From assembly GCA_017960905.1 (NCBI GenBank), contig JAGCYH010000045.1, positions 1-64,000 of the forward strand: a DNA stretch of 64,000 nt, given 5' to 3'. A model generated the notes under the pieces. The model was not told where the DNA came from and did no database searches. It was given only the letters and a program-made list of their open reading frames with translations. Positions 1 to 64,000 of this stretch are shown one piece after another; positions within the stretch are counted from its first letter, which is position 1, and the number at the start of each line of letters is the position of its first letter. Source of the stretch: Bacteroidales bacterium. Its GTDB lineage: Bacteria > Bacteroidota > Bacteroidia > Bacteroidales > Marinilabiliaceae. A program made the position numbers and the translations under genes.

Positions 1-519
1 ATTCAGATAGTTATGATAACGGCAGCGGCATTTATGATAATATTCTGCAAAGCCGCGCCCAAAAAGGCAGTGGGCGGAGCCGTTTGGCAAAGCGGAATGG
101 TGGCTGTGGTGGCTATCTACGGTATCGCGTGGCTTGCCGACACGTTTTTCAGCAACTATCTTGACGTTATGAAAGGCTGTTTGGAAGGCATTGTAAGCCA
201 ATATCCGTGGACAATAGCGTTTGCGTTTTTTGCCGTTTCGGTGCTGATAAACTCGCAGGGCGCCGTGGTGGTGGCAATGCTGCCCTTGGCATACTCGCTG
301 GGCATCGACGGACCGATTTTGTTGGGTGTGCTTCCAAGCGTTTACGGATATTTCTTCATTCCCAACTATCCAAGCGACATCGCCACTGTTAACTTCGACC
401 GTTCAGGCACCACAGTGATAGGCAAATACCTTCTGAATCATAGTTTTATGATGCCTGGCTTAGTCAGCGTAACAGTCTCCACACTTGTGGCAATGCTAAT
501 AACGTGGATAGCCTACTAA
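1..519 (+). CDS. Anaerobic C4-dicarboxylate transporter, DcuA/DcuB family (3' part)
   Basis: Carries the C-terminal 172 residues of an inner-membrane antiporter that exchanges C4-dicarboxylates such as fumarate, aspartate and succinate in anaerobic metabolism. The frame is open back to base 1, so the start lies outside the window; the family is usually about 430-450 residues. Several hydrophobic helices are visible, and the segment PSVYGYFFIPNYPSDIATV followed by FDRSGTT is typical of Dcu proteins. The ATG at 13 is internal, not a start. A copy of the dispersed ATAATGC repeat begins 23 bases after the stop. DcuA and DcuB cannot be told apart from this end alone. Confidence 0.88.
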   Translation: MQIVMITAAAFMIIFCKAAPKKAVGGAVWQSGMVAVVAIYGIAWLADTFFSNYLDVMKGCLEGIVSQYPWTIAFAFFAVSVLINSQGAVVVAMLPLAYSLGIDGPILLGVLPSVYGYFFIPNYPSDIATVNFDRSGTTVIGKYLLNHSFMMPGLVSVTVSTLVAMLITWIAY

Positions 520-542
520 CAAAAATGTTTGATCTTTTTACG

Positions 543-573
543 TTTTACATAATGCTAAAAATATCAACTTAAA
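543..573 (+). repeat. Dispersed ATAATGC repeat, copy A (diverged)
   Basis: Reads TTTTACATAATGC and then an AT-rich tail ending in CAACTTAAA. It matches the repeat found between the small genes at 10.3-15.7 kb, and lies between the dcu stop and the AT-rich membrane protein, where a cassette junction would be. Confidence 0.5.
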
Positions 574-585
574 TACAAAAACAAT

Positions 586-1986
586 ATGAAAAGAGATAAA
601 TTATACATATTCTTATTATGTGTATTGAACGCATTTACTGTGTTTAATAGAGCTTATGGTATAAATGTTATAATATTTATAATTCCGCTGTTAATATTTC
701 TTTATAAATACCTGAAAGCAAACAATTTAATTGCAAACAGAAACGGATTGTTATTCATGATTCCAATAACCATTTTATCATCTTCATATTTCATATATGA
801 CAATGTTTTTACAAGGTTGAATTATATAGCGATACCAGTTCTATACATACTTATGTATATTTTTACAATAAGAAAAGAATATAATTTATTTGGTATCATC
901 GGCGATTCACTTACAATTCTTTTTGCACCATTCGGCTGTATTGGGAAAATGTTTTCTTCGTTGTCTAAAGACCTGAAAGTTGTTATAAAAGAAGAGAATA
1001 GGAAGAAAATATTATCAATACTCATTGTTTCACCTATAGTATTAATAATATTAGTGCTATTAGGCAGTGCCGATACTGTATTTGGCAATTTGTTTAAAGA
1101 TCTGTTTGAGTATATTGATTTATTACATAACTTAGGTTCTTTTATACTGAAGAGTTTGTTTGCTCTGGTTTTGTTTATTTACTTGGCATCAACTATGGTT
1201 TTCCTGAAAGAGTATCAAAACGCACAAATAATAGATACTACATTTGGTATAAAAATCGAAGAGTACACGATGAAAGTACTACTGACATCGCTTAACGTGA
1301 TATATGTTGTATTTGATATAATTCAGATAAACTCACTGATGCTGCACCGAGTTTCTCAAGATATCAATTATGCTGAATATGCCCGAAGTGGATTCTTCCA
1401 GTTAATGGTTATCTCATTGATAAACATAGTAATCATTTTATTATCTAAAAAAAGCAAAGAAACCAAATACAACAGAAACATGTCGCTCGTAATGATAGGA
1501 TTGACTTTTATAATAATAGTATCATCATTCATGAGAATGTATCTGTATGAATCGGCATTTGGATATACGATACTAAGATTAGGGGTATATATTATTCTTA
1601 TTACCGAAGTAATACTTTTTGTACCAACAATAATGTATATTCTGAACAAAAAAATAAACATAATAAGAAGCTATGCTATGATAATAACTGCCGTTTATAC
1701 GGTTATAAATATATTCTCGGCAGACAGGGTAATAACAATAAACAACTTAAATAGAGACGAAAAGATGAATTATTTGGATGTGACGTATTTAGAGAATCAT
1801 CATTACGACAATCTGCCTCTATTAATTGATTTCTACAAGGAGTGCAAAGACGAAACCATAAAAAATGAATTAAAAACCTATTTTAATAATATGATTAATG
1901 AGTCGAAAAACGAAGAATTTAACATATTAGAGTTTAATCTATCAAAAAAACACGGATTAGAAAAACTTAAATCGATATCGCTATGA
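586..1986 (+). CDS. DUF4173/DUF4153-type integral membrane protein
   Basis: A 466-residue protein with about ten hydrophobic segments over residues 1-390 and a soluble C-terminal tail of about 80 residues. The segment near residue 160 (GSADTVFGNLFKDL) and the one near residue 260 (YAEYARSGFFQLMVISLIN) resemble the conserved parts of the DUF4173/DUF4153 family, whose function is unknown. The DNA is strikingly AT-rich compared with the neighbouring dcu gene, with A/T-ending codons almost throughout. That suggests acquisition from a low-GC bacterium; Clostridia carry many such proteins. It probably acts in the inner membrane; I cannot assign a substrate. Confidence 0.75.
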   Translation: MKRDKLYIFLLCVLNAFTVFNRAYGINVIIFIIPLLIFLYKYLKANNLIANRNGLLFMIPITILSSSYFIYDNVFTRLNYIAIPVLYILMYIFTIRKEYNLFGIIGDSLTILFAPFGCIGKMFSSLSKDLKVVIKEENRKKILSILIVSPIVLIILVLLGSADTVFGNLFKDLFEYIDLLHNLGSFILKSLFALVLFIYLASTMVFLKEYQNAQIIDTTFGIKIEEYTMKVLLTSLNVIYVVFDIIQINSLMLHRVSQDINYAEYARSGFFQLMVISLINIVIILLSKKSKETKYNRNMSLVMIGLTFIIIVSSFMRMYLYESAFGYTILRLGVYIILITEVILFVPTIMYILNKKINIIRSYAMIITAVYTVINIFSADRVITINNLNRDEKMNYLDVTYLENHHYDNLPLLIDFYKECKDETIKNELKTYFNNMINESKNEEFNILEFNLSKKHGLEKLKSISL

Positions 1987-2109
1987 CACACTACCCTATC
2001 GGCAGAATTAAGATAGCGCTGATTACAACACCTCAAAAAACAAAAACTGTGTTATCGTGTATTGTCTGTGCGAAAGGGAAAATTCTTGGAAACAAGCCCA
2101 AAAACTATC

Positions 2110-3426
2110 TCAAAACTTATCAAGCAATCTCGTTGTCCAATCCACCAAAAACAACGGTATATTGATGACATTTTGGTATACTGCGAGGTTGTTGAGAGAG
2201 AATTTGAGTTTGACTCTCGGATTGAATTTTTGACCGTAAACGGCAAGGCTTTTGCCCATTAGGTTGCCGCCTGACTTTACTTCCACGGGAATTATTTCGG
2301 TTTTATATTGTATCAGAAAATCTACTTCCGCCTTTCCTTCCGAAACCCAATAACGCGGCACCGGCTCTACTTGCTGAACGAGCGACTGTAGGACATAGTT
2401 TTCGGCAGATGCGCCCTTAAATTCGGCGTAGAGCGGATTTTGGGAAATAACTATTTCGGCAGGCAGCGACGACAACCGCCTTAACAATCCCACGTCGCAA
2501 AGGTAAATCTTAAACGCAGAAACATCGTCGTATGCTTTGAGTGGGAGGGCTGGCTTGGTGTTGCAAAAAACACGGAAAATCATTCTCGCACTATTAAGCC
2601 ACAGCAAAGCATCTTCGTATTCCCTCGCCCTCGCACCCGGACGCACCAGTTTGAATATAAATTTGCGGTTTTCTTTCGCCAATTGACTCGGTATCGAATC
2701 CCAAATCGAAAGAATTTTTGGCACGTCTTTGCCCGGTGCATGTTTGGAGAAGTCGCGTGAGTATGCCGATAAAATGTAGTCGAGGCACTTATCAACATCA
2801 TCCATAGATGCGTTGCTTAGAAAACTGTTTACAGCCTCAGGCATACCGCCCACAGCCATATATTGACGGTAATATTCGCCAAGTTTGTTGAAGATGATTT
2901 CGGGTAGGGGCTCAATACGGTTGAGGTTGTCTACATAATTGAATGTCTTGTCATCTTTGGCTATTAGAAATTCCTTGAAACTCAGCGGATAAAGATCTAA
3001 AAATTCTACTTTGCCTACGGGAAACGACTTGACCCTATTTAGCGCAACGCCCAACAGTGAACCTGCGGCTACAATATGGTATTGAGGTGCATCCTCACAA
3101 AAATATTTGAGCGAGTTGAGTGCTTCGCTGCATTCCTGAATTTCGTCGAAAATTATGAGAGTTTTGCCGGCTGTGATTTCTACATCGGTGTATAGTTTGA
3201 GTTCTTCGAGAATGCGCAGCGGATTTTTGTGGTTGGCAAAAACACTTGGTAGACCGTCGTCAATGTCAAAATTGAAATACGCTGTTGTTTCAAACTCCAT
3301 TTTGCCGAAATGTTTCATTATCCACGTTTTGCCAGTTTGCCTTACACCGCTGATAATTAACGGCTTTCGGTTTGCTCGGAGTTTCCATTCCCTGAGTTTT
3401 TCTATAATAGTTCTGTATATTTCCAT
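2110..3426 (-). CDS. AAA ATPase with DUF4143 domain
   Basis: A 438-residue ATPase of the AAA_14/DUF4143 type, common in many copies in Bacteroidota and archaea; its role is unproven. The Walker A motif GVRQTGKT is at residues 27-34 and Walker B IIFDE at 91-95. The C-terminal DUF4143 half ends with AEVDF and VEVKSG (residues 366-386), the D...ExK arrangement seen in PD-(D/E)XK-like folds. It stands alone and converges on the AT-rich membrane-protein gene. A minus-strand promoter is at 3492-3499. A second member of the family is encoded at 5057 on the other strand. Confidence 0.85.
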   Translation of the reverse strand: MEIYRTIIEKLREWKLRANRKPLIISGVRQTGKTWIMKHFGKMEFETTAYFNFDIDDGLPSVFANHKNPLRILEELKLYTDVEITAGKTLIIFDEIQECSEALNSLKYFCEDAPQYHIVAAGSLLGVALNRVKSFPVGKVEFLDLYPLSFKEFLIAKDDKTFNYVDNLNRIEPLPEIIFNKLGEYYRQYMAVGGMPEAVNSFLSNASMDDVDKCLDYILSAYSRDFSKHAPGKDVPKILSIWDSIPSQLAKENRKFIFKLVRPGARAREYEDALLWLNSARMIFRVFCNTKPALPLKAYDDVSAFKIYLCDVGLLRRLSSLPAEIVISQNPLYAEFKGASAENYVLQSLVQQVEPVPRYWVSEGKAEVDFLIQYKTEIIPVEVKSGGNLMGKSLAVYGQKFNPRVKLKFSLNNLAVYQNVINIPLFLVDWTTRLLDKF

Positions 3427-3491
3427 AATATCAATTAGTGATTATGTTCATAAAATGTGATTTTTCGCCATTTTTTGGAACCAATTTTTGG

Positions 3492-3499
3492 CAAAATTA
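3492..3499 (-). promoter_or_regulatory. Bacteroidota -7 box (TAATTTTG) for the DUF4143 ATPase
   Basis: CAAAATTA on the plus strand, i.e. TAATTTTG on the minus strand, matching TAnnTTTG, about 65 bases upstream of the start codon. Confidence 0.55.
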
Positions 3500-3600
3500 C
3501 ACATTTTTGGAAGATAAACAAATAAAAACACTAAGAAATCAAATAATTTTCGTCTAGTGGCTGTTTTTATTTCACCACATACCACCCGCGCAGGTGTGAT

Positions 3601-4674
3601 TCATTTCACTACGAATTTCCTTCCGTTCCTGATATATAATCCAGGCTTCAGACTATTCTCATTCACCCTTCTGCCGTTAATGTCATATACAGGCGACTTG
3701 TCATCAGAGCTTTTTATCTCATTTATGCCGGTAGGCTCTACATAATCAAAATTAATGTATTCTGCCTCCATATACCAACTGAAAGGGCTCAGCGTCCCAT
3801 TAAGGGCGGTGAATTGTTCGATAAATCCACGATTATCCATAACGTAAGGCTTTATTTGTGTTTGTACAAAGGATAAATATGTGATTTTCTTGTAAGTACC
3901 TGTAACGATGTACTTTCCGGAACCATTAGTGAATTCAAAACTATTCGTCTCTGTCTTATATACAGTTACATTTTTAGCTGATAACGTTTTTTCTCCTATT
4001 TTCTTTGCCATGATGAGATAAGGAGTATTAGGTGTAGTAGAACCGCTTTTCATAGTTTCGAAATCCAATACGGTCCTGTCTATATAGCCATCCTTATTAT
4101 CGTCATACTGGCGAATATCACTTATATATGCTACCTCGAAATCGTCTTTCCAGTCATCGTATTTCAGAGAGAATGGAAGATATATGGCTTGCCAGTACGT
4201 ATGAGGAAAATAACGGGTAAACGAGACATCAACATCTTCTATCTGCGAATCTTGGATAAATTCCTCAATATTATCATTAAGGGATAGAAATGCCTTTATA
4301 TTCGACAGTCCGAAATCTTCCAATGCATTCGCGTAAGCCTCTCTGCTATTGGCAGGAACACGCACGGTGATGGTTTCCCCAACACCATCAAAAACAGATT
4401 CACCAAACTCTGGGGGCATACTCTCATTGAATGTTATAGAGGTGATGCTTGAGCAACCTGCGAAAGCATAATTTCCAATACTCGTCACATCAGCTTCAAT
4501 TACAACTGTCTCAATATCGTTTCTCTCATTATACCAAGGGGCGCTACCTTCTTCATAATCAGGCACATTCGCGCCTGATATGGTCAACGTACCATCAGAC
4601 AGGCTCCAATTATTCTCTGCACGAATTGCAGAGAATGAAAAAAACAAGAGAAGAAGCAGTATACTCTTTTTCAT
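3601..4674 (-). CDS. BspA-like leucine-rich-repeat secreted protein with T9SS-like C-terminal tail
   Basis: A 357-residue secreted protein. Residues 1-19 form a signal peptide (lysines, then a leucine-rich core, cleavage near IRA-EN). Residues 20-110 carry a short LRR_5/BspA-type segment (SIGNYAFAGCSSITSITF) of the kind found in surface adhesins. The middle has no motif I recognise. The last 50 residues (YDINGRRVNENSLKPGLYI, then NGRKFVVK) match the C-terminal tail on many Bacteroidales secreted proteins that is taken for a type IX sorting domain. This fits the PorQ gene at 34.1 kb. A relic of the same kind of tail lies at 13885-13938. Confidence 0.8.
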   Translation of the reverse strand: MKKSILLLLLFFSFSAIRAENNWSLSDGTLTISGANVPDYEEGSAPWYNERNDIETVVIEADVTSIGNYAFAGCSSITSITFNESMPPEFGESVFDGVGETITVRVPANSREAYANALEDFGLSNIKAFLSLNDNIEEFIQDSQIEDVDVSFTRYFPHTYWQAIYLPFSLKYDDWKDDFEVAYISDIRQYDDNKDGYIDRTVLDFETMKSGSTTPNTPYLIMAKKIGEKTLSAKNVTVYKTETNSFEFTNGSGKYIVTGTYKKITYLSFVQTQIKPYVMDNRGFIEQFTALNGTLSPFSWYMEAEYINFDYVEPTGINEIKSSDDKSPVYDINGRRVNENSLKPGLYIRNGRKFVVK

Positions 4675-4726
4675 ATTGTTTAGCGGTAGAGGTATTATAC
4701 TAAATTACAGACTTACTGTCGGGGTG

Positions 4727-4734
4727 CAAAATTA
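4727..4734 (-). promoter_or_regulatory. -7 box (TAATTTTG) for the BspA-like gene
   Basis: CAAAATTA on the plus strand, TAATTTTG on the minus strand, about 53 bases upstream of the start codon. Confidence 0.5.
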
Positions 4735-4737
4735 CAC

Positions 4738-5000
4738 AAAATAACTGACACCACCACTACAGAGCCACACCCCCCAGTAAAAAATCAAATATCACATTTG
4801 CAGGACTTTACAAAACTCCACTCGATTTTTTTTGCGTATATACGCATTTTTCTCGACTGAGAGGGAACAGATGTATTTGGTTCTATTCGTTTAATTCGGT
4901 GATAATCAAGCAACCATGCACCCGCTTAAATCTTTGTAGAGCGGCAAATAATTAACTAATAACAAAAACGAATCAAGTAATTATGTTCAAAAAAATTTGT
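4738..5000. other. Intergenic stretch with a 14-bp palindrome
   Basis: No coding sequence is seen between the two divergent genes. The one clear structure is the perfect palindrome TGCGTATATACGCA at 4833-4846, flanked by T-rich DNA on both sides; it could be an operator or a weak hairpin. The rest is AT-rich without recognisable motifs. Confidence 0.4.
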
Positions 5001-5055
5001 ATAATGGACAAAAAAGTACTATTTTTGTCCATTATAAGTAAAATATTGGACAAAA
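5001..5055 (+). promoter_or_regulatory. Inverted repeat of TGGACAAAA plus an extra half-site at the ATPase start
   Basis: ATAATGGACAAAAA at 5001-5014 and its exact reverse complement at 5022-5035 form a 14-bp inverted repeat with a 7-base spacer. A third half-site, TTGGACAAAA, lies at 5046-5055, directly before the ATG at 5057. The layout suggests an operator, perhaps autoregulatory, covering the promoter and start of the following ATPase gene. Confidence 0.55.
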
Positions 5056-5056
5056 T

Positions 5057-6316
5057 ATGACAAAAGAGACGATACTCCAACAAAAATATGAACGGGATGC
5101 GCTTTTAGGGAAAGCGTATCAGCCTCGTTTGCTTGACTTGCCTGTATCTGATTATTTGCAATCGTCGCTTATAAAATTGATTACAGGACCTCGTAGGGCT
5201 GGAAAATCGGTTTGTGCCCTGCTCATACTGCGGGATGTCAACTTCGCATATTTGAATTTCGACGATGCCCAATTGCTGCACCAGTTCAACGAAGACGAAG
5301 TGATGCAACATTTGCAAGAGGTGTATCCTAATTTTCAATATCTGCTTTTGGACGAGATACAGAACTTGTCGGGATGGGAGCTATGGGTGAGCAAGTTGTA
5401 TCGGCGCGGCATCAACCTTGTCATAACCGGTTCAAACTCAAAGTTGCTCTCTTCGGAAATGGCGACAACACTGACTGGACGTTTTCTGAATATTGAGATA
5501 TTGCCATTTTCGCTCACGGAATACTTGTCGTACCGCAATATTAGTCAGGAAGACGACACAGCCGCACAAAAAGGCAAACTGCTGAGCGCTGTTGATGACT
5601 ATCTTCATAACGGTGGGTTCGCAGAAACCATTCTCACTCCTTCGATAATTAAGACTTACTTGAGCAGTGTGTATGACTCAGTGCTCTTGAAAGACATAGT
5701 AAACCGGTTTAAGATACGGCGTATCAGCGAGTTGTCGAATATAGCTTCGTATCTGTTAGCCAATTTCACCAATCCGATTTCATTCACAAACATTACACAA
5801 GAGTTAGGGTTGCCGAGCAAGACTACCGCGCAGAAGTTTTGCGGCTACTTATTGCAGTCGTACTTATTCTTTTTCTTGCCGATGTACAACAACAAACTTC
5901 AATTGATGCAAAAAGCTGCCCGCAAAGTTTATATAGTCGACAACGGCTTGATTTGCGCAAAAGCATTCCAATTGTCGCAGAATCTGGGGCGATTGCTTGA
6001 AAATGCAGTTTTCATACGCCTTATTCAGGCTGGTTTGAATGTTGAGCAAAGCCTGTTTTACTATCGCTCAAGAAACAACAAGGAGACTGATTTTGTCATA
6101 AGAGTTGGTAATAAAATAACGGAATTGGTGCAAGTTTGTTATGACTTTTCATCGCCATCGGTGCAAAAACGTGAAGTTTCGGCCATTGTGGAGTGTGCCG
6201 GCGAACTGAAGTGCGACAATCTTACCGTTGTCACATGGAACGAAGAGCAAAAAATTGAAAATAATGGCCTGGTAATCAACGTTATGCCATTTTATAAATG
6301 GAAACCGATAAAATAG
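5057..6316 (+). CDS. AAA ATPase with DUF4143 domain
   Basis: A 419-residue ATPase of the AAA_14/DUF4143 type. Walker A GPRRAGKS is at residues 44-51, Walker B LLLDE at 96-100, and the sensor-like stretch LVITGSNSKLL is near 120-130. The second half is the DUF4143 region and ends with ETDFVIRVGNK, the degenerate nuclease-like strand pair of the family. It is only loosely similar to the ATPase at 2110 (different N-terminus and Walker A), so the two are not a recent duplication. It is a single gene; the TGGACAAAA repeats right upstream point to local control. The biological role is unknown. Confidence 0.85.
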   Translation: MTKETILQQKYERDALLGKAYQPRLLDLPVSDYLQSSLIKLITGPRRAGKSVCALLILRDVNFAYLNFDDAQLLHQFNEDEVMQHLQEVYPNFQYLLLDEIQNLSGWELWVSKLYRRGINLVITGSNSKLLSSEMATTLTGRFLNIEILPFSLTEYLSYRNISQEDDTAAQKGKLLSAVDDYLHNGGFAETILTPSIIKTYLSSVYDSVLLKDIVNRFKIRRISELSNIASYLLANFTNPISFTNITQELGLPSKTTAQKFCGYLLQSYLFFFLPMYNNKLQLMQKAARKVYIVDNGLICAKAFQLSQNLGRLLENAVFIRLIQAGLNVEQSLFYYRSRNNKETDFVIRVGNKITELVQVCYDFSSPSVQKREVSAIVECAGELKCDNLTVVTWNEEQKIENNGLVINVMPFYKWKPIK

Positions 6317-6354
6317 AGAGCTCTGCCACCCTCTTCTGTTTAACTTAACGCCAA

Positions 6355-6362
6355 TACCTTTG
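6355..6362 (+). promoter_or_regulatory. -7 box (TACCTTTG) for the lipoprotein gene
   Basis: TACCTTTG matches TAnnTTTG, about 65 bases upstream of the ATG at 6428. Confidence 0.55.
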
Positions 6363-6427
6363 CATAATTATTTTAAAACTCGACAAATAAAACTATTTTT
6401 ACATCAACAAAACAAAACTACATTAAA

Positions 6428-7540
6428 ATGAAAAACTTAATATTTATAGTTACAGCCACTTTATTGGCAATTGGTTGCAATAGCAACCAACCCTCAGCTG
6501 ATTACACAAAACCGCTCGAAGAATATGTTGAAACATATATGAATGATTCTTTGGAAGGTACAACACACTCTTTTTACACTTACGATGGCGATAGTCTTTC
6601 AAGAGTGGAATACTATGAAAACAATGATAGTTTGAACAAAACTATTTACGAATTTGTATGGGAAAACAAGCATACCAAATGTATCTATATTACAGAGGGC
6701 AACGAAAGAGAAAAAGTAAAAGAAGAAAAATACAACGATAGAGGGCAACTATTGGAGCGAACCGTTTTCAGAACGTTCCATTATAATTTTGACGTTTATT
6801 CATTAGCTTTTTGGCAGGAAGTGTTTACTAGTGAACTGAAATCAAAACTTGTGTACACATACAACGACCAAGGTTTGTGCGTAGAAAAATATTACAATTT
6901 TCAACCAGGTTGGGTTAATATCGAAAAATACACTTACAATGGAAAAATCAAAACTACATTATTCGAACGTTATCGAGACAGCATTAGAATCGACACCAGC
7001 AGTTTATTTTTTCGTGGCAAAGAAGAGGTTTATTACGATGACAATTTCAAAAAGCTGAAATCTACTAAAGACTTACATAAAGACCCCAAAAAGGATACCT
7101 CTTGGGAAGAATATGATTACTATCCTAACGACAGTATAAAGACCAGATATAGTTACGAAGACGGAAAATTAGTATATACTTCTAAATACAAATATGATGA
7201 TCAATGGAGATTACTCTCTGGAGACGGGACAACCTATGATTACAAGAATTTTACGAAAGAAGTATTAGGTATCAAAGTCAAGTATTTGGATGATAAATTT
7301 GATAAAATCGTATACTATAATATTATGGGTATGGTACAAAAATGCTCTTACGACGAATATAAACGCCCACTTGAAGAATCCATCGAAAACGGCACGACGA
7401 CCAGTCCTGATTTTGATGCTAAATATACTTACGATGGAAATGTAACTACCATTCTAAGACACGAGAGAGGTTTCTTTGACAAAAAAGGAGAAAAGTCTGT
7501 AACCAAGAAAATCAGAGTAGTTTACAAACCGAAAGAGTAA
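6428..7540 (+). CDS. Lipoprotein with YD-like repeats
   Basis: A 370-residue lipoprotein: signal peptide with lipobox LAIGC, lipidated Cys at residue 17, followed by a Ser/Asn/Gln linker. The mature part is rich in Tyr, Asp and Lys and carries loose repeats of the form YTYD/YDDQ...L...YY (for example near residues 48, 127, 152, 255 and 337). These resemble single YD/RHS-type beta-hairpins, but the chain is far too short for an Rhs toxin. It is a single-gene unit between a promoter at 6355 and a strong terminator at 7582. The function is unknown; it is probably periplasmic or surface-exposed. Confidence 0.7.
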   Translation: MKNLIFIVTATLLAIGCNSNQPSADYTKPLEEYVETYMNDSLEGTTHSFYTYDGDSLSRVEYYENNDSLNKTIYEFVWENKHTKCIYITEGNEREKVKEEKYNDRGQLLERTVFRTFHYNFDVYSLAFWQEVFTSELKSKLVYTYNDQGLCVEKYYNFQPGWVNIEKYTYNGKIKTTLFERYRDSIRIDTSSLFFRGKEEVYYDDNFKKLKSTKDLHKDPKKDTSWEEYDYYPNDSIKTRYSYEDGKLVYTSKYKYDDQWRLLSGDGTTYDYKNFTKEVLGIKVKYLDDKFDKIVYYNIMGMVQKCSYDEYKRPLEESIENGTTTSPDFDAKYTYDGNVTTILRHERGFFDKKGEKSVTKKIRVVYKPKE

Positions 7541-7581
7541 ATACGGGTTCTGTTTTTACATTACGCGTAAACTTACAACAA

Positions 7582-7619
7582 AAAAATGGCTGCATCTTTA
7601 AAAAGATGCAGCCATTTTT
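7582..7619. terminator. Bidirectional terminator between lipoprotein and beta-galactosidase genes
   Basis: An 18-bp perfect stem (AAAAATGGCTGCATCTTT and its complement) with a 2-base loop and A/T tracts at both ends. It can serve both convergent genes. Confidence 0.85.
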
Positions 7620-7653
7620 CACGTCTTAAATAAGCAGAGGAACTCTTTAGAAT

Positions 7654-9954
7654 CTACAGTTTAACGACAGCCGCTGCCATACCTTTGCCCTTGACGGTTA
7701 CGGTAACGCCCTTTGCGCCATTGGGTATCCTTATAATAGCCTGAGCGCGGCCGTGCCAAGTGTTGTGAGTGTTGTCGCGTGTATTGGCGCAGTCGCGGAG
7801 GTCGCCGGTACCGAGGGCGAGCAGCACCCCACCCTTCACATCAACGGTGATTTCGTCCTGCGACATAGCGCATGGGTTGCCCGATTTGTCGGTGAGTGTT
7901 ATATCAATGAAAGCCACGTCGTTGCCATCTTTCAGGTACGATTTGCGGTCGGCCTTGGCTGATATTTTAGCGGGCTTCCCTGCGGTAACAAGGGTTGATG
8001 TAGCTCCGTCCGATTCGGCTTTGAGTGTGCCTGGCTGATAATTGAGTGTGAATCTGGCCATGCATTTCTCAACAGGTTTTTCGCCAACGAGCTTGTCATT
8101 GAGGTAAAGCTTGACTGTTTTGCCTGCGCTATATACCTCTACGTCAATGGGTTTGCCTTCCCATCCGTCCCAGTTCCATGAGTCCCAAGTGGGCCATGTG
8201 CTCCACATAGTAGTCTTTATAGAGTCAACGTAACCATTTGGTTCACAAGCCGATATGTGTATTTTTTCGGAAGCTTTGCTTCCGTTCCAAATAATGTCGC
8301 GGTAATACGAAATGGGTTTGCGGAAACCTGTGATATCCACGTCGCCGCAGTAGGCGCCGTGCCAAGGCCATTGCGGGTTTTGCCAGCTCTCGCCCTGCGG
8401 CCACGCCTTGTAACGCCATCCGCCGATGCCCGACTCGCCCAGATAATCGAGGCCAGTCCAAACCATATCGCCTATCACGTACGGGTTATTGGCCACAATC
8501 TCATAGTTGCGGTAGGCGTCGCGCGGGTACGATTCGGTCTGCCACATAACGCGCTTGGGGGCGCGCTCGTGGTCGGTCTTATGCTTGAAAATCATATAGT
8601 TATACCCCACAATGTCAAGCACTTCGGCGTGCGGGTCGTATATCTCCCAATCGCGGTCCCAAGCACAGAGTGCCTCGGTAACGGGGCGTGTGTTGTCAAC
8701 TTCGAGAATTGACTTTTTGAGCATTCGTGCGGTATAGACGCAGCGAATGTCCTTACGCTCAATTATCTCGTTGCCTATGCTCCACGCCACAATGCAAGGA
8801 TGGTTGCGGTCGCGCATTACCATGCGCTTTACGTCGTCGGTGGCAAGCGAGTCGAAGAGTATAGAGTAGTCGTAGGTGTTTTTCTGCGTGCGCCAGCCGT
8901 CAAAAGCCTCGTCGATAACCATCATACCGAGCTTGTCGCAGGCATCGAGGAAGCACTCCGAAGGCGGATTGTGACTTGTGCGAATGAGATTGAACCCGGC
9001 ATCTTTCATCAGCTTCACCTTGCGATATTCGGCGGCGTAGTACGACGAAGCGCCCAACAGACCGTTGTCGTGGTGAACACACGCACCATTCAGAAGCATG
9101 TTTTGCCCGTTGAGGGCAAAACCTTTTTCGGCGTTATATGTTATGGTACGGAACCCGAAAGTCTGCTTCAGGTTCAGTGTATTGTCGATGAAAAACTCGG
9201 CCTCGTAGAGGTTTGGCGAATCGGTACTCCATAGTTTCGGATTGCCTATTTTGAGTTCCAACACCGTTGCTGCGTCGGACTTGGCGTCGATGTTGACTGT
9301 TTTTGACGCTTCCGTGCCAGCAACTGCAACTCTCACATTTACAGCGCGTTTCTGGTCGCTATTGTTTTCAACAATAGCATTTACAGTTACCTTTCCGTCT
9401 TCTGAGGCGATGATCTGGACATTCTTAGGCGTAACGCTCACCGCAGGCAGCCTTCGCAAAATCACATTGCGGTATATGCCACTGCCCGAATACCAACGCG
9501 AGTTCTTCTGGTTCGAGTTATCAACACGCACCGTTACAGTGTTGTCGGCGTTGGGGTCGAGATAAGGCGTAATATCCACACTGAAAGGCGTATAGCCGTA
9601 TCCGTGCCAGGCGGCACGCTGGCCGTTGACAAAGACCGTGGTGTGGTGGTAAACGCCGTCGAACTCCATTATGAGCCGCTCGCCATCGGCGAGCTTGGTC
9701 GCTTTGAGTGTTTTCTTGTACCAAGCAGTGCCCGTTTCAAAGTATCCGTTCTCGTTGCCCGAAGGCGCACTTTGGAACGGTGGCTTAAGAATGCTCCAAT
9801 CATGTGGCAAGTCAACGTCTTGCCACGATGCAGGCACATTGGCTGTGTCGTTGTTGAGTGCAAACTGCCAACCGAGATTGATGTTGGTCTGCAACTGCGC
9901 GCCCGCCCCAAGACTAAGAAGCAAAAGCGCTGCGAAGAGATTTATCTTTTTCAT
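7654..9954 (-). CDS. Secreted glycoside hydrolase family 2 beta-galactosidase
   Basis: A 766-residue GH2 enzyme that hydrolyses terminal beta-galactosides or related beta-glycosides from glycans. Signal peptide 1-19 (cleavage near GAGA-Q), sugar-binding jelly-roll domain about 20-165, Ig-like domain about 170-265, TIM barrel about 270-560. The acid/base Glu is in WSIGNEI (near residue 395) and the nucleophile Glu in WQTESYP (near 472). A DUF4982-type beta domain (GKTVKLYLNDKLVGEKPV) and a further Ig-like domain follow. Length is usual for Bacteroidales GH2 enzymes. It is alone, with no SusC/D pair nearby. A sigma-type promoter and a PurR/LacI-like palindrome lie upstream, suggesting repression by a LacI-family protein encoded elsewhere. 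Confidence 0.93.
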   Translation of the reverse strand: MKKINLFAALLLLSLGAGAQLQTNINLGWQFALNNDTANVPASWQDVDLPHDWSILKPPFQSAPSGNENGYFETGTAWYKKTLKATKLADGERLIMEFDGVYHHTTVFVNGQRAAWHGYGYTPFSVDITPYLDPNADNTVTVRVDNSNQKNSRWYSGSGIYRNVILRRLPAVSVTPKNVQIIASEDGKVTVNAIVENNSDQKRAVNVRVAVAGTEASKTVNIDAKSDAATVLELKIGNPKLWSTDSPNLYEAEFFIDNTLNLKQTFGFRTITYNAEKGFALNGQNMLLNGACVHHDNGLLGASSYYAAEYRKVKLMKDAGFNLIRTSHNPPSECFLDACDKLGMMVIDEAFDGWRTQKNTYDYSILFDSLATDDVKRMVMRDRNHPCIVAWSIGNEIIERKDIRCVYTARMLKKSILEVDNTRPVTEALCAWDRDWEIYDPHAEVLDIVGYNYMIFKHKTDHERAPKRVMWQTESYPRDAYRNYEIVANNPYVIGDMVWTGLDYLGESGIGGWRYKAWPQGESWQNPQWPWHGAYCGDVDITGFRKPISYYRDIIWNGSKASEKIHISACEPNGYVDSIKTTMWSTWPTWDSWNWDGWEGKPIDVEVYSAGKTVKLYLNDKLVGEKPVEKCMARFTLNYQPGTLKAESDGATSTLVTAGKPAKISAKADRKSYLKDGNDVAFIDITLTDKSGNPCAMSQDEITVDVKGGVLLALGTGDLRDCANTRDNTHNTWHGRAQAIIRIPNGAKGVTVTVKGKGMAAAVVKL

Positions 9955-10031
9955 TTTATATGTTATATTATGGTTTTCTAAAATTACTACTTACCAACGT
10001 CTGTTATTCAGCTATTTGTAACATTGTTTTT

Positions 10032-10064
10032 CAAATATACGCATCTGTATTCTTACAACGCAAA
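10032..10064 (-). promoter_or_regulatory. Promoter of the beta-galactosidase gene
   Basis: On the minus strand: -33 TTTG at 10061-10064 and -7 TATATTTG at 10032-10039, separated by 21 bases, about 78 bases before the start codon. It fits the Bacteroidota promoter consensus. Confidence 0.7.
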
Positions 10065-10070
10065 GAAAGA

Positions 10071-10107
10071 AGTGAGTTTTTACGCAAACGTTTGCGTAAA
10101 ACTCACT
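10071..10107. promoter_or_regulatory. LacI/PurR-like operator palindrome upstream of the GH2 promoter
   Basis: A perfect 24-bp palindrome at 10078-10101 is centred on ACGCAAACGTTTGCGT. With one bulged T it extends to AGTGAG...CTCACT at 10071-10107. The 16-bp core is identical to the consensus box bound by E. coli PurR and has the central CG typical of LacI-family operators. It sits just upstream of the -33 box of the GH2 gene and lacks a T-tract, so an operator is more likely than a terminator. Confidence 0.65.
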
Positions 10108-10208
10108 TAAACTGTTATTTTCCAAGATTTTACCACATTCCGGCGGATTTACAAATCCGCCGTATAAAAATATGTTTTGATAGTGTTATTCATTTAAAGT
10201 CTTTTTAG
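10108..10208. repeat. Short spacer with a GC-rich hairpin
   Basis: CGGCGGATTT at 10141-10150 pairs with 10153-10162 to give a compact hairpin. No reading frame is seen. It may be a terminator-like or REP-like element. Confidence 0.4.
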
Positions 10209-10300
10209 TATATTTGCAATGCTATCTATTATGATTGTCGAAGGCGGCGCGATAACTTCAAGCTCAGCCGGGTCGGTGGGGTAACGTCCACCGTTTTTTT
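10209..10300 (+). ncRNA. Candidate small RNA with promoter and terminator
   Basis: A -7 box TATATTTG at 10209-10216 is followed by about 55 bases without a reading frame. Then comes the hairpin CGGTGG (10274-10279) / CCACCG (10288-10293) with seven Ts at 10294-10300. This gives a transcript of roughly 75 bases ending in an intrinsic terminator. No -33 TTTG lies at the usual distance, so the promoter call is tentative. The RNA matches no family I recognise. Confidence 0.45.
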
Positions 10301-10335
10301 AGTTTATCATAAAGCAAACAATAAAACTTAACAAC

Positions 10336-10365
10336 AAAATGCAAATTATAACGCCTTAAAAACAT
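10336..10365 (+). repeat. Dispersed ATAATGC repeat, copy B (diverged)
   Basis: Reads AAAATGCAAATTATAACGCC then TTAAAAA. Shares with copy I the form TTATAACRCCTTAAAAA followed by an AT-rich tail (CATATT here). It precedes the gene at 10425. Confidence 0.45.
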
Positions 10366-10424
10366 ATTAAGAGTCTTGATAATTCCTTTGATTTTCTCTA
10401 TTATTTAATTAAAGAATCACAAAA

Positions 10425-10910
10425 ATGAATGCTAAATATAAATATTTATGGATAACGTTGTTTTTTATTGTTTGTAGTTTGTTTCTTTATCAAACATATA
10501 AGACAAACACAATGCGTAAAGAATATCTAAAACTAATTTCAAATCAAGAAGTTATAGAAGATAATTACAATTATAACTTAACTATGGTTAGTTTTTTCAA
10601 TAAATTAATTGAAAAATTGAGTATAGAACATAATAAGCATATTTCAAAACAACAGATATTAGATTTTTTTACATACGAAAACTATTGTTATTTAAAAGAA
10701 GCAAAAAGCAATGATGATTTTTTACTGCAATTAATAAAAGAAAAAGAGTATTCAATTGAATTTGATTCTGCGTTGGAATTGGAAGATTGTTCGTATTATT
10801 TTTTGTTTTTTAAAGATGATTTTGTTGGAACTATAGATATATGGTCATCGAGCGGGAATTGCCATTTGGATTGGTATCTTCGTAATCATGAATTATTTAG
10901 ATATGAATAA
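10425..10910 (+). CDS. Hypothetical protein with N-terminal membrane anchor
   Basis: A 161-residue protein of very AT-rich codon use. Residues 7-25 form one hydrophobic helix after a Lys/Tyr-rich start, so the product is likely anchored in the inner membrane with the rest outside the cytoplasm. The remainder is acidic and helical with no motif I recognise; the end (IDIWSSSGNCHLDWYLRNHE) is the most distinctive part. It is the first small gene after repeat copy B and is followed 49 bases later by the FISUMP lipoprotein on the same strand. Function unknown. Confidence 0.6.
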   Translation: MNAKYKYLWITLFFIVCSLFLYQTYKTNTMRKEYLKLISNQEVIEDNYNYNLTMVSFFNKLIEKLSIEHNKHISKQQILDFFTYENYCYLKEAKSNDDFLLQLIKEKEYSIEFDSALELEDCSYYFLFFKDDFVGTIDIWSSSGNCHLDWYLRNHELFRYE

Positions 10911-10959
10911 AATTTGTCAAATATTAAAATCAGTCTTTTGGGGCTCGATGTTTTACATA

Positions 10960-11700
10960 ATGGTTTTTAGAGGAAAAAACATAAGATATTCGTTGATAGC
11001 GTTATTGGCGTGTGTGATGCTTTCGTCGTGTAATAACGCTACGACGACACAAACTTCCGCCGAACAATCCAATGTCATCGACCTCGGTCTTTCCGTTCTG
11101 TGGGCAGACCGCAATATCGGTGCAGACAGTCCTAGCGACTATGGCGACTATTTTGCATGGGGCGAAACTACCCCCAAAAACACCTATTCTTGGGACAACT
11201 ACAAATACTGTAAGAGCGGCGAGTTATCAATAAATACCGATTTACCATTAATTACAAAGTATTGCGCCGAAAATGACTGTGGCATTGTTGACAACAAGAA
11301 AATACTTGAACCAGAGGACGATGCCGCAACCCAAAATTGGGGCAATGGGTGGCGGATGCCAACGTTGGATGAGTATATGGAACTTATTATGAATTGTGAT
11401 GGTAAGTGGACGGAAAGGGATGGGATAAAAGGCTGCGAGTTTACAAGCAAAAAAAATGGCAACAAAGTTTTCTTTCCGGCGGCGGGTCGGAAGGATGAGA
11501 AATCGCTCTCAGACACGGCATCCGTAGGTCTCTACTGGACAGCCTGCATATACGAAACACCTTCGTACTTATCTTCGCTCATTTCGAGCGACGCGTACAC
11601 TCCGCCGTGCCTTAACTTCAATCACAATGATGCCATAAGAGGTTATCTTTTCGGACGAAGCTGCGGCTTGCCAGTCCGCGCAGTACGGTCCAAGAACTAA
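10960..11700 (+). CDS. Lipoprotein with FISUMP-like (Fibrobacter major paralogous) domain
   Basis: A 246-residue lipoprotein. I chose the ATG at 10960 because it gives a proper signal peptide with lipobox MLSSC (Cys24); the frame is open further upstream to 10888. The mature part begins DLGLSVLWADRNIGA and contains YGDYFAWGETTPK, WGNGWRMPTLDEYMELI and, at the end, GRSCGLPVRAVRSKN. This is the pattern of the FISUMP / DUF1566-like family of secreted proteins in Fibrobacter and Bacteroidales, of unknown function. The last 11 codons are duplicated at 13940-13972, a sign of recombination between paralogues. Repeat copy C begins three bases after the stop. Confidence 0.8.
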   Translation: MVFRGKNIRYSLIALLACVMLSSCNNATTTQTSAEQSNVIDLGLSVLWADRNIGADSPSDYGDYFAWGETTPKNTYSWDNYKYCKSGELSINTDLPLITKYCAENDCGIVDNKKILEPEDDAATQNWGNGWRMPTLDEYMELIMNCDGKWTERDGIKGCEFTSKKNGNKVFFPAAGRKDEKSLSDTASVGLYWTACIYETPSYLSSLISSDAYTPPCLNFNHNDAIRGYLFGRSCGLPVRAVRSKN

Positions 11701-11702
11701 CA

Positions 11703-11736
11703 TTTTTAGATAATGCAAATAATAACAACTTAAGAA
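11703..11736 (+). repeat. Dispersed ATAATGC repeat, copy C
   Basis: TTTTTAG followed by ATAATGCAAATAATAACA and CTTAAGAA, directly after the FISUMP stop codon. Together with the end of that gene it is nearly identical to copy G. Confidence 0.65.
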
Positions 11737-11774
11737 CCAACGAATTAGTGTAAATACACATAAAAACACAAGCC

Positions 11775-12005
11775 ATGAGCGAACGTTACGAATTTTACAA
11801 AGACGAGCCCGAAAACAAAGTTTGGGTTGCCGTTCAATACATCGATGATGTTATGGCGAAAGGCGGTTTGTATTTCTCGTTTGACAAAAAAACGGTGCTC
11901 AATCTGTGGACTGACTATCCGCAAAAGTTCACAGCCGAACAAAAGGCCATTTTCGACAAAGAATATCCATATTGGGCGGATTTCTTCAAAGGCAGAACTA
12001 TTTAA
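11775..12005 (+). CDS. Small conserved-type hypothetical protein (76 aa)
   Basis: A 76-residue soluble, acidic protein (starts MSERYEFYKDEPENKVWVAV; ends YPYWADFFKGRTI). I recall similar short proteins with the phrase FSFDKK...DYP...FDKEYPYWA...FF in other bacteria, but no function. It lies between repeat copies C and D, with D starting one base after the stop codon. That is the gene-repeat-gene pattern of a cassette array. Confidence 0.6.
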   Translation: MSERYEFYKDEPENKVWVAVQYIDDVMAKGGLYFSFDKKTVLNLWTDYPQKFTAEQKAIFDKEYPYWADFFKGRTI

Positions 12006-12006
12006 G

Positions 12007-12037
12007 TTTTTCATAATGCAAACAACGAGATTAAAAG
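12007..12037 (+). repeat. Dispersed ATAATGC repeat, copy D (shortened)
   Basis: TTTTTCATAATGCAAACAAC followed by a diverged TTAAAAGA end. It fills the space between the stop at 12005 and the ATG at 12039. Confidence 0.55.
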
Positions 12038-12038
12038 A

Positions 12039-12434
12039 ATGGTAGCGATGACAAGAGAACAGAACATAATGAGGTTTGTATATAACGTGAGTGCAATAGT
12101 GTTTATAATAGCACTGTGGTTTGCCGCATGTGGAGTATTGCCTACACTCATTATTTTTGCGGTTGAATTTATGCAGGCTGATGAGTTGTGTTTCTCTATA
12201 CTAATCTCGTTATCAATACCGATAGGGGTGTTTTTAACCTATAAGTTGACTTGTTTATTGAGGTTTGGGCAGAAGTGGTTTGCAAAATATATACAAAAAA
12301 AAGAAGAGACATGGGGCCCGTGGTTGATAGTCGTAGCTCATTTTGCTGCAACTGTAGGCTTTATATTCGTATGTTGGTTACCATGGTTCGTATCAATTTT
12401 CTTTTTGGGTTGCATGAATGGATATCGCGGATAG
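12039..12434 (+). CDS. Hypothetical membrane protein (131 aa)
   Basis: A 131-residue protein with three strongly hydrophobic segments (about residues 16-40, 48-72 and 100-125) and a basic loop of Lys/Glu around residues 82-95. A second possible start (ATG at 12048) is three codons in. No family is recognised. It is flanked by repeat copies D and E, with E beginning right after the stop, so it looks like one more unit of the repeat-separated array. Confidence 0.55.
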   Translation: MVAMTREQNIMRFVYNVSAIVFIIALWFAACGVLPTLIIFAVEFMQADELCFSILISLSIPIGVFLTYKLTCLLRFGQKWFAKYIQKKEETWGPWLIVVAHFAATVGFIFVCWLPWFVSIFFLGCMNGYRG

Positions 12435-12437
12435 GTC

Positions 12438-12467
12438 TTACATAATGCAAATCATAACAACTTAAAA
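12438..12467 (+). repeat. Dispersed ATAATGC repeat, copy E
   Basis: CTTACATAATGCAAATCATA then ACAACTTAAAAA. It continues without a break into the short frame at 12468; the same combination recurs at copy H. Confidence 0.6.
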
Positions 12468-12557
12468 ATGAATCACGGCCATGCTTCTTATCCGCCAGAG
12501 GCAAACACCAATGCTACACAAGAATTAAAACAATACTCAGAAACTATTAAGAGATAA
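12468..12557 (+). CDS. Possible 29-residue peptide, repeated in degenerate form at 14388
   Basis: ATG directly after repeat E opens a 29-codon frame (MNHGHASYPPEANTNATQ then a lysine-rich end) ending in TAA at 12555-12557. The first 14 codons reappear in the same frame after repeat H (NHHHASYPPESNTTA), where the ATG is lost. That may mean it was once translated, or that the two are copies of one gene start. It could simply be a recombination footprint. Confidence 0.3.
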   Translation: MNHGHASYPPEANTNATQELKQYSETIKR

Positions 12558-12734
12558 AAATATGGATTCATTTGTAGAATCATATTATCTGTTTTGCTTC
12601 AACCATTATAAATTATTGCCTATCTTTGCAACGCGATATGTGCAACCGGATTCGTGGGCTTGTCGCTCCTAAGCCATCTATGATGATGGCTTAATTATTT
12701 TAATTTTGATTAATTGAATTAATAAAACAAACAA
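12558..12734 (+). promoter_or_regulatory. Promoter and leader of the esterase gene
   Basis: A -7 box TATCTTTG is at 12621-12628 with TTTG at 12593-12596 (24-base spacing, slightly long). The leader of about 100 bases contains the hairpin AAGCCATC / GATGGCTT (12671-12692) followed by AT-rich DNA with short T-runs, which could act as an attenuator or RNA-stabilising element. No gene is seen here. Confidence 0.5.
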
Positions 12735-13775
12735 ATGAGAGCTATTAAATTTGTATCATTGTTATCGTTATTTTTTATGGCGCCATTCTGCGCAAATGCG
12801 CAGAATGCTGATGGTATTGAGTTGCCACAAGATTGGTCAGCATCTGTAGATGCTGACAGAAATGTATCGTTGCAGTACAATGGTAACTATAGAGTGAAAA
12901 ACGTAAAAGTACGTTTTGAGAATAAAGAAGTTAGTCCGAAGGTGACGATGCAGAAACTTCGTGATGATTTGGTACAATTCGCACCTAACGTGCCAAATAA
13001 CAGTTATGGTGAGGTGAAGTCTTATCAGTACTATTCAAACAGTGCGGGACACGGTAAAAAAGTGAGAGTGTTGTTGCCACCAAACTATGACAAAAACAAG
13101 AAGTATCCTGTATTGTTCGTTCTACATGGTATTTTTGGTGACGAGAATTCAATGCTTGATGGTAGTATGGGTGTACAGAAAATGATTGCCAACGCTATTT
13201 CCGAAGGTTTGACCAAAGATATGATTGTTATTTTCCCTCAGATGTACACTTCTCCTAAAGGAGATCAACCGAGTGGTTTCGCGTTCGATCAAGAGACAAT
13301 GAGATACTATGATATGTTTGAGAATGATCTTCTTGAAGACTTATTGCCATGGGCTAAACAACAGTTCTCGATTGCAGAGGGTCGTAAAAACACTGCTATC
13401 ACAGGTTTCTCATTGGGAGGTCGTGAGGCTTTGTATATTGGATCTCAACATACGGATGTGTTTGGCTTTGTAGGTGCAGCTTGTCCTGCTCCTGGTATTT
13501 TGCCTACTCAGGACCAATTTATGGTATACGAAGGTACAATAAAGAATGAGGCAGATTTTCGCCTAAAAGATGGAAACCCTGAACCATACATTCTTCTTAT
13601 CTCTGGTGGAACCAACGATGGAACCGTAGGTAATTATCCTGAGCAGTATCACAATGTTTTGAAAAACAATAATGTGGATCATGTATGGCACTCAATTTCA
13701 GGTACAGGTCACGACGGTAGTTCCGTTCAACCTCACATGTACAACTTCATACGCCACATTTTCAATGTAGAATAA
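12735..13775 (+). CDS. Secreted esterase, feruloyl/acetylxylan esterase type (CE1-like)
   Basis: A 346-residue secreted alpha/beta hydrolase of the esterase D / CE1 type, acting on ester side-groups of plant polysaccharides such as feruloyl or acetyl groups on xylan. Signal peptide 1-22 (ANA-Q). A small beta domain (about 25-95) is followed by the hydrolase: oxyanion segment LHGIFGDENS near 130, nucleophile Ser in GFSLGGREAL near 225, an Asp in the SGGTNDG region near 295, and the catalytic His in GTGHDGSSV near 325. Codon use is less AT-rich than the adjacent small genes. It has its own promoter (12621) and terminator (13838). Confidence 0.85.
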   Translation: MRAIKFVSLLSLFFMAPFCANAQNADGIELPQDWSASVDADRNVSLQYNGNYRVKNVKVRFENKEVSPKVTMQKLRDDLVQFAPNVPNNSYGEVKSYQYYSNSAGHGKKVRVLLPPNYDKNKKYPVLFVLHGIFGDENSMLDGSMGVQKMIANAISEGLTKDMIVIFPQMYTSPKGDQPSGFAFDQETMRYYDMFENDLLEDLLPWAKQQFSIAEGRKNTAITGFSLGGREALYIGSQHTDVFGFVGAACPAPGILPTQDQFMVYEGTIKNEADFRLKDGNPEPYILLISGGTNDGTVGNYPEQYHNVLKNNNVDHVWHSISGTGHDGSSVQPHMYNFIRHIFNVE

Positions 13776-13837
13776 TCATTCAGACATATCGTGAAAAGCA
13801 GGTCTGAAATTCACATAATGTTTTGAAAAACAAAAAA

Positions 13838-13864
13838 ATGGGCAGTTCCTTTGGAGCTGCCCAT
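13838..13864 (+). terminator. Terminator of the esterase gene
   Basis: ATGGGCAGTTCC pairs with GGAGCTGCCCAT (one G-T pair, 3-base loop), with A-rich DNA before and TTCTT after. Confidence 0.8.
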
Positions 13865-13884
13865 TTCTTATCGAGTGTGACAAA

Positions 13885-13938
13885 TTACCTTAGAATTACC
13901 TTTTTGTCATTATGTATATATATACCCTTCTGTGTGGG
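13885..13938 (-). pseudogene. Relic of a T9SS-like C-terminal tail
   Basis: The minus strand reads PTQKGIYIHNDKKVILR followed by TAA, which matches the tail of the BspA-like protein at 3601 (PGLYIRNGRKFVVK). Nothing upstream of it is coding, so only the last codons of a former secreted-protein gene remain. It abuts the FISUMP relic on the other strand. Confidence 0.6.
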
Positions 13939-13939
13939 T

Positions 13940-13972
13940 TTGCCAGTCCGCGCAGTACGGTCCAAGAACTAA
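13940..13972 (+). pseudogene. Relic: duplicated 3' end of the FISUMP lipoprotein gene
   Basis: Encodes LPVRAVRSKN and the stop exactly as at 11668-11700. The match continues into repeat G, 65 bases in all with two mismatches. The rest of the second gene copy is missing. Confidence 0.75.
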
Positions 13973-13974
13973 CC

Positions 13975-14008
13975 TTTTTACATAATGCAAATAATAACAA
14001 CTTAAAAA
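13975..14008 (+). repeat. Dispersed ATAATGC repeat, copy G (best match to consensus)
   Basis: TTTTTAC, ATAATGCAAATAATAACA and ACTTAAAAA; the ends TTTTTA and TAAAAA are inverted relative to each other. Directly follows the FISUMP relic. Confidence 0.65.
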
Positions 14009-14353
14009 CTATAGGAGGTAAAACCTATTATTTGACTGTAGAGGAAAACTTAGTTGCTGTAGAAAATCGACATTTTTACAGACTATACTCAATAACAACA
14101 TCGCTTAGAAGCACTGTTATTATGTAATGAAAAAAAACAACCACCGATAGTTGGATAACGCCTACAGGTTAGTTACCGCTATCAGCAGTTGTTTTCTCTG
14201 CCAATATACGACAAATTCTAATAAAACGATACAATAACCTAAAATTTTTCGCATCATGACCCCGGAACAAATCACCGAGTGCACTGCCGCCATCCACGTA
14301 GAGATAGAGCACGCACTCAATAAGACCATACCGATGAAGGTGGCCAACTTGGG
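14009..14353. other. Degenerate stretch with gene fragments
   Basis: No intact gene is seen. A plus-strand fragment around 14012-14127 reads IGGKTYYLTVEENLVAVEN, which looks like part of a protein but lacks a start. A second fragment begins MTPEQITECTAAIHVEIEHA at 14256 and runs without a stop into repeat H at 14354. Both are consistent with remnants of former cassette genes. Confidence 0.4.
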
Positions 14354-14388
14354 TTTTTACATAATGCAAATCATAACAACTAAAAAAA
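14354..14388 (+). repeat. Dispersed ATAATGC repeat, copy H
   Basis: TTTTTACATAATGCAAATCA then TAACAACTAAAAAA. The sequence after it (AATCACCACCATGCTTCTTA, then TCCGCCAGAG) repeats that after copy E. Confidence 0.6.
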
Positions 14389-14463
14389 GAATCACCACCA
14401 TGCTTCTTATCCGCCAGAGTCAAACACTACTGCTTCGCGTAACACACTTATTATAAGTTTGTT

Positions 14464-14523
14464 GCGAGGCTTATACAAGCCTCGCGTAAGCCCCGTCTAA
14501 GCCCCGAGTAAGGACCTCGTAAG
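14464..14523 (+). repeat. Hairpin plus four 11-bp tandem repeats
   Basis: GCGAGGCTT (14464-14472) pairs exactly with AAGCCTCGC (14477-14485). It overlaps four 11-bp units at 14480-14523: CCTCGCGTAAG, CCCCGTCTAAG, CCCCGAGTAAG, GACCTCGTAAG. No coding frame is apparent. Confidence 0.6.
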
Positions 14524-14563
14524 CAGAAACGGCAGTTTAAATGCCGAAAAGTGAATAATCGCG

Positions 14564-14655
14564 TCGGAAACTATCGGAAACTACCTGAAACCGCCACAAA
14601 GCTTCCCGAAACTGCCAAAAACTACCGGAAACTTCCAAAAACCGCCGGAAAGCAA
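14564..14655 (+). repeat. Degenerate 10-bp tandem repeat with phased A-tracts (likely curved DNA)
   Basis: About nine units of roughly CCGGAAACTA. AAA runs begin at 14568, 14578, 14588, 14598, 14609, 14617, 14629, 14637 and 14649, close to one helical turn apart. Such phasing is known to bend DNA. The tract ends about 40 bases before the GNAT start codon. Confidence 0.6.
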
Positions 14656-14695
14656 AAACAATTTTTCATACCTTTACACCGACTAAAAAAACAAT

Positions 14696-15208
14696 ATGCA
14701 CACACATTTAAAGCCCTGGTCGCCCAACGATAAAGACCAACTGATGAATTTATGTAACTCGGTAGACCGCAGGTATTTGGCGGATCGTCTGCCGAATCCT
14801 TATACAATGGAAGATGCTGATTTTTGGCTCAATTTGGTTAGCAATGCCGAAAAAGACAAAACGGGATTGTTTCGCGCTATTGTGGCTGACGATACCATTG
14901 TGGGCAGCATTTCTATTGAATGTAAGGGCGATATTTTTAGAATCGACGGCGAAATAGGTTATATGATTCTTACCGATTATTGGAACAAAGGTATTGCTAC
15001 CAAAGCGGTGGGCGAAATTTCTAAATTAGCATTCAACATATTGGATATCAGTCGCATATCTGCCAAAATATTTGAAGAAAACATTGCTTCGGCAAAAGTA
15101 TTAGAAAAAAACGGCTACATATTAGAAGGCATTATGAAAAATGCCGTTATCAAAAACGGCATTATTCACAATGTTTTGCATTACGGATTTACAAATAGCA
15201 AGTTATAA
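14696..15208 (+). CDS. GNAT family N-acetyltransferase (RimJ/RimL-like)
   Basis: A 170-residue GNAT enzyme transferring an acetyl group from acetyl-CoA to an amine. The order of elements fits the RimJ/RimL/SpeG subgroup: strand IVGSISIECKGD near 70-80, IDGEIGYMILTDYWNKGIATKAV (the acetyl-CoA-binding Q/R-x-x-G-x-A-like turn is NKGIATKA, near 98-105), and the C-terminal SAKVLEKNGYILEGIMKNA. The substrate cannot be read from the sequence. It is co-oriented with the repeat array, and GNAT genes are frequent cargo of cassette arrays. The phased A-tract repeat lies just upstream. Confidence 0.88.
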   Translation: MHTHLKPWSPNDKDQLMNLCNSVDRRYLADRLPNPYTMEDADFWLNLVSNAEKDKTGLFRAIVADDTIVGSISIECKGDIFRIDGEIGYMILTDYWNKGIATKAVGEISKLAFNILDISRISAKIFEENIASAKVLEKNGYILEGIMKNAVIKNGIIHNVLHYGFTNSKL

Positions 15209-15443
15209 CAGATAATGAGTGGGAAGGTGAAATTGTAAACACGCGCGTGCAGAATCTGCAATCGGACCAAAAGTTTGGAATCTATCCCCTAAAAATATTA
15301 AAATCACAAAGTTTTTGGAATGAATTCCAAAAACTTTTTAGAGTATTAAGCTTTTGAACACGCTTCACGAACCGGACATTGAGCAGAGGCTAACCGACCC
15401 TTTGAAGGCGTAGGAAACGTAGATTAATTTAAATGTATGTGCA
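15209..15443. other. Intergenic stretch with hairpin and gene fragment
   Basis: A 13-bp stem AAAGTTTTTGGAA / TTCCAAAAACTTT at 15308-15337 followed by TTTA may terminate the GNAT transcript. After it, 15353-15412 reads LNTLHEPDIEQRLTDPLKA then a stop, which looks like the end of a lost gene. No intact gene is seen. Confidence 0.45.
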
Positions 15444-15673
15444 ATGAATAATATTGTCCCTAAATCAGTACAAAATATCGCAGACAAACATGCGCGCAAT
15501 AATGGTTATATTAGAGCTCAATTGTCGAAAAGATTAAAAATAGCTTTTTCTTTACGGCTATACAATCAGACGAGCCAATTCCAGCGCCAATTGGATTACC
15601 CTTTGATTTCGTTATAAAAGGGTCTAGTATAATAGATTTACCTGCGTTTTCTGATTTTATTAAATACGCTTAA
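15444..15673 (+). pseudogene. Frameshifted small gene of unknown function
   Basis: The frame starts MNNIVPKSVQNIADKHARNN and should continue in another frame, about 100 bases on, as SDEPIPAPIGLPFDFVIKG and DLPAFSDFIKYA with a stop at 15671-15673. A single-base shift near 15530-15555 joins two plausible coding halves of about 75 residues in total. I recognise no family. Confidence 0.45.
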
Positions 15674-15692
15674 ATATTGATTCACATTTTAG

Positions 15693-15730
15693 TTTTACAA
15701 ATTTCAAGTTATAACACCTTAAAAATATAT
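15693..15730 (+). repeat. Dispersed repeat, copy I (diverged, closest to copy B)
   Basis: TTTTACAAATTTCAAG then TTATAACACCTTAAAAA and ATATATTG. It shares the TTATAACRCCTTAAAAA form with copy B and sits upstream of the toxin-antitoxin pair. Confidence 0.4.
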
Positions 15731-15752
15731 TGAGTTTTAACGAATTACGCGG

Positions 15753-15783
15753 TTTGTTTTTCGCAAAACATATTGTATATTTG
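15753..15783 (+). promoter_or_regulatory. Promoter of the antitoxin-toxin operon
   Basis: -33 TTTG at 15753-15756, a 19-base spacer and -7 TATATTTG at 15776-15783; a very good match to the Bacteroidota consensus, 35 bases before the first start codon. Confidence 0.75.
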
Positions 15784-15817
15784 TGGCGTAATAAGGAATA
15801 CAAAATGTTTAAGTGAT

Positions 15818-15943
15818 ATGGAAACTAAGAAAACAAAACAAAATGCGAAACGACCGAAAAAGTTATCGGCTTTAGGCAAATGGATGCTTGCTCACAAGGG
15901 CGGGATAGCTGTTATAAACGACCGTAGAGCCGTAAACAAATGA
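15818..15943 (+). CDS. Putative 41-residue antitoxin upstream of the PIN toxin
   Basis: A 41-residue, strongly basic peptide (METKKTKQNAKRPKKLSALG, then KWMLAHKGGIAVINDRRAVNK). Its TGA overlaps the toxin ATG (ATGA at 15940-15943), the translational coupling typical of antitoxin-toxin operons. It is too short for a classic AbrB- or RHH-type VapB, and I see no DNA-binding motif, so its role as antitoxin rests on position. The good promoter at 15753 drives both genes. Confidence 0.6.
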   Translation: METKKTKQNAKRPKKLSALGKWMLAHKGGIAVINDRRAVNK

Positions 15944-16350
15944 GATGTCTGATTGACACATGCCTGTTTATAAATATCATCACCGATGAATATGTAAGTG
16001 AGGATATTAAGAATTTATTGTACGATTATGACAATGTGATTTATATCAGTTCTGAGAGTATAAAAGAATTGGTACACTTGTTTCAAAACGACAAAATAAC
16101 TCTAAAAAAAGAGTATAGAAAAGACTTTGATTTATTCTCGTTTATAGAGAGTTCAAATATTATTGTCAAATATGTTACATGGGAACACCTGAAAAAACTC
16201 AGTTCTCTACCCATAATTGAAAACCACAATGATCCAAGCGACCGTCTTATTATTGCTCAGGCTATATGCGAAGGGCTGACGCTCATCAGCAGCGACCTTA
16301 AATTCAAAAAATACCGCAAATACAATCTTGACCTTATAATGAACGCTTGA
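15940..16350 (+). CDS. PIN-domain toxin (VapC-like ribonuclease)
   Basis: A 136-residue PIN-domain protein, probably a VapC-type toxin that cleaves RNA with Mg ions. The conserved acidic residues are visible: Asp6 in LIDTCLFI, a Glu in SESIKELVHLF near 43, Asp in NDPSDRLIIAQA near 99, and a final Asp in LISSDLKF near 118. Length fits the family. It overlaps the 41-residue gene by four bases and is followed 28 bases later by a strong terminator. The pair is AT-rich like the other genes of the accessory stretch. Confidence 0.82.
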   Translation: MRCLIDTCLFINIITDEYVSEDIKNLLYDYDNVIYISSESIKELVHLFQNDKITLKKEYRKDFDLFSFIESSNIIVKYVTWEHLKKLSSLPIIENHNDPSDRLIIAQAICEGLTLISSDLKFKKYRKYNLDLIMNA

Positions 16351-16378
16351 CGATTCAAAATATACATACCTAACAAAT

Positions 16379-16411
16379 CGGTAAAACTGAATTAGTTTTA
16401 CCGTTTTTTTT
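16379..16411 (+). terminator. Terminator of the toxin operon
   Basis: CGGTAAAACT pairs with AGTTTTACCG (5-base loop) followed by eight Ts. Confidence 0.88.
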
Positions 16412-16458
16412 ATGTAAGATATTGAAGAGAATAAGTAACATTTTTTTCACTTTTTTAC

Positions 16459-16609
16459 TTTGAAAAGTAAGATACAAGCCTTATCTTTGCACCGTCTTGA
16501 GTGTAATGCTTAGCGGCAGCACGCATCAAATACAGATTCTTTTTTCATACGTATTTGGGCATGTCATAAACGGGGAAAAAAATTACAAACTAATAATTAA
16601 AAAAAGGAC
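16459..16609 (+). promoter_or_regulatory. Promoter and ~115-base leader of the acyl-CoA synthetase gene
   Basis: -33 TTTG at 16459-16462, a 19-base spacer and -7 TATCTTTG at 16482-16489. The untranslated leader from about 16495 to 16609 is long; it includes ATG triplets and a T-run but no simple hairpin-plus-T attenuator. Confidence 0.65.
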
Positions 16610-18283
16610 ATGCTTGAGAAGTTTTTAAAGCGGACCACTTTTTCATCGTACGATGATTTCATGCAGAATTTCAAAGTTGAAATTCCTGCAAATTTCAACT
16701 TCGCATACGACGTAGTTGATGAGTGGGCGCGCATAAGCCCCTTAAAACCAGCACTTTTATGGACCGATGATAAAGAGAACGAACATCAGTATTCGTTTAG
16801 CGATATAAAAGATCTTAGCGACCGCACTGCATCTTATTTCATGTCGATAGGCGTGAAACAAGGCGACCGCGTACTGCTCATTCTGAAACGCAACGCCGAA
16901 TTCTGGTTCTCTATTGTAGCTCTGCACAAGATAGGCGCTATAGTCATTCCGGCCACGCACCAGCTCTCGCCGCACGACATAATATACCGCATCAAAGCTG
17001 CCGGCATCAGCATGATTGTTGCCTGCGGCGACGAACCCGTGCTTAGCAACATTCAGGAAGCCGTAAAAGTGGCACCTGTAGAACGCTTAGTATCAATAGG
17101 TCCGAAGGTTCCCGAAGGGTTCGGCGACTACCAACAGGGCATTCGCTGCGCGAAAACCTTCGTACGTCCGTCGTTTGTCAATACAAACGACGACATCATG
17201 CTGCTCTACTTCACTTCGGGCACATCGGGCGAGCCGAAAATGGTGGCGCACGACTTCACCTACCCTCTCGCTCACATACTCACTGCGCGCTTCTGGCACA
17301 ACCTCCACGAAGAGTCGCTGCACCTTACACTTGCCGACACCGGCTGGGGCAAGGCCGTCTGGGGTAAACTCTACGGACAATGGATTATCGGATCAAACGT
17401 TTTCGTATATAACTTTGAGAAATTCAAACCGTCGGTAATTCTGCATCTGTTCGACAAATACAGAATTACATCGTTCTGCGCGCCGCCTACCGTTTACAAA
17501 TTTCTTGTGCGCGAGAATGTTGCCAAATACGACATCAGTTCGCTCCAATACTGCACTATAGCTGGCGAAGCGCTCAACCCGAAAATATTCTACGAATGGG
17601 AGAAACTGTCGGGTCTGAAAGTGCACGAAGGCTTTGGACAAACAGAGACAACGCTCACAATTGCCAACTATCCGTGGGTTGAGCCGAAACCCGGCTCAAT
17701 GGGCAAACGCAATCCGCAGTACGACATCGACGTGGTCGATGACGCGGGCAACTCGTTGCCCGCCGGTCAGATTGGCGAGATAATAATCCGCACCCACGGG
17801 AAAAAGGTCCTCGGACTTTTCAAAGAGTACTACCTCGACCCTGTCCGCACAGCCGAAGCCGTCAAAGACGGCATCTATCACACTGGCGATGAGGCATATA
17901 TCGACGAAGATGGCTACTTCTGGTTCATCGGCCGAAAGGACGATATTATCAAGAGCTCGGGCTACCGCATTGGTCCGTTCGAGGTTGAGAATGCTCTTAT
18001 GGGCCATCCTGCCGTGCAAGAGTGCGCCGTTACAGGCGTGCCCGACGAGAACCGCGGACAAGTGGTGAAGGCTACCGTAGTGCTCAAGCCCGAATACAAA
18101 GACAAGGCCGGCGACCGCTTGTCGCTCGAACTGCAAAAGTTCGTCAAGAAAGCTACCGCTGCTTACAAGGCGCCGCGCCTCATCGACTTTGTCGATGAGC
18201 TGCCGAAGACGATAAGCGGAAAGATAAAACATGCCGAACTACGCGCCAAGAACGAGCAGGAGCAAATCAAAAAAGGGTTTTAA
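16610..18283 (+). CDS. AMP-forming acyl-CoA synthetase
   Basis: A 557-residue cytoplasmic enzyme of the ANL superfamily that activates a carboxylic acid as acyl-AMP and then acyl-CoA. Motifs in order: the phosphate-binding loop YFTSGTSGEPKMV near 200, GFGQTETT near 342, GDEAYIDEDGYFWFIGRKDD near 425-445 with the hinge Asp, SSGYRIGPFEVE following, and the catalytic Lys in KTISGKIKHAELR near 537. It groups by eye with Bacteroidales medium/short-chain acyl-CoA ligases rather than acetyl-CoA synthetase Acs (which is about 650 residues); the substrate is uncertain. It is a single gene with its own promoter and terminator. Confidence 0.9.
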   Translation: MLEKFLKRTTFSSYDDFMQNFKVEIPANFNFAYDVVDEWARISPLKPALLWTDDKENEHQYSFSDIKDLSDRTASYFMSIGVKQGDRVLLILKRNAEFWFSIVALHKIGAIVIPATHQLSPHDIIYRIKAAGISMIVACGDEPVLSNIQEAVKVAPVERLVSIGPKVPEGFGDYQQGIRCAKTFVRPSFVNTNDDIMLLYFTSGTSGEPKMVAHDFTYPLAHILTARFWHNLHEESLHLTLADTGWGKAVWGKLYGQWIIGSNVFVYNFEKFKPSVILHLFDKYRITSFCAPPTVYKFLVRENVAKYDISSLQYCTIAGEALNPKIFYEWEKLSGLKVHEGFGQTETTLTIANYPWVEPKPGSMGKRNPQYDIDVVDDAGNSLPAGQIGEIIIRTHGKKVLGLFKEYYLDPVRTAEAVKDGIYHTGDEAYIDEDGYFWFIGRKDDIIKSSGYRIGPFEVENALMGHPAVQECAVTGVPDENRGQVVKATVVLKPEYKDKAGDRLSLELQKFVKKATAAYKAPRLIDFVDELPKTISGKIKHAELRAKNEQEQIKKGF

Positions 18284-18299
18284 GCGACATACCTTATAT

Positions 18300-18336
18300 A
18301 ATAAGAGACGGCAGCCAATGGCTGCCGTCTCTTATT
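18300..18336. terminator. Terminator between acyl-CoA synthetase and M13 peptidase genes
   Basis: A 17-bp stem (AATAAGAGACGGCAGCC and complement) with loop AAT followed by TTTT; serves the plus-strand gene and possibly both. Confidence 0.85.
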
Positions 18337-18352
18337 TTTAGCAAACTGCTAA

Positions 18353-20383
18353 TTACCAAATAGTTATACGATCGTCTTCCGGCAGATACATCTTCGATTC
18401 CGGACGGACGTTGAAAGCCTTGTAGAAATAGCCCACAAGCGGCAGCTGCGCGTTGACGCGCAGGCGAGCCGGCGAATGCGGGTCGGTCTTCACCTGTTTG
18501 TAGAGGTACTCGTCGCGAACGGTCGAAGCCCAGATGCGCGAATAGGCCAGCACGAAGCGTTGGTCGGCCGTCTGTCCGTCGATGGGTGCAGGCTCGGCTT
18601 TGCCGGCCTGCGAATTGCAATATGCCTGATATGCTATATTCAGACCGCCCAAGTCGGCAATATTCTCGCCAAGAGTAATCTCACCATTGGCTTTGAGCGA
18701 ATCGACAACCGTGAACGATTCGAAACGCTCAACGAGGCGTTTTGTTATGGCCGTAAAACGCTCTATATCAGACTCTGTCCACCAATTGTTCAGGTTGCCG
18801 TCTTTGTCGAACTGACGACCTTGGTCGTCGAATCCGTGCGTCATTTCATGGCCAATTACGACGCCAATGGCACCGTAATTGACGGCATCGTCGCCATCGG
18901 CATAGAAAAACGGCGGTTGCAGAATACCAGCCGGGAAAACTATCTCGTTTTCCGTCGGGCTGTAATATGCGTTGACGGTTTGCGGCGTCATGTACCACTC
19001 GGTGCGGTCGACAGGCTTGTTGATTTTTGCCATCTCTTGCGCAAAGCTGAATTTCGCCGAACGAATGAGATTGCCCACATAACCGGCCGACTTGTCAATC
19101 TTAAGATCGGTATAGTCGCGCCATTTGTCGGGATAGCCTATTTTGAACTTCACAGCAGCAAGTTTCTCCTGCGCAAAGGCTTTCGTTGTGTCCGACATCC
19201 AAGTAAGGTTGTCGATGCGTTGGCTGAAGGCAACGCGCAGATTCTCAATAAGTTCGGTCATGCGTTCTTTGGCCGATGCCGGAAAGTGCTTTTCTACGAA
19301 AAGCTGTCCGAGCAGCTCGCCGACTTCGTCGTCGAGCACTCGGAGAGTGCGTTTCCAGAGCGGCAGCATCTCCTTGGCGCCATTGAGTTTACGGCCATAG
19401 AAATCGAACGAAGCATTTACAAAGTCGTCGCTCATGGCCGACGCGAAACTACGCAAGAGCGTGAGTTTCAGGTAATCGCGCAAAACATCGACCGATGTTT
19501 TGGCAATCACTTCGTCCAACGCCTCGAAATACTCCAACTGCGCCACGTTAATCTCCTCGATTTTCACATTGCAGGCATCCTGGAAAACGTTCCAGTCGAG
19601 GAATTTGATTTTGTCATTTAATTCACTGAATGTAAGTTTGTTGTAGACACGCTGTGGGTCGCGGTTTTCGGCGCGTGTATAGTGTTTTTCGGCAATGGCA
19701 GTTTCGAGTTCGAATACTTTTCCGATACGTTCAGCGTCGTTTTCCCAGCCGGCAAGCGAAGCAAACTTACAAAGCATAGCTTTGTAAGCCTCGCGAAGCT
19801 CCTGACTGTTGGCGTCGTCGTTGAAATAGTAGTCGCGGTCGGGCAAGCCAAGCCCAGCCTGCCACACCTCGGCAATGTTTTGCAGACTGTTCATTGCATC
19901 GGGCGTACGCCCGAATGCGAAAAACGGATTAGCACCTATGCTGAACATCTCAGCCAGCTCGCGCGACAAACTTTGTTTGTCGCCAACTGCATCAATATCA
20001 GCCAAATACGGTTCAAGCGCAGTCAGTCGCTCGGCATTGCGGGCGGCAGAGTCGAGACCGCAATTGTACAAATCGCCTATTTTCTGAGCGGCAGTGCCTT
20101 CGGCATTCTGGCGACCCGACAATTCTTCGACCAACGATTTGAGTTTCAGCTCGTTATCATCGTTGAGCAGATCGAAAGAGCCGAGCCGGCTCTTATCGTC
20201 GGGCAGCGGGTGCTGAAGCATCCAGCCACCGTTGCTATACTGGTAAAAATCATCGTCGGGACTTACCGACTTGTCCATTTCACTCTCGGTGAAATGCGCG
20301 AAACCATCGGGCGAGCTTCCGCCGCAGCCCGACATTGTTGCGCCAGTGGCGCCGCAAATCATTAATAAATACTTCACTTTCAT
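18353..20383 (-). CDS. pepO: M13 family zinc metallopeptidase lipoprotein (PepO-like)
   Basis: A 676-residue neprilysin-type peptidase that cleaves peptides outside the cytoplasm. The N-terminus is a lipoprotein signal (lipobox TMSGC, Cys near 20). The long helical PepO N-domain fills about 30-440; the catalytic domain has the zinc motif HEMTH (in VVIGHEMTHGFDDQG, near 513), the third ligand Glu in GENIADLGG (near 574), and the ending PESKMYLPEDDRITIW usual for M13 enzymes. Its start codon overlaps the stop of the ygiQ gene (TAATG), so the two are translated from one message. Confidence 0.93.
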   Translation of the reverse strand: MKVKYLLMICGATGATMSGCGGSSPDGFAHFTESEMDKSVSPDDDFYQYSNGGWMLQHPLPDDKSRLGSFDLLNDDNELKLKSLVEELSGRQNAEGTAAQKIGDLYNCGLDSAARNAERLTALEPYLADIDAVGDKQSLSRELAEMFSIGANPFFAFGRTPDAMNSLQNIAEVWQAGLGLPDRDYYFNDDANSQELREAYKAMLCKFASLAGWENDAERIGKVFELETAIAEKHYTRAENRDPQRVYNKLTFSELNDKIKFLDWNVFQDACNVKIEEINVAQLEYFEALDEVIAKTSVDVLRDYLKLTLLRSFASAMSDDFVNASFDFYGRKLNGAKEMLPLWKRTLRVLDDEVGELLGQLFVEKHFPASAKERMTELIENLRVAFSQRIDNLTWMSDTTKAFAQEKLAAVKFKIGYPDKWRDYTDLKIDKSAGYVGNLIRSAKFSFAQEMAKINKPVDRTEWYMTPQTVNAYYSPTENEIVFPAGILQPPFFYADGDDAVNYGAIGVVIGHEMTHGFDDQGRQFDKDGNLNNWWTESDIERFTAITKRLVERFESFTVVDSLKANGEITLGENIADLGGLNIAYQAYCNSQAGKAEPAPIDGQTADQRFVLAYSRIWASTVRDEYLYKQVKTDPHSPARLRVNAQLPLVGYFYKAFNVRPESKMYLPEDDRITIW

Positions 20384-22251
20384 TACTTTATATTGTTTTT
20401 TCTATTTTTATCGGTCTTTTTCCCAAACAGACGCTCAATGAGGTCGAATCGGTTGATACGTTTGAGCGCGTCTTTTATTTTCTGCTTATACTCAGGCTTA
20501 TACCAGAAGAAAAACATGCGCTGGCGCAATTTCTCATCGGGTGTGCGGGCCGTGAAAACAGGCTTGAGCGTGTACGGATGCACGCCGGAATAATAGATGA
20601 CGGTGGAAACCGTCATCGGCGTAGGCGTAAAGTCCTGAACCTGTTCGAGTTGGAAGTCCATGTCGTGCGTCAGGCAGGCCAACTCGGCCATGTCGGCCTC
20701 GTGGCAGCCCGGATGGCTCGATATAAAATAAGGTATAATCTGCTGGTTGAGGCCGCACTGCTTGTTGATGCGGTCGAACTCGCGCTTGAAACGTCCGAAA
20801 AGCGAAAACGAAGGTTTTCGCATCACGTTGAGCACCGCGTCCGACGTGTGTTCCGGGGCGACCTTGAGCCGCCCCGACACATGACGCGCAACAAGTTCGC
20901 GTATGTACTCCTCGTGGCTCTTCTTCTCTTCGGGCGTGGCATTGTCGTTGAGCAGCATATCGTAGCGTACTCCACTGCCAATGAACGACTTCTTGATGCC
21001 GCCCAAACTGTCGACCTTGCGATAGAGCGCTATCAGACGCGAATGGTCGGTGTTGAGATTGGCACAAACCTTCGGAAAAATGCACGACGGACGCGCACAA
21101 ATATCGCATTTCGACTCGTCGCGGCCGTGCATGCCGTACATGTTGGCGCTCGGGCCGCCCAAATCGGACAGATAACCTTTGAAACCAGGAAGCGACTTGA
21201 TCTTCTCAATCTCTCGCAGGACAGATTTCTCGGACCTCGATGCGATAAACTTGCCCTGATGAGCCGAAATGGTGCAGAAACTGCAGCCGCCAAAACATCC
21301 ACGATGCAGGCAAACCGAATTCTTAATCATCTCATACGCAGGTATATCGCCCTTGCCTTTGTAACGCGGATGCGGCAAATGCGTGTATGGCAAATCGAAC
21401 GAGAAATCGACTTCGCGCTCCGTCATGGGCAGATATTGCGGATTGAGAACAATCTTCCGGTCGCCACAGCGCTGCACGAGACGTGCAGCGTGCTTTTTGT
21501 TCGATTCCTCTTCGACATGCTTGAAGTTCTTGGCATATAGCACTTTATCGCGCAGACAATCGTCGTGCGAGTTCAGTTCTATGGTGTTCCAATTCTTGTT
21601 TTTCGGCAGTTCGTCATCGGCACCGATGACGAAAGCCGTCTGCGGCACCGTCTTGAGCGAAGCGAAAGGCACGCCACGTTTGAGCAATGTAACTATCTCA
21701 GTAAGAGGTTTTTCGCCCATACCATAAATAAGCATGTCGGCCCCCGACTCAATCAGAATCGACGGCCGCAGACGGTCTTGCCAATAATCGTAGTGCGTAA
21801 CTCGCCTCAGCGACGCCTCGATGCCGCCCAGCACAACGGGCACATCGGGAAATAACTGCTTGAGAATCTGCGTGTAAACGATGGAAGGCATATCAGGGCG
21901 GAAGCCAGCCTTGCCGCCAGGCGTGTAGGCGTCGTCGCTACGGCGCCGACGATTGGCCGTGTAGTGGTTGACCATCGAATCCATGGCACCGGGCGACACA
22001 GCGAAGAAATGCCGCGGGCGGCCAAGCTTCTTAAAGTCGCGCAAATCATCGCGCCAGTTGGGTTGCGGCACCACCGCAACCCTGAAGCCAGCCGCTTCGA
22101 TGACCCTACCGACCACAGCCGCCCCAAACGACGGATGATCAACGTAAGCGTCGCCTGAGAAGAGCACCACATCGAGCTCGTCCCAGCCCCGAAGCTCCAC
22201 CTCTTTTTTGGAAGTGGGCAGCCAAAGCGACAAATCTGTATAATTATCCAT
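20383..22251 (-). CDS. ygiQ: YgiQ family radical SAM protein
   Basis: A 622-residue radical SAM protein of the UPF0313/YgiQ family; the substrate is unknown. I chose the ATG at 22251 because family members start close to LPTSKKEVELRGWDELDVV; a start at 22275 would add 8 residues. The N-terminal B12-binding-like part (FSGDAYVDHPSFG, about 30-110) precedes the cluster motif CLHRGCFGGCSFC (near 317), which gives the CxxxCxxC ligands of the 4Fe-4S cluster. A second cysteine set (CDICARPSCIFPKVC) lies near 385. It is the first gene of a two-gene operon with the M13 peptidase. Confidence 0.92.
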   Translation of the reverse strand: MDNYTDLSLWLPTSKKEVELRGWDELDVVLFSGDAYVDHPSFGAAVVGRVIEAAGFRVAVVPQPNWRDDLRDFKKLGRPRHFFAVSPGAMDSMVNHYTANRRRRSDDAYTPGGKAGFRPDMPSIVYTQILKQLFPDVPVVLGGIEASLRRVTHYDYWQDRLRPSILIESGADMLIYGMGEKPLTEIVTLLKRGVPFASLKTVPQTAFVIGADDELPKNKNWNTIELNSHDDCLRDKVLYAKNFKHVEEESNKKHAARLVQRCGDRKIVLNPQYLPMTEREVDFSFDLPYTHLPHPRYKGKGDIPAYEMIKNSVCLHRGCFGGCSFCTISAHQGKFIASRSEKSVLREIEKIKSLPGFKGYLSDLGGPSANMYGMHGRDESKCDICARPSCIFPKVCANLNTDHSRLIALYRKVDSLGGIKKSFIGSGVRYDMLLNDNATPEEKKSHEEYIRELVARHVSGRLKVAPEHTSDAVLNVMRKPSFSLFGRFKREFDRINKQCGLNQQIIPYFISSHPGCHEADMAELACLTHDMDFQLEQVQDFTPTPMTVSTVIYYSGVHPYTLKPVFTARTPDEKLRQRMFFFWYKPEYKQKIKDALKRINRFDLIERLFGKKTDKNRKNNIK

Positions 22252-22354
22252 CGAAATACAAAAATTCCAATGCAAATTAACACTAAAAATAAGGAGATTG
22301 AAAAATATTGTCAGAAAAATGTCAATTGCTATTTTATTTTTATAAATTTAACAT

Positions 22355-22362
22355 TATCTTTG
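22355..22362 (+). promoter_or_regulatory. -7 box (TATCTTTG) of the zapB-zapA-rny operon
   Basis: TATCTTTG lies 20 bases before the ATG at 22383 and so gives a very short leader. Confidence 0.6.
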
Positions 22363-22382
22363 TTTCGGAAAAAATTGATGTG

Positions 22383-22676
22383 ATGACAGAGGACAATATA
22401 GATATTGCTCAACTATTGGAAGAGAGGACTTCGATTCTGATAAATCGCTATAAAATGCTGAAGGACAAGTACTCCAAGCTAGAGGAAGAGAACCGGCGGC
22501 TCAACGATGAATTAGCGAATTCGAACAACTCATACTCCGAATTGGAGAGCCAATTCAAGATATATCGTTTAGCGATGTCGGTCAGCGGTCAGACCGAGGA
22601 CAAGACAGAAGCGAAACGTCGCATCAACCAAATAGTGCGAGATATAGACAAGTGTATTGCGCTACTAAATAAATAA
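22383..22676 (+). CDS. Small coiled-coil protein, ZapB-like cell-division factor
   Basis: A 97-residue, mostly helical protein; residues 20-70 form a coiled coil (KMLKDKYSKLEEENRRLNDE). I start at the ATG at 22383, since the longer frame from 22308 would include the promoter. Bacteroidota have such a small coiled-coil gene immediately before zapA, and by analogy with E. coli ZapB it may link ZapA to the division ring; that is inference from position and shape. It is 15 bases upstream of zapA, in one operon. Confidence 0.65.
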   Translation: MTEDNIDIAQLLEERTSILINRYKMLKDKYSKLEEENRRLNDELANSNNSYSELESQFKIYRLAMSVSGQTEDKTEAKRRINQIVRDIDKCIALLNK

Positions 22677-22691
22677 AGCAAAGCGTTTTAT

Positions 22692-22997
22692 ATGGCAGAG
22701 AACGAGGTTATAGTCAAACGAATGACGGTTAAGATATGTGAGCGCACCTATCAGCTGAAGAGTGTGAACACATCACAGGAAGGGCTTATCCGTAATGCGG
22801 AGAAAGATGTCAACGACAGCGTTGCCAATGTTGCCAAACGCATCAAAGGCGACTCGCAGGATCATTTGGCGCTGACTGCTTTGAACATAAGAATGCAGCA
22901 CTTGAAAGATTCTCAGAAAAGCAAAAACGACACACAGCTTGTTTCGACGATAAAAAACGTCATAGAGCTGTTAGATGACGTCTTAGCTGAGGAATAA
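22692..22997 (+). CDS. zapA: Cell division protein ZapA
   Basis: A 101-residue ZapA, which bundles FtsZ filaments at mid-cell. The N-terminal half (VKRMTVKICERTYQLKS, then SQEGLIRNAEKDVND) is the ZapA domain with the ICERTY segment of the family; the C-terminal half is a coiled coil for dimerisation. It follows the coiled-coil gene and precedes rny. The adjacent order zapA-hairpins-rny is common in Bacteroidales by my recollection. Confidence 0.88.
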   Translation: MAENEVIVKRMTVKICERTYQLKSVNTSQEGLIRNAEKDVNDSVANVAKRIKGDSQDHLALTALNIRMQHLKDSQKSKNDTQLVSTIKNVIELLDDVLAEE

Positions 22998-23002
22998 ACA
23001 CG

Positions 23003-23080
23003 TTGGAGCGTACGCTCCGACAAACAAAAAAAGCAAAACCCGCACTATTTGTTTCGCGCAAAGCGCGAAGCGAATGGTGC
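23003..23080 (+). other. Two hairpins between zapA and rny
   Basis: GGAGCGTACGCTCC (23005-23018) is a perfect palindrome. An 18-bp stem at 23042-23059 / 23063-23080 (arm ending TTTCGCGC, loop AAA) pairs fully if three G-U pairs are allowed. Neither has a T-tract, so processing or stability elements in the zapA-rny message are more likely than terminators. Confidence 0.55.
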
Positions 23081-23117
23081 TATTATATTATATATTAACA
23101 ACTTAGTACAAACAAAA

Positions 23118-24662
23118 ATGGAGGATATAACCACATTGTTAGTAATTGGCATCGGAGGTTTCGTTCTGGGTGGCCTTATAGTATGGTTGCTATACAACAC
23201 TGCTCTGAAACGCCGCAGCAAGAAAATCATCAGCGAAGCCGAAGCCGAAGCCGAAGTAATCAAGAAAGATAAGATACTTCAAGCAAAAGAGAAATTCTTA
23301 TCCCTGAAAGCGGAGCACGAGAAAGAGATAAATGCCCGCAACGCGAAAGTGGCGTCAGCCGAGAACCGAATCAAACAAAAAGAGACAAGCCTTAACCAAA
23401 AATTCGAGGAGGTACAACGCAAAGCCAAAGATCTGCAGATACAGAAAGAGAACGTCGACAAGCAATTAGAGATAATTGACAGACGTAACGAAGACGTGGA
23501 AAAGCTTCACAAACAGCAAGTTGAGAAGCTCGAAGCCATTTCGGGCATGTCGGCCGTCGAAGCCAAAGAGGCTCTCAAAGAGAGCATAAAGGCCGAAGCG
23601 CAAACCGAAGCCCTCTCGTATGTGAACGAGATAATGGACGAGGCGAAAATCAACGCCAACAAGGAAGCTAAGAAAATCATACTTCAGACCATACAACGCG
23701 TTGCTACAGAGACCGCTATCGAAAACTCGGTAACGATATTCCACATCGACTCCGACGAGATCAAAGGCCGCATCATCGGTCGCGAAGGCCGCAACATCAG
23801 AGCGCTCGAAGCCGCTACGGGCGTAGAAGTCATCGTAGATGACACGCCCGAAGCCATCGTGCTTTCGGCATTCGACCCGATGCGCCGCGAGATAGCCCGA
23901 CTGGCCCTGCACCAGCTCGTTACCGACGGCCGCATTCACCCGGCACGTATCGAAGAGGTGGTGAACAAAGTTCGCAAACAAGTGGAGGAAGAGGTAATAG
24001 AAACCGGCAAACGGACAACAATAGACCTTGGCATACACGGCTTGCACCCTGAGCTCATCAAGCTCGTGGGTAAAATGAAATACCGCTCATCGTACGGACA
24101 GAACCTGCTGCAGCACGCCCGCGAGACCGCGAATCTCTGTGCTGTAATGGCTTCGGAACTCGGTCTCAACACCAAAAAGGCAAAACGTGCCGGTCTGTTG
24201 CACGATATTGGCAAAGTATCTGACGAGGAGCCGGAACTGCCGCACGCAATACTCGGCATGAAACTCGCTGAGAAATACAAAGAGAAACCCGAGATATGCA
24301 ACGCTATAGGCGCCCACCACGACGAGGTGGAGATGAACACGCTGATAGCACCGATAGTGCAAGTGTGCGATGCCATTTCGGGCGCGCGCCCTGGCGCACG
24401 CCGCGAAATCATCGAAGCCTACATCAAACGTCTCAACGACCTCGAGAACATGGCGCTCTCGTATCCGGGAGTCATCAAGACGTACGCCATTCAAGCTGGT
24501 CGCGAACTGCGCGTAATAGTGGGCAGCGAGAAGATTTCGGATGCCGAAGCAGAGGCTATATCGACCGACTTGGCTCGTAAGATTCAGACCGAAATGACGT
24601 ATCCGGGACAAGTTAAGATCACCGTCATAAGAGAGACAAGAGCTGTCAGCTTCGCTAAATAA
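23118..24662 (+). CDS. rny: Ribonuclease Y
   Basis: A 514-residue membrane-anchored endoribonuclease that starts mRNA decay. I chose the ATG at 23118 ([11 protein letters not shown]) because the N-terminal anchor follows directly (residues 5-27); the frame extending to 23049 would run through the hairpin. A long charged coiled coil (about 30-200) is followed by the KH domain with [19 protein letters not shown] (near 217-235) and the HD domain with HARETANLC (near 330) and the metal pair in GLLHDIGK (near 358). Length and order are canonical. It is the last gene of the zap operon, ended by the terminator at 24684. Confidence 0.95.
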
Positions 24663-24683
24663 CGAACTGACACATACGACTTT

Positions 24684-24720
24684 AAATCTGCCGGCTCTTA
24701 TGAGCCGGCAGATTTTTTAT
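24684..24720 (+). terminator. Terminator of the zapA-rny operon
   Basis: AAATCTGCCGGCTC pairs with GAGCCGGCAGATTT (loop TTAT) followed by a T-run. Confidence 0.88.
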
Positions 24721-24732
24721 TGCACTATGGGC

Positions 24733-24764
24733 AAAAAAAAGGTTTTGCCCTTTAGGGCAAAACC
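24733..24764 (-). terminator. Terminator of the DUF349 gene
   Basis: GGTTTTGCCC / GGGCAAAACC with loop TTTA (24741-24764) and eight As at 24733-24740, which are a T-tract on the minus strand. Confidence 0.82.
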
Positions 24765-24789
24765 TCACGAACCACTTATACAAAAAATA

Positions 24790-26610
24790 TTATCCAACTA
24801 AGGCATCAATAATGTCTAATTTAAGATTAATCATATCGATATTCGCCCGAGCGTTTTTAATCTTCTCGTTCACATCGTTCACCAGACGGTCGGTCTGCTT
24901 CGATTTCGTTGTGAAGAATCCGATATTGTTTTCGAGTTGTACGATATCTTGTTCTAATTGTTTCAATTTAGTAATCAATTTATTACGTTCGTGCGTAATT
25001 TTATCTCGTCCGTTTAGCTCGTCGAGCATAAGCTCCATACGCGATTTGAAGCGCTGCAGATTGCGGTTGTTGTCGTCGGTGTTGAGCTTATCATACTGCT
25101 GGTTGATGAGCGAAGCGAATTCCTGATTGATATCGTTTTTAACTTTTTTAGCCACAAAGCCTATTTGGTTCCAACGTTGTTGGAACGATTGCAACACTTT
25201 GAAGTGCTCGTCAACATCTTCGGGCATTTGATAAGCCTTAAGCTCCTCAATTATAGCGCGTTTCTTTTCAAGATTTTCGTTTTGCTCTCCATCAACGCCT
25301 TCAAAATGCTGCGCTTTGTTATTGAAAAATTTATCGCAAGCCGCTCTGAAACGTGTCCAGATTGCTTCGGAACGTTTATGGGGCACCGGACCAATTTTCT
25401 TCCATTGCTTCTGAAGGTTAATCAGCGCGTCGGTTGTCTTTCGCCAATCGGTACTGTCGGCCAACTCTTCGGCCTTCTCGCACAACTTCACTTTCTCATC
25501 ATAGTTGACGCTGAGCGAAGCGTTGAAATCCTTGTATGTCTTGCGTTTCTTCTCGTAAATAACATCGCAGAGTTTTCTGAAATCGGCGTACACCGAGTTG
25601 TTGAACTCCTTTGGCGCGAAACCAATTGAGCGCCAACGCGTCTGTATCTCAAGCATTTTATTGACTACGGCATCGCACTCCTTGATGGTCTCCATAGGCG
25701 ACTTGCCGAGTTCTTCAACTTCCTTACAGAGAGCGAGTTTCGCCTCGTAATTCTGTTTTTCTTTCTCGTGGTTTTCATCGACGTACTTATGGAAACGCTC
25801 GTTGATGACATTTGTAGCGGCTTTGAGTCGGTTCCACAGCGCTTCGCGCTGTTCGGCCGACACCGGACCGATGTTTTTCCAGCTTGCATGTATCTGTTGA
25901 ATAGCGAAAAACGCCTTCGGTGCCGACGGCTGGTCAACCAGCTTCTCGGCCTGCTCACAGAGTTTAACCTTCTCGTCGTAGTTGCGTTTCATATCAAGCT
26001 CGCGAAGGTCGCGGCTTATACGCATATTGTCGTAGAACTTGTCGACGCAGGTACGGTAAGCCGAATCTATTTCGGCTTTCTCGTTCTGCGGCACCTGTCC
26101 TATTTTCTTCCATTGCGCCATCAGCTCTTTGAAAGTCTTGTTCTGCTCGCCATTATCGGGCTGCGCCAAGATATTATTCATGTTCTGAATAATGTTTCTC
26201 TTTTCAAGAGCGTTCTGTTTGCGTTCTTTATCAGCTGCCTCCTTTTCAGATTTTCGTGTTTCGCGGTATTTGCTGTAAAGCTCTTTCATCTTCTGGTCGA
26301 GCGGGTCGGGCACGGGTTTGAAGTCCTTCTCCTCACCGCCTTCGTCGATGAATTTCTGATGCAGCTCATCGTTGGCGGCCTTAGTGAGGGCGTCAAATGA
26401 GCTTTTCACATCTTCAAGATGCTTCGCAACTTCTGTCAATACGTAGTCCTCTTGTACTTTTTTAAAGTACTTAACGAGTTCTTCGCGAGTCATACCCGTC
26501 AAATCGGAGCGCAAAACCTCTTTTTCGGCGGCTTCAGCCGCCTCATTTGGCGCTTCAATCTGCGGTTGCACGTTCTCTGTGTGCTCAATACTAATATTAT
26601 TCTCTTCCAT
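24790..26610 (-). CDS. DUF349 repeat protein
   Basis: A 606-residue cytoplasmic protein made of an acidic N-terminus (about 1-60) and five or more DUF349 repeats of about 70 residues, each with a phrase such as LMAQWKKIGQVP (near 165), IHASWKNIGPVS (near 243), IQTRWRSIGFAPKE (near 316), LQKQWKKIGPVPHK (near 392) and FQQRWNQIGFVAKK (near 465). A C-terminal coiled coil follows. The family function is unknown. I prefer the ATG at 26610 (MEENNISIEH), where the family-like acidic start begins; an alternative lies 7 codons upstream. Single gene with its own terminator. Confidence 0.85.
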   Translation of the reverse strand: MEENNISIEHTENVQPQIEAPNEAAEAAEKEVLRSDLTGMTREELVKYFKKVQEDYVLTEVAKHLEDVKSSFDALTKAANDELHQKFIDEGGEEKDFKPVPDPLDQKMKELYSKYRETRKSEKEAADKERKQNALEKRNIIQNMNNILAQPDNGEQNKTFKELMAQWKKIGQVPQNEKAEIDSAYRTCVDKFYDNMRISRDLRELDMKRNYDEKVKLCEQAEKLVDQPSAPKAFFAIQQIHASWKNIGPVSAEQREALWNRLKAATNVINERFHKYVDENHEKEKQNYEAKLALCKEVEELGKSPMETIKECDAVVNKMLEIQTRWRSIGFAPKEFNNSVYADFRKLCDVIYEKKRKTYKDFNASLSVNYDEKVKLCEKAEELADSTDWRKTTDALINLQKQWKKIGPVPHKRSEAIWTRFRAACDKFFNNKAQHFEGVDGEQNENLEKKRAIIEELKAYQMPEDVDEHFKVLQSFQQRWNQIGFVAKKVKNDINQEFASLINQQYDKLNTDDNNRNLQRFKSRMELMLDELNGRDKITHERNKLITKLKQLEQDIVQLENNIGFFTTKSKQTDRLVNDVNEKIKNARANIDMINLKLDIIDALVG

Positions 26611-26725
26611 AGCACATTGTAAATTAGGCATTTAGCTTTGCGGCATAGTGCCACAAAAATCAGGCACAAAATATTAAAATTTGTTGATAAAAACAAATTT
26701 TAATAATTTTTTTTTCAATATTTTT

Positions 26726-27895
26726 TTATTTCTTCTCGACAACAGAAATCATGTCGGCCAAACGACGCGCCCTTTCTTTGATGAGCAGCGGTTCGGTGCC
26801 CTGATTGTCCCATGCCACAACGACGCCCATGCGGCGGTTGAGCCGCGCCAGAGGCTTGGCGAAAATACGCACGTCGCATTTGCTGTCGAGCAGAACCTGC
26901 TCGACGCCTACGTAGTCGGGGTGCTGGAACTCACCAGAGGCGAGAATAACGGCACTTGCGCCCGGACGTATGAAGTCGATTGTGGTGATGGGCAGGCCCA
27001 AGACAGCGCGGGCGTGCAGCTCGAACTCGTTGAGATTCTGCGTGCCGGCGAGTGTCACCATGCCGGTATCGTGCGGACGGGGCGAGAGCTCGGAGAAGAC
27101 CACGCCGTCGTCGCATATGAAGAATTCGACGCCAAAGATGCCGGCACCGCCGAGAGCCTTAGTGACTTTGTCGGCCATTTGTTGCGCTTGCGCAACAAAT
27201 GCGTCGGGAATGGCAGCCGGCTGCCAGCTTTCCTGGTAGTCGCCGCGCACCTGATGGTGGCTTATCGGGCGGCAGAAGAGCGTAGGTCCGTTTTTCTGTG
27301 TTACGGTGAGCAGTGTTATTTCGCTTTTGAACGGCACAAAGGCTTCGACAATGACCTCATGCGAGTCGCCTCTACCCTTTTCGGCGAACGACCAGGCGTT
27401 GTCGATGTCGGCTTCGGTGCGCACAACAGATTGTCCTTTGCCCGACGACGACATGAGTGGTTTCACCACGCATGGCAGTCCGATTTCCTTGACGGCTTTG
27501 CGCATCTGCTCGAGCGACGAGGCATAGCGGTAGGCCGCAGTGCGCAGGCCGAGTTCGGATGCTGCCAGTTCGCGTATGGCCTTACGGTTCATAGTGAAGT
27601 TGGCAGCTTTTGCCGAAGGCACCACATGAATGCCCTGTTTTTCATAATCGTAGAAGCGTTCGGTACGAACGGCCTCAATTTCGGGCACTATGATATCGGG
27701 TTTGTGCTTAGCGACGATGGCGTCGAGCTGAGCACCGTCGAGCATGTTAATCACTTCGCACTCGTCGGCCACCTGCATGGCAGGTGCGCCTGCGTAACTG
27801 TCGGTGGCAATGACGTATTGCCCGAGGCGTTTGAGGGCAATGACGAACTCTTTGCCAAGCTCGCCTGAGCCTAATAACAAGATTTTTTTGACCAT
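26726..27895 (-). CDS. purT: Formate-dependent GAR transformylase PurT
   Basis: A 389-residue ATP-grasp enzyme that makes formylglycinamide ribonucleotide from GAR, formate and ATP in purine synthesis, without folate. The N-terminal Rossmann start [20 protein letters not shown] is diagnostic; the ATP-grasp loop MSSSGKGQS is near 155, the metal-binding [29 protein letters not shown] near 265-292, and the ending [11 protein letters not shown] fits the family. The length matches E. coli PurT (392). It stands alone between the DUF349 gene and the ribosomal-protein operon. Confidence 0.96.
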
Positions 27896-27971
27896 GATTA
27901 TGCCGTTTAATTTTTTTTGACGAAAATAACGATTTTAAATATACGATGAACTTTTTTCGGGAAAAATATGT

Positions 27972-28006
27972 GAAAAAAAAAGTCGATGACTCACGTCATC
28001 GACTTT
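27972..28006 (-). terminator. Terminator of the rpsF-rpsR-rplI operon
   Basis: AAGTCGATGAC / GTCATCGACTT with loop TCAC; the run of As at 27973-27981 is the T-tract on the minus strand. Confidence 0.85.
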
Positions 28007-28048
28007 ATGTGTGTGTGTGAAAAAAGTATTCTTTGTTAATAAATAAAA

Positions 28049-28495
28049 TTATTCTGCTACCACTTCGAAAGCGATATCAACTTTGACTTCGCGGTGAAGT
28101 TTGATGGTAGCTGTGTACTTACCAAGGTCTTTGATGTTCTCGTCCTTGATAAGGATGATCTTGCGATCGATATCGAAACCAGCGTTTTTGAGGGCTTCGG
28201 CAATTTGAATAGTATTGACCGAGCCGAAGATTTTGCCGGTAGAGCTTGCTTTGGCGCCGATGGTGAGCGAGAGGCCTTCCATTTTGGCAGCAAGTTCGAC
28301 AGCGTCTTGCTTGAGTTTGGCAAGCTTGTGAGCGCGCTGTTTGAGGTTTTCAGCCAACACTTTCTTAGCCGACTCGGTAGCCAGGATAGCGATGCCTTGC
28401 GGGATAAGATAGTTGCGGCCGTAGCCGTTCTTAACGGTGATTATATCGTCTTTGTGGCCCAGTTTAGCCACGTCGGTTTTCAATATTACTTCCAT
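28049..28495 (-). CDS. rplI: 50S ribosomal protein L9
   Basis: A 148-residue ribosomal protein that bridges 23S rRNA domains through two globular ends and a long helix. The N-terminal domain MEVILKTDVAKLGHKDDIITVKNGYGRNYLIP carries the L9 signature (G...VKNGYGRNYLIP). A connecting helix follows, and the C-terminal domain has KIFGSVNTIQIAEAL. Last gene of the rpsF-rpsR-rplI operon, 19 bases after rpsR, and ended by the terminator at 27972. Confidence 0.97.
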   Translation of the reverse strand: MEVILKTDVAKLGHKDDIITVKNGYGRNYLIPQGIAILATESAKKVLAENLKQRAHKLAKLKQDAVELAAKMEGLSLTIGAKASSTGKIFGSVNTIQIAEALKNAGFDIDRKIILIKDENIKDLGKYTATIKLHREVKVDIAFEVVAE

Positions 28496-28514
28496 TTGTA
28501 AATCCTCCTTAAAA

Positions 28515-28784
28515 TTATTTCATCAAATCGGTTACGTATGGCAGCAATGCCAAATGACGTGCGCGTTTAACAGCTTGAGCTACTTTACGCTGATACTTCA
28601 ACGAGGTGCCGGTGATGCGGCGCGGAAGGATTTTACCTTGTTCGTTGAGGAATTTCTTGAGGAATTCCGGGTTTTTGTAATCAACGTACTTGATGCCTGC
28701 CTTTTTGAAGCGGCAGTACTTTTTCTTCTTAACCTCAACTGTGGGAGGTGTAAGATAACGAATTTCTGATGGACTTTGTGACAT
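28515..28784 (-). CDS. rpsR: 30S ribosomal protein S18
   Basis: An 89-residue small-subunit protein that pairs with S6 on the platform. The signature [18 protein letters not shown] (near 20-37) is followed by [32 protein letters not shown], which is the conserved body of S18. Operon position between rpsF (3 bases upstream) and rplI is the standard Bacteroidales order. Confidence 0.97.
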
Positions 28785-28787
28785 GGC

Positions 28788-29141
28788 TTAATTCTCCTTT
28801 ACTTCTTCTTTTTTAACAGCTTTTCTTCTTGTTTCACTGTACTGGCAAGCGTATTTACCGAGCTTGAATGTCAAGAAACGGATGATGCGCTCGTCGCGAC
28901 GGTAAGATGTTTCGAGTTTGTCGATGAAACTCGGTTCTGCTTTGAATTCAAACAGGCTGTAGAAGCCTGTTGTCTTCTTCTGAATAGGGTAAGCCAACTT
29001 ACGAAGACCCCAATTTTCTTCGTTTATCATTTCGCCTCCGTTTTCAAGGATGAGATCCTTGAATTTTTGTACCGCTTCCTTCATCTGGCTTTCAGACAAA
29101 ACGGGAGTTAAAATGAAAACGGTTTCATACTGATTCAACAT
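28788..29141 (-). CDS. rpsF: 30S ribosomal protein S6
   Basis: A 117-residue ribosomal protein forming a heterodimer with S18. I start at the ATG at 29141 ([19 protein letters not shown]); the longer frame from 29216 would run into the promoter at 29173. The segment [19 protein letters not shown] (near 48-66) is typical of S6. First gene of the three-gene ribosomal operon. Confidence 0.96.
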
Positions 29142-29172
29142 ATCTTTTAAAGTTTTTAGTTTTAATCGGGCG

Positions 29173-29180
29173 CAAAGGTA
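29173..29180 (-). promoter_or_regulatory. -7 box (TACCTTTG) of the rpsF operon
   Basis: CAAAGGTA on the plus strand, TACCTTTG on the minus strand, about 32 bases upstream of the rpsF start codon. Confidence 0.65.
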
Positions 29181-29298
29181 GTGCTTTTTTATTGAAAAAC
29201 AAATATTTATTGGCAAGAATATCGTTTTTTTATTTTCTCGTTAGGAATACGCTGAAAATAAGCACTTTTAATCTTCAGAATCGGGTTTAAGAACAGGT

Positions 29299-30117
29299 TT
29301 ATCCGAAAAATAACTTGTATAATTTATCGCATATAAAATCCCATAACCATCTGAGTGAGGAACCGATATCCTGCTGTTTTGGGGCCTGCGGCTTCGGGCA
29401 TCTGTTTCTTACAGCCGTCAGGTCATTGTTGTTCTCTTTCAGCAAATCGGCTATTGATGCGTTTTTGTTGAACACATTGATATCCTATTGGGAAGCCGCC
29501 TTGTCGGCTTTTCTCAGATAGTTGTCAGTCTGCCATATAGTCCATTCGTTGGTGTAAGGTTTTTGGCCGCCGGCCAGCCATATTCTGCACTCTGCGAACG
29601 ATGAAGAGAGGATGTTGCGATATGTCCGTTCGGTGCAGTAAATAATCGGGGCCACTTCATATTCGTCTTCAAACAAATCGACCAATTCTCTCAGTTTGGC
29701 TCTGTATTCTTTTCTGGTGAAAACGTTGAAATCAGTCTCTACGTCAATCATAGGCACATGCTTGTCGGAAGCCACATCGGCAGTCGTTTTGAAATTCTCA
29801 AATTGCTTTTTTATCGACACTCTTGGTCTGAAGAAATGATACGAGCCGACATTCATGCCATGCTTTTTGGCAAGCGCGATATAGGTTTTGTATTTTGTGT
29901 CCTTGTGGCTTGAGCCTTCTGTGGCTTTCATGTACACAAATTGTATCTTTTTATCCTTTGCAAGCAAAGGGAAACTCTTAATCAGGTTGTGATGCGATAT
30001 GTCAACACCGTCGTAAACATTAGGGCTGCCAGCGTAGCGTCCGGCTTGGGCGTCGGGACATACGGCCATATATAAAATGGTGAAAAAACTGATAAGGCAG
30101 AGCTTAAATATCTTCAT
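29299..30117 (-). pseudogene. GH25 lysozyme interrupted by an in-frame amber codon
   Basis: A secreted muramidase-type glycoside hydrolase of family 25. The first 210 codons (to the TAG at 29485-29487) give a signal peptide (1-25), the start VYDGVDISHHN near 35 with the catalytic-site Asp, YMKATEGSSHKD, NVGSYHFFRP, the acidic pair in PMIDVETDF near 143, and WTIWQTDNY near 198. After the TAG the same frame continues for 61 codons, beginning DINVFNKN, the usual last strand of GH25 domains, and ends at 29299. So the gene probably encoded about 272 residues and has one nonsense mutation; read-through or a sequencing error are alternatives. The active-site residues all lie before the stop. Confidence 0.75.
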
Positions 30118-30166
30118 GTCAGATGTTTACGGATTGCTATTCCTTTTACGCAAAACAGAGGCAATA

Positions 30167-30200
30167 GTTGTTCGGCCTGCCGAAGGGCGGGCCGAACAAC
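30167..30200. repeat. GC-rich 15-bp hairpin upstream of the GH25 gene
   Basis: GTTGTTCGGCCTGCC pairs with GGCGGGCCGAACAAC (one G-U, loop GAAG). There is no T-tract on either side. It lies between the divergent GH25 and DUF4268 genes and could be an operator or a REP-like element. Confidence 0.5.
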
Positions 30201-30308
30201 GCGAAAAAATCACATTAGAGAGTTCTCATTTTCAACAGATTAACAAAAAAGTTATATTTTCGGGTGCATTTTTTTCATCTTTTTCATCGTTAATACAGCA
30301 ACAGTTTT

Positions 30309-30316
30309 TATTTTTG
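30309..30316 (+). promoter_or_regulatory. -7 box (TATTTTTG) of the DUF4268 gene
   Basis: TATTTTTG matches TAnnTTTG, 30 bases before the ATG at 30347. Confidence 0.6.
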
Positions 30317-30346
30317 CATTAACAGAAATAAAAGAAAAAACAGACA

Positions 30347-30802
30347 ATGTATTCAAAAGAAGAAGCTCAACAAATCCGCCATGAATTTTGGCACAAACTT
30401 GAGAGCAAATCGCGTAAAGTGCCCGGCCAGAACGGCAAGGCGATAAAATGGATAGGCGACAAGACGGGCGTGAAAGGCCTGGATCTGCGTTTCGACGTTG
30501 ACCGAGAGAAAGCCATCGTAGCGTTGGAGATAAACACCAACAGCGAAGAGAAGCAGAACGCCATGTGGGAGAAGATGAACAACTGCAAAGCACTGTTCGA
30601 GAAGAACTTCGGCGGTCCGCTCGTCTGGGAACGCAACTACGAGAAGGCGTCGGGCGAGAAAGTGATCAGAATATACGTCGAGACAGCTGGCGACCTGTAC
30701 AACAAGGATATGTGGTCGGACATGCTGCGCTTCATGATCGACAACATGATAAAGCTCGAGAAAGCTTTCCGCGAGGTGCAGGATTATCTAATTCACTTTT
30801 AA
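30347..30802 (+). CDS. DUF4268 domain protein
   Basis: A 151-residue protein matching the short stand-alone DUF4268 type of Bacteroidota: MYSKEEAQQIRHEFWHKLES at the start, GLDLRFDVDREKAIVALEI near 44-62, WERNYEKASGEKVIRIYVE near 98-116. In larger proteins this domain accompanies predicted nucleases, but alone its role is unknown. It ends 4 bases before the presumed start of trkH, so the two may be co-transcribed. Confidence 0.82.
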   Translation: MYSKEEAQQIRHEFWHKLESKSRKVPGQNGKAIKWIGDKTGVKGLDLRFDVDREKAIVALEINTNSEEKQNAMWEKMNNCKALFEKNFGGPLVWERNYEKASGEKVIRIYVETAGDLYNKDMWSDMLRFMIDNMIKLEKAFREVQDYLIHF

Positions 30803-30806
30803 TTAA

Positions 30807-32639
30807 TTGATTACACGTGAAGACATACGGCGGCGCTACAATAGTATAAAGTATAAAGTAGCTCTGTTTGCCCAACGCTCCGGACGACGCGTAAACCAAA
30901 TAGTAGACACGCTGACCATATTAGTGGCCATCTGGTGCATAGGCAACGTATTGTGGCAAATAGGTTTCTCGACCAACGATGAGACCATAGGCTGGTTGGT
31001 CAGAATCAACCAGCTGGCCATTCCTTTTTTCGGTATCGTGCAGGTTTACAAGCTGTTCAACTACTGGAATACCGGCAGCAAGATACCGCTGAGCGAAATA
31101 ATATACGCCATCATAACGTGGGTATACTATATATATATGCCACCGTGCGGCACCGAAACTGGCGGGTGGACCGATTATCTGGCACATCAGTATGCGGTGT
31201 GCGCCATTGTATCAATACTGTCGGTCAATGAGTTATCGAGGCTGGGCATAATGATACTCAGCAAGAAGACGAGCCCCACCCTGCTGTTCATCGGCAGTTT
31301 CATCATCATCATACTCATTGGCTGCGGGCTTCTGCTGATGCCGCGCAGCAACACGGGCGATTTGTCGTTCGTCGATGCGCTGTTCACATCGACGTCGGCG
31401 GTGTGCGTTACGGGCTTGACGGTGATTGACGTGCCCACAAGCTTGACGACCTTCGGGCAAGTGGTTCTGCTGCTGCTCATACAGCTCGGCGGCTTGGGCG
31501 TAATGACGTTCACGTGTTTCTTCGCCCTGTCGCTGACAGGGCGTGCGTCGTTTCAGAACCGATTCATTATCAAGGATTTGGTGAGCGTAGAGAATATGAC
31601 TGACATATTCAAAACGCTGAAACGCATTATGTACACCACCTTCACCATCGAATTTGTGTGTGCGTGGCTCTTCTACATGCAAATAAAAGACTCGTACCCC
31701 GACCTGTCGCAGGGGCGTGTTGTGTTCATAGCTGTATTTCACGCAATATCAGCATTTTGTAACGCCGGATTCACCAACATCGACGGCGGACTGATGAACG
31801 CGGCAATCATTGATTGCCGCGCCATACACATCATTGTGGCGTTCACAGTGATATTGGGCAGTTCGGGTTTCCCTGTGCAGTCGAGCCTTATCGACTGGGT
31901 GAAGATACATTTGCGCCAGCTGTTCCACCGTCTGTTCAACAAAAAGAAAAAAATATTCAACAACACCCGCCTCATCAGCGCCGGAAACCGCATAACGATA
32001 TACACACACCTGATTCTGGTGGGCGTGGGCATGCTGCTGTTCTTTTTCACCGAATACAATTTCAGTCAGTCGGACGACACGTTTGGCGGGCGGTTGGTCG
32101 ATTCGCTATTTCTCTCAGTATCAACTCGTTCGATAGGTTTCAACACCGTTTCACTCGACTCGCTGAGTTCGATAACCGTATTACTGATGCTACTGCTGAT
32201 GTGGATAGGCGGCGCGCCGCTTTCGACGGCGGGCGGCATAAAAGTAACCACGTTTGCCATAGCCTTTATGAATGTCCGTTCGATACTCAAGCGAAAAGAT
32301 TCGCTTGAGTGCTTCGGCCGCCAGATAACGCACGACTCAGTGATGCGCGCCTTCGCAATGATATTCCTGTCGATATTCTTCATTTTGGCGTGCGCCATAA
32401 TACTGAAGATATGCGACCCCGACATAGGCATGACGAAGATACTCTTCGAGTCGTGCTCGGCGATAAGCACTACGGGCTTGTCGCTCAACCTTACGGGCGA
32501 ACTCTCGACGGCGTCGAGAGTGGTGCTCATAGTGGCCATGTTCATTGGCCGTATCGGCATTCTGTCGTTCGTACTGTGCTTTGTATCACCAAGTTCGAAG
32601 CAATACTACTCGTATCCGTACGAGAACATTGTAATATAA
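30807..32639 (+). CDS. trkH: Trk-type potassium uptake channel subunit TrkH
   Basis: A 610-residue inner-membrane K+ translocator that works with TrkA. The predicted start is a TTG (30807-30809), as no ATG or GTG in frame precedes the first helix (MITREDIRRR...). Four pore repeats can be followed by their filter loops: FTSTSAVCVTGLTV near 192-205, SAFCNAGFTN near 313-322, STRSIGFNTV near 440-450, SCSAISTTGLSL near 553-564. An extra helical N-terminus of about 140 residues, seen in Bacteroidota TrkH, comes first. trkA follows 42 bases downstream. Confidence 0.92.
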   Translation: MITREDIRRRYNSIKYKVALFAQRSGRRVNQIVDTLTILVAIWCIGNVLWQIGFSTNDETIGWLVRINQLAIPFFGIVQVYKLFNYWNTGSKIPLSEIIYAIITWVYYIYMPPCGTETGGWTDYLAHQYAVCAIVSILSVNELSRLGIMILSKKTSPTLLFIGSFIIIILIGCGLLLMPRSNTGDLSFVDALFTSTSAVCVTGLTVIDVPTSLTTFGQVVLLLLIQLGGLGVMTFTCFFALSLTGRASFQNRFIIKDLVSVENMTDIFKTLKRIMYTTFTIEFVCAWLFYMQIKDSYPDLSQGRVVFIAVFHAISAFCNAGFTNIDGGLMNAAIIDCRAIHIIVAFTVILGSSGFPVQSSLIDWVKIHLRQLFHRLFNKKKKIFNNTRLISAGNRITIYTHLILVGVGMLLFFFTEYNFSQSDDTFGGRLVDSLFLSVSTRSIGFNTVSLDSLSSITVLLMLLLMWIGGAPLSTAGGIKVTTFAIAFMNVRSILKRKDSLECFGRQITHDSVMRAFAMIFLSIFFILACAIILKICDPDIGMTKILFESCSAISTTGLSLNLTGELSTASRVVLIVAMFIGRIGILSFVLCFVSPSSKQYYSYPYENIVI

Positions 32640-32681
32640 AAACGAAAAAAAGAGTTTAAAACAACATAACACATTGATATT

Positions 32682-33371
32682 ATGAAGTTTATAGTAATAG
32701 GTCTGGGTAGTTTCGGCGGCAACTTGTCGCTGCAGCTTTTCGCACACGGACACGAAGTGATAGGCATCGATTCGAATCCGTCGATAGTGGAAGAGTACAA
32801 AAGCCAAATAACAGCAACGGTATGCCTCAACGCGACCGAAGAGGCTGCTATACGCAGCCAGCCTATACTCGAAGTTGACGCCGTGATAGTGGCCATAGGC
32901 GAAGACTGGTCGGCGTCGATACAGACGACGGCCTTGCTCAAGACGCTGGGTGTCAGACATATAATAGGCCGCTCGCTGTCGAAGTTGCACGTGATGGTGC
33001 TGAAAGGGCTCGGCATTATCGACGTATTCAACCCCGAATACGAAGCCGCCAAAGCCATTGCCAACCGAGTGATATCGAAACACGTGGTGAGCACCTACAA
33101 CTTAGGTAACGACGTGGCTATCAACGAGATAGAAGTACCGTCGATGTTCATAGGACAATCGACGACCGAGATAGACCTGAAGAAAAACTTCGGGCTCAAT
33201 CTGGTGGCTGTACGCCACACCGAAGTGCGCACAGGCTTTACCGGAACAGTAAACGAGACGACAGCCACCATCTACGAGTTCGACAAGCCGTACACATTCA
33301 CCAAAGGCGACTTCATGGTGGTTTGCGGCACGACATACCAGACCGAGAAACTCATAGCACTAATAAAATAG
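32682..33371 (+). CDS. trkA: Potassium uptake regulatory protein TrkA
   Basis: A 229-residue NAD(H)-binding gating subunit of the Trk channel. The RCK_N Rossmann fold begins MKFIVIGLGSFGGNLSLQLF (GxGxxG variant GLGSFG) and the acidic residue after strand 2 is in VIGIDSNPS. The RCK_C domain (about 140-229) ends with the phrase FTKGDFMVVCGT. Single-copy RCK length, as expected for the short TrkA/KtrA type. Located between trkH and the DUF2461 gene, in one operon (2 bases to the next gene). Confidence 0.92.
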   Translation: MKFIVIGLGSFGGNLSLQLFAHGHEVIGIDSNPSIVEEYKSQITATVCLNATEEAAIRSQPILEVDAVIVAIGEDWSASIQTTALLKTLGVRHIIGRSLSKLHVMVLKGLGIIDVFNPEYEAAKAIANRVISKHVVSTYNLGNDVAINEIEVPSMFIGQSTTEIDLKKNFGLNLVAVRHTEVRTGFTGTVNETTATIYEFDKPYTFTKGDFMVVCGTTYQTEKLIALIK

Positions 33372-33373
33372 CC

Positions 33374-34057
33374 ATGAAGATAGACAAATTTGTTTTCGAC
33401 TTTCTGCGCGACCTGCGTCTCAACAACAACCGTGAGTGGTTTAAGGCCAACAAACATCGCTACGACGAGGCGCGAAGCGCCTTCGAGCAGTTTACGGCCG
33501 ACTTCATCCGTCTGGCGGCAAGCATCGACCCCGAAGTGGGCGCGCCGGCGCCCAAAGAGTGCATGTTCAGGATATACCGCGACGTGCGTTTCTCGCACGA
33601 CAAGCAGCCATACAAGACCGACTTCTGCTGCGGCATTTCGCGCAAAGGCAAAAACGGGCCGGCACCCAAGTATTTTTTCAGCATTGAACCGGACAACACG
33701 TTCTTCGCTAGCGGGCGCTATTGTCTTGAGCCAGAAGAACTTAAAAAGGTGCGCCGCGAGATATGCAACTTCCCCGAAGAGCTGCTGGCGGCTGTTGAGT
33801 CGGAACGATTCAAAAAACGTATGTATCTGTGGGACAACAGATTGAAGAATATACCCAAAGGATTCGACACCGACTTTGTCGGTGCCGAATATCTGAAATA
33901 CAAAAGTCTCTCACCCATAGTGGATTACACCGAAGAAGAGTGCCAAGCGGCCGACTTCGAGGCCAAACTGCGCAACGACATTGAGACGGCAATGCCGCTC
34001 AATCGGTTTCTGAAACAGGCTCTCGACGCGCCCGAAGAAGAGAAATATGACTTTTGA
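33374..34057 (+). CDS. DUF2461 domain protein
   Basis: A 227-residue cytoplasmic protein of the DUF2461 (TIGR02453) family. I start at the ATG at 33374, two bases after the trkA stop (MKIDKFVFDFLRDLRLNNNREWF). The family segments FDFLRDLRLNNNREWFKANK, FRIYRDVRFSHDKQPYKTDF (near 60-80) and YFSIEPDNTFFASGRY (near 98-113) are clear. The function is unknown. It appears to be the third gene of the trkHA operon. Confidence 0.88.
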   Translation: MKIDKFVFDFLRDLRLNNNREWFKANKHRYDEARSAFEQFTADFIRLAASIDPEVGAPAPKECMFRIYRDVRFSHDKQPYKTDFCCGISRKGKNGPAPKYFFSIEPDNTFFASGRYCLEPEELKKVRREICNFPEELLAAVESERFKKRMYLWDNRLKNIPKGFDTDFVGAEYLKYKSLSPIVDYTEEECQAADFEAKLRNDIETAMPLNRFLKQALDAPEEEKYDF

Positions 34058-34093
34058 ACAGGCCGAGAACAGCTCTTTTTCGAAGAAAAAGAG

Positions 34094-34101
34094 TAATTTT
34101 G
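34094..34101 (+). promoter_or_regulatory. -7 box (TAATTTTG) of porQ
   Basis: TAATTTTG at 21 bases before the ATG at 34122. Confidence 0.55.
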
Positions 34102-34121
34102 CAAAAGAAAAGAAGTAGTAA

Positions 34122-35117
34122 ATGTTGCATAAACGCCTATATACCATATTGTTAGCACTGTTTACCGTAGCGCAGGCACATTCGCAGCGGCAAGCCGGCA
34201 AGTCGTATGAGTTTCTCGATTTGCCCACCACAGCGCGAAGCATAGCCATAGGCGGCAACCACGCCGTACTGGGCACCGACGATGTCGGATTCTGCTTTCA
34301 GAATCCGGCGGCGCTACGCGACACACTGCACCAGTCGGTTTCGATAAACGCATCATTTCTACCACAAGGAATAATCTATGGCACAGGCATTTATGCGCAG
34401 CAAGTGGAAGGCATAGGCACATTTGCGGCAGGCGTGCAATACATCAACTACGGCCAGTTCGACCGAACCGACGAAGACCGCAACGAGCTTGGCACCTTCG
34501 GTGCGCAAGAAGCCGCCATATACCTTACCGCCTCGCGCCAAATGACGCCATGGCTACGCCTTGGCGCCACAGTAAAGCCCGTTTTCAGCCACTTCGACAC
34601 CTACAACTCATTCGGCATAGCCATGGACATGGGCGCCTACTACACCTCGCCCGATGGCAGTCTGCAAGCCGGATTGGTGATAAGAAACGTCGGCGGACAG
34701 ATATCGAGCTACGCCCCCGACGCGCAGCGCAAGCCGCTCAACACCGACATGCGCATAGGCGCAGCCTATAAGCTCGAACACGCACCGATACGCGTAACTA
34801 CCACACTGAAAGACATTTACCACTGGAAAATATCGACCGACAACGACAATAAAATCAGTTTTGGCGACAACCTTATGCGGCATCTGCTCATAGGCGTTGA
34901 GTTTATGCCCATTAGGAATTTCTTTGTTGGCGTTGGCTACGACCAACGCCAACGCAAAGAGACACGCTCGTCGGCTTCGGGCGGTGCGGCCGGATTTTCG
35001 TTCGGATGCGGCCTGAGAGTTTACAAAATCGACATCGCTTACGGATACCGCAAATATCATCTGGCAGGCGCATCGAATACGATCTCTATTTCTACAAACC
35101 TTGGAAGATTCTTATAA
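34122..35117 (+). CDS. porQ: Type IX secretion system protein PorQ
   Basis: A 331-residue outer-membrane beta-barrel protein of the PorV/PorQ-like FadL family, required for T9SS export in Porphyromonas and relatives. Signal peptide 1-21 (AHS-Q). The start of the mature part, YEFLDLPTTARSIAIGG (near 28-44), followed by DDVGFCFQNPAALRD, is the PorQ signature; alternating strands follow to the end (TISISTNLGRFL). It is consistent with the T9SS-like tails of proteins in this window. It is followed 15 bases later by the sulfatase gene and then the U32 gene in the same direction. Confidence 0.9.
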   Translation: MLHKRLYTILLALFTVAQAHSQRQAGKSYEFLDLPTTARSIAIGGNHAVLGTDDVGFCFQNPAALRDTLHQSVSINASFLPQGIIYGTGIYAQQVEGIGTFAAGVQYINYGQFDRTDEDRNELGTFGAQEAAIYLTASRQMTPWLRLGATVKPVFSHFDTYNSFGIAMDMGAYYTSPDGSLQAGLVIRNVGGQISSYAPDAQRKPLNTDMRIGAAYKLEHAPIRVTTTLKDIYHWKISTDNDNKISFGDNLMRHLLIGVEFMPIRNFFVGVGYDQRQRKETRSSASGGAAGFSFGCGLRVYKIDIAYGYRKYHLAGASNTISISTNLGRFL

Positions 35118-35132
35118 TAAGACGATTACGAG

Positions 35133-36995
35133 ATGGCAAATGCTTGGAACAATATAAAACAAATAATACGTTTTCTGATAAGGCACGCCATTTTCTGGGT
35201 TGTGCTTTTCATGATAGAACGTATAATTTTCATAAGCATAAACAGCGACATAGCCATCGACGCGCCGAAGCGCTACCTGCTGGGGGCTCTGTGGCACGGA
35301 CTGCTTTTCGATGCGAGCATAATAGGCTATCTGACAATGTTTTACTGCGTTGTTCTGGCCATTGCATCGCCATTCTGCCGTGTGAGTCCGACGCTGCGCA
35401 TACTGAACATAATAACAGGTGTAATAGCCTCGCTGGTAGCAATTCTGCTACCAGCCGACGCTGTTGTTTACAGCCATTGGGAACATCACTTCGACGCCAC
35501 CGAACTCGGATTTCTTGAGAATCCGAAATTGGCGCTGGCCTCGGTCGACAGCATCACCATAGCGATTTACTTAGTGGCATGTATAGTGCTGATATTCGGC
35601 ACGTTATCGTTGCTGCACAAACTGACCGACAAAGTACGCCATCAGTCGTTTGCCAAAGCCGAAACGACTTTGGCAAAAATAGTGCAAAGCGTTGTGCTGC
35701 TGATAGTTGGCGGCTCAATGATAATACCGATACGCGGCGGCGTGGGCATCGCGCCGCTCAACACAGGCCGCGCCTATTTCTGCGACAACATGTTTGCCAA
35801 CCACACAGCGCTCAACCCGTTGTGGAACTTTCTGTACTCGACAAAACGCCTGCGCGAAGCCACAACGACATACCACTTCATGGACGACGAGACCGCCGAA
35901 CGCAAATTCGGGCAGTTGATGACCGAAAGTGGTGATTATCAGCACATTCTGCGTACCGACAGGCCCAACATAGTATTCATTCTGCTTGAGAGTTTTTCGG
36001 CTCACGCAATAGAATTTTTGGGTGGCGAAAACGCCACCCCGACAATAAAACAGCTTCTGAAAGAGAGCGTTGCGTTCAACAACGTGATGGCCGCCAGCGA
36101 CCGCTCGGGCAAAGGTCTGGTAGCCGCCATGTGCGGCTACCCTGTTCTGCCGACAATAAGCATCATTCAGTACCCGCAAAAGACTCAGTCACTGCCTTTT
36201 ATATCGAAGAAACTGCGCGAAAACGGCTATTCGAGCCAGACATTCGTCTATGGCGGCGACCTCAACTTCAACAACTTCGTCTCGCTCGTTACAATTGCCG
36301 GATTCGACAAGATAATAACGCAGGACGACTTCAGCGCCGAGCAACTCGGCGACAAATGGGGCGCGCACGACGAATACGCATTCGACAGACTTTTTGAGGA
36401 AATAAAAAACCAAAAAACGCCGTTTTTCGACTTCATTTTCACACTGAGCAGCCACGAGCCGTTCACTGTGCCTATGGAACGAAAAATCGACAACGACTAC
36501 CTCAACTCGGTATACTACACCGACAAATGTCTGGGCGATTTTATTAAAAAGCTGAAAGACAATAACTTGTGGAACAACACATTGCTCATACTCATGGCCG
36601 ACCACGGGCATCCGGGGCCGATGAATGTGGGCGTAACCGACCGCAAACGGTTCAACATACCGCTCATCCTATCGGGCGGCGCTCTGACAATGCAAGACAC
36701 CATAATAGGCAAATACGGAACGCAAATCGACATAGCCTCTACCCTTCTGCATCAATTAGACATTGATGCAGAGGACTTTACGTTCAGTAAAAACCTGCTC
36801 GACAGCAGTTCCGATGGATTCTCGTTCTTCGACTTCAACGACGGATTCGGCTACGTGGACAAAGATACATACCAGGTTTACGACAATCAGGCGCGGAAAT
36901 ACCTGCGCAACGACACTAGCAACTCTGACACAACAACTTACGACAACGGAATGGCGATTTTACAACTTATGTCGAACGACAACGCAAAACGATGA
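35133..36995 (+). CDS. LTA synthase family sulfatase (membrane phosphotransferase-like)
   Basis: A 620-residue inner-membrane protein with five N-terminal helices (about 10-200) and a periplasmic alkaline-phosphatase-fold domain (about 250-600). Metal-site and nucleophile motifs: NIVFILLESFS near 283, ASDRSGKGLVAAMCGYP near 322 (Ser/Thr nucleophile region), and LMADHGHPGP near 490. In Gram-positives this family makes lipoteichoic acid; in Bacteroidota the members are probably phosphoglycerol or phosphoethanolamine transferases acting on envelope glycans, which is inference. It overlaps the U32 gene by 4 bases (ATGA). Confidence 0.88.
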   Translation: MANAWNNIKQIIRFLIRHAIFWVVLFMIERIIFISINSDIAIDAPKRYLLGALWHGLLFDASIIGYLTMFYCVVLAIASPFCRVSPTLRILNIITGVIASLVAILLPADAVVYSHWEHHFDATELGFLENPKLALASVDSITIAIYLVACIVLIFGTLSLLHKLTDKVRHQSFAKAETTLAKIVQSVVLLIVGGSMIIPIRGGVGIAPLNTGRAYFCDNMFANHTALNPLWNFLYSTKRLREATTTYHFMDDETAERKFGQLMTESGDYQHILRTDRPNIVFILLESFSAHAIEFLGGENATPTIKQLLKESVAFNNVMAASDRSGKGLVAAMCGYPVLPTISIIQYPQKTQSLPFISKKLRENGYSSQTFVYGGDLNFNNFVSLVTIAGFDKIITQDDFSAEQLGDKWGAHDEYAFDRLFEEIKNQKTPFFDFIFTLSSHEPFTVPMERKIDNDYLNSVYYTDKCLGDFIKKLKDNNLWNNTLLILMADHGHPGPMNVGVTDRKRFNIPLILSGGALTMQDTIIGKYGTQIDIASTLLHQLDIDAEDFTFSKNLLDSSSDGFSFFDFNDGFGYVDKDTYQVYDNQARKYLRNDTSNSDTTTYDNGMAILQLMSNDNAKR

Positions 36996-38260
36996 ACATC
37001 ACACGCAAAGACATAGAGATAATGGCGCCAGTAGGCTCGTACGAGTCGCTCATGGCGGCGATACAAGGCGGTGCCGACTCGGTTTACCTTGGTATAGAGC
37101 AACTTAACATGCGTTCGCGCTCGTCGAACAACTTCACGCGCGACGACTTGGCGAAAATTGTGGCCATTGCCCGCGAAAACAACATAAAAACCTATCTGAC
37201 AGTGAATACCGTCATCTACGATGACGAGATAGGACTCATGCACGAGATAATCGACGCCGCCAAGCAAAACGGCGTAACGGCCATCATCGCGTCGGATTTG
37301 GCCGCCATTCAGTATGCCAATCAGATTGGTGTCGAGGTGCACATCTCGACACAATGCAACATAAGCAACTTCGAGGCTGTGAGGTTTTTCAGCCAATACG
37401 CCGATGTGATGGTGCTTGCCCGCGAGCTCGACCTCGACAAAGTGAAACGCATTCACCATCAGATAATCGACAACGACATACGCGGGCCAAAGGGCAAACC
37501 CGTTGAAATAGAGATGTTTGCACACGGTGCACTCTGTATGGCCGTTTCGGGCAAATGCTACCTGAGTCTCAACACACTCAACGCCTCGGCCAACCGAGGC
37601 GCATGCCTGCAAGTGTGCAGGCGCAGCTACCTTGTCACCGACCGCGAGACAGGCAACGAACTCGAAGTCGACGGCAAATACATCATGTCGCCTAAAGACC
37701 TGAAAACCATCGACTTCATGGACCGCATGATAGACGCCGGCGTGCGAGTGTTCAAGATTGAAGGCAGAGCACGCTCTGCCGACTATGTGAAGACCGTTTG
37801 CGAATGCTACAGCGAAGCCGCCCAAGCCATTGCCGACGGCACTTTCGCAGCCAAAGGCCGCGGATATTGGGACGAACGACTCTCGCGAGTATTCAACCGC
37901 GGATTCTGGGACGGATACTATTTGGGCCAGAAATTGGGCGAATGGTCGGACAAATACGGCAATCTGGCCACCGAGAAAAAAGTGTACGTAGGCAAAGCCA
38001 ACAACTACTTCGGCAAAATAGGCGTCGGCGAGTTTTACCTCGAGACCGACGAACTGCACGTAGGCAACAAGATAATAATTATGGGGCCAAAAACTGGCGT
38101 AATAGAGCAGACTGTCAGCGAGTTGCGCGTTGACCTCAAGCCGACAGACAGCGTGCCGAAAGGCACGCTGTTCTCAATGCCGACCGTCGACAAGGTGCGC
38201 CGCAACGACAAACTATACGTCGTCCGCCCCGCCGAGAGCGTGAAAGACAACCAGAACTGA
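36992..38260 (+). CDS. U32 family peptidase / tRNA-hydroxylation protein family (TrhP-like)
   Basis: A 422-residue U32 family protein. Members once called collagenases (YegQ/TrhP, YrrN/O) are needed for 5-hydroxyuridine formation in tRNA; which role applies here is not visible. Family marks: MAPVGSYESLMAAIQGGADSVYLG near 10-33, the cysteine set FAHGALCMAVSGKCYLS...NRGACLQVCRRSY near 174-210, and YIMSPKDLKTIDFMDRMIDAGV near 229-250. It overlaps the sulfatase gene by 4 bases. Its last 20 codons form the left direct repeat of the adjacent island and recur at 46763 with mainly synonymous changes. Confidence 0.9.
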   Translation: MNITRKDIEIMAPVGSYESLMAAIQGGADSVYLGIEQLNMRSRSSNNFTRDDLAKIVAIARENNIKTYLTVNTVIYDDEIGLMHEIIDAAKQNGVTAIIASDLAAIQYANQIGVEVHISTQCNISNFEAVRFFSQYADVMVLARELDLDKVKRIHHQIIDNDIRGPKGKPVEIEMFAHGALCMAVSGKCYLSLNTLNASANRGACLQVCRRSYLVTDRETGNELEVDGKYIMSPKDLKTIDFMDRMIDAGVRVFKIEGRARSADYVKTVCECYSEAAQAIADGTFAAKGRGYWDERLSRVFNRGFWDGYYLGQKLGEWSDKYGNLATEKKVYVGKANNYFGKIGVGEFYLETDELHVGNKIIIMGPKTGVIEQTVSELRVDLKPTDSVPKGTLFSMPTVDKVRRNDKLYVVRPAESVKDNQN

Positions 38261-38273
38261 GGGAAGGGAACCT
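38199..38273 (+). repeat. Left direct repeat (attL-like) of the genomic island
   Basis: 75 bases covering the last 20 codons of the U32 gene and 13 bases beyond. The same sequence, with a handful of differences, is at 46763-46838. Encoded end: NDKLYVVRPAESVKDNQN. Confidence 0.8.
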
Positions 38274-38310
38274 GCTGTAATTGAACAAATTACAGCAGGT
38301 TTTGTTTTTT
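38271..38310 (+). terminator. Terminator of the porQ-U32 operon
   Basis: CCTGCTGTAATT pairs with AATTACAGCAGG (5-base loop), followed by TTTTGTTTTTT. Begins inside the end of the left direct repeat. Confidence 0.85.
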
Positions 38311-38367
38311 GAAATTTATTTTCAAAAAAACGTTAATCTGTCTATTGATATTTCGGCCAAGGAACAT

Positions 38368-38456
38368 TAACTTTGCAATTGAACATTTGCAAAGCACTAT
38401 GTGCTTTGCCATGTGATAACATATGATAAAAAGCGTCGACTAACGCTTTGTTTTTT
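38368..38456 (+). ncRNA. Candidate small RNA at the left end of the island
   Basis: A -7 box TAACTTTG at 38368-38375, a perfect hairpin GCAAAGCAC / GTGCTTTGC at 38389-38409, and a terminator-like hairpin AAAGCGT / ACGCTTT at 38430-38449 with GTTTTTT. The transcript would be about 75 bases; no -33 TTTG was found. It matches no family I know. Confidence 0.45.
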
Positions 38457-38510
38457 GGTGTTCCGAATTCTACCACAATTTTGAACACTCGCCAAGAACA
38501 ATGCAGATGT

Positions 38511-38701
38511 TGATGCCACGGTTGCGATTATCGTAGCCTTTTCGTGGTGTGCAGCAGGCATAACTGCCTTATGCTGCGCACCTTGCGAAAGGTCTGATTT
38601 ATAGCAACAGCGCGTGGTGTCTCTCTGTCTGTTTGCGAGTGTGGGCTGTGGTAGGTCCCGGGACACGAACAGGCAAATAACGGAGACCCACGCGCTTTTT
38701 T
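38511..38701 (+). ncRNA. Highly structured non-coding segment upstream of the helicase
   Basis: Three successive hairpins. 38516-38547: outer CCACG / CGTGG with an inner 7-8 bp stem. 38546-38582: GGTGTGCAGCA / TGCTGCGCACC with inner GGCA / TGCC. 38609-38696: AGCGCGTGG / CCACGCGCT plus TCTC / GAGA and inner pairs, followed by six Ts, a good intrinsic terminator. It is either one terminated RNA or a long leader with an attenuator 67 bases before the helicase ATG. No RNase P, tmRNA or SRP signature is present. Confidence 0.5.
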
Positions 38702-38763
38702 GTAAACAAAAAAAAATCCTACGAGTCGGAAGCGGGTCTGGTGTAGGGCAAAACAGACAGACT

Positions 38764-41700
38764 ATGCTCATCGACAACAAAATTGACCGTTATCCCGAAG
38801 ACGGTCTTGGGATTAAAAGCGTTTGGGATTTTATCCGTTATTACACCAGCCCCGACAAAGGGCGCGAAGGCGCACTTGACATTGTAACCGGTTTCTTTTC
38901 GGTAGCTGGACTAAGCGCGCTACAAAACGAACTATCTACCAACAACGCATATAGGCTTATCCTGGCCGAGATGGTCAGTGGCGATGATTTTAAAAGCAAA
39001 GTGATTGATTTGTTACAAGGTGATAGTAGTATTGAAAACGCACTACGGCTATCGGAATATTCGCAAAACGCACTTGCGTTCCTGAAACACAACACTGTAC
39101 AAGTCAAGGCGATAACGAATGCATTCTGCCACGCCAAAACATACATTTTCAAAGACTATTCAGACCCTGCGCACCATTATTATCTGACAGGAAGTTCGAA
39201 CCTGACCGATGCAGGATTGGGGCGAAAACCATCTTCGAATGCAGAACTTAACCTTGCCGAGACAGGCAATGGCGACACTTATAAAAAACATAAAGACTGG
39301 TTTGCCGACCAATGGGAGAACGTGGCACAACAGAAGATTTTGTCGGACCCGACAAACCCAAAATCGGAAAAAATAGACGTAAAGCAATACTTTATCGATA
39401 TGATTTCGCAGGCATTTAAAGTTCATACGCCCGAAGAAATATATTACAAGATATTGTTTGAACTGTTCCAGACCGAAATAGACTTCGACACGTCGCTTGA
39501 GCACGAGAGAGAGATGACGCTGCTACAAGATTCGGAAATATACCGCACGCTGTTCAACTACCAAAAGAGCGGTGTAGTGTCGCTTATAAAGATGCTACGC
39601 AAGTGGAATGGCGCCATACTGGCCGATGCTGTGGGCTTGGGCAAAACGTTTTCGGCGCTTGCAGTGATGAAATATTATCAGAACAATGGCTATACAGTAC
39701 TGCTACTCTGCCCTAAAAAGTTGGAATACAACTGGAAACAATATTTGAAACGTAGCGAATCGCGCTTCGAACGCGACGCGTTCGATTACATTGTGCGATT
39801 CCACACCGACCTGCAAGATGACCGACTCGAAAATGCATACACCGACGCAAAACTCAGCTACCTATGCCGTCAGCAGAAACTGCTTGTGGTAATCGACGAG
39901 AGCCACAACCTGCGCAACGCCGACTCGGAACGATATAAAACACTGATGAACAAGCTGTTGGCCGACAACGGAACAGAACGCGATGTAAAAGTTCTTCTGC
40001 TTTCGGCTACACCGATAAACAATGGTCTGACAGACATACGCAACCAATTCAATATCATTGCAAAAGGCGATGACGGATACTTCAATAATGATGACTTTGA
40101 GGTGAAATCGCTTATGGAACTATTCCGCGAAGCGCAAAGGAAATACAACGAATGGAGTGAAGATGAAAGCCGAAAATTGTCGGATTTTGTGGGCATGCTG
40201 CCTCAACACTTCTTTGGTCTTACCGACAGATTGATAGTTGCGCGTACGCGCAACTTGATAGAACGCACCTTGGGCGAAGACTTGCAATTTCCACGCAAAC
40301 GAAAGCCGCAAAACATATACAAAGGTGTGAGTGCGATAGGCAAATACAAAAACGCCAGAGCGTTGTACGACGCTCTGACCGATTTGAAGCTAACGGCTTA
40401 TCAACCAACAAAATACATAAACGGCGAAGAGACTGCCAAAGACTGGCAAGACGATCGTTTCCGTGAAAAATACTTGGTGAAAATGATGACCATACTGTTC
40501 ATGAAACGATTGGAAAGTTCGTGGTACTCGTGCAAGCTGACAATAGAAAAAGTGCTCGAAGTGCATAAGCGAACACTCAATATGGTTAAAAGATATTTAG
40601 AAACGAAAGACGAGACCTCCATAAATTTCGAGATTGACGATATGGATGAACTCGACGACGAATACTCTCTGCGCGGTAACGCCATCCGACTATCAGATAT
40701 GAAACTGATAGACAGGTTTGAATCCGACTTGGAGTACGACGTGAAGAGTTTGCAAGCCATAGCCGACTGCTTTTCGGATTTTGCAAAAAAATTGGAAAGC
40801 GGCAAAGTAACCGACCAAAAGATGGACACATTGGCGGAATTAGTAAAAGGAAAATCGGCCGAAAGGAATCCTAAAGTGGTTATTTTCACCACTTTTACCG
40901 ACACTGCACAATACATATACGACAAGCTGCAAGAACGAGGAATAGAGAGGATTGCGTGCGTTACAGGCGAAATTTCGACATATCCCGACGGCAAACAGAC
41001 GCAAAACTTCACCGACATTCTGCAACGGTTTGCGCCATACAGCAAACTATACAAAGAGAAAGACTGGAGTACGCTGTACGAGGCACATCTGACGCGCGAA
41101 AAATACAATGAGCAAACACGGCAATGGGACGTGGATTACGCTGAATGGCAGCAACTTATAAACAGCGACAGAAGATACGCAAAGACTGCTGAAATATTGA
41201 AAGAACAGATAGACGTACTTGTGGCCACAGACTGCTTGAGCGAAGGACAGAACTTGCAAGACGCCGACATGGTGGTAAACTTCGACATACACTGGAATCC
41301 GGTCAGGCTCATACAACGGTTCGGACGTATTGACCGTATCGGCTCGCCAAACGAAGAAGTTCAAAGCGTAAACTTCTGGCCTACAGAGAATTTGGACGCA
41401 TTCATCGACTTGACGAACCGCATCAACAACCGCATGGCCACGATGCTGACAGCTGGCACTGAAACCATTGAAACGACAGAGAAATACAGCAAAATAGTGG
41501 AAGAAAACCCACTATTCGAGAAAAACGCACAAAAACTGCTTCGGCAATTGGCAGAAGACTCAATATCAGACATAGAAAGTACCGACAGCGATGGACAAAA
41601 CCTCGGTATGCAAAACCTCTCGCTCGAAATGTTCCGCCAAGACCTGATCGACTACTTCGACCGCCACAAAGATATGTTCCGCAGTATGCCGTGCGGTGTG

Positions 41701-42147
41701 TTCAGCGGATTCAAGAATGCCGCCAAACAGTTTGCAAGTGTTCCCGAGAGCCTTGTGGCCGTATTGGGCTATCCGCACCGCGAGCATAAAAAAGAGAACT
41801 ACAAGCAGTTTTACCTTATGTGCCAGCCCGCCAATGGCGAGCCAGCCGATTGGCACGAAATGAACCGCGCGGAAATACTCAATATGCTGCGTGTCAACAA
41901 AAACGAGCCGACGTTTTTGCCCGAATGGATAGAACGGCCTGACACACAAAAGGTGCAACGACTATCGGGGATACTGAAAGAGTGGCTCAGGGTACAAATG
42001 CCACAAGAGACTAAAACATTGGCTCACAATATTTTGCGCGGCAACAAAAACGCAACCGACAACAACGGGCAAACCATTGAACAGAAGTTTAATCTTGAAA
42101 ACTTCGACCTCATAGCATGGGAATACATTTCAACCAAAAAAGACTGA
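38764..42147 (+). CDS. PLD nuclease-SNF2 helicase fusion of a restriction-like defence system
   Basis: A 1127-residue fusion. I start at the ATG at 38764, because the frame extending to 38614 passes through the terminator hairpin. Residues about 40-180 are a phospholipase D-type nuclease domain with HAKTY near 123 and GSSN near 142 (one HKD-like half). The SNF2 motor has QKSGVVSLI near 272, Walker A GLGKT near 292, Walker B VIDESHN near 377, motif III SATPINN near 415, and the C-terminal helicase lobe with [12 protein letters not shown] near 822 and [12 protein letters not shown] near 850. Probably it translocates on and cuts unmodified DNA. The methylase starts 5 bases after its stop, so the two form an operon. 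It lies inside the U32-flanked island. Confidence 0.87.
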
Positions 42148-42152
42148 CGACA

Positions 42153-45100
42153 ATGGAGAATACACTGAGAAAGTTCATTTACGAGCCACTTTTCGATGCA
42201 TCGCGCGCACTGCTCAACAAACTGAATGTGAAATACGACATGGTATCGTCAGAACCATTCGACATTAGGAATGAATACGTTGCGACATTCAACAGCGAGC
42301 TTCCGCAATACGCGCAAAAAATATTGGAACAGATAAGTGCCACATATTTTGTTGGCATTGTGAATGATGAGAAATACGGCAAAGACGATGTTCGATACAA
42401 AGGCCTATTATTTTTTGCCGCCGACTACAAACCAGGCGCTACCCCAACCCGCTCTGACATGGCAAACCTTACGCGCTTGTTCAATCGCATCTCGGCCGAC
42501 AAACCTGTTGTGGCCATCATGCGACAATCGGGCAAAACGCTATCGATAGCCACATGCGAACGCACCGACTACCAACAGCAATGGCGCCAATCGCAAGGCG
42601 AGCGCATAGGGAAAGTATGCATTTTGCGCGGCATCGACTGCGAGAAACCGCACCGCGGACACCTCGACATATTGGAAAGTCTTGTTGCCGATAAAAAGAT
42701 AAACAACTTCGATGACCTCTACGAGCATTGGCAAAAGGTATTCTCGACAGAATTGCTGACAAAGCAATTCTACAACGAATTATTTGAATGGTACAAATGG
42801 GCTATCAGTAAAAATATCGGGGCATATTTTCCGAACTCAACCGACACTTCGGATGACGATTTCGAAAACATCGACAAACACACTATCCGCTTAATCACGC
42901 GACTTATGTTTGTGTGGTTCATAAAGCAAAAAGACCTTGTGCCTGAAATTCTTTTTGATGCCAAAGAACTCAAAACCATATTGAAAAACTTCGACCCACA
43001 AAGCAAAACAGAAGGGAACTACTACAATGCCATACTTCAGAACCTCTTTTTCGCCACACTCAACCGCGCCATTGAAGATGAGAACGGGAACCGTAGAGGA
43101 TTTGCACACTTGAAGGGACAACGCGATGTAAAAACACTTTATCGCTACGAAGAGATGTTCAGCATTAGCGAAGCTGAGGTGATAGAGCTTTTCGGCCCAG
43201 TGCCATTTCTTAATGGCGGATTGTTCGAATGCCTTGACAAAACCGAAAAACTTGACGGCAAAAAGATTAATCCAGACGGTTTTAGTAGAAATGACACTAA
43301 ATTTGCCAACGGAAGATATCGAAATCGCGCTTTCGTACCGAACATTCTCTTTTTTGACCCCGAAAAAGGATTGTTCAAGATATTTGATAAATACCAGTTT
43401 ACAGTAGAAGAAAACACACCCTCTGAGCAGCAAGTGGCGCTCGACCCAGAGCTGCTGGGCAAAGTGTTCGAAAACTTACTTGGCGCATACAACCCCGAAA
43501 CGGAAGAGACAGCACGAAAACAAAGTGGTTCGTTCTACACACCACCCGAAATAGTTAAATACATGGTCGATGAGAGTCTCATAACTTTCCTTGGCAATAC
43601 GGAAACAGCGCGCGCAGTTTTTGCTGATGGATTTGAGCCAATCGAGACACATCGAGCTGAATACAAAGCGATTGTTGAACGGTTGAAAAACATAAAGGTA
43701 TTCGATCCGGCATGCGGTTCGGGTGCTTTCCCAATGGGCATACTAAACCGTATTGTAGATATCATGCAGAAAATAGACCCAACAGCTGACACATACGAAA
43801 CCAAACTGCATATAATAGAAAACTGCATATATGGTTCTGACATTCAGACCATTGCCACTCAAATAACCAAACTGCGCTTCTTTATATCGCTTATCTGCCA
43901 CTGCGACAAAGACCCTCAGAAACCAAACTTCGGAATACCCACGTTGCCAAACTTGGAAACCAAGTTTGTAACAGCCAACTCACTCATTGGACTGAAGAAA
44001 GAAACCGTTGGATTATTTGAACAAAACGAAGAAAGTGAGTTCAACAGAACCAAAAAGGAACTACACTTGGTACGGCACAAACATTTCATTGCCAAATCAG
44101 CTCGCGAAAAGATGCGACTGCGCGAGGAAGACAAACAGTTACGCGAGAAATTAGCCGACCTACTTTTCGAGAACAACAAACCCGACCAAGAAAAGATTGC
44201 AATGTTGCAACAAAACATTGCTAATATGAAAGAAGAACTGAAACTGTACAAAGACCCAAAAATAGAAATGGAGGTTGTTACCGAAGGGGCTACATTGTTC
44301 GACAAAGGCGAAAGCGTGATGCGAGAGGTTGACAAAAACAAACAAAAACGCGATGCGATAAATACGCGCATAAAACGTGCGATGAGTGAAATAGAAAAAG
44401 AGCAAAACAGACGAAATAGCGCGGAATATACAGAAACCATAGAACAACTGTTGTCATGGAACCCATACGACCAGAATGCCGTCAGCCACTTCTTCGATGC
44501 CGAATGGATGTTCGGCGTTAGCGACGGCTTCGACGTGGTAATTGGCAATCCGCCGTATGTATTGGTTTCTTCTGACGATGCTTTATCTTTTACATACAAA
44601 AAGCATTATACTACTGCGAATGAAGGTAAAACAAATCTTTATAAATTGTTCTATGAATTTGGTCTGTCTATTCTAAACAATAACGGGATATTAAGCTTCA
44701 TTACTCCCAATACATATCTTACAAGTAAAGATAGTAGCACGCTACGTAGTATTTTCTTTGATGAAGCAAAACTAAAAGAGATAATTGAATACACAGAAAA
44801 AGACAAAGTTTTTGAAAATGTAACTCAAGCCGTAACTACTATTGTTTTGCAGAAAGGGACATCAGACAATAACAGAGTTAAAATTCGTACTTACAAACAT
44901 GGTAGTTCAATTTGTTTACAATCTGACTTAAAAGAAGTTGGGCTAATTATACCGGTAAACAGTATTATTAAAAAAATACAACGACAATCCGATAGATTGT
45001 CAAACTGGTTTTCAATTTATCAAGGAGAAATAAATCTCACTTCTAAATGTCATTTGTTTTCAAAACAAAAACAAGAGAATACTCTTCCTATGTGGAGAGG

Positions 45101-45599
45101 TAACAATGTAGGCAAGTATTGGTATACTACGGAACCTATTGAATGGTGTGATGTGTTAGGAAGTAAACCACCTTTATATGACTATCCGCGTATTATTATG
45201 CAACAGGTTTCAAATCAAAATCAATCATTTAGGACGAAGGCGTTTATATCCCCACAAAACTATATTTGTGGTAATTCAACAAACGGACTTACTCCAATTA
45301 AGCCAGAAGCCTGCTTATACTTTTTTTTAGGGATCATAAACTCAAAGACTTTTAACTATTTCTTTGATTATTTCAGTTTTACCAATCACATCACAGCAAC
45401 GGAGATCAAGAATATTCCTATTCCTACCGCCACAGATTCACAGCAAGCCCCCATCATCACCCTTGTGAACGAGATACTGGCAGCCAAGAAAGCAAACCCG
45501 CAAGCCGATACTAGCGCGCAAGAGCGCGCTATCGACGAGCTTGTGTATGAGCTCTACGGGCTTACCGAAGAAGAGCGGAAAGTGGTGGAGGGGAAATAG
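42153..45599 (+). CDS. Eco57I-type N6-adenine DNA methyltransferase with target-recognition region
   Basis: A 1148-residue class I SAM-dependent methylase of the large Eco57I/PglX-like type; it would methylate adenine in a specific site and so protect self DNA. I start at the ATG at 42153. An N-terminal helical region (1-440) has no clear PD-(D/E)XK motif. It is followed by GSFYTPPEIVKYMV near 459, the SAM-binding motif VFDPACGSGAFPMG near 516, a long coiled coil (about 640-760), catalytic motif NPPY in VVIGNPPYVLV near 798, then a target-recognition part to 1090. The DNA of that last part (about 44565-45425) is much more AT-rich than the rest, suggesting a swap. Partner of the upstream helicase. 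Confidence 0.88.
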   Translation: MENTLRKFIYEPLFDASRALLNKLNVKYDMVSSEPFDIRNEYVATFNSELPQYAQKILEQISATYFVGIVNDEKYGKDDVRYKGLLFFAADYKPGATPTRSDMANLTRLFNRISADKPVVAIMRQSGKTLSIATCERTDYQQQWRQSQGERIGKVCILRGIDCEKPHRGHLDILESLVADKKINNFDDLYEHWQKVFSTELLTKQFYNELFEWYKWAISKNIGAYFPNSTDTSDDDFENIDKHTIRLITRLMFVWFIKQKDLVPEILFDAKELKTILKNFDPQSKTEGNYYNAILQNLFFATLNRAIEDENGNRRGFAHLKGQRDVKTLYRYEEMFSISEAEVIELFGPVPFLNGGLFECLDKTEKLDGKKINPDGFSRNDTKFANGRYRNRAFVPNILFFDPEKGLFKIFDKYQFTVEENTPSEQQVALDPELLGKVFENLLGAYNPETEETARKQSGSFYTPPEIVKYMVDESLITFLGNTETARAVFADGFEPIETHRAEYKAIVERLKNIKVFDPACGSGAFPMGILNRIVDIMQKIDPTADTYETKLHIIENCIYGSDIQTIATQITKLRFFISLICHCDKDPQKPNFGIPTLPNLETKFVTANSLIGLKKETVGLFEQNEESEFNRTKKELHLVRHKHFIAKSAREKMRLREEDKQLREKLADLLFENNKPDQEKIAMLQQNIANMKEELKLYKDPKIEMEVVTEGATLFDKGESVMREVDKNKQKRDAINTRIKRAMSEIEKEQNRRNSAEYTETIEQLLSWNPYDQNAVSHFFDAEWMFGVSDGFDVVIGNPPYVLVSSDDALSFTYKKHYTTANEGKTNLYKLFYEFGLSILNNNGILSFITPNTYLTSKDSSTLRSIFFDEAKLKEIIEYTEKDKVFENVTQAVTTIVLQKGTSDNNRVKIRTYKHGSSICLQSDLKEVGLIIPVNSIIKKIQRQSDRLSNWFSIYQGEINLTSKCHLFSKQKQENTLPMWRGNNVGKYWYTTEPIEWCDVLGSKPPLYDYPRIIMQQVSNQNQSFRTKAFISPQNYICGNSTNGLTPIKPEACLYFFLGIINSKTFNYFFDYFSFTNHITATEIKNIPIPTATDSQQAPIITLVNEILAAKKANPQADTSAQERAIDELVYELYGLTEEERKVVEGK

Positions 45600-45628
45600 A
45601 GCCGCTGGGCTAGTATGTAAGGCTGTAC

Positions 45629-45693
45629 CGCGACGAGTACGTCGCTCACTTCGACCGTTGCCGCTTGTCATGGTGCGCGACGTACTCGTCGCG
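45629..45693. repeat. REP-like inverted repeat upstream of the RAYT gene
   Basis: CGCGACGAGTACGTCGC at 45629-45645 and its exact reverse complement at 45677-45693, 31 bases apart; each arm also contains the internal palindrome GCGAC...GTCGC. Elements of this kind next to a RAYT gene are its usual substrates. Confidence 0.7.
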
Positions 45694-45740
45694 ATAATAC
45701 CGAAAACAGGCAGGAGTACTCTCAAAAACAAAAAAAAGTA

Positions 45741-45748
45741 TAACTTTG
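45741..45748 (+). promoter_or_regulatory. -7 box (TAACTTTG) of the RAYT gene
   Basis: TAACTTTG, 21 bases before the ATG at 45770; indicates that the transposase gene has its own promoter. Confidence 0.6.
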
Positions 45749-45769
45749 CAATACTAAAAGCAAACAAGA

Positions 45770-46807
45770 ATGCCGAAAAACACCGACAAACGCTCTCTGC
45801 CCCGACAGCACAAACGCAGCCATTATCACAACTACCGCAAGCGTAGTATCTATATGCTTACTTTGTGTACCGAGGGCCGTCTGCCCATACTTGGTACTCT
45901 TTGTGGTGACAGCACCGAAACTGCGACCGTCCGCCCTACAGCATTGGGTGAAGAAGTATTGCGGTGTTGGAACAATATTCCTACAATTCAAAAGCATCTG
46001 GCGCAAAAGAAAACAGAACAGACAGGATTACCTTGCAACAGAGTCATATCACTATTAGACTGCCAACTTATGCCCGACCACTTTCACGGTATAATATTTA
46101 TTCACGAAGATATGGACATTGCCATTGGCGACGTAGTACGTGGCTTTATGGCAGGCTGTACAAAAGCCTACCACGCGACAATGCAACCATTGCCCGACAA
46201 TAAAATAAAGAGACCATTATGGGAGAAAGGTTACCACGACCGTATTCTCTGTCACGCCGGCCAACTCGACAACATGATTGCATACTTGCGCGATAACCCG
46301 CGCCGGCTTTGGCTTAAGAAAATGTTTCCGAACAACTTTGCAGTTCTGCGCAATGTGCAATATGGCAGTTATTGTTTCTCTTCGGTGGGGAATATTTGGT
46401 TGTTGGACTGCCCAATGCATGCTATACACGTCAGAAGCCGCTTTAGCGATGAAGAGAGCCGCCAATACATGAACGATTGCATCCGCGCCGCTCGTGGCGG
46501 CGAGGTTTTGGTTGGTGCGTTCATCAGTCCCAAAGAAAAACTGGTACTCGATGTCGCACTCAAAGAAAAACTGGCAGTAATCTGTTTGGTACCTTACAGT
46601 TTTTCAGAGTTTTATAAGCCTTCTGGCGCATACTCTGACGCATGCGCACAAGGCCTAATTCTGTTCCTTTCCGAAGCCTCAGACGAGAATCAGAACAAAC
46701 GTATCTCACGCCAAGAGTGCAACCATCTGAACACCATCGCTGAAAATTTGGCTGAAATATCTGCCGCAACGACAAACTATACGTCGTCCGTCCCGCCGAA
46801 ACCGTAA
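45770..46807 (+). mobile_element. REP-associated tyrosine transposase (RAYT, Y1/HUH family)
   Basis: A 345-residue single-strand transposase related to IS200/IS605. The basic start (RQHKRSHYHNYRKRSIYMLTL) leads into the Y1 domain with the HUH motif in LMPDHFHGIIFIHE (His near 104 and 106) and the catalytic Tyr in MIAYLRDNPRRLW near 172. The C-terminal extension (about 200-331) looks like a DprA/Rossmann-like fold and is common in Bacteroidota RAYTs. The last 14 residues (AATTNYTSSVPPKP) are encoded by the right direct repeat, so its original end seems to have been replaced at the island border. The REP-like repeat lies upstream. Confidence 0.85.
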
Positions 46808-46838
46808 AGGACAACCAGAACTGAGAGATAGGGAACCT
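46763..46838 (+). repeat. Right direct repeat (attR-like) of the genomic island
   Basis: Matches 38199-38273 with five substitutions in the coding part and one inserted base after the stop. In the U32 frame it still reads NDKLYVVRPAETVKDNQN and a stop, with most changes at third codon positions. It provides the stop codons of both the RAYT gene (46805-46807) and the XRE gene (its TAG begins within the last two bases). Confidence 0.8.
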
Positions 46839-47280
46839 ACCGCCAATGTTTCAGCATTGAAAGATGGGCGTCGAAAGTGGCGCGGCGTTGTGCCTCGGGC
46901 TGGTTTTCGGGGTTGGGCATGTGAGCGACGAGGAAATCGAGGAGCGAATCTTTGGTCTTATAGGCAAATTTACCATCGGCGTAGCACCACTTGCAATAAT
47001 CCTCGTTGAAGGCGCCATCGGGCTCATGGCTAATCATAGAATCGTCTTGCAGCGGCATACCGCAGCATTGGCAGAAGAGCGTCTGCGGCGAGCCGAGAAG
47101 CGTGTTGATCGACACGCCGAACTCCTTCGAGATGGTTTTTAGCATATCGGTATTAGGCTGTGTCTCACCATTTTCCCAACGACTAACCGCCTGACGGGTA
47201 ACATTGAGTCGCTCCGCCATCTGTTCCTGCGTAAGGTTGTTGTTCTCGCGCAAGTTTCTAAGAATTTCTTTTACTTCCAT
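46837..47280 (-). CDS. XRE family regulator with zinc-ribbon domain
   Basis: A 147-residue regulator. Residues 5-60 form a Cro/C1-type helix-turn-helix (LRENNNLTQEQMAERLNVTRQ, then AVSRWENGETQP), and the C-terminal half is a putative zinc ribbon with paired cysteines (CQCCGMPL and CKWCYADGKF). This combination is frequent in Bacteroidota and Firmicutes, where it controls nearby genes; its target is unknown. It is divergent from uvrA. Its stop codon lies on the edge of the right island repeat, so it is the first gene outside the island. Promoter -7 box at 47316. Confidence 0.85.
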   Translation of the reverse strand: MEVKEILRNLRENNNLTQEQMAERLNVTRQAVSRWENGETQPNTDMLKTISKEFGVSINTLLGSPQTLFCQCCGMPLQDDSMISHEPDGAFNEDYCKWCYADGKFAYKTKDSLLDFLVAHMPNPENQPEAQRRATFDAHLSMLKHWR

Positions 47281-47315
47281 AATTTATGATGTTTAATACG
47301 TTAATAATCACACCG

Positions 47316-47323
47316 CAAAGATA
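47316..47323 (-). promoter_or_regulatory. -7 box (TATCTTTG) of the XRE gene
   Basis: CAAAGATA on the plus strand, TATCTTTG on the minus strand, about 36 bases before the start codon. Confidence 0.6.
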
Positions 47324-47415
47324 TGGTGCTAAATAGCGCTTGTCAAGAAACAGGCTGTTGCTTTTTATTAAAAAACAGTAATGTGCGACAAATGAACGAC
47401 ACGGCGACTGTCGGT

Positions 47416-47447
47416 TTTGCCCATCAGAGCAAAAAACTGTATCTTTG
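47416..47447 (+). promoter_or_regulatory. Promoter of uvrA
   Basis: -33 TTTG at 47416-47419, a 20-base spacer and -7 TATCTTTG at 47440-47447, 22 bases before the start codon. Confidence 0.7.
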
Positions 47448-47469
47448 CGGATAATTTTAGAATGAGAAT

Positions 47470-50259
47470 ATGTCTGTATCGAAAGATATTGAAATAAAAA
47501 ACGCGAGAGTAAACAACCTGAAAGGTATCTCGCTCAACATTCCGCGCAACAAATTCATAGTAGTTACGGGCGTCAGCGGTTCGGGCAAGTCGTCGCTGGC
47601 TTTCGACACGCTGTATGCCGAGGGGCAGCGCCGCTATGTTGAAAGCCTCAACTCGTATGCGCGCCAGTTTCTGGGGCGCAACAACAAACCCGAAGTCGAT
47701 TACATAAAAAACATACCGCCGGCGATTGCCATCGAGCAGAAGGTGAACACCCGCAACCCGCGCTCGACAGTGGGCACATCGACCGAGGTCTACGACTATC
47801 TGAAACTGTTGTTTGCCCGTATCGGGCAAACGATTTCGCCAGTTTCGGGCAGCGTAGTAACACGCGACACGGTAACATCGATAACAAACTACATAACATC
47901 GCAGCCGCAGGGCACCAAAGCCGTCATTCTGACAGCCGTCGCCGGCGGCAGCGCCGCCGACTTGGCGAAACGCATCAAACTACTGTCGCAGCAAGGCTTC
48001 TCGCGAATAGAGAAAGACGGCGACTTCATCAGAATAGATGAAAAGACCGAAGTCGCTCTGGCCGGCGCCACGACAGCCAACTTAGTGATAGACCGTCTGA
48101 CGGCAAGCACCGAAGCCGACAACGTAACACGCACGGCCGACTCGGTCTCGACCGCCTTGTACGAAGGAGGCGGGAAGTGCATAGTGAGGATTTACGCTGC
48201 CGACGGCAGCTACACCGACCGTCATTTCTCCGACCGTTACGAAGCCGACGGCATGACCTTCGAAGAGCCTAACGAACAGCTCTTTACGTTCAACAGTCCG
48301 ATGGGTGCGTGCCCAACTTGCGAAGGATTCGGACGCATAATAGGCATCGACGAGGATTTGGTCATTCCGAACAAAAACAAAAGCATCTACGACGACTGCG
48401 TGGCGTGCTGGGTAGGACCTAAACTGAGCGAATGGAAGACAGCCTTCATGCGGGCTGTGAGCAAACTCAACTACCCTGTTCACACACCATACCGCGAACT
48501 CACTGACCGTCAGAAAGATATATTGTGGCACGGAAGTGCCACAATACCCAGCATCGATGAGTTTTTCGAATATGTGAAAGAACAGCAGTACAAGATACAG
48601 TACCGCGTCATTCTGGCGCGGTACAGAGGCAAGACAACCTGTCCCGACTGCCACGGCGGACGCCTGCGCAAAGAGGCAACATACGTGCAAATAAACGGCC
48701 GCAACATCGTTGAGCTTGTCAACATGCCAATATCAGACCTTAAGCAATGGTTTGATAATCTGACACTTAACGAATACGAGAGCAAAATAGCCGAACGTCT
48801 GCTCACCGAAATCAGAAGCCGTCTCAACTTCCTGTGCGAAGTAGGCCTCGACTATCTGACGCTCAACCGACTGTCGTCGACGTTATCGGGAGGCGAGAGT
48901 CAGCGAATCAACATAGCCACATCGCTCGGCAGCAGTTTGGTAGGTTCGCTCTACGTGCTCGACGAGCCTTCGATAGGACTGCATTCGCGTGATACAGAGA
49001 AACTTATATCGGTTCTTCAGAAACTGAAGAACATAGGCAACACGGTCGTCGTGGTGGAACACGACGAGGACATAATACGCGCTGCCGACGAGATAATAGA
49101 CATTGGCCCCGAAGCCGGCCGACTGGGCGGCAACGTGGTTTTCCAAGGCACTTTCGACGAGCTGAAAAGCAAGGGACAGAGCCTGACGGCCGACTACATC
49201 AGCGGGCGAAAGCGGATAGACGTTCCGCGCTCGCGCCGCACGTGGAACAAAAGCATCAGACTCACAGGCGTTTGCGAGAACAACCTGAAAAACATCGACG
49301 CTGAGATACCGCTCAACGTGATGACATTGGTAACGGGTGTGAGCGGTTCGGGCAAATCGACACTCATAACGCAAGTGCTTTATCCGGCGCTATGTAAGGC
49401 CAAAGGCCTTACATACGGCGAGCACACAGGTCAGTTTGGCGATATAAGCGGCGACCTGAAAAGCATAGGCAACATTGAGTTCATCGACCAGAACCCGATA
49501 GGCAAAAGTACCCGCTCGAATCCGGCCACGTACATCAAAGCCTACGACGAGATACGCAAGCTGATGAGCTCGCAGCAGCTCGCCAAGCAAAACGGATACA
49601 CGGCGGCGCATTTCTCGTTCAACACGCAAGGCGGACGTTGCGAAGCGTGCCAAGGCGAAGGCACGGTACGCATTGAGATGCAGTTTATGGCCGACATTGT
49701 GCTCGAATGCGAGCAATGCCACGGCAAACGCTTCAAAGACGAGATACTCGATGTGAAATATCGCGACCGCAACATCTTCGACATTCTGAATATGACTGTA
49801 AATCAAGCGATTGAGTTTTTCAGCGAAAGCACTGGCAATACCGAAAAACGCATCGTTCAGCGACTAAAACCCATTCAGGACGTTGGATTGGGATATATCA
49901 AGATGGGACAATCGTCGAGCACGCTGAGCGGTGGCGAAAGCCAACGCATCAAACTGGCGTCGTTTCTGGCCGACGAGCAATCGTCGCCAACGTTGTTCAT
50001 CTTCGACGAACCGACGACAGGTTTGCATTTCAACGACATAAAAAAACTCATGGCAGCCTTCGACTCGCTAATACAACGAGGCCACAGCCTCGTTATCATC
50101 GAGCACAACATGGATGTGATAAAATGCGCCGACTGGATTATCGACCTTGGTCCCGAAGGCGGCGAGCAAGGCGGCTACATAGTTGCCGCCGGCACGCCCG
50201 AAGAGATAGTGAAATGCGAGAAATCGTACACAGGGAAATACCTGAAGGCTTATTTGTAA
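47470..50259 (+). CDS. uvrA: Excinuclease ABC subunit A
   Basis: A 929-residue damage-recognition ATPase of nucleotide excision repair. Two ABC ATPase halves are seen: first Walker [11 protein letters not shown] near 33 with signature LSGGESQRI near 475, second GVSGSGKST near 622 with signature [12 protein letters not shown] near 820. Zinc modules: CPTCEGFG near 279, CPDCHGGRL near 393, and CEACQGEG...CEQCHGKRF near 725-755. The DNA-binding insertion and [18 protein letters not shown]-type segment are present. Length is normal for UvrA (about 940). It has its own promoter and is divergent from the XRE gene. Confidence 0.97.
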
Positions 50260-50281
50260 CGAAACAAAAACGAACAAAACC

Positions 50282-50635
50282 ATGAATATAGAAACATTCC
50301 GCGAGATATGCCTATCGATGCCCGAGACGACCGAAGACTTCCCTTTCGATGAAAACGTGCTCGTATTCAGAGTAGCTGGCAAAATATTTGCCGGCATATC
50401 GATGGACAAGCCGAATTTGGCCGTGATGAAATGCGACAGCACAAAAGCCGTCGAGCTGCGCGAGCAATATTCAGCCATTGAGGGTGCATTTCATTGGAAC
50501 AAAAAATACTGGAACCAGATTTGGTTCAACAGCGATGTCAGCGACCGTATGATTGCCGACCTCGTAAAGCACGCTTACGCGGAAGTTTTGAAAAAACTGC
50601 CGAAAAAAGAACGCGAGCGACTGCAGAATTTATAG
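50282..50635 (+). CDS. MmcQ/YjbR family DNA-binding-like protein
   Basis: A 117-residue protein of the MmcQ/YjbR family, which has a CyaY-like or DNA-binding-like fold and no firmly known role. Signature parts: MNIETFREICLSMPETTEDFPFD at the start, VLVFRVAGKIFA near 24-35, HWNKKYWNQIWFNSDVSD near 70-87, and the C-terminal VKHAYAEVLKKLPKKERE. It follows uvrA by 22 bases on the same strand and may be co-transcribed with it. Confidence 0.88.
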   Translation: MNIETFREICLSMPETTEDFPFDENVLVFRVAGKIFAGISMDKPNLAVMKCDSTKAVELREQYSAIEGAFHWNKKYWNQIWFNSDVSDRMIADLVKHAYAEVLKKLPKKERERLQNL

Positions 50636-50721
50636 GCAACGGCGCATTATCAGCCACATATAAGCGCCAATAATGGAACAAAAATTGCACTCCGTGAGTA
50701 AAATAGAATATTTTCGGAGTC

Positions 50722-52254
50722 ATGCGCAGGATAATACTGATATACATACTTGCATTTGTGCCGTTCGCCAGCCGAGCCCAAGGGCTCGGCGAAGACAAGA
50801 TAACCTCGATTTTCAAGGCGATAACATCGATGTACGTTGATTCGGTCGACGAGGAAGCCCTCGTCGATGCCGCCATCAACGGTATGATAAGCACGCTCGA
50901 CCCGCACTCTACATACTTGCCACGCCATCTGGCCATCAAAGCCAAGCAGGAGCTCGAAAGCGAATACACCGGCTACGGTTTCGAAGCCACAGTAATCGGC
51001 GACACACTCACCGTCATTCGCACACAGTGCGACGGTCCGGCCGACAAAGCCGGCCTAAGGCCCGGCGACCGCATTCTGTCTATTGCAAACATCCCTACCT
51101 ACGGCAAGAGTATCGACAGAAAAGGCATCGACAACCTGATGCAGATTTACAAAGGTTACAAGCTGAATTTCAAGGTGATACAAAGCGCCAAAGGACAGCC
51201 TAAAATACTGAAGATACGCAGCGGCAAAGTACAGCATTCGACAGTGAACGACGCCTTTATCATCAACGACAACATAGGCATAATAGCCATCAGCATTTTC
51301 GGGCAGGAGACGGGCACCGAATTCCGCCAGACACTGCAAAAAATAGTCAAAATGGGCGCCAAGAAACTCATCATCGACCTGCGCAACAACCGCGGCGGCT
51401 ACGTTGGTTCGGTGAGCGAGATAGCGAGCTGCCTCATCAGCGAAGAGATTGATGCAGTGAACATTGTTTCGCGCGACGGCAAATCGACACCCTACCCGAC
51501 AACCTACATGTCGGACGTGTTCACGGGCGAGCTGGTCATCCTTGTCGATGGCAACACGGCCTCGTCGGCGGAGCTTTTGGCCGCCGCCGTGCAGGACTGC
51601 GACCGCGGTGTGGTGATTGGTCGTCCGACGTATGGAAAATCGCTGTCGCAGAAGACAATACGTATTTCCGACGGGTCAGAATTGCTGCTAAGCACCAGCA
51701 AATGCCACTCGCCGTCGGGGCGATGCATACAACGCGAATACCACATCGACCATAAGGCGTACCGCGAAGCGGCACGCAACCGCATCTACTCGCCGCTCTG
51801 TACCGAGCCCGACTCGGCCGCACCGCTCTTCCACACACTGCACCGCCACAGGCCAGTTTACGGCAATTCGGGCGTCATACCCGACATCTGCATCAGGCTC
51901 GACACCCTCGGGCAGGAGATACTCTTCGAACGGCTGGTCGAAAACAGAGTTTTCGACTACACAGCCGCCCTCACATACAAGCTGACGCAAGGAAACCCCA
52001 ACGCCATTTCGGACTATGGCATCGCCGAACGCATCTGCCGCACTGCGCGACAGGCCGGAATAAACTGCGAAATAATAGAAATACTCGAAGCGCCGCTCAT
52101 CATGGCGCGCATGAAAGCCGAAATAGAACGACAGAAGGACTGCTCAACAAACATCATAATGCACACTTACAAATACGACAAAGACGTGCTGCAGGCTATC
52201 AGACTGCTTTTCGACAAAAAAGAATACAACAAGATACTGAAGATTGAGGAATAA
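50722..52254 (+). CDS. S41 family C-terminal processing peptidase
   Basis: A 510-residue secreted or periplasmic serine protease of the tail-specific (CtpA/Prc) family. Signal peptide 1-20 (SRA-Q), then a helical part with GMISTLDPHSTYL near 53-65. The PDZ domain is at about 75-150 (GLRPGDRILSIANIP near 112) and the catalytic domain has the Ser in DGNTASSAELLAAAVQDC near 281 and the Lys in GRPTYGKSLSQ near 305. An extra C-terminal region of about 150 residues is usual for Bacteroidales members. It lies 86 bases downstream of the MmcQ gene. Confidence 0.9.
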   Translation: MRRIILIYILAFVPFASRAQGLGEDKITSIFKAITSMYVDSVDEEALVDAAINGMISTLDPHSTYLPRHLAIKAKQELESEYTGYGFEATVIGDTLTVIRTQCDGPADKAGLRPGDRILSIANIPTYGKSIDRKGIDNLMQIYKGYKLNFKVIQSAKGQPKILKIRSGKVQHSTVNDAFIINDNIGIIAISIFGQETGTEFRQTLQKIVKMGAKKLIIDLRNNRGGYVGSVSEIASCLISEEIDAVNIVSRDGKSTPYPTTYMSDVFTGELVILVDGNTASSAELLAAAVQDCDRGVVIGRPTYGKSLSQKTIRISDGSELLLSTSKCHSPSGRCIQREYHIDHKAYREAARNRIYSPLCTEPDSAAPLFHTLHRHRPVYGNSGVIPDICIRLDTLGQEILFERLVENRVFDYTAALTYKLTQGNPNAISDYGIAERICRTARQAGINCEIIEILEAPLIMARMKAEIERQKDCSTNIIMHTYKYDKDVLQAIRLLFDKKEYNKILKIEE

Positions 52255-52301
52255 AACTGAAAAAGCGGCAGCAAACACTACCACATTAAACCGATTTTTA
52301 T

Positions 52302-52309
52302 TATTTTTG
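52302..52309 (+). promoter_or_regulatory. -7 box (TATTTTTG) of the lipoprotein-cysE operon
   Basis: TATTTTTG, 23 bases before the ATG at 52333. Confidence 0.55.
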
Positions 52310-52332
52310 CAAAGCAAAAAAATCACTGGGGA

Positions 52333-53034
52333 ATGAAGTATCTGAAATACATTGCATTATGTGCCATAATGGCCGCTTGCGCAAAAAACAACAGTGCCAC
52401 CGAAGGCGTCACTGCCGACACCGATGCGGCTCAGTCAGCGAGTGTCACCACAACAACCGCACCGACAGCCACAGTAACTGAAGACATTGCGCAAAACGCT
52501 CTGCGTCAATTGGATAAGAAATACATTCCGAAGCAAATTACCAATGCCGAATGGACCGAAGCAACAGAGACAGAACGCGTATTCGATGAATACACTTCGC
52601 CAATGAAAATAGAGATAATGCATCAGGAAGAATGCTACAACAGCTTGAGCATCAACTGCTTCAGCAAAAGCAACAACAGCTATCTGGTGCTTCTTATCAC
52701 CGAAGGCGGCTGCGACGGCGGTGCGTCGATACTGGTGAAAACATTCTTGTTCGAAGACTGCACGCTGACCGAGACCGAAAACCCCATCGCGTATCCCGAC
52801 TTCAACGAATACCTTAGCGGGACTAAAGTCCCGCAAGAGTTGCAAAACGACATAGATTATCTCAAAAGCGAATACAAAAGCAACAAAGACCTGAGCGGAC
52901 TCGACTTCAGATTCGACAAAGAACGTAACTTGGAGATTCGTCCGGGCGGTATCTACGACGAAGAGACATGGAACATCATCAAACCCGTCAGATACGGGTT
53001 TGACGGCGAAACGCTCAGAAAACTCGACGATTAA
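52333..53034 (+). CDS. Hypothetical lipoprotein
   Basis: A 233-residue lipoprotein with lipobox IMAAC (Cys16) followed by a Thr/Ala-rich linker (about 20-55). The mature domain (about 60-233) has alternating strands and an acidic character (LLITEGGCDGGASILVKTF near 119-137) but no family I recognise. Its TAA overlaps the start of the serine acetyltransferase gene (TAATG at 53032-53036), so the two are translationally coupled; a functional link with cysteine synthesis is not evident. Confidence 0.65.
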   Translation: MKYLKYIALCAIMAACAKNNSATEGVTADTDAAQSASVTTTTAPTATVTEDIAQNALRQLDKKYIPKQITNAEWTEATETERVFDEYTSPMKIEIMHQEECYNSLSINCFSKSNNSYLVLLITEGGCDGGASILVKTFLFEDCTLTETENPIAYPDFNEYLSGTKVPQELQNDIDYLKSEYKSNKDLSGLDFRFDKERNLEIRPGGIYDEETWNIIKPVRYGFDGETLRKLDD

Positions 53035-53930
53035 TGGACATCGACAACCAGAAAACAATAACCGACACGATAGCGCAGCTGTCGGACATACCGCAGGGCA
53101 TAGGCAACACCGCGCCCGACGGCACGGCGCTGCCCATGCCGTCGACCGACAATCTGAAAGAGATTGTCGACCTGTGCCGCGAAATAATCTTTCCGGGCTA
53201 TTTCGGACAGACACCAACAAGCCCCGAGAGCATCAAATATCACATAGGCATCAACGTCGAAAGCCTCACAAGGCTCTTGAAACAAGAGATTTACAGCGGG
53301 TTGTGTTTTTCGGACCCCGAAAAACACAACAACGTAGCCACTTTGCGCAAAGCCGAATCGACTGCAGTACAATTCGTTGCGTACCTTCCCGAGCTTCGCC
53401 GTCTGCTTCAGGGCGACGTGCAAGCCCTCTACAACGGCGACCCCGCATCGACGAGCTTCAGCGAGATAATATTCGCCTATCCGGCCATCAAAGCCATATC
53501 GAACTACCGCATAGCGCACCGCCTTGTAGAACTCGGCGTGCCGCTCATTCCGCGCGTGATAACCGAAATGGCGCATAGCGAAACCGGCATCGACATACAT
53601 CCGGGCGCGCAAATCGGCGAGAACTTCGCCATCGACCACGGCACCGGCGTGGTCATCGGCGCCACATGCATCATTGGCAACAACGTCAAGCTCTACCAAG
53701 GCGTGACACTGGGCGCCAAGAGCTTCCCCCTCAACGACAACGGGAACCCCATCAAAGGCGTTCCGCGCCACCCTATCATCGAAGACAACGTGGTCATCTA
53801 CGCCCAAGCGACAATACTCGGGCGAATAACCATCGGAAAGAACTCAACCATAGGTGGAAACGTCTGGATAACGGAAAACATACCACAAAATTCAAAAATT
53901 GTTCAAAAAGGAGCAAAAAACTATATTTAA
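53034..53930 (+). CDS. cysE: Serine O-acetyltransferase
   Basis: A 298-residue enzyme making O-acetylserine from serine and acetyl-CoA, the first step of cysteine synthesis. An N-terminal helical domain (about 1-170) is followed by the left-handed beta-helix: DIHPGAQIGENFAIDHGTGVVIGATCIIGNN (near 184-214, with the catalytic DH pair in AIDHGTGVVIG), YQGVTLGAKSF, and RHPIIEDNVVIYAQATILG. The longer N-terminal domain is the EpsC-type CysE form common in Bacteroidota. It overlaps the preceding lipoprotein gene by one base. Confidence 0.92.
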   Translation: MDIDNQKTITDTIAQLSDIPQGIGNTAPDGTALPMPSTDNLKEIVDLCREIIFPGYFGQTPTSPESIKYHIGINVESLTRLLKQEIYSGLCFSDPEKHNNVATLRKAESTAVQFVAYLPELRRLLQGDVQALYNGDPASTSFSEIIFAYPAIKAISNYRIAHRLVELGVPLIPRVITEMAHSETGIDIHPGAQIGENFAIDHGTGVVIGATCIIGNNVKLYQGVTLGAKSFPLNDNGNPIKGVPRHPIIEDNVVIYAQATILGRITIGKNSTIGGNVWITENIPQNSKIVQKGAKNYI

Positions 53931-53945
53931 TTCAGTGAAATTAAA

Positions 53946-53953
53946 TATATTTG
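53946..53953 (+). promoter_or_regulatory. -7 box (TATATTTG) of the siaBC operon
   Basis: TATATTTG, 24 bases before the ATG at 53978. Confidence 0.6.
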
Positions 53954-53977
53954 CACGGCATAGAAAAGATTACAAAC

Positions 53978-54532
53978 ATGAAGTTTGAAATTAACGATTG
54001 GATTAACACTAAGAAGAAAGGCGACATCATTGTGGAGCACATCGGCGAGTTCTCCACAGAGCTCATCGACTCGATTCTTCCCAACATGGAGAAAGAGCTT
54101 AACGAAAAGATTGAGCTCGACAGTGTGAGGAAAAAGGTTTTCCACATTTTCATCGAATGCATCCAGAATCTTCACCATCACATAGAGCCGATCAATAAAA
54201 TTGGCGACCTCTACGGCACGGCACGCCTCGGCGCGATATTTCTCGTCATCGATGGTTCTTTCTGCCGCATAACTACCGGTAATTTCATAAAAAAAGAGAT
54301 TATCGACAACCTCAAAAACCGAATTGACACACTCAATTCGATGACCGACAACGAGATAAAAATGCTCTACCGCGACACCATCAACAACAAAACATTCTCT
54401 GAGAAAGGCGGCGCCGGCATCGGAATGATTGACATGGCACGCAAGACGGGCAACAAACTCTGCTACGAGTTCTTTGATGTCGGCGAAGACGACGACCTCG
54501 CATTCTTCTCTTTCGACGTATGCATAAGCTGA
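53978..54532 (+). CDS. siaB: SiaB family protein kinase
   Basis: A 184-residue protein of the SiaB / DUF6272 family. In Pseudomonas SiaB is an atypical kinase that phosphorylates SiaC and so controls a diguanylate cyclase. I start at the ATG at 53978 (MKFEINDWINTKKKGDIIVEH), since a start at 53951 would lie in the promoter. HATPase-like residues are present: FIECIQNLHHHI near 55-66 (N-box) and SEKGGAGIGMIDMARKTG near 146-163 (G-box). SiaC follows 40 bases downstream; no SiaA phosphatase or SiaD cyclase is nearby. Confidence 0.85.
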   Translation: MKFEINDWINTKKKGDIIVEHIGEFSTELIDSILPNMEKELNEKIELDSVRKKVFHIFIECIQNLHHHIEPINKIGDLYGTARLGAIFLVIDGSFCRITTGNFIKKEIIDNLKNRIDTLNSMTDNEIKMLYRDTINNKTFSEKGGAGIGMIDMARKTGNKLCYEFFDVGEDDDLAFFSFDVCIS

Positions 54533-54572
54533 ATAATTTAATTAATTGATAAATAATAATATACATTAAAAT

Positions 54573-54956
54573 ATGGAAACGATCACTATCGAAGAAAGTT
54601 CAAAAACGCCCTACATTTTCATGGACCCGGAAAAAGGGCAGATTGAAATCAAGGGACGCTCTATCCCTGAAAACTCAATCGAATTCTACAAACCACTCAT
54701 CGAATGGATTTCTGAATATAGCGAGCAGGAAATGAAAACTACTCAGGTAAAAATACAACTTGAATATTTTAACACAAGTAGTTCGAAATGTATTCTCGAC
54801 ATATTCAAACGCCTCGAAATCATGTACAGAAAAGGCTGGACTATCGAGATTTTCTGGTACTACGACGAAGACGACGAAGATATGTACGAATCGGGCGAAG
54901 ACTATCAGTCGATACTCACCTGCCCTATTTCGCTCGTTGAGATAAAAACAATCTAA
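54573..54956 (+). CDS. siaC: SiaC family regulatory phosphoprotein (DUF1987)
   Basis: A 127-residue DUF1987 protein, the phosphorylation target in the Sia switch. The STAS-like segment KIQLEYFNTSSSKCILDIFK (near 62-81) contains the Thr (NTSSS) that matches the phosphorylated Thr in Pseudomonas SiaC. Start: METITIEESSKTPYIFMDPEKGQIEIKGRSIPENS, typical of the family. It forms an operon with siaB; the output partner must be encoded elsewhere. Confidence 0.88.
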   Translation: METITIEESSKTPYIFMDPEKGQIEIKGRSIPENSIEFYKPLIEWISEYSEQEMKTTQVKIQLEYFNTSSSKCILDIFKRLEIMYRKGWTIEIFWYYDEDDEDMYESGEDYQSILTCPISLVEIKTI

Positions 54957-55047
54957 GGCCGACAGAAAACGCCTAATCGACAATGACTCAGAATATTGCG
55001 CGTCTCATTCTCGATAAAGACTATCATGGCCGACTGTAAAAATACAC

Positions 55048-55087
55048 AAACCGCATCTGCGCATTTTTGCGCAGATGCGGTTTTTTA
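55048..55087 (+). terminator. Terminator of the siaBC operon
   Basis: AACCGCATCTGCGCA pairs with TGCGCAGATGCGGTT (loop TTTT), followed by six Ts. Confidence 0.88.
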
Positions 55088-55128
55088 TTTGTAATAACGG
55101 TGCAAAAACCTTTTCTTTGTACCAATAA

Positions 55129-55704
55129 ATGACGACAAAGATGAACATAGAGAAAAACAGCTTCGTAAGTCTGACATACGAATTGCGCACCACAGGCGCC
55201 GACGGCGAGCTCGTCGAAAAAGTCGACACAGCCACACCGCTGCAGTTCGTTTTCGGAAGCGGGCGCATGCTCGAAGCCTTCGAGCAGAACATTGAAGGCC
55301 TCACCGCAGGCAACGACTTTAAATTCAAAATCAACTGCAAAGACGCCTATGGTGAAGTGGAGAAAGAAGCCATAGTGGATTTGCCCAAAAACATATTCAT
55401 CGTCAATGGCGAACTGCGCTCCGACCTGCTCGTGGTGGGCAAGCACGTGCCCATGATGGGCGACAACGGCCAGCACATGATGGGCATAGTGCTCAACGTG
55501 GGCGACAACAGCGTTACCATGGACTTCAATCACCCGCTTGCGGGTGAAGACCTGTACTTCAGCGGCACCATACTCGAAGTGCGCGAAGCGACAGCCGACG
55601 AGCTCATAGGCCCGTCGTGTGGCGGCGGTTGCGGAGGCTGTGGCGGTGGTTGCGGCGAAGGTGGCGGCTGCGGCGACGGCGGTTGCTGCGGTGGTTGCAA
55701 CTGA
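55129..55704 (+). CDS. FKBP-type peptidyl-prolyl isomerase, SlyD type, with Cys/Gly metal-binding tail
   Basis: A 191-residue SlyD-like prolyl isomerase and metallochaperone (187 if started at the ATG at 55141). FKBP domain about 1-70 and 130-160 with GSGRMLEAFEQNIEGLTAG near 43-61 and MDFNHPLAGEDLYFSGTILEV near 130-150; the insert-in-flap domain (YGEVEKEAIVDLPKNIF) between them supplies chaperone activity. The last 30 residues are Gly with eight Cys (PSCGGGCGGCGGGCGEGG, then CGDGGCCGGCN) in place of the His-rich tail of E. coli SlyD, suggesting nickel, zinc or copper binding. Lies alone between the siaBC terminator and aroC. Confidence 0.88.
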   Translation: MTTKMNIEKNSFVSLTYELRTTGADGELVEKVDTATPLQFVFGSGRMLEAFEQNIEGLTAGNDFKFKINCKDAYGEVEKEAIVDLPKNIFIVNGELRSDLLVVGKHVPMMGDNGQHMMGIVLNVGDNSVTMDFNHPLAGEDLYFSGTILEVREATADELIGPSCGGGCGGCGGGCGEGGGCGDGGCCGGCN

Positions 55705-55755
55705 TAGTTTTGATTAATAGAGAAACAACATCATATAACCTAAACATCTGATACT

Positions 55756-56832
55756 TTGGCAAATACATTTGGCAATATGTTTCGCCTCACAACGTTCGGC
55801 GAATCGCACGGAATAGCAGTCGGCGGCATTGTCGACGGAATGCCTTCGGGCATCGGCATCGACACCGACTTCATACAGTCGGAGCTCAACCGACGCCGCC
55901 CGGGACAATCGAAAATAACCACACCGCGCGACGAGAAAGACCTTGTGCGGATTCTGAGCGGCACATTCAACGGCGTGTCGACCGGCACGCCGATAGCCTT
56001 CGAAGTGGAGAATACCAACCAACACTCGGGCGACTACGAGAACATAGCCAAAGTATTCCGTCCGTCGCATGCCGACTACACATATCAGATGAAATACGGC
56101 ATACGCGACTATCGCGGCGGCGGACGCAGTTCGGCGCGCGAAACGATAGCGCGTGTGGTTGGCGGAGCTATAGCCAAACTTATGCTTCGCAAATACAACA
56201 TAAACATCACAGCCTACACTTCACAAATCGGCAGCATAGCTGCCGATAAGTCATACAACGAGCTGGACCTCAGCGCAATAGAGAGCAACATTGTCCGCTG
56301 CCCCGACGAACCGACTGCACAACGCATGATAGCCGAAATAGACGCCGCCCGTAAGGACGGCGATTCGATAGGCGGCATAATAACTTGTGTGATAAAAGGT
56401 GCGCCCGTCGGCTTGGGCGAGCCTTGCTTCGACAAGCTGCAGGCTCTGCTTGCCCACGCCATGCTTAGCATTGGCGCAGCCAAAGGTTTCGAATACGGCT
56501 CGGGCTTCGCTGGCGTAAGCCTGCGAGGTTCGGCGCACAACGACGAGTTCTATATCACTGATAATAAGACCGTTCGCACACGCTCGAACAACAGCGGTGG
56601 CATTCAGGGCGGCATATCAAACGGCGAAGACATTTACTTCAGAGTGGCCTTTAAGCCTACGGCTACCATTTTGCAAAAGCAAAAGACCGTAAACACTGAT
56701 TTAGAGGAAGTTGAAGCTACGGTGAGCGGTCGGCACGACCCGTGCGTCGTGCCGCGCGCAGTACCCATCGTCGAAGCGATGGCGGCTATGGTCATAGCCG
56801 ACGCAATACTGATGGAAAAGGCTTTAAAATAG
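55756..56832 (+). CDS. aroC: Chorismate synthase
   Basis: A 358-residue FMN-dependent enzyme making chorismate from EPSP, the last shared step of aromatic amino-acid synthesis. The start is a TTG at 55756 (read as Met) because [19 protein letters not shown] is the conserved N-terminus and no ATG lies before it. Further marks: [17 protein letters not shown] near 36-52, [18 protein letters not shown] near 118-135, [17 protein letters not shown] near 278-294, and [17 protein letters not shown] near 322-338. Its 3' end overlaps that of the convergent HAD gene by 9 bases. Confidence 0.96.
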
Positions 56833-57510
56833 CATTTGCAAATCACGCAGCGACGTGATTTGCTCCACGTCGGCGTCAATCGGATTGTTGTCAGGATTGT
56901 AGAGAATGGCGCGAATGCCCAACGACACTGCACCCTGAATATCCGACTCCATACTGTCGCCTACAACGACGCATTCGCTTGCGTTGGTATCCAACGATTT
57001 GAACACGGCATCGAAAAACTCAGGCGTAGGTTTCTTTGCGCCAATTTCTTCTGAAATGAAAACTCCCGTCATAAAGTGCGACAGGCCGCAATTATTTATT
57101 TTTCTATACTGAGCCTCAACGAAACCGTTTGTAATAATGCTGATTTTGTAAGGCCGACGGTACAGATAGCGCAGAGTGGCGAGCGCGTAAGGCATAAGCC
57201 TCTTCTGTTCCGACGTCGTACGCAGATAGAAATCGGCCATTTGCCGCGCGAGGGCGTAATTGTCGACTCCTACATCGCACAGCGAGCGATAGAAACGGCC
57301 CACACTGACACCCTCCTTATCGACTTCGTTCTTAGCGAAAAGCTGCCACAACAGAATGTTGTGGGTCTTGTAAGTCGAGAGAAACGAATCCAACGAGTGG
57401 AAGTGTTTTTTCAGACCGAACTTCATATAGAGCATGCGCAAAGCTATGAAGCTGTTGCGGTTGAAATCGAACAGAGTATGGTCAAGATCGAAAAGAATAT
57501 GTTTCACCAT
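56824..57510 (-). CDS. HAD family hydrolase, YjjG-type nucleotidase
   Basis: A 228-residue haloacid-dehalogenase-fold phosphatase resembling YjjG (5'-nucleotidase). I start at the ATG at 57510 ([17 protein letters not shown]), as residues before it belong to the upstream gene. Motif I FDLDHT (7-12), motif II Thr/Ser in IITNGF near 124, Lys in [10 protein letters not shown] near 157, and motif [10 protein letters not shown] near 187. It lies one base after the SDR stop (57512), so the two form an operon, and it converges on aroC with a 9-base overlap. Confidence 0.88.
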
Positions 57511-57511
57511 A

Positions 57512-58291
57512 TCACCGCAATAAGTCGCGATCGATGAAATAAGGCGACGCCTCTTGTTTGGGCGTAATGACGAGGTCGTCGATGCAAACGTGCTCAGGGC
57601 GAGTAACAATAAACTGTATGGCCGAAGCAACGTCGTCGGGCGAGAGCGGGCGAATGCCAGCATAAACCTTCTGCGCGCGGGCTATGTCGCCGCGAAAACG
57701 CACTGTGGTGAAGTCGGTATTGACAAGTCCCGGCACTATCGACGAGACTCTGATGCCATATTTGAGCAAGTCGATGCGCATGGCTTTTGTGATAGCGTCA
57801 ACTGCCTGTTTTGTAGCGCAATAGACGTTACCGCCATAAGCTATGTTGCGTCCTTCGATGCTCGAGATGTTGATTATCTGACCGCAGCCGTTCTGCTTCA
57901 TGGTCTGTGCCACGAGCTGCGAAATATATAGTGTTCCTTTGATGTTGGTGTCAATCATCTGGTCCCATTCGTTGTCGTCGGCCTCTTCGAAACTGTCTTC
58001 GCCGAGAGCTATGCCGGCGTTGTTGACAAGCACCAGAAGGTGCTTTTTCCACGAGTCGGGCAGTATGTCGTATGAGTCAAACACATCGTGTTTGTCGCGA
58101 ATATCGAAATTCAGGATGTAAGATTCGACACCTGAGGTTTTTTCGAGTTCGTTGCATAAGTCCTGCAACAGAGGCAGGCGCCGACCAGTGATGGCGACAT
58201 TATAACCCAAGCGGGCGAGCATCAGAGCCGTGGCTCTGCCTATTCCCGAGGTTGCGCCGGTAACCAATGCGGTTTTTACTACAGCTGGCAT
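57512..58291 (-). CDS. SDR family NAD(P)-dependent oxidoreductase (YdfG-like)
   Basis: A 259-residue classical short-chain dehydrogenase similar to YdfG/serine 3-dehydrogenase. Cofactor motif GATSGIGRATALML near 12-25, VNNAGIALGEDSF near 89-101 (NNAG), catalytic Ser in INISSIEGRN near 145, and YCATKQAV with Tyr and Lys near 158-162. The Arg residues after strand 2 (ITGRRLPLLQDL) suggest NADP. The natural substrate is unknown. First gene of a two-gene operon with the HAD phosphatase; promoter at 58323. Confidence 0.92.
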   Translation of the reverse strand: MPAVVKTALVTGATSGIGRATALMLARLGYNVAITGRRLPLLQDLCNELEKTSGVESYILNFDIRDKHDVFDSYDILPDSWKKHLLVLVNNAGIALGEDSFEEADDNEWDQMIDTNIKGTLYISQLVAQTMKQNGCGQIINISSIEGRNIAYGGNVYCATKQAVDAITKAMRIDLLKYGIRVSSIVPGLVNTDFTTVRFRGDIARAQKVYAGIRPLSPDDVASAIQFIVTRPEHVCIDDLVITPKQEASPYFIDRDLLR

Positions 58292-58322
58292 AAGTTTTAT
58301 AGATGGTTTTGTTAATACGGTG

Positions 58323-58330
58323 CAAAAATA
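58323..58330 (-). promoter_or_regulatory. -7 box (TATTTTTG) of the SDR-HAD operon
   Basis: CAAAAATA on the plus strand, TATTTTTG on the minus strand, 31 bases before the start codon. Confidence 0.6.
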
Positions 58331-58496
58331 ATATTTTTTGTGCGCGAAAAAAACAGCTTTTTCTTAAATATTGGCTTGTTTTGTTTTTTTAACTAATTTT
58401 CCGACATACAAACATTTAACCCGAAATAACTGCCGGTTTATTTAAACTTTTTGCGTTAAAATCGAAGAAAACGCACCGTCGAACAAAGCAAAACAC

Positions 58497-58504
58497 TATA
58501 TTTG
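58497..58504 (+). promoter_or_regulatory. -7 box (TATATTTG) of the secreted esterase gene
   Basis: TATATTTG, 24 bases before the ATG at 58529; this is why the longer frame from 58502 is not used. Confidence 0.6.
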
Positions 58505-58528
58505 TCCTTCGAATTAAAAAACAACAAC

Positions 58529-59479
58529 ATGAGAAACAAAATATTTTTATTCTCCGCTTTGTTGCTCGGCATGGCGAGCAACAGCTTCGGGCAAATGCCC
58601 TCTTTTGGTCCAGTTAGCGAACCGAAACAAATAATCAAATTGTGGGAAGGCAAGGTTCCCGGCGCCATCGAAAACGCCGAAGTTCAAGAAGAGAACATCG
58701 GCAGCAGATCATTTTTTGTGCGCACAGTGGTCAATCCGTCACTGGCCTACTACCCTGCCGAGAAAAACGAAACCGGCACAGCCGTTGTCGTATGTCCGGG
58801 CGGCGGATACGCCGGCCTAACTTATCTTTTCGAAGGAATGATGACAGCCGACTGGCTCAACTCGATTGGCATTTCGGCCTTTGTTCTGCGCTACCGACTG
58901 CCCAACGACAAGATAATGCAGGACCGCAAAGTTGCTCCGCTGCAAGACGTGCAGCAAGCCATTCGTTATGTGCGTGCCAATGCCGAAAAATTCGGCATTA
59001 ACCCCGACCACATTGGCGTTATGGGTTTCTCGGCTGGCGGACACCTTGCTGCTACTGCTTCCACTCTCTTCAATGAGATAGTTTACAAGCCCGAGCTCAA
59101 CGTAAGTGCGCGCCCCGACTTCTCGGTGCTCGTATATCCGGTGATAACAATGGACCCGACGTACACTCACTCAGGTTCGCGCGAAGCGCTCATCGGTCTT
59201 GACGCCGATCAAGCCACAACCGACCTCTTCTCTGCCGAGAAACAGGTTACACCCGAAACGCCGCCAGCATTCATCACTCATGCACTCGACGACAAATTGG
59301 TGCCGTTCATCAATAGTATCAACTACGGCTGCGCACTGCGCGAGAAAGGCGTTCAGTGCGAAATGCACCTCTATGCTCATGGCGACCATGGCCTGCAAAC
59401 CAAAGCGCCTACCGACACTCAGAGCTTCTGGCACGATGCCTGCGAAAAATGGCTCAGAATGAACGGTTGGCTCAAATAA
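58529..59479 (+). CDS. Secreted alpha/beta hydrolase, acetylxylan-esterase-like
   Basis: A 316-residue secreted esterase of the BD-FAE / Axe-like type. Signal peptide 1-21 (SFG-Q). Oxyanion motif CPGGGYAGLTYLFEG near 89 (HGGG-like PGGGY), nucleophile Ser in VMGFSAGGHLAAT near 172, catalytic Asp in THALDDKLVPF near 257, and His in YAHGDHGLQ near 289. Such enzymes remove acetyl groups from plant xylans in gut and rumen Bacteroidales; the exact substrate is not readable. Single gene with its own promoter and a strong bidirectional terminator. Confidence 0.88.
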   Translation: MRNKIFLFSALLLGMASNSFGQMPSFGPVSEPKQIIKLWEGKVPGAIENAEVQEENIGSRSFFVRTVVNPSLAYYPAEKNETGTAVVVCPGGGYAGLTYLFEGMMTADWLNSIGISAFVLRYRLPNDKIMQDRKVAPLQDVQQAIRYVRANAEKFGINPDHIGVMGFSAGGHLAATASTLFNEIVYKPELNVSARPDFSVLVYPVITMDPTYTHSGSREALIGLDADQATTDLFSAEKQVTPETPPAFITHALDDKLVPFINSINYGCALREKGVQCEMHLYAHGDHGLQTKAPTDTQSFWHDACEKWLRMNGWLK

Positions 59480-59502
59480 ACAACAATCGATTGATTATCA
59501 AT

Positions 59503-59542
59503 AAAAAAAGATTCAGATGCATAAGCATCTGAATCTTTTTTT
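59503..59542. terminator. Bidirectional terminator between esterase and carboxynorspermidine synthase genes
   Basis: GATTCAGATGC / GCATCTGAATC with loop ATAA, flanked by seven As and seven Ts. Confidence 0.9.
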
Positions 59543-59561
59543 GTACTTATCATGATAAATA

Positions 59562-60755
59562 TCACAATTCCAAATCGATATCGAATTGCTCTACCCAAGG
59601 CAGACCCTGCTCGCCAAGGCGTGCGAGGAACGGATCCGGATCAAAATCCTCAACATTCCACACACCGGGTTTCTTCCAGATGCCCTTCATGAACATCTCG
59701 GCACCGAGAGCCGCCGGCACGCCCGTTGTGTACGACACGGCCTGCATTCCGGTCTCTTTGTATGCTTCCTGATGGCTGCAGTTGTTGTAGATGTAATATG
59801 TGCGTTCTTTGCCGTCTTTGATGCCGCGTATGCGGCATCCAATCGACGTTTCGCCTTCGTAGTTGGCACCCAAATCCTGCGGATTCGGCAGCACTGCCTT
59901 GAGGAACTGAAGCGGCACAATTTTCACGCCGTTGTAATCGACCTCATCGATACGAGCCATGCCAATATCCTGAATAACACGCAGATGCGTAAGATATTCC
60001 TGACCGAAAGTCATCCAGAAACGAGCCTGTTTGATGGTCGGGAAATTCTTCACGAGCGACTCAAGCTCCTCATGGTACATCAGATAGCTGTCGCGCGGAC
60101 CGATGTTGGGGTAAGTGAGCGCCTTATGTATCTCGAGCGCGCCAGTCTGAATCCATTTGCCGTCTTTGTAGTAACGGCCTTTCTGTGTTATCTCGCGTAT
60201 GTTTATTTCGGGGTTGAAATTGGTGGCAAACGCCTTGTGGTGGTTGCCGGCATTGCAATCGACGATATCGAGGTAGTGAATCTCGTCGAAATGGTGTTTT
60301 GCGGCGTACGCCGTAAAAACACCCGACACGCCCGGATCGAAGCCGCAGCCGAGTATTGCCGTCAGACCGGCTTTCTCAAAGTGCTCTTTATAAGCCCATT
60401 GCCAGCTGTATTCAAAATGCGCCACATCTTTAGGCTCGTAGTTGGCCGTGTCGAGGTACGACACGCCCGTAGCCAGACAGGCATCCATGATTGTCAGGTC
60501 CTGATACGGCAAGGCCACATTGACCACCAAATCGGGTTTCACCTTGTTAATCAGAGCAATAAGTTCGTCGACATTGTCGGCATCGACTTGAGCAGTCTGT
60601 ATGCGGCCTCCGCCAATGGCGGCGGCCACTGCGTCGCACTTAGCTTTGGTGCGGCTTGCAAGCGTGATTTCCGAAAATATCTCGGGCAAATGCGCCATCT
60701 TATGAGCAACGACGGTGCCTACACCGCCGGCCCCTATCTGAAGTACTTTTCCCAT
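59562..60755 (-). CDS. Carboxynorspermidine synthase (saccharopine-dehydrogenase-like)
   Basis: A 397-residue NADPH-dependent enzyme of the saccharopine dehydrogenase family that joins aspartate semialdehyde and a diamine to give carboxynorspermidine or carboxyspermidine, the usual polyamine route of gut Bacteroidota. Rossmann start VLQIGAGGVGTVVAHKMAH (4-22), LDTANYEPKDVAHFEYSWQW near 101-120, GFDPGVSGVFTAYAAKH near 138-154, and DCNAGNHHKAFATNFNPEINIREI near 165-188, all typical of CANSDH. The partner decarboxylase (NspC) is not in this window. Single gene on the minus strand. Confidence 0.92.
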   Translation of the reverse strand: MGKVLQIGAGGVGTVVAHKMAHLPEIFSEITLASRTKAKCDAVAAAIGGGRIQTAQVDADNVDELIALINKVKPDLVVNVALPYQDLTIMDACLATGVSYLDTANYEPKDVAHFEYSWQWAYKEHFEKAGLTAILGCGFDPGVSGVFTAYAAKHHFDEIHYLDIVDCNAGNHHKAFATNFNPEINIREITQKGRYYKDGKWIQTGALEIHKALTYPNIGPRDSYLMYHEELESLVKNFPTIKQARFWMTFGQEYLTHLRVIQDIGMARIDEVDYNGVKIVPLQFLKAVLPNPQDLGANYEGETSIGCRIRGIKDGKERTYYIYNNCSHQEAYKETGMQAVSYTTGVPAALGAEMFMKGIWKKPGVWNVEDFDPDPFLARLGEQGLPWVEQFDIDLEL

Positions 60756-60839
60756 TTCTCTATTTCGTTTTCAAAATTGTAGCGCAAAACAAGCAAAAAA
60801 AATCCAATTCGCAGAATATTTCGCACATAATTTTTTACC

Positions 60840-60847
60840 TACTTTTG
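60840..60847 (+). promoter_or_regulatory. -7 box (TACTTTTG) of the nitrilase-family gene
   Basis: TACTTTTG, 20 bases before the ATG at 60868. Confidence 0.6.
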
Positions 60848-60867
60848 CACATCAATCTTTCGATGAT

Positions 60868-61629
60868 ATGAAAATACAAATAGTACAGCACGACATTGAC
60901 CAGAGCGATTTGCGGAAGAATCTCGCCGGCATTTCGGCTCTGCTTACCGACGGTGCCGACCTGATTGTCTTGTCCGAAATGTTCAACTGCGGTTTTACAG
61001 CCGACGCTGTAAAACACACAGGCGCCGACCAGCAGCTCACCATCGACTGGATGCGGCAAGAGGCCGAACGACATAACTGCCTCATTTGCGGCAGTTTGGC
61101 TTACGCCGAAAACGGCACGACATACAACCGCCTTTGCGTCGCTGATGCCAACGGCATCAGAGCGCACTACGACAAACGGCACCTCTTTTCGATGGGCGGC
61201 GTGGAAAGCACCGATCAGTACGCCGCCGGCGCGAACCGCACCGTCGTTGAGGTCGGTGGTATGCGTTGCCTGCTGCAGATATGCTACGACCTACGTTTTC
61301 CGGTCTGGTCGCGCTACCGAAACGACTACGACACAATCATTTACGTTGCCAACTGGCCTGCTTCGCGCACCGATGTATGGCTCACGCTTCTCAAAGCGCG
61401 AGCCATCGAGAACCAATGCTACACCGTGGGCGTCAACCGCATCGGCACCGACGGCAACATTGACTACTCGGGCAAATCGATAATCTTTGGTCCGCGTGGC
61501 GAAATAATAGCGCAAACTACTGATAATGAGCAGCAATCGATGATTGTCGAACTGCCATTGGAACCACTTTTGCATTTTCGCAAGCGGTTCAGAGTGCTTG
61601 CCGACGCCGACAATTTTACCATTCTTTAG
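60868..61629 (+). CDS. Nitrilase-family amidohydrolase (omega-amidase/YafV-like)
   Basis: A 253-residue cytoplasmic C-N hydrolase. It resembles YafV/NIT2 omega-amidases, which convert 2-oxoglutaramate or 2-oxosuccinamate to the 2-oxo acid. Catalytic triad: Glu in LIVLSEMFNCGF near 37, Lys in HYDKRHLF near 97, Cys in LLQICYDLRFPVWSR near 135. The phrase WPASRTDVWLTLLKARAIENQ near 166-186 is conserved in the YafV group. Single gene, starting 112 bases from the divergent carboxynorspermidine synthase gene. Confidence 0.9.
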   Translation: MKIQIVQHDIDQSDLRKNLAGISALLTDGADLIVLSEMFNCGFTADAVKHTGADQQLTIDWMRQEAERHNCLICGSLAYAENGTTYNRLCVADANGIRAHYDKRHLFSMGGVESTDQYAAGANRTVVEVGGMRCLLQICYDLRFPVWSRYRNDYDTIIYVANWPASRTDVWLTLLKARAIENQCYTVGVNRIGTDGNIDYSGKSIIFGPRGEIIAQTTDNEQQSMIVELPLEPLLHFRKRFRVLADADNFTIL

Positions 61630-61696
61630 ATTTTTACCGCCGAGTGGCGGAAAAATCTGAATATTATTTTTTAATTTAGCGGTCGCTAAATTAAAA
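61628..61696 (+). other. Two hairpins between the amidase gene and pta
   Basis: The first, 61628-61658 (ACCGCC / GGCGG with an AGATTTTT / AAAAATCT extension), begins in the amidase stop codon; T-rich DNA follows a few bases later. The second, 61669-61696 (TTAATTTAGCG / CGCTAAATTAA), is nearly perfect. They could terminate the amidase message or form a leader for pta-ackA. Confidence 0.5.
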
Positions 61697-61739
61697 GACG
61701 GTTTTACGACAGAATATTAACAAATAAAATATAAACAAA

Positions 61740-62738
61740 ATGGATTTTATAGAGACACTAAAAAGCCGCGCTTCGAAAGACAAGAAGCGGATAGTTTTGC
61801 CCGAAGGCGAAGAAGAACGCAACCTGAAAGCAGCCGACCAAGTGCTGGCTGAAGATTTTGCCAAGATAATCCTTATAGGCAATCCGACCACAATTGCCGA
61901 GAATGCCAAGAAATGGAACTTGAGCAACATTGGCAAGGCCACGATAATTGACCCGAAAAACAACCCCGACAAAGCCAAATACGCCACCATTCTCTACGAC
62001 CTGCGCAAGAACAAAGGCATGACCGAAGAGAAAGCCTCTGAAATGGCCGAAGACCCGCTCTACCTGGGCTGTCTGATGATTAAGGCCGGCGATGCCGACG
62101 GCGAAGTGTCGGGTGCCATACACGCCACGGGCGATGTGCTCCGTCCAGCTTTCCAAATTATCAAAACCAAACAAGGAATGAGCTGTGTATCAGGCGCTTT
62201 CATCATGTTCCTCAAAGACAAGAACTATGGCGAAAACGGTGTGATGGTATTTGCCGACTGCGCCGTAATGCCTACACCATCGGCTCAGGAACTCGCCGAG
62301 ATAGCTGTTGCCACAGGCAACACTACGAAAGTGCTCTGCGGTTTCGAGCCTCGCATTGCCATGCTCAGCTTCTCGACCAAAGGCAGCGCTAAGAACGAAG
62401 TTGTCGATAAGGTCATCGAGGCCACAAAACTCGCTCAGGCGAAAGCGCCCGAGCTGAAAATCGACGGCGAGCTGCAGGCCGACGCCGCTCTCGTAGAGAG
62501 CGTCGGACAGCTCAAAGCACCGGGCAGCCAGATTGCAGGCAAAGCCAACGTGCTCGTCTTCCCGAACCTCGAAGTGGGCAACATAGCTTACAAACTCGTT
62601 CAGCGACTCTCCGGCGCTGAAGCTATAGGCCCGATTCTGCAAGGCATCGCAGCGCCTATCAACGACCTCTCGCGAGGCTGCTCGGTAAGCGACATTGTAA
62701 AAATGGTGGCCATTACCGCTAATCAGGCTATTGGTTAA
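61740..62738 (+). CDS. pta: Phosphate acetyltransferase
   Basis: A 332-residue enzyme converting acetyl-CoA and phosphate to acetyl phosphate, the first half of acetate-forming ATP synthesis. It is the short form of Pta without the N-terminal regulatory domains. Marks: KKRIVLPEGEEERNLKAADQ near 15-34, YLGCLMIKAGDADGEVSGAIHATGDVLRPAF near 103-133, ADCAVMPTPSAQELAEIA near 177-194, FSTKGSAKNEVVDKV near 218-232, NVLVFPNLEVGNIAYKLVQR near 271-290. ackA follows 23 bases later in the same operon. Confidence 0.96.
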   Translation: MDFIETLKSRASKDKKRIVLPEGEEERNLKAADQVLAEDFAKIILIGNPTTIAENAKKWNLSNIGKATIIDPKNNPDKAKYATILYDLRKNKGMTEEKASEMAEDPLYLGCLMIKAGDADGEVSGAIHATGDVLRPAFQIIKTKQGMSCVSGAFIMFLKDKNYGENGVMVFADCAVMPTPSAQELAEIAVATGNTTKVLCGFEPRIAMLSFSTKGSAKNEVVDKVIEATKLAQAKAPELKIDGELQADAALVESVGQLKAPGSQIAGKANVLVFPNLEVGNIAYKLVQRLSGAEAIGPILQGIAAPINDLSRGCSVSDIVKMVAITANQAIG

Positions 62739-62761
62739 TTCTTTTGAATAAATAATTGACA

Positions 62762-63964
62762 ATGAACATATTAGTATTAAACTGCGGAAGTTCGTCGATA
62801 AAATACAAACTTTTTGAGATGAACGAAAAAAAGGTTCTCGCTCAGGGCGGAATAGAGAAAATCGGAATGCCCAACTCTTTCATAAAATTCAGCCTGCCCA
62901 ACGGCGAGAAGAAAATACAAGAAGTTGACATACCAGAGCACACCAAAGGTGTGCAGGTTATTTTCGACGTACTGACGAGCAAGGAATACGGCGTGGTAAG
63001 TTCGCTCAACGAAATCGACGCTGTAGGCCACCGCATGCTCCACGGCGGCGCAAAACTGACCAAATCGTCGATTCTCACACAAGAAGTGCTCGACATCTTC
63101 GCTTCGTGCAACGACCTTGGCCCGCTTCACAACCCAGCAAACCTCAAAGGCGTGAACGCAGTGAAAGCCATCAAACCCGACATGCCGCAAGTGGGCGTGT
63201 TCGACACGGCTTTCCACCAGACCATGCCCGACTACGCCTACATGTACGCCCTGCCCTACGAATACTACGAGAAGTACGGCATACGCCGCTACGGCTTCCA
63301 CGGCACATCGCACCGCTACGTGTCGCAGCGCGTTTGCGAATATCTGGGTATCAAGCCCGAAGGCACTAAAATAATCACTTGCCACATTGGCAACGGCGGC
63401 TCCATTTCTGCCGTCAAAGACGGCAAATGCATGGATACGAGCATGGGCCTCACACCGCTCGAAGGCCTTATGATGGGCACCCGCTGCGGCGACATCGACC
63501 CGGCTATCATCCCGTTCCTGATGAACCACGAACACATAACCGACCCGAGCGAAATGGACACCATTATGAACAAGAAATCGGGCTTGCTCGGCGTATCGGG
63601 CAAAACGTCGGATATGCGTGAGATACAGGCACTTGTCGATAGTGGCGACGAACGCGCTACGCTTGCGCAGCGCATGTACTACTACCGCGTGCGCAAATAC
63701 ATAGGTTCGTACGCGGCCGCTATGGGTGGCGTCGATGTCATTCTGTTCACCGGCGGCGTAGGCGAAAACAAGTGGAACTGCCGCGAGGCAGCTTGCGAAG
63801 GCCTCGAATTTATGGGCGTGAAACTCGATAAAGCCAAAAACAAAGATGTTTTCGGCGAAGAGGCTATCATCTCTACGCCCGACTCGAAAGTTACGGTTTG
63901 CGTCATTCCTACCGACGAGGAGCTGATGATTGCAACCGACACAATGGCGCTTGTTAAGAAGTAA
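62762..63964 (+). CDS. ackA: Acetate kinase
   Basis: A 400-residue enzyme turning acetyl phosphate and ADP into acetate and ATP. I start at the ATG at 62762 (MNILVLNCGSSSIKYKLFEM), which is the conserved beginning; a TTG two codons upstream is less likely. Signature sites: VLNCGSSSIKY (5-15), VGHRMLHGGAK near 88, VGVFDTAFHQTMP near 144-156, GFHGTSHRYVS near 178-188, CHIGNGGSISAVKDGKCMDTSMG near 208-230, and GGVGEN near 330. Second gene of the pta-ackA operon. The 36 bases after its stop, to the window end, hold nothing recognisable. Confidence 0.97.
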   Translation: MNILVLNCGSSSIKYKLFEMNEKKVLAQGGIEKIGMPNSFIKFSLPNGEKKIQEVDIPEHTKGVQVIFDVLTSKEYGVVSSLNEIDAVGHRMLHGGAKLTKSSILTQEVLDIFASCNDLGPLHNPANLKGVNAVKAIKPDMPQVGVFDTAFHQTMPDYAYMYALPYEYYEKYGIRRYGFHGTSHRYVSQRVCEYLGIKPEGTKIITCHIGNGGSISAVKDGKCMDTSMGLTPLEGLMMGTRCGDIDPAIIPFLMNHEHITDPSEMDTIMNKKSGLLGVSGKTSDMREIQALVDSGDERATLAQRMYYYRVRKYIGSYAAAMGGVDVILFTGGVGENKWNCREAACEGLEFMGVKLDKAKNKDVFGEEAIISTPDSKVTVCVIPTDEELMIATDTMALVKK

Positions 63965-64000
63965 ATTTTTGATTTTTAAGCCAATAAAAAAAGTCGGGGC

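Follow-up and report, generated by a model that had tools for sequence, protein, structure and literature searches.

An apparently new family of structured leader RNAs in the Bacteroidales, found ahead of a helicase operon

In a 64,000-nucleotide stretch of a Bacteroidales contig (called "the window" throughout, meaning the whole of that stretch), a structured and apparently non-coding region lies between the terminator of a U32 gene (38267–38303) and a PLD/SNF2 helicase gene (38764–42147, on the forward strand, like the leader features and flanking repeats below). What is made from this region, and which genes does it serve? An earlier note, written from the sequence alone, offered one or two small RNAs of a defence island or a leader controlling the helicase. 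The second option is the better supported of the two, although not in its helicase-specific form. We put at roughly 60% the probability that the helicase operon has its 5' leader at positions 38381–38763, and that this leader is a portable, cis-acting attenuator of an order-wide RNA family. The family itself is real, strongly conserved and apparently undescribed.

The leader at the helicase locus

The elements listed in the earlier note (a promoter-like box, a perfect 9-bp hairpin, a hairpin with a T-run, further hairpins, and a long hairpin followed by Ts) are all found in the sequence. The structured region is real but had been drawn too small, at 38368–38701; its promoter begins at about 38344 and the leader reaches the helicase ATG at 38764, a start that is backed by the matching N-termini of homologues. 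Bacteroidetes promoters have a -33/-7 consensus, and the promoter of this type read from the sequence (38344–38375; TTG ... TAACTTTG) has its -7 box, TAACTTTG, at 38368–38375 and the TTG about 20 nucleotides farther upstream. From this promoter a structured leader RNA (38381–38763) runs to the helicase start codon. At a predicted folding energy of -151 kcal/mol, 38377–38763 is more stable than every one of 100 dinucleotide shuffles, whose energies are -109.7 ± 5.2 (z -8.0).

Relatives are labelled below by locus (L numbers) and genome (G numbers). Near the expected transcript start is P1 (38389–38409), the perfect 9-bp hairpin of the predicted fold; loci L055 and L060 have a hairpin of different sequence at this position. 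The P2 domain follows, with strand 1 as its 5' arm (38418–38469), loop L2 (CUACCAC, 38470–38476) and strand 2 as its 3' arm (38478–38518). Further hairpins are read in the sequence at about 38521–38582, with the P4 hairpin at 38546–38582, and P5, a terminator-like hairpin with its T-tract, occupies 38609–38701; its 5' and 3' arms are strands 3 and 4, and its loop L5 (GUGGUAG, 38648–38654) is complementary to L2. The hairpin with a T-run at 38430–38456 lies within strand 1. It is present in the window, but it is not a conserved terminator: its site in the relatives forms the 5' side of a larger domain, mostly with no T-run behind it. P6 (38718–38747), between terminator and start codon, is a candidate hairpin read from the sequence; similar hairpins occur in relatives but do not align, and the predicted folds of some copies lack it. 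In addition, 11 nucleotides of the 5' arm of P5 (38624–38634) are perfectly complementary to 38751–38761, just before the helicase start codon, a match that could mask the start of helicase translation.

Relatives in the genus and the order

The statement that no known RNA signature fits has held up. Rfam 15 covariance models at the gathering threshold gave no match in the window and none on the RNA in 40 related loci; among 20 genus loci only TPP matched, far from the RNA, and in 20 order loci tRNA, SRP RNA and abiF matched elsewhere. The known riboswitch classes in Rfam likewise gave no match on the RNA. A permissive Rfam search of the stretch returned only matches far below the curated scores, and a tRNA search found none in it.

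Relatives were not to be found by gene position or by plain similarity within the genus. The site downstream of the U32 gene was rejected as a conserved setting, 12 orthologous U32 loci of the genus carrying other sequence there, and in a plain DNA search of the genus the window was the sole match. The same kind of search of 71 genomes of the family gave 15 at E ≤ 0.1 (the window's own genome counted). Four of the weak matches were inspected; the RNA is absent from L054 and L062, and L055 (G009) and L060 (G011) are full-length relatives from the same genus in other gene settings. A three-sequence comparison has 114 predicted pairs, 29 of them with two-sided changes.

Three covariance models extended the family. 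R1 (P4 and P5 only, 3 sequences) matched 14 of the 71 genomes of the family at E ≤ 1, and 12 of these belong to the genus. R2 (16 sequences), run on 393 genomes of the order, matched 74 at E ≤ 0.01 and, as counted among the matches listed, 25 at E ≤ 1e-5; its E-values are rough, and the weakest of these matches may be due to chance. With R3 (32 sequences) 12 of 15 genus genomes matched at E ≤ 1e-4, and there were six matches in the window's own genome; the RNA is frequently present in several copies per genome. At E ≤ 1e-5, R3 matched 7 of 395 genomes of the class, all seven of which belong to the Bacteroidales, the window's own order. A pattern search of genome contigs found nine stretches, all in Bacteroidales metagenome-assembled genomes from horse faeces and of the window's genus. 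These results point to an order-wide family of structured RNAs in the Bacteroidales that is apparently new and absent from Rfam. The literature search, in the parts of papers that it covered, held no description of this RNA; a 2024 study reportedly deals with Bacteroides capsule leaders and UpxY, and it was not among the results.

The helicase, on the other hand, does not define the family. The earlier note had named beforehand, as its refuting outcome, a lack of conservation upstream of homologous helicases, and R3 found the RNA at none of 16 such loci, so the RNA is not tied to the helicase. A helicase-specific leader was rejected also on inspection of 12 sequences, in which homologues from the order (40–47% identity) share the N-terminus but lack the leader; a search of genome contigs returned no helicase. 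Since the leader is absent there yet real elsewhere, a test built on the helicase would discard a genuine element. Its assignment to this defence island did not survive either, as other copies lie ahead of many unrelated genes elsewhere in the order.

We viewed 59 loci with their flanks (the window, 18 genus loci and 40 order loci). The quantitative tests below use 55 of them, omitting L104, whose core is identical to that of L103; L163, which nearly duplicates L162; L109, which consists mostly of the P5 part; and L189, which falls below the R2 cut-off. The 40 loci from the order were drawn from the better model matches, so the fractions given describe good matches rather than all.

Covariation, a drifting loop pair and two pairing schemes

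The homologues of the leader show the covariation that the earlier note had proposed to look for. In alignment A8 (32 sequences) 91.3% of the cells are standard pairs, a share that falls to 36–53% in slid versions of the alignment, and two-sided changes occur in 41 of the 47 P4/P5 pairs, which is strong covariation support; these alignments lean towards the model because they were fitted to it. The support includes helices 1 and 2, which make up P4 (14 of 16 pairs with two-sided changes), and the stem that closes L5 (GGY/RCC, helix 8). Altogether 264 cells have two-sided changes against 82.3 ± 8.8 in shuffles, with none of 500 shuffles reaching 264. P4/P5 covariation was also examined in a 16-sequence alignment. 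In the P4/P5 helix cells G-U outnumbers A-C by 218 to 29, which, with an aligner that somewhat favours G-U, argues for an RNA of this strand; the 2:3 pairing has no such asymmetry (8 G-U and 10 A-C).

The complementarity of L2 and L5 is kept while its sequence drifts. A Watson-Crick run of at least 7 between the P2 region and the P5 loop is present in 52 of the 55 copies; the mean run is 7.51, against 4.54 with swapped partners, and the sum over copies is 413, against 252.8 ± 9.4 on permutation (the maximum of 10,000 permutations being 296). The P2 domain lies outside every search model, so the way in which the loci were found has no bearing on this test. There are 21 distinct leading 6-mers, one of them clipped by the edge of the search window, and individual copies have L2/L5 pairs such as CTACCAC/GTGGTAG, CTAGCAC/GTGCTAG, CGTAGGAA/TTCCTACG, CTTCGCA/TGCGAAG and TCTGGAC/GTCCAGA. 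This is an unusually clean natural case of complementarity conserved without conservation of sequence.

The arms of P2 and P5 can pair in more than one way. In swap tests, in which each copy's own partner strand is compared with partners from other copies, pairing 1:4 (z -24.6) and pairing 2:3 (z -21.2) are supported by the 14–18 nucleotides adjoining the loops; there 1:2 has hardly any support (z -4.0) and 3:4 none (z +2.5). Farther from the loops all four are supported (1:2, z -6.9; 3:4, z -11.8; 1:4, z -6.1; 2:3, z -11.7), and the control pairings 1:3 and 2:4 gave no signal in either part. Strand 1 therefore pairs by these tests with strand 2 or 4, and strand 2 with strand 1 or 3. With all four pairings supported, both a rod (1:4, 2:3 and the loop–loop pair) and a pair of hairpins (1:2 and 3:4) are maintained; the four are not fully independent, because conservation of three makes the fourth partly follow. 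The two schemes exclude each other: one gives two hairpins, with the terminator-like one second, and the other gives one long rod. At predicted equilibrium 2:3 is favoured in all 55 copies as long as strand 4 is still missing, and the full-length RNA favours the rod in 50 of 55.

In trp-type attenuators 1:2 and 3:4 compete with 2:3. This RNA likewise has the arrangement by which an attenuator leader is recognised, namely four strands in which 1:2 and 3:4 exclude 2:3, then a T-tract, upstream of a gene. Unlike the trp type it adds the loop–loop pair and the 1:4 rod, and it is not bound to one pathway. By eye, a minimal leader peptide (ATG GCG CTA stop) is seen in most close relatives and is not seen in several wider ones, so that no conserved leader peptide was recognised by eye in the wider family. 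Across L099–L107 this short frame stands at the start of strand 1 in most, with all three stop codons occurring; that of L100 is longer.

Both schemes leave a stem directly before the T-tract, so a simple picture in which the rod is the antiterminator is incomplete, and the switch may depend on co-transcriptional timing or on a bound factor. The same feature would suit an unregulated insulator, a strong constitutive terminator that damps transcription arriving from upstream or initiated ahead of acquired genes, as would cargo so mixed that no single metabolite is indicated (see below). A plain terminator, however, needs neither a partner domain more than 100 nucleotides upstream nor a loop pair that drifts and stays matched, and we hold this explanation to be very improbable.

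Gene setting, cargo and movement of the leader

An ATG-initiated open reading frame of at least 60 amino acids begins on the same strand 20–120 nucleotides downstream in 48 of the 55 copies (9 of 55 in the divergent control); the other seven have no such start in that interval. Upstream, 40 of 55 copies have the promoter box TAnnTTTG, where mononucleotide shuffles predict 4.7, and P5 ends in a T-rich tract in 54 of 55. A promoter box between T-tract and gene occurs in 1 of the 48, where 1.5 are expected. This spacing bears on whether the unit could instead be a free-standing small RNA of about 320 nucleotides that ends at P5 and acts in trans, the neighbouring gene being read by readthrough or incidental. 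Promoter box and terminator-like end do delimit a self-contained unit, and identical cores with different flanks exist; the co-directional gene starting so close by, with no promoter box between, and the presence in a genome of several copies that differ in their loops and have unrelated cargo, suit a cis role better, and we consider a trans-acting RNA unlikely. The preferred reading remains that the RNA probably controls transcription of the genes behind it. Type III toxin-antitoxin, retron and tracrRNA readings were set aside for lack of a fitting partner gene.

The genes behind the leader are very mixed. In the window they are the PLD/SNF2 helicase and an Eco57I-type methylase of a defence operon, at L110 BrxP and BrxC of BREX, and at other loci a TdeIII endonuclease with methylase (L172), a type III methylase (L179) and a C5 methylase (L162). 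Elsewhere there are BspA-type LRR, fimbrillin-like, FGE-sulfatase-trypsin and peptidase C10 proteins, radical-SAM enzymes with a Cys-rich target peptide, and Sel1 and WG repeat proteins. Several first genes have no family match. Those of L170, L178 and L187 encode related small proteins of 68–74 amino acids (MGIHIGE...-like), without a family match where searched. Such a mixture indicates no candidate ligand. In gut Bacteroidales the genes behind members of the family thus include defence systems, capsule regulators and surface genes.

At two loci, L182 and L185, the first gene after the leader encodes an UpxY antiterminator (above the NCBIfam cut-off); the other first genes with family matches are of other kinds. 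UpxY is described in Bacteroides as preventing premature termination in 5' leaders upstream of upxY; the UpxY capsule leaders are likewise Bacteroidales 5' leaders that terminate early ahead of accessory operons (PMC7819879), and we count the two loci for the attenuator reading; most copies of the present RNA precede other genes. LoaP acts through a leader hairpin, and its leaders, as described, also have a folded element before an intrinsic terminator and a large operon; the LoaP element is a small UNCG hairpin, whereas here the whole leader fold is about 290 nucleotides, with no dedicated protein known (PMC12691694). A NusG paralogue as general partner is not supported in the genus, because counts of NusG domains do not track those of leaders: G002, G004 and G013 have a NusG match and no leader, G009 has many leaders and one match, G003 and G001 also have leaders with one match each, and G010 and G012 have leaders with none, some of these genomes being incomplete.

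Large folded bacterial RNAs such as OLE, GOLLD and ROOL use kissing loops. The present RNA is shorter than these, stands in a gene-leader position and has no Rfam match; the function of all three is given as unknown (PMC12286853). Bacteroidales-1, Bacteroides-1, Bacteroides-2 and Bacteroid-trp are candidate structured RNAs reported from the same bacteria (PMC2864571); those of them in Rfam do not match here, and Bacteroides-2 has no Rfam number in the table of that report.

On the attenuator reading, transcription would start at the promoter and most of it would end at P5; a signal or factor would bias the competition between the hairpins and 2:3, and so set how much polymerase reads through into the operon. 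Termination, readthrough and signal at the leader are what we infer from this architecture. As the module is common to unrelated operons and species irrespective of cargo, its effect is probably to keep the expression of acquired, costly genes under a shared restraint. If the RNA does gate transcription, there would be one common handle on how these bacteria silence or activate acquired operons, and the question of silent defence islands would become directly testable.

The leader also appears to travel. In most comparisons between copies, similarity begins in the promoter region and gives out at about the start codon; exceptions such as L162/L163 and L099/L104 have cargo in common. L113, from the window's genus, and L154, from another GTDB family, have different cargo and are identical over 266 nucleotides that begin where strand 1 begins and reach the T-tract. 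A single genome contains L103 and L104, whose flanks have diverged and which are identical over 336 nucleotides, from close to the expected transcription start as far as the terminator end. G009 contains one identical pair of copies. In the window, two direct copies of 76 nucleotides from the 3' end of the U32 peptidase gene (38199–38274 and 46763–46838, 91% identical) lie 8.56 kb apart, on either side of the leader, helicase, methylase and transposase genes, which marks this unit as a bounded insertion. Flanking repeats were not found around most other copies within the flanks examined.

Identical tracts that stop at the element borders, similarity that mostly ends at promoter and start codon, and direct repeats around the window unit and that of L106 would all fit an element that acts as DNA, a long imperfect palindrome moving or recombining as a cassette with no RNA role. 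It is nevertheless quite unlikely: the excess of G-U over A-C in the helices (allowing for the aligner) speaks against it, and so does the conservation of the promoter box, the T-tract and the spacing to the gene; mobile-element searches were empty (viral contigs gave no match to the pattern or the helicase, and plasmid and phage searches none to the window leader or L154). A more tentative extension of the attenuator reading, which we regard as possible though doubtful, is that promoter, kissing-loop/rod leader and terminator form a self-contained module exchanged horizontally as a unit between loci and species, perhaps copied from its own transcript, so that one common RNA-level gate stands over unrelated acquired operons with a loop pair of its own in each copy. 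A REP/RAYT or MITE element was rejected: a DNA search of the genome with the P5 part found no further copy, and the copies within a genome differ in sequence and loops.

Several minor features accompany these units. The L106 leader and its LRR cargo are flanked by a 305-nucleotide direct repeat (93%) with ends near TACGT. In the window, a transposase-like open reading frame runs into the right copy of the U32-end repeat. For the Y1-transposase-like (RAYT-like) gene at 45770 the genome contains a single, weaker homologue, and between it and the methylase lies an inverted repeat with 24-nucleotide arms (45626–45696), terminator-like or REP-like. Just outside the island is a UvrA-like ABC ATPase gene (47470–50259) with a strong match to the PADLOC model mad3.
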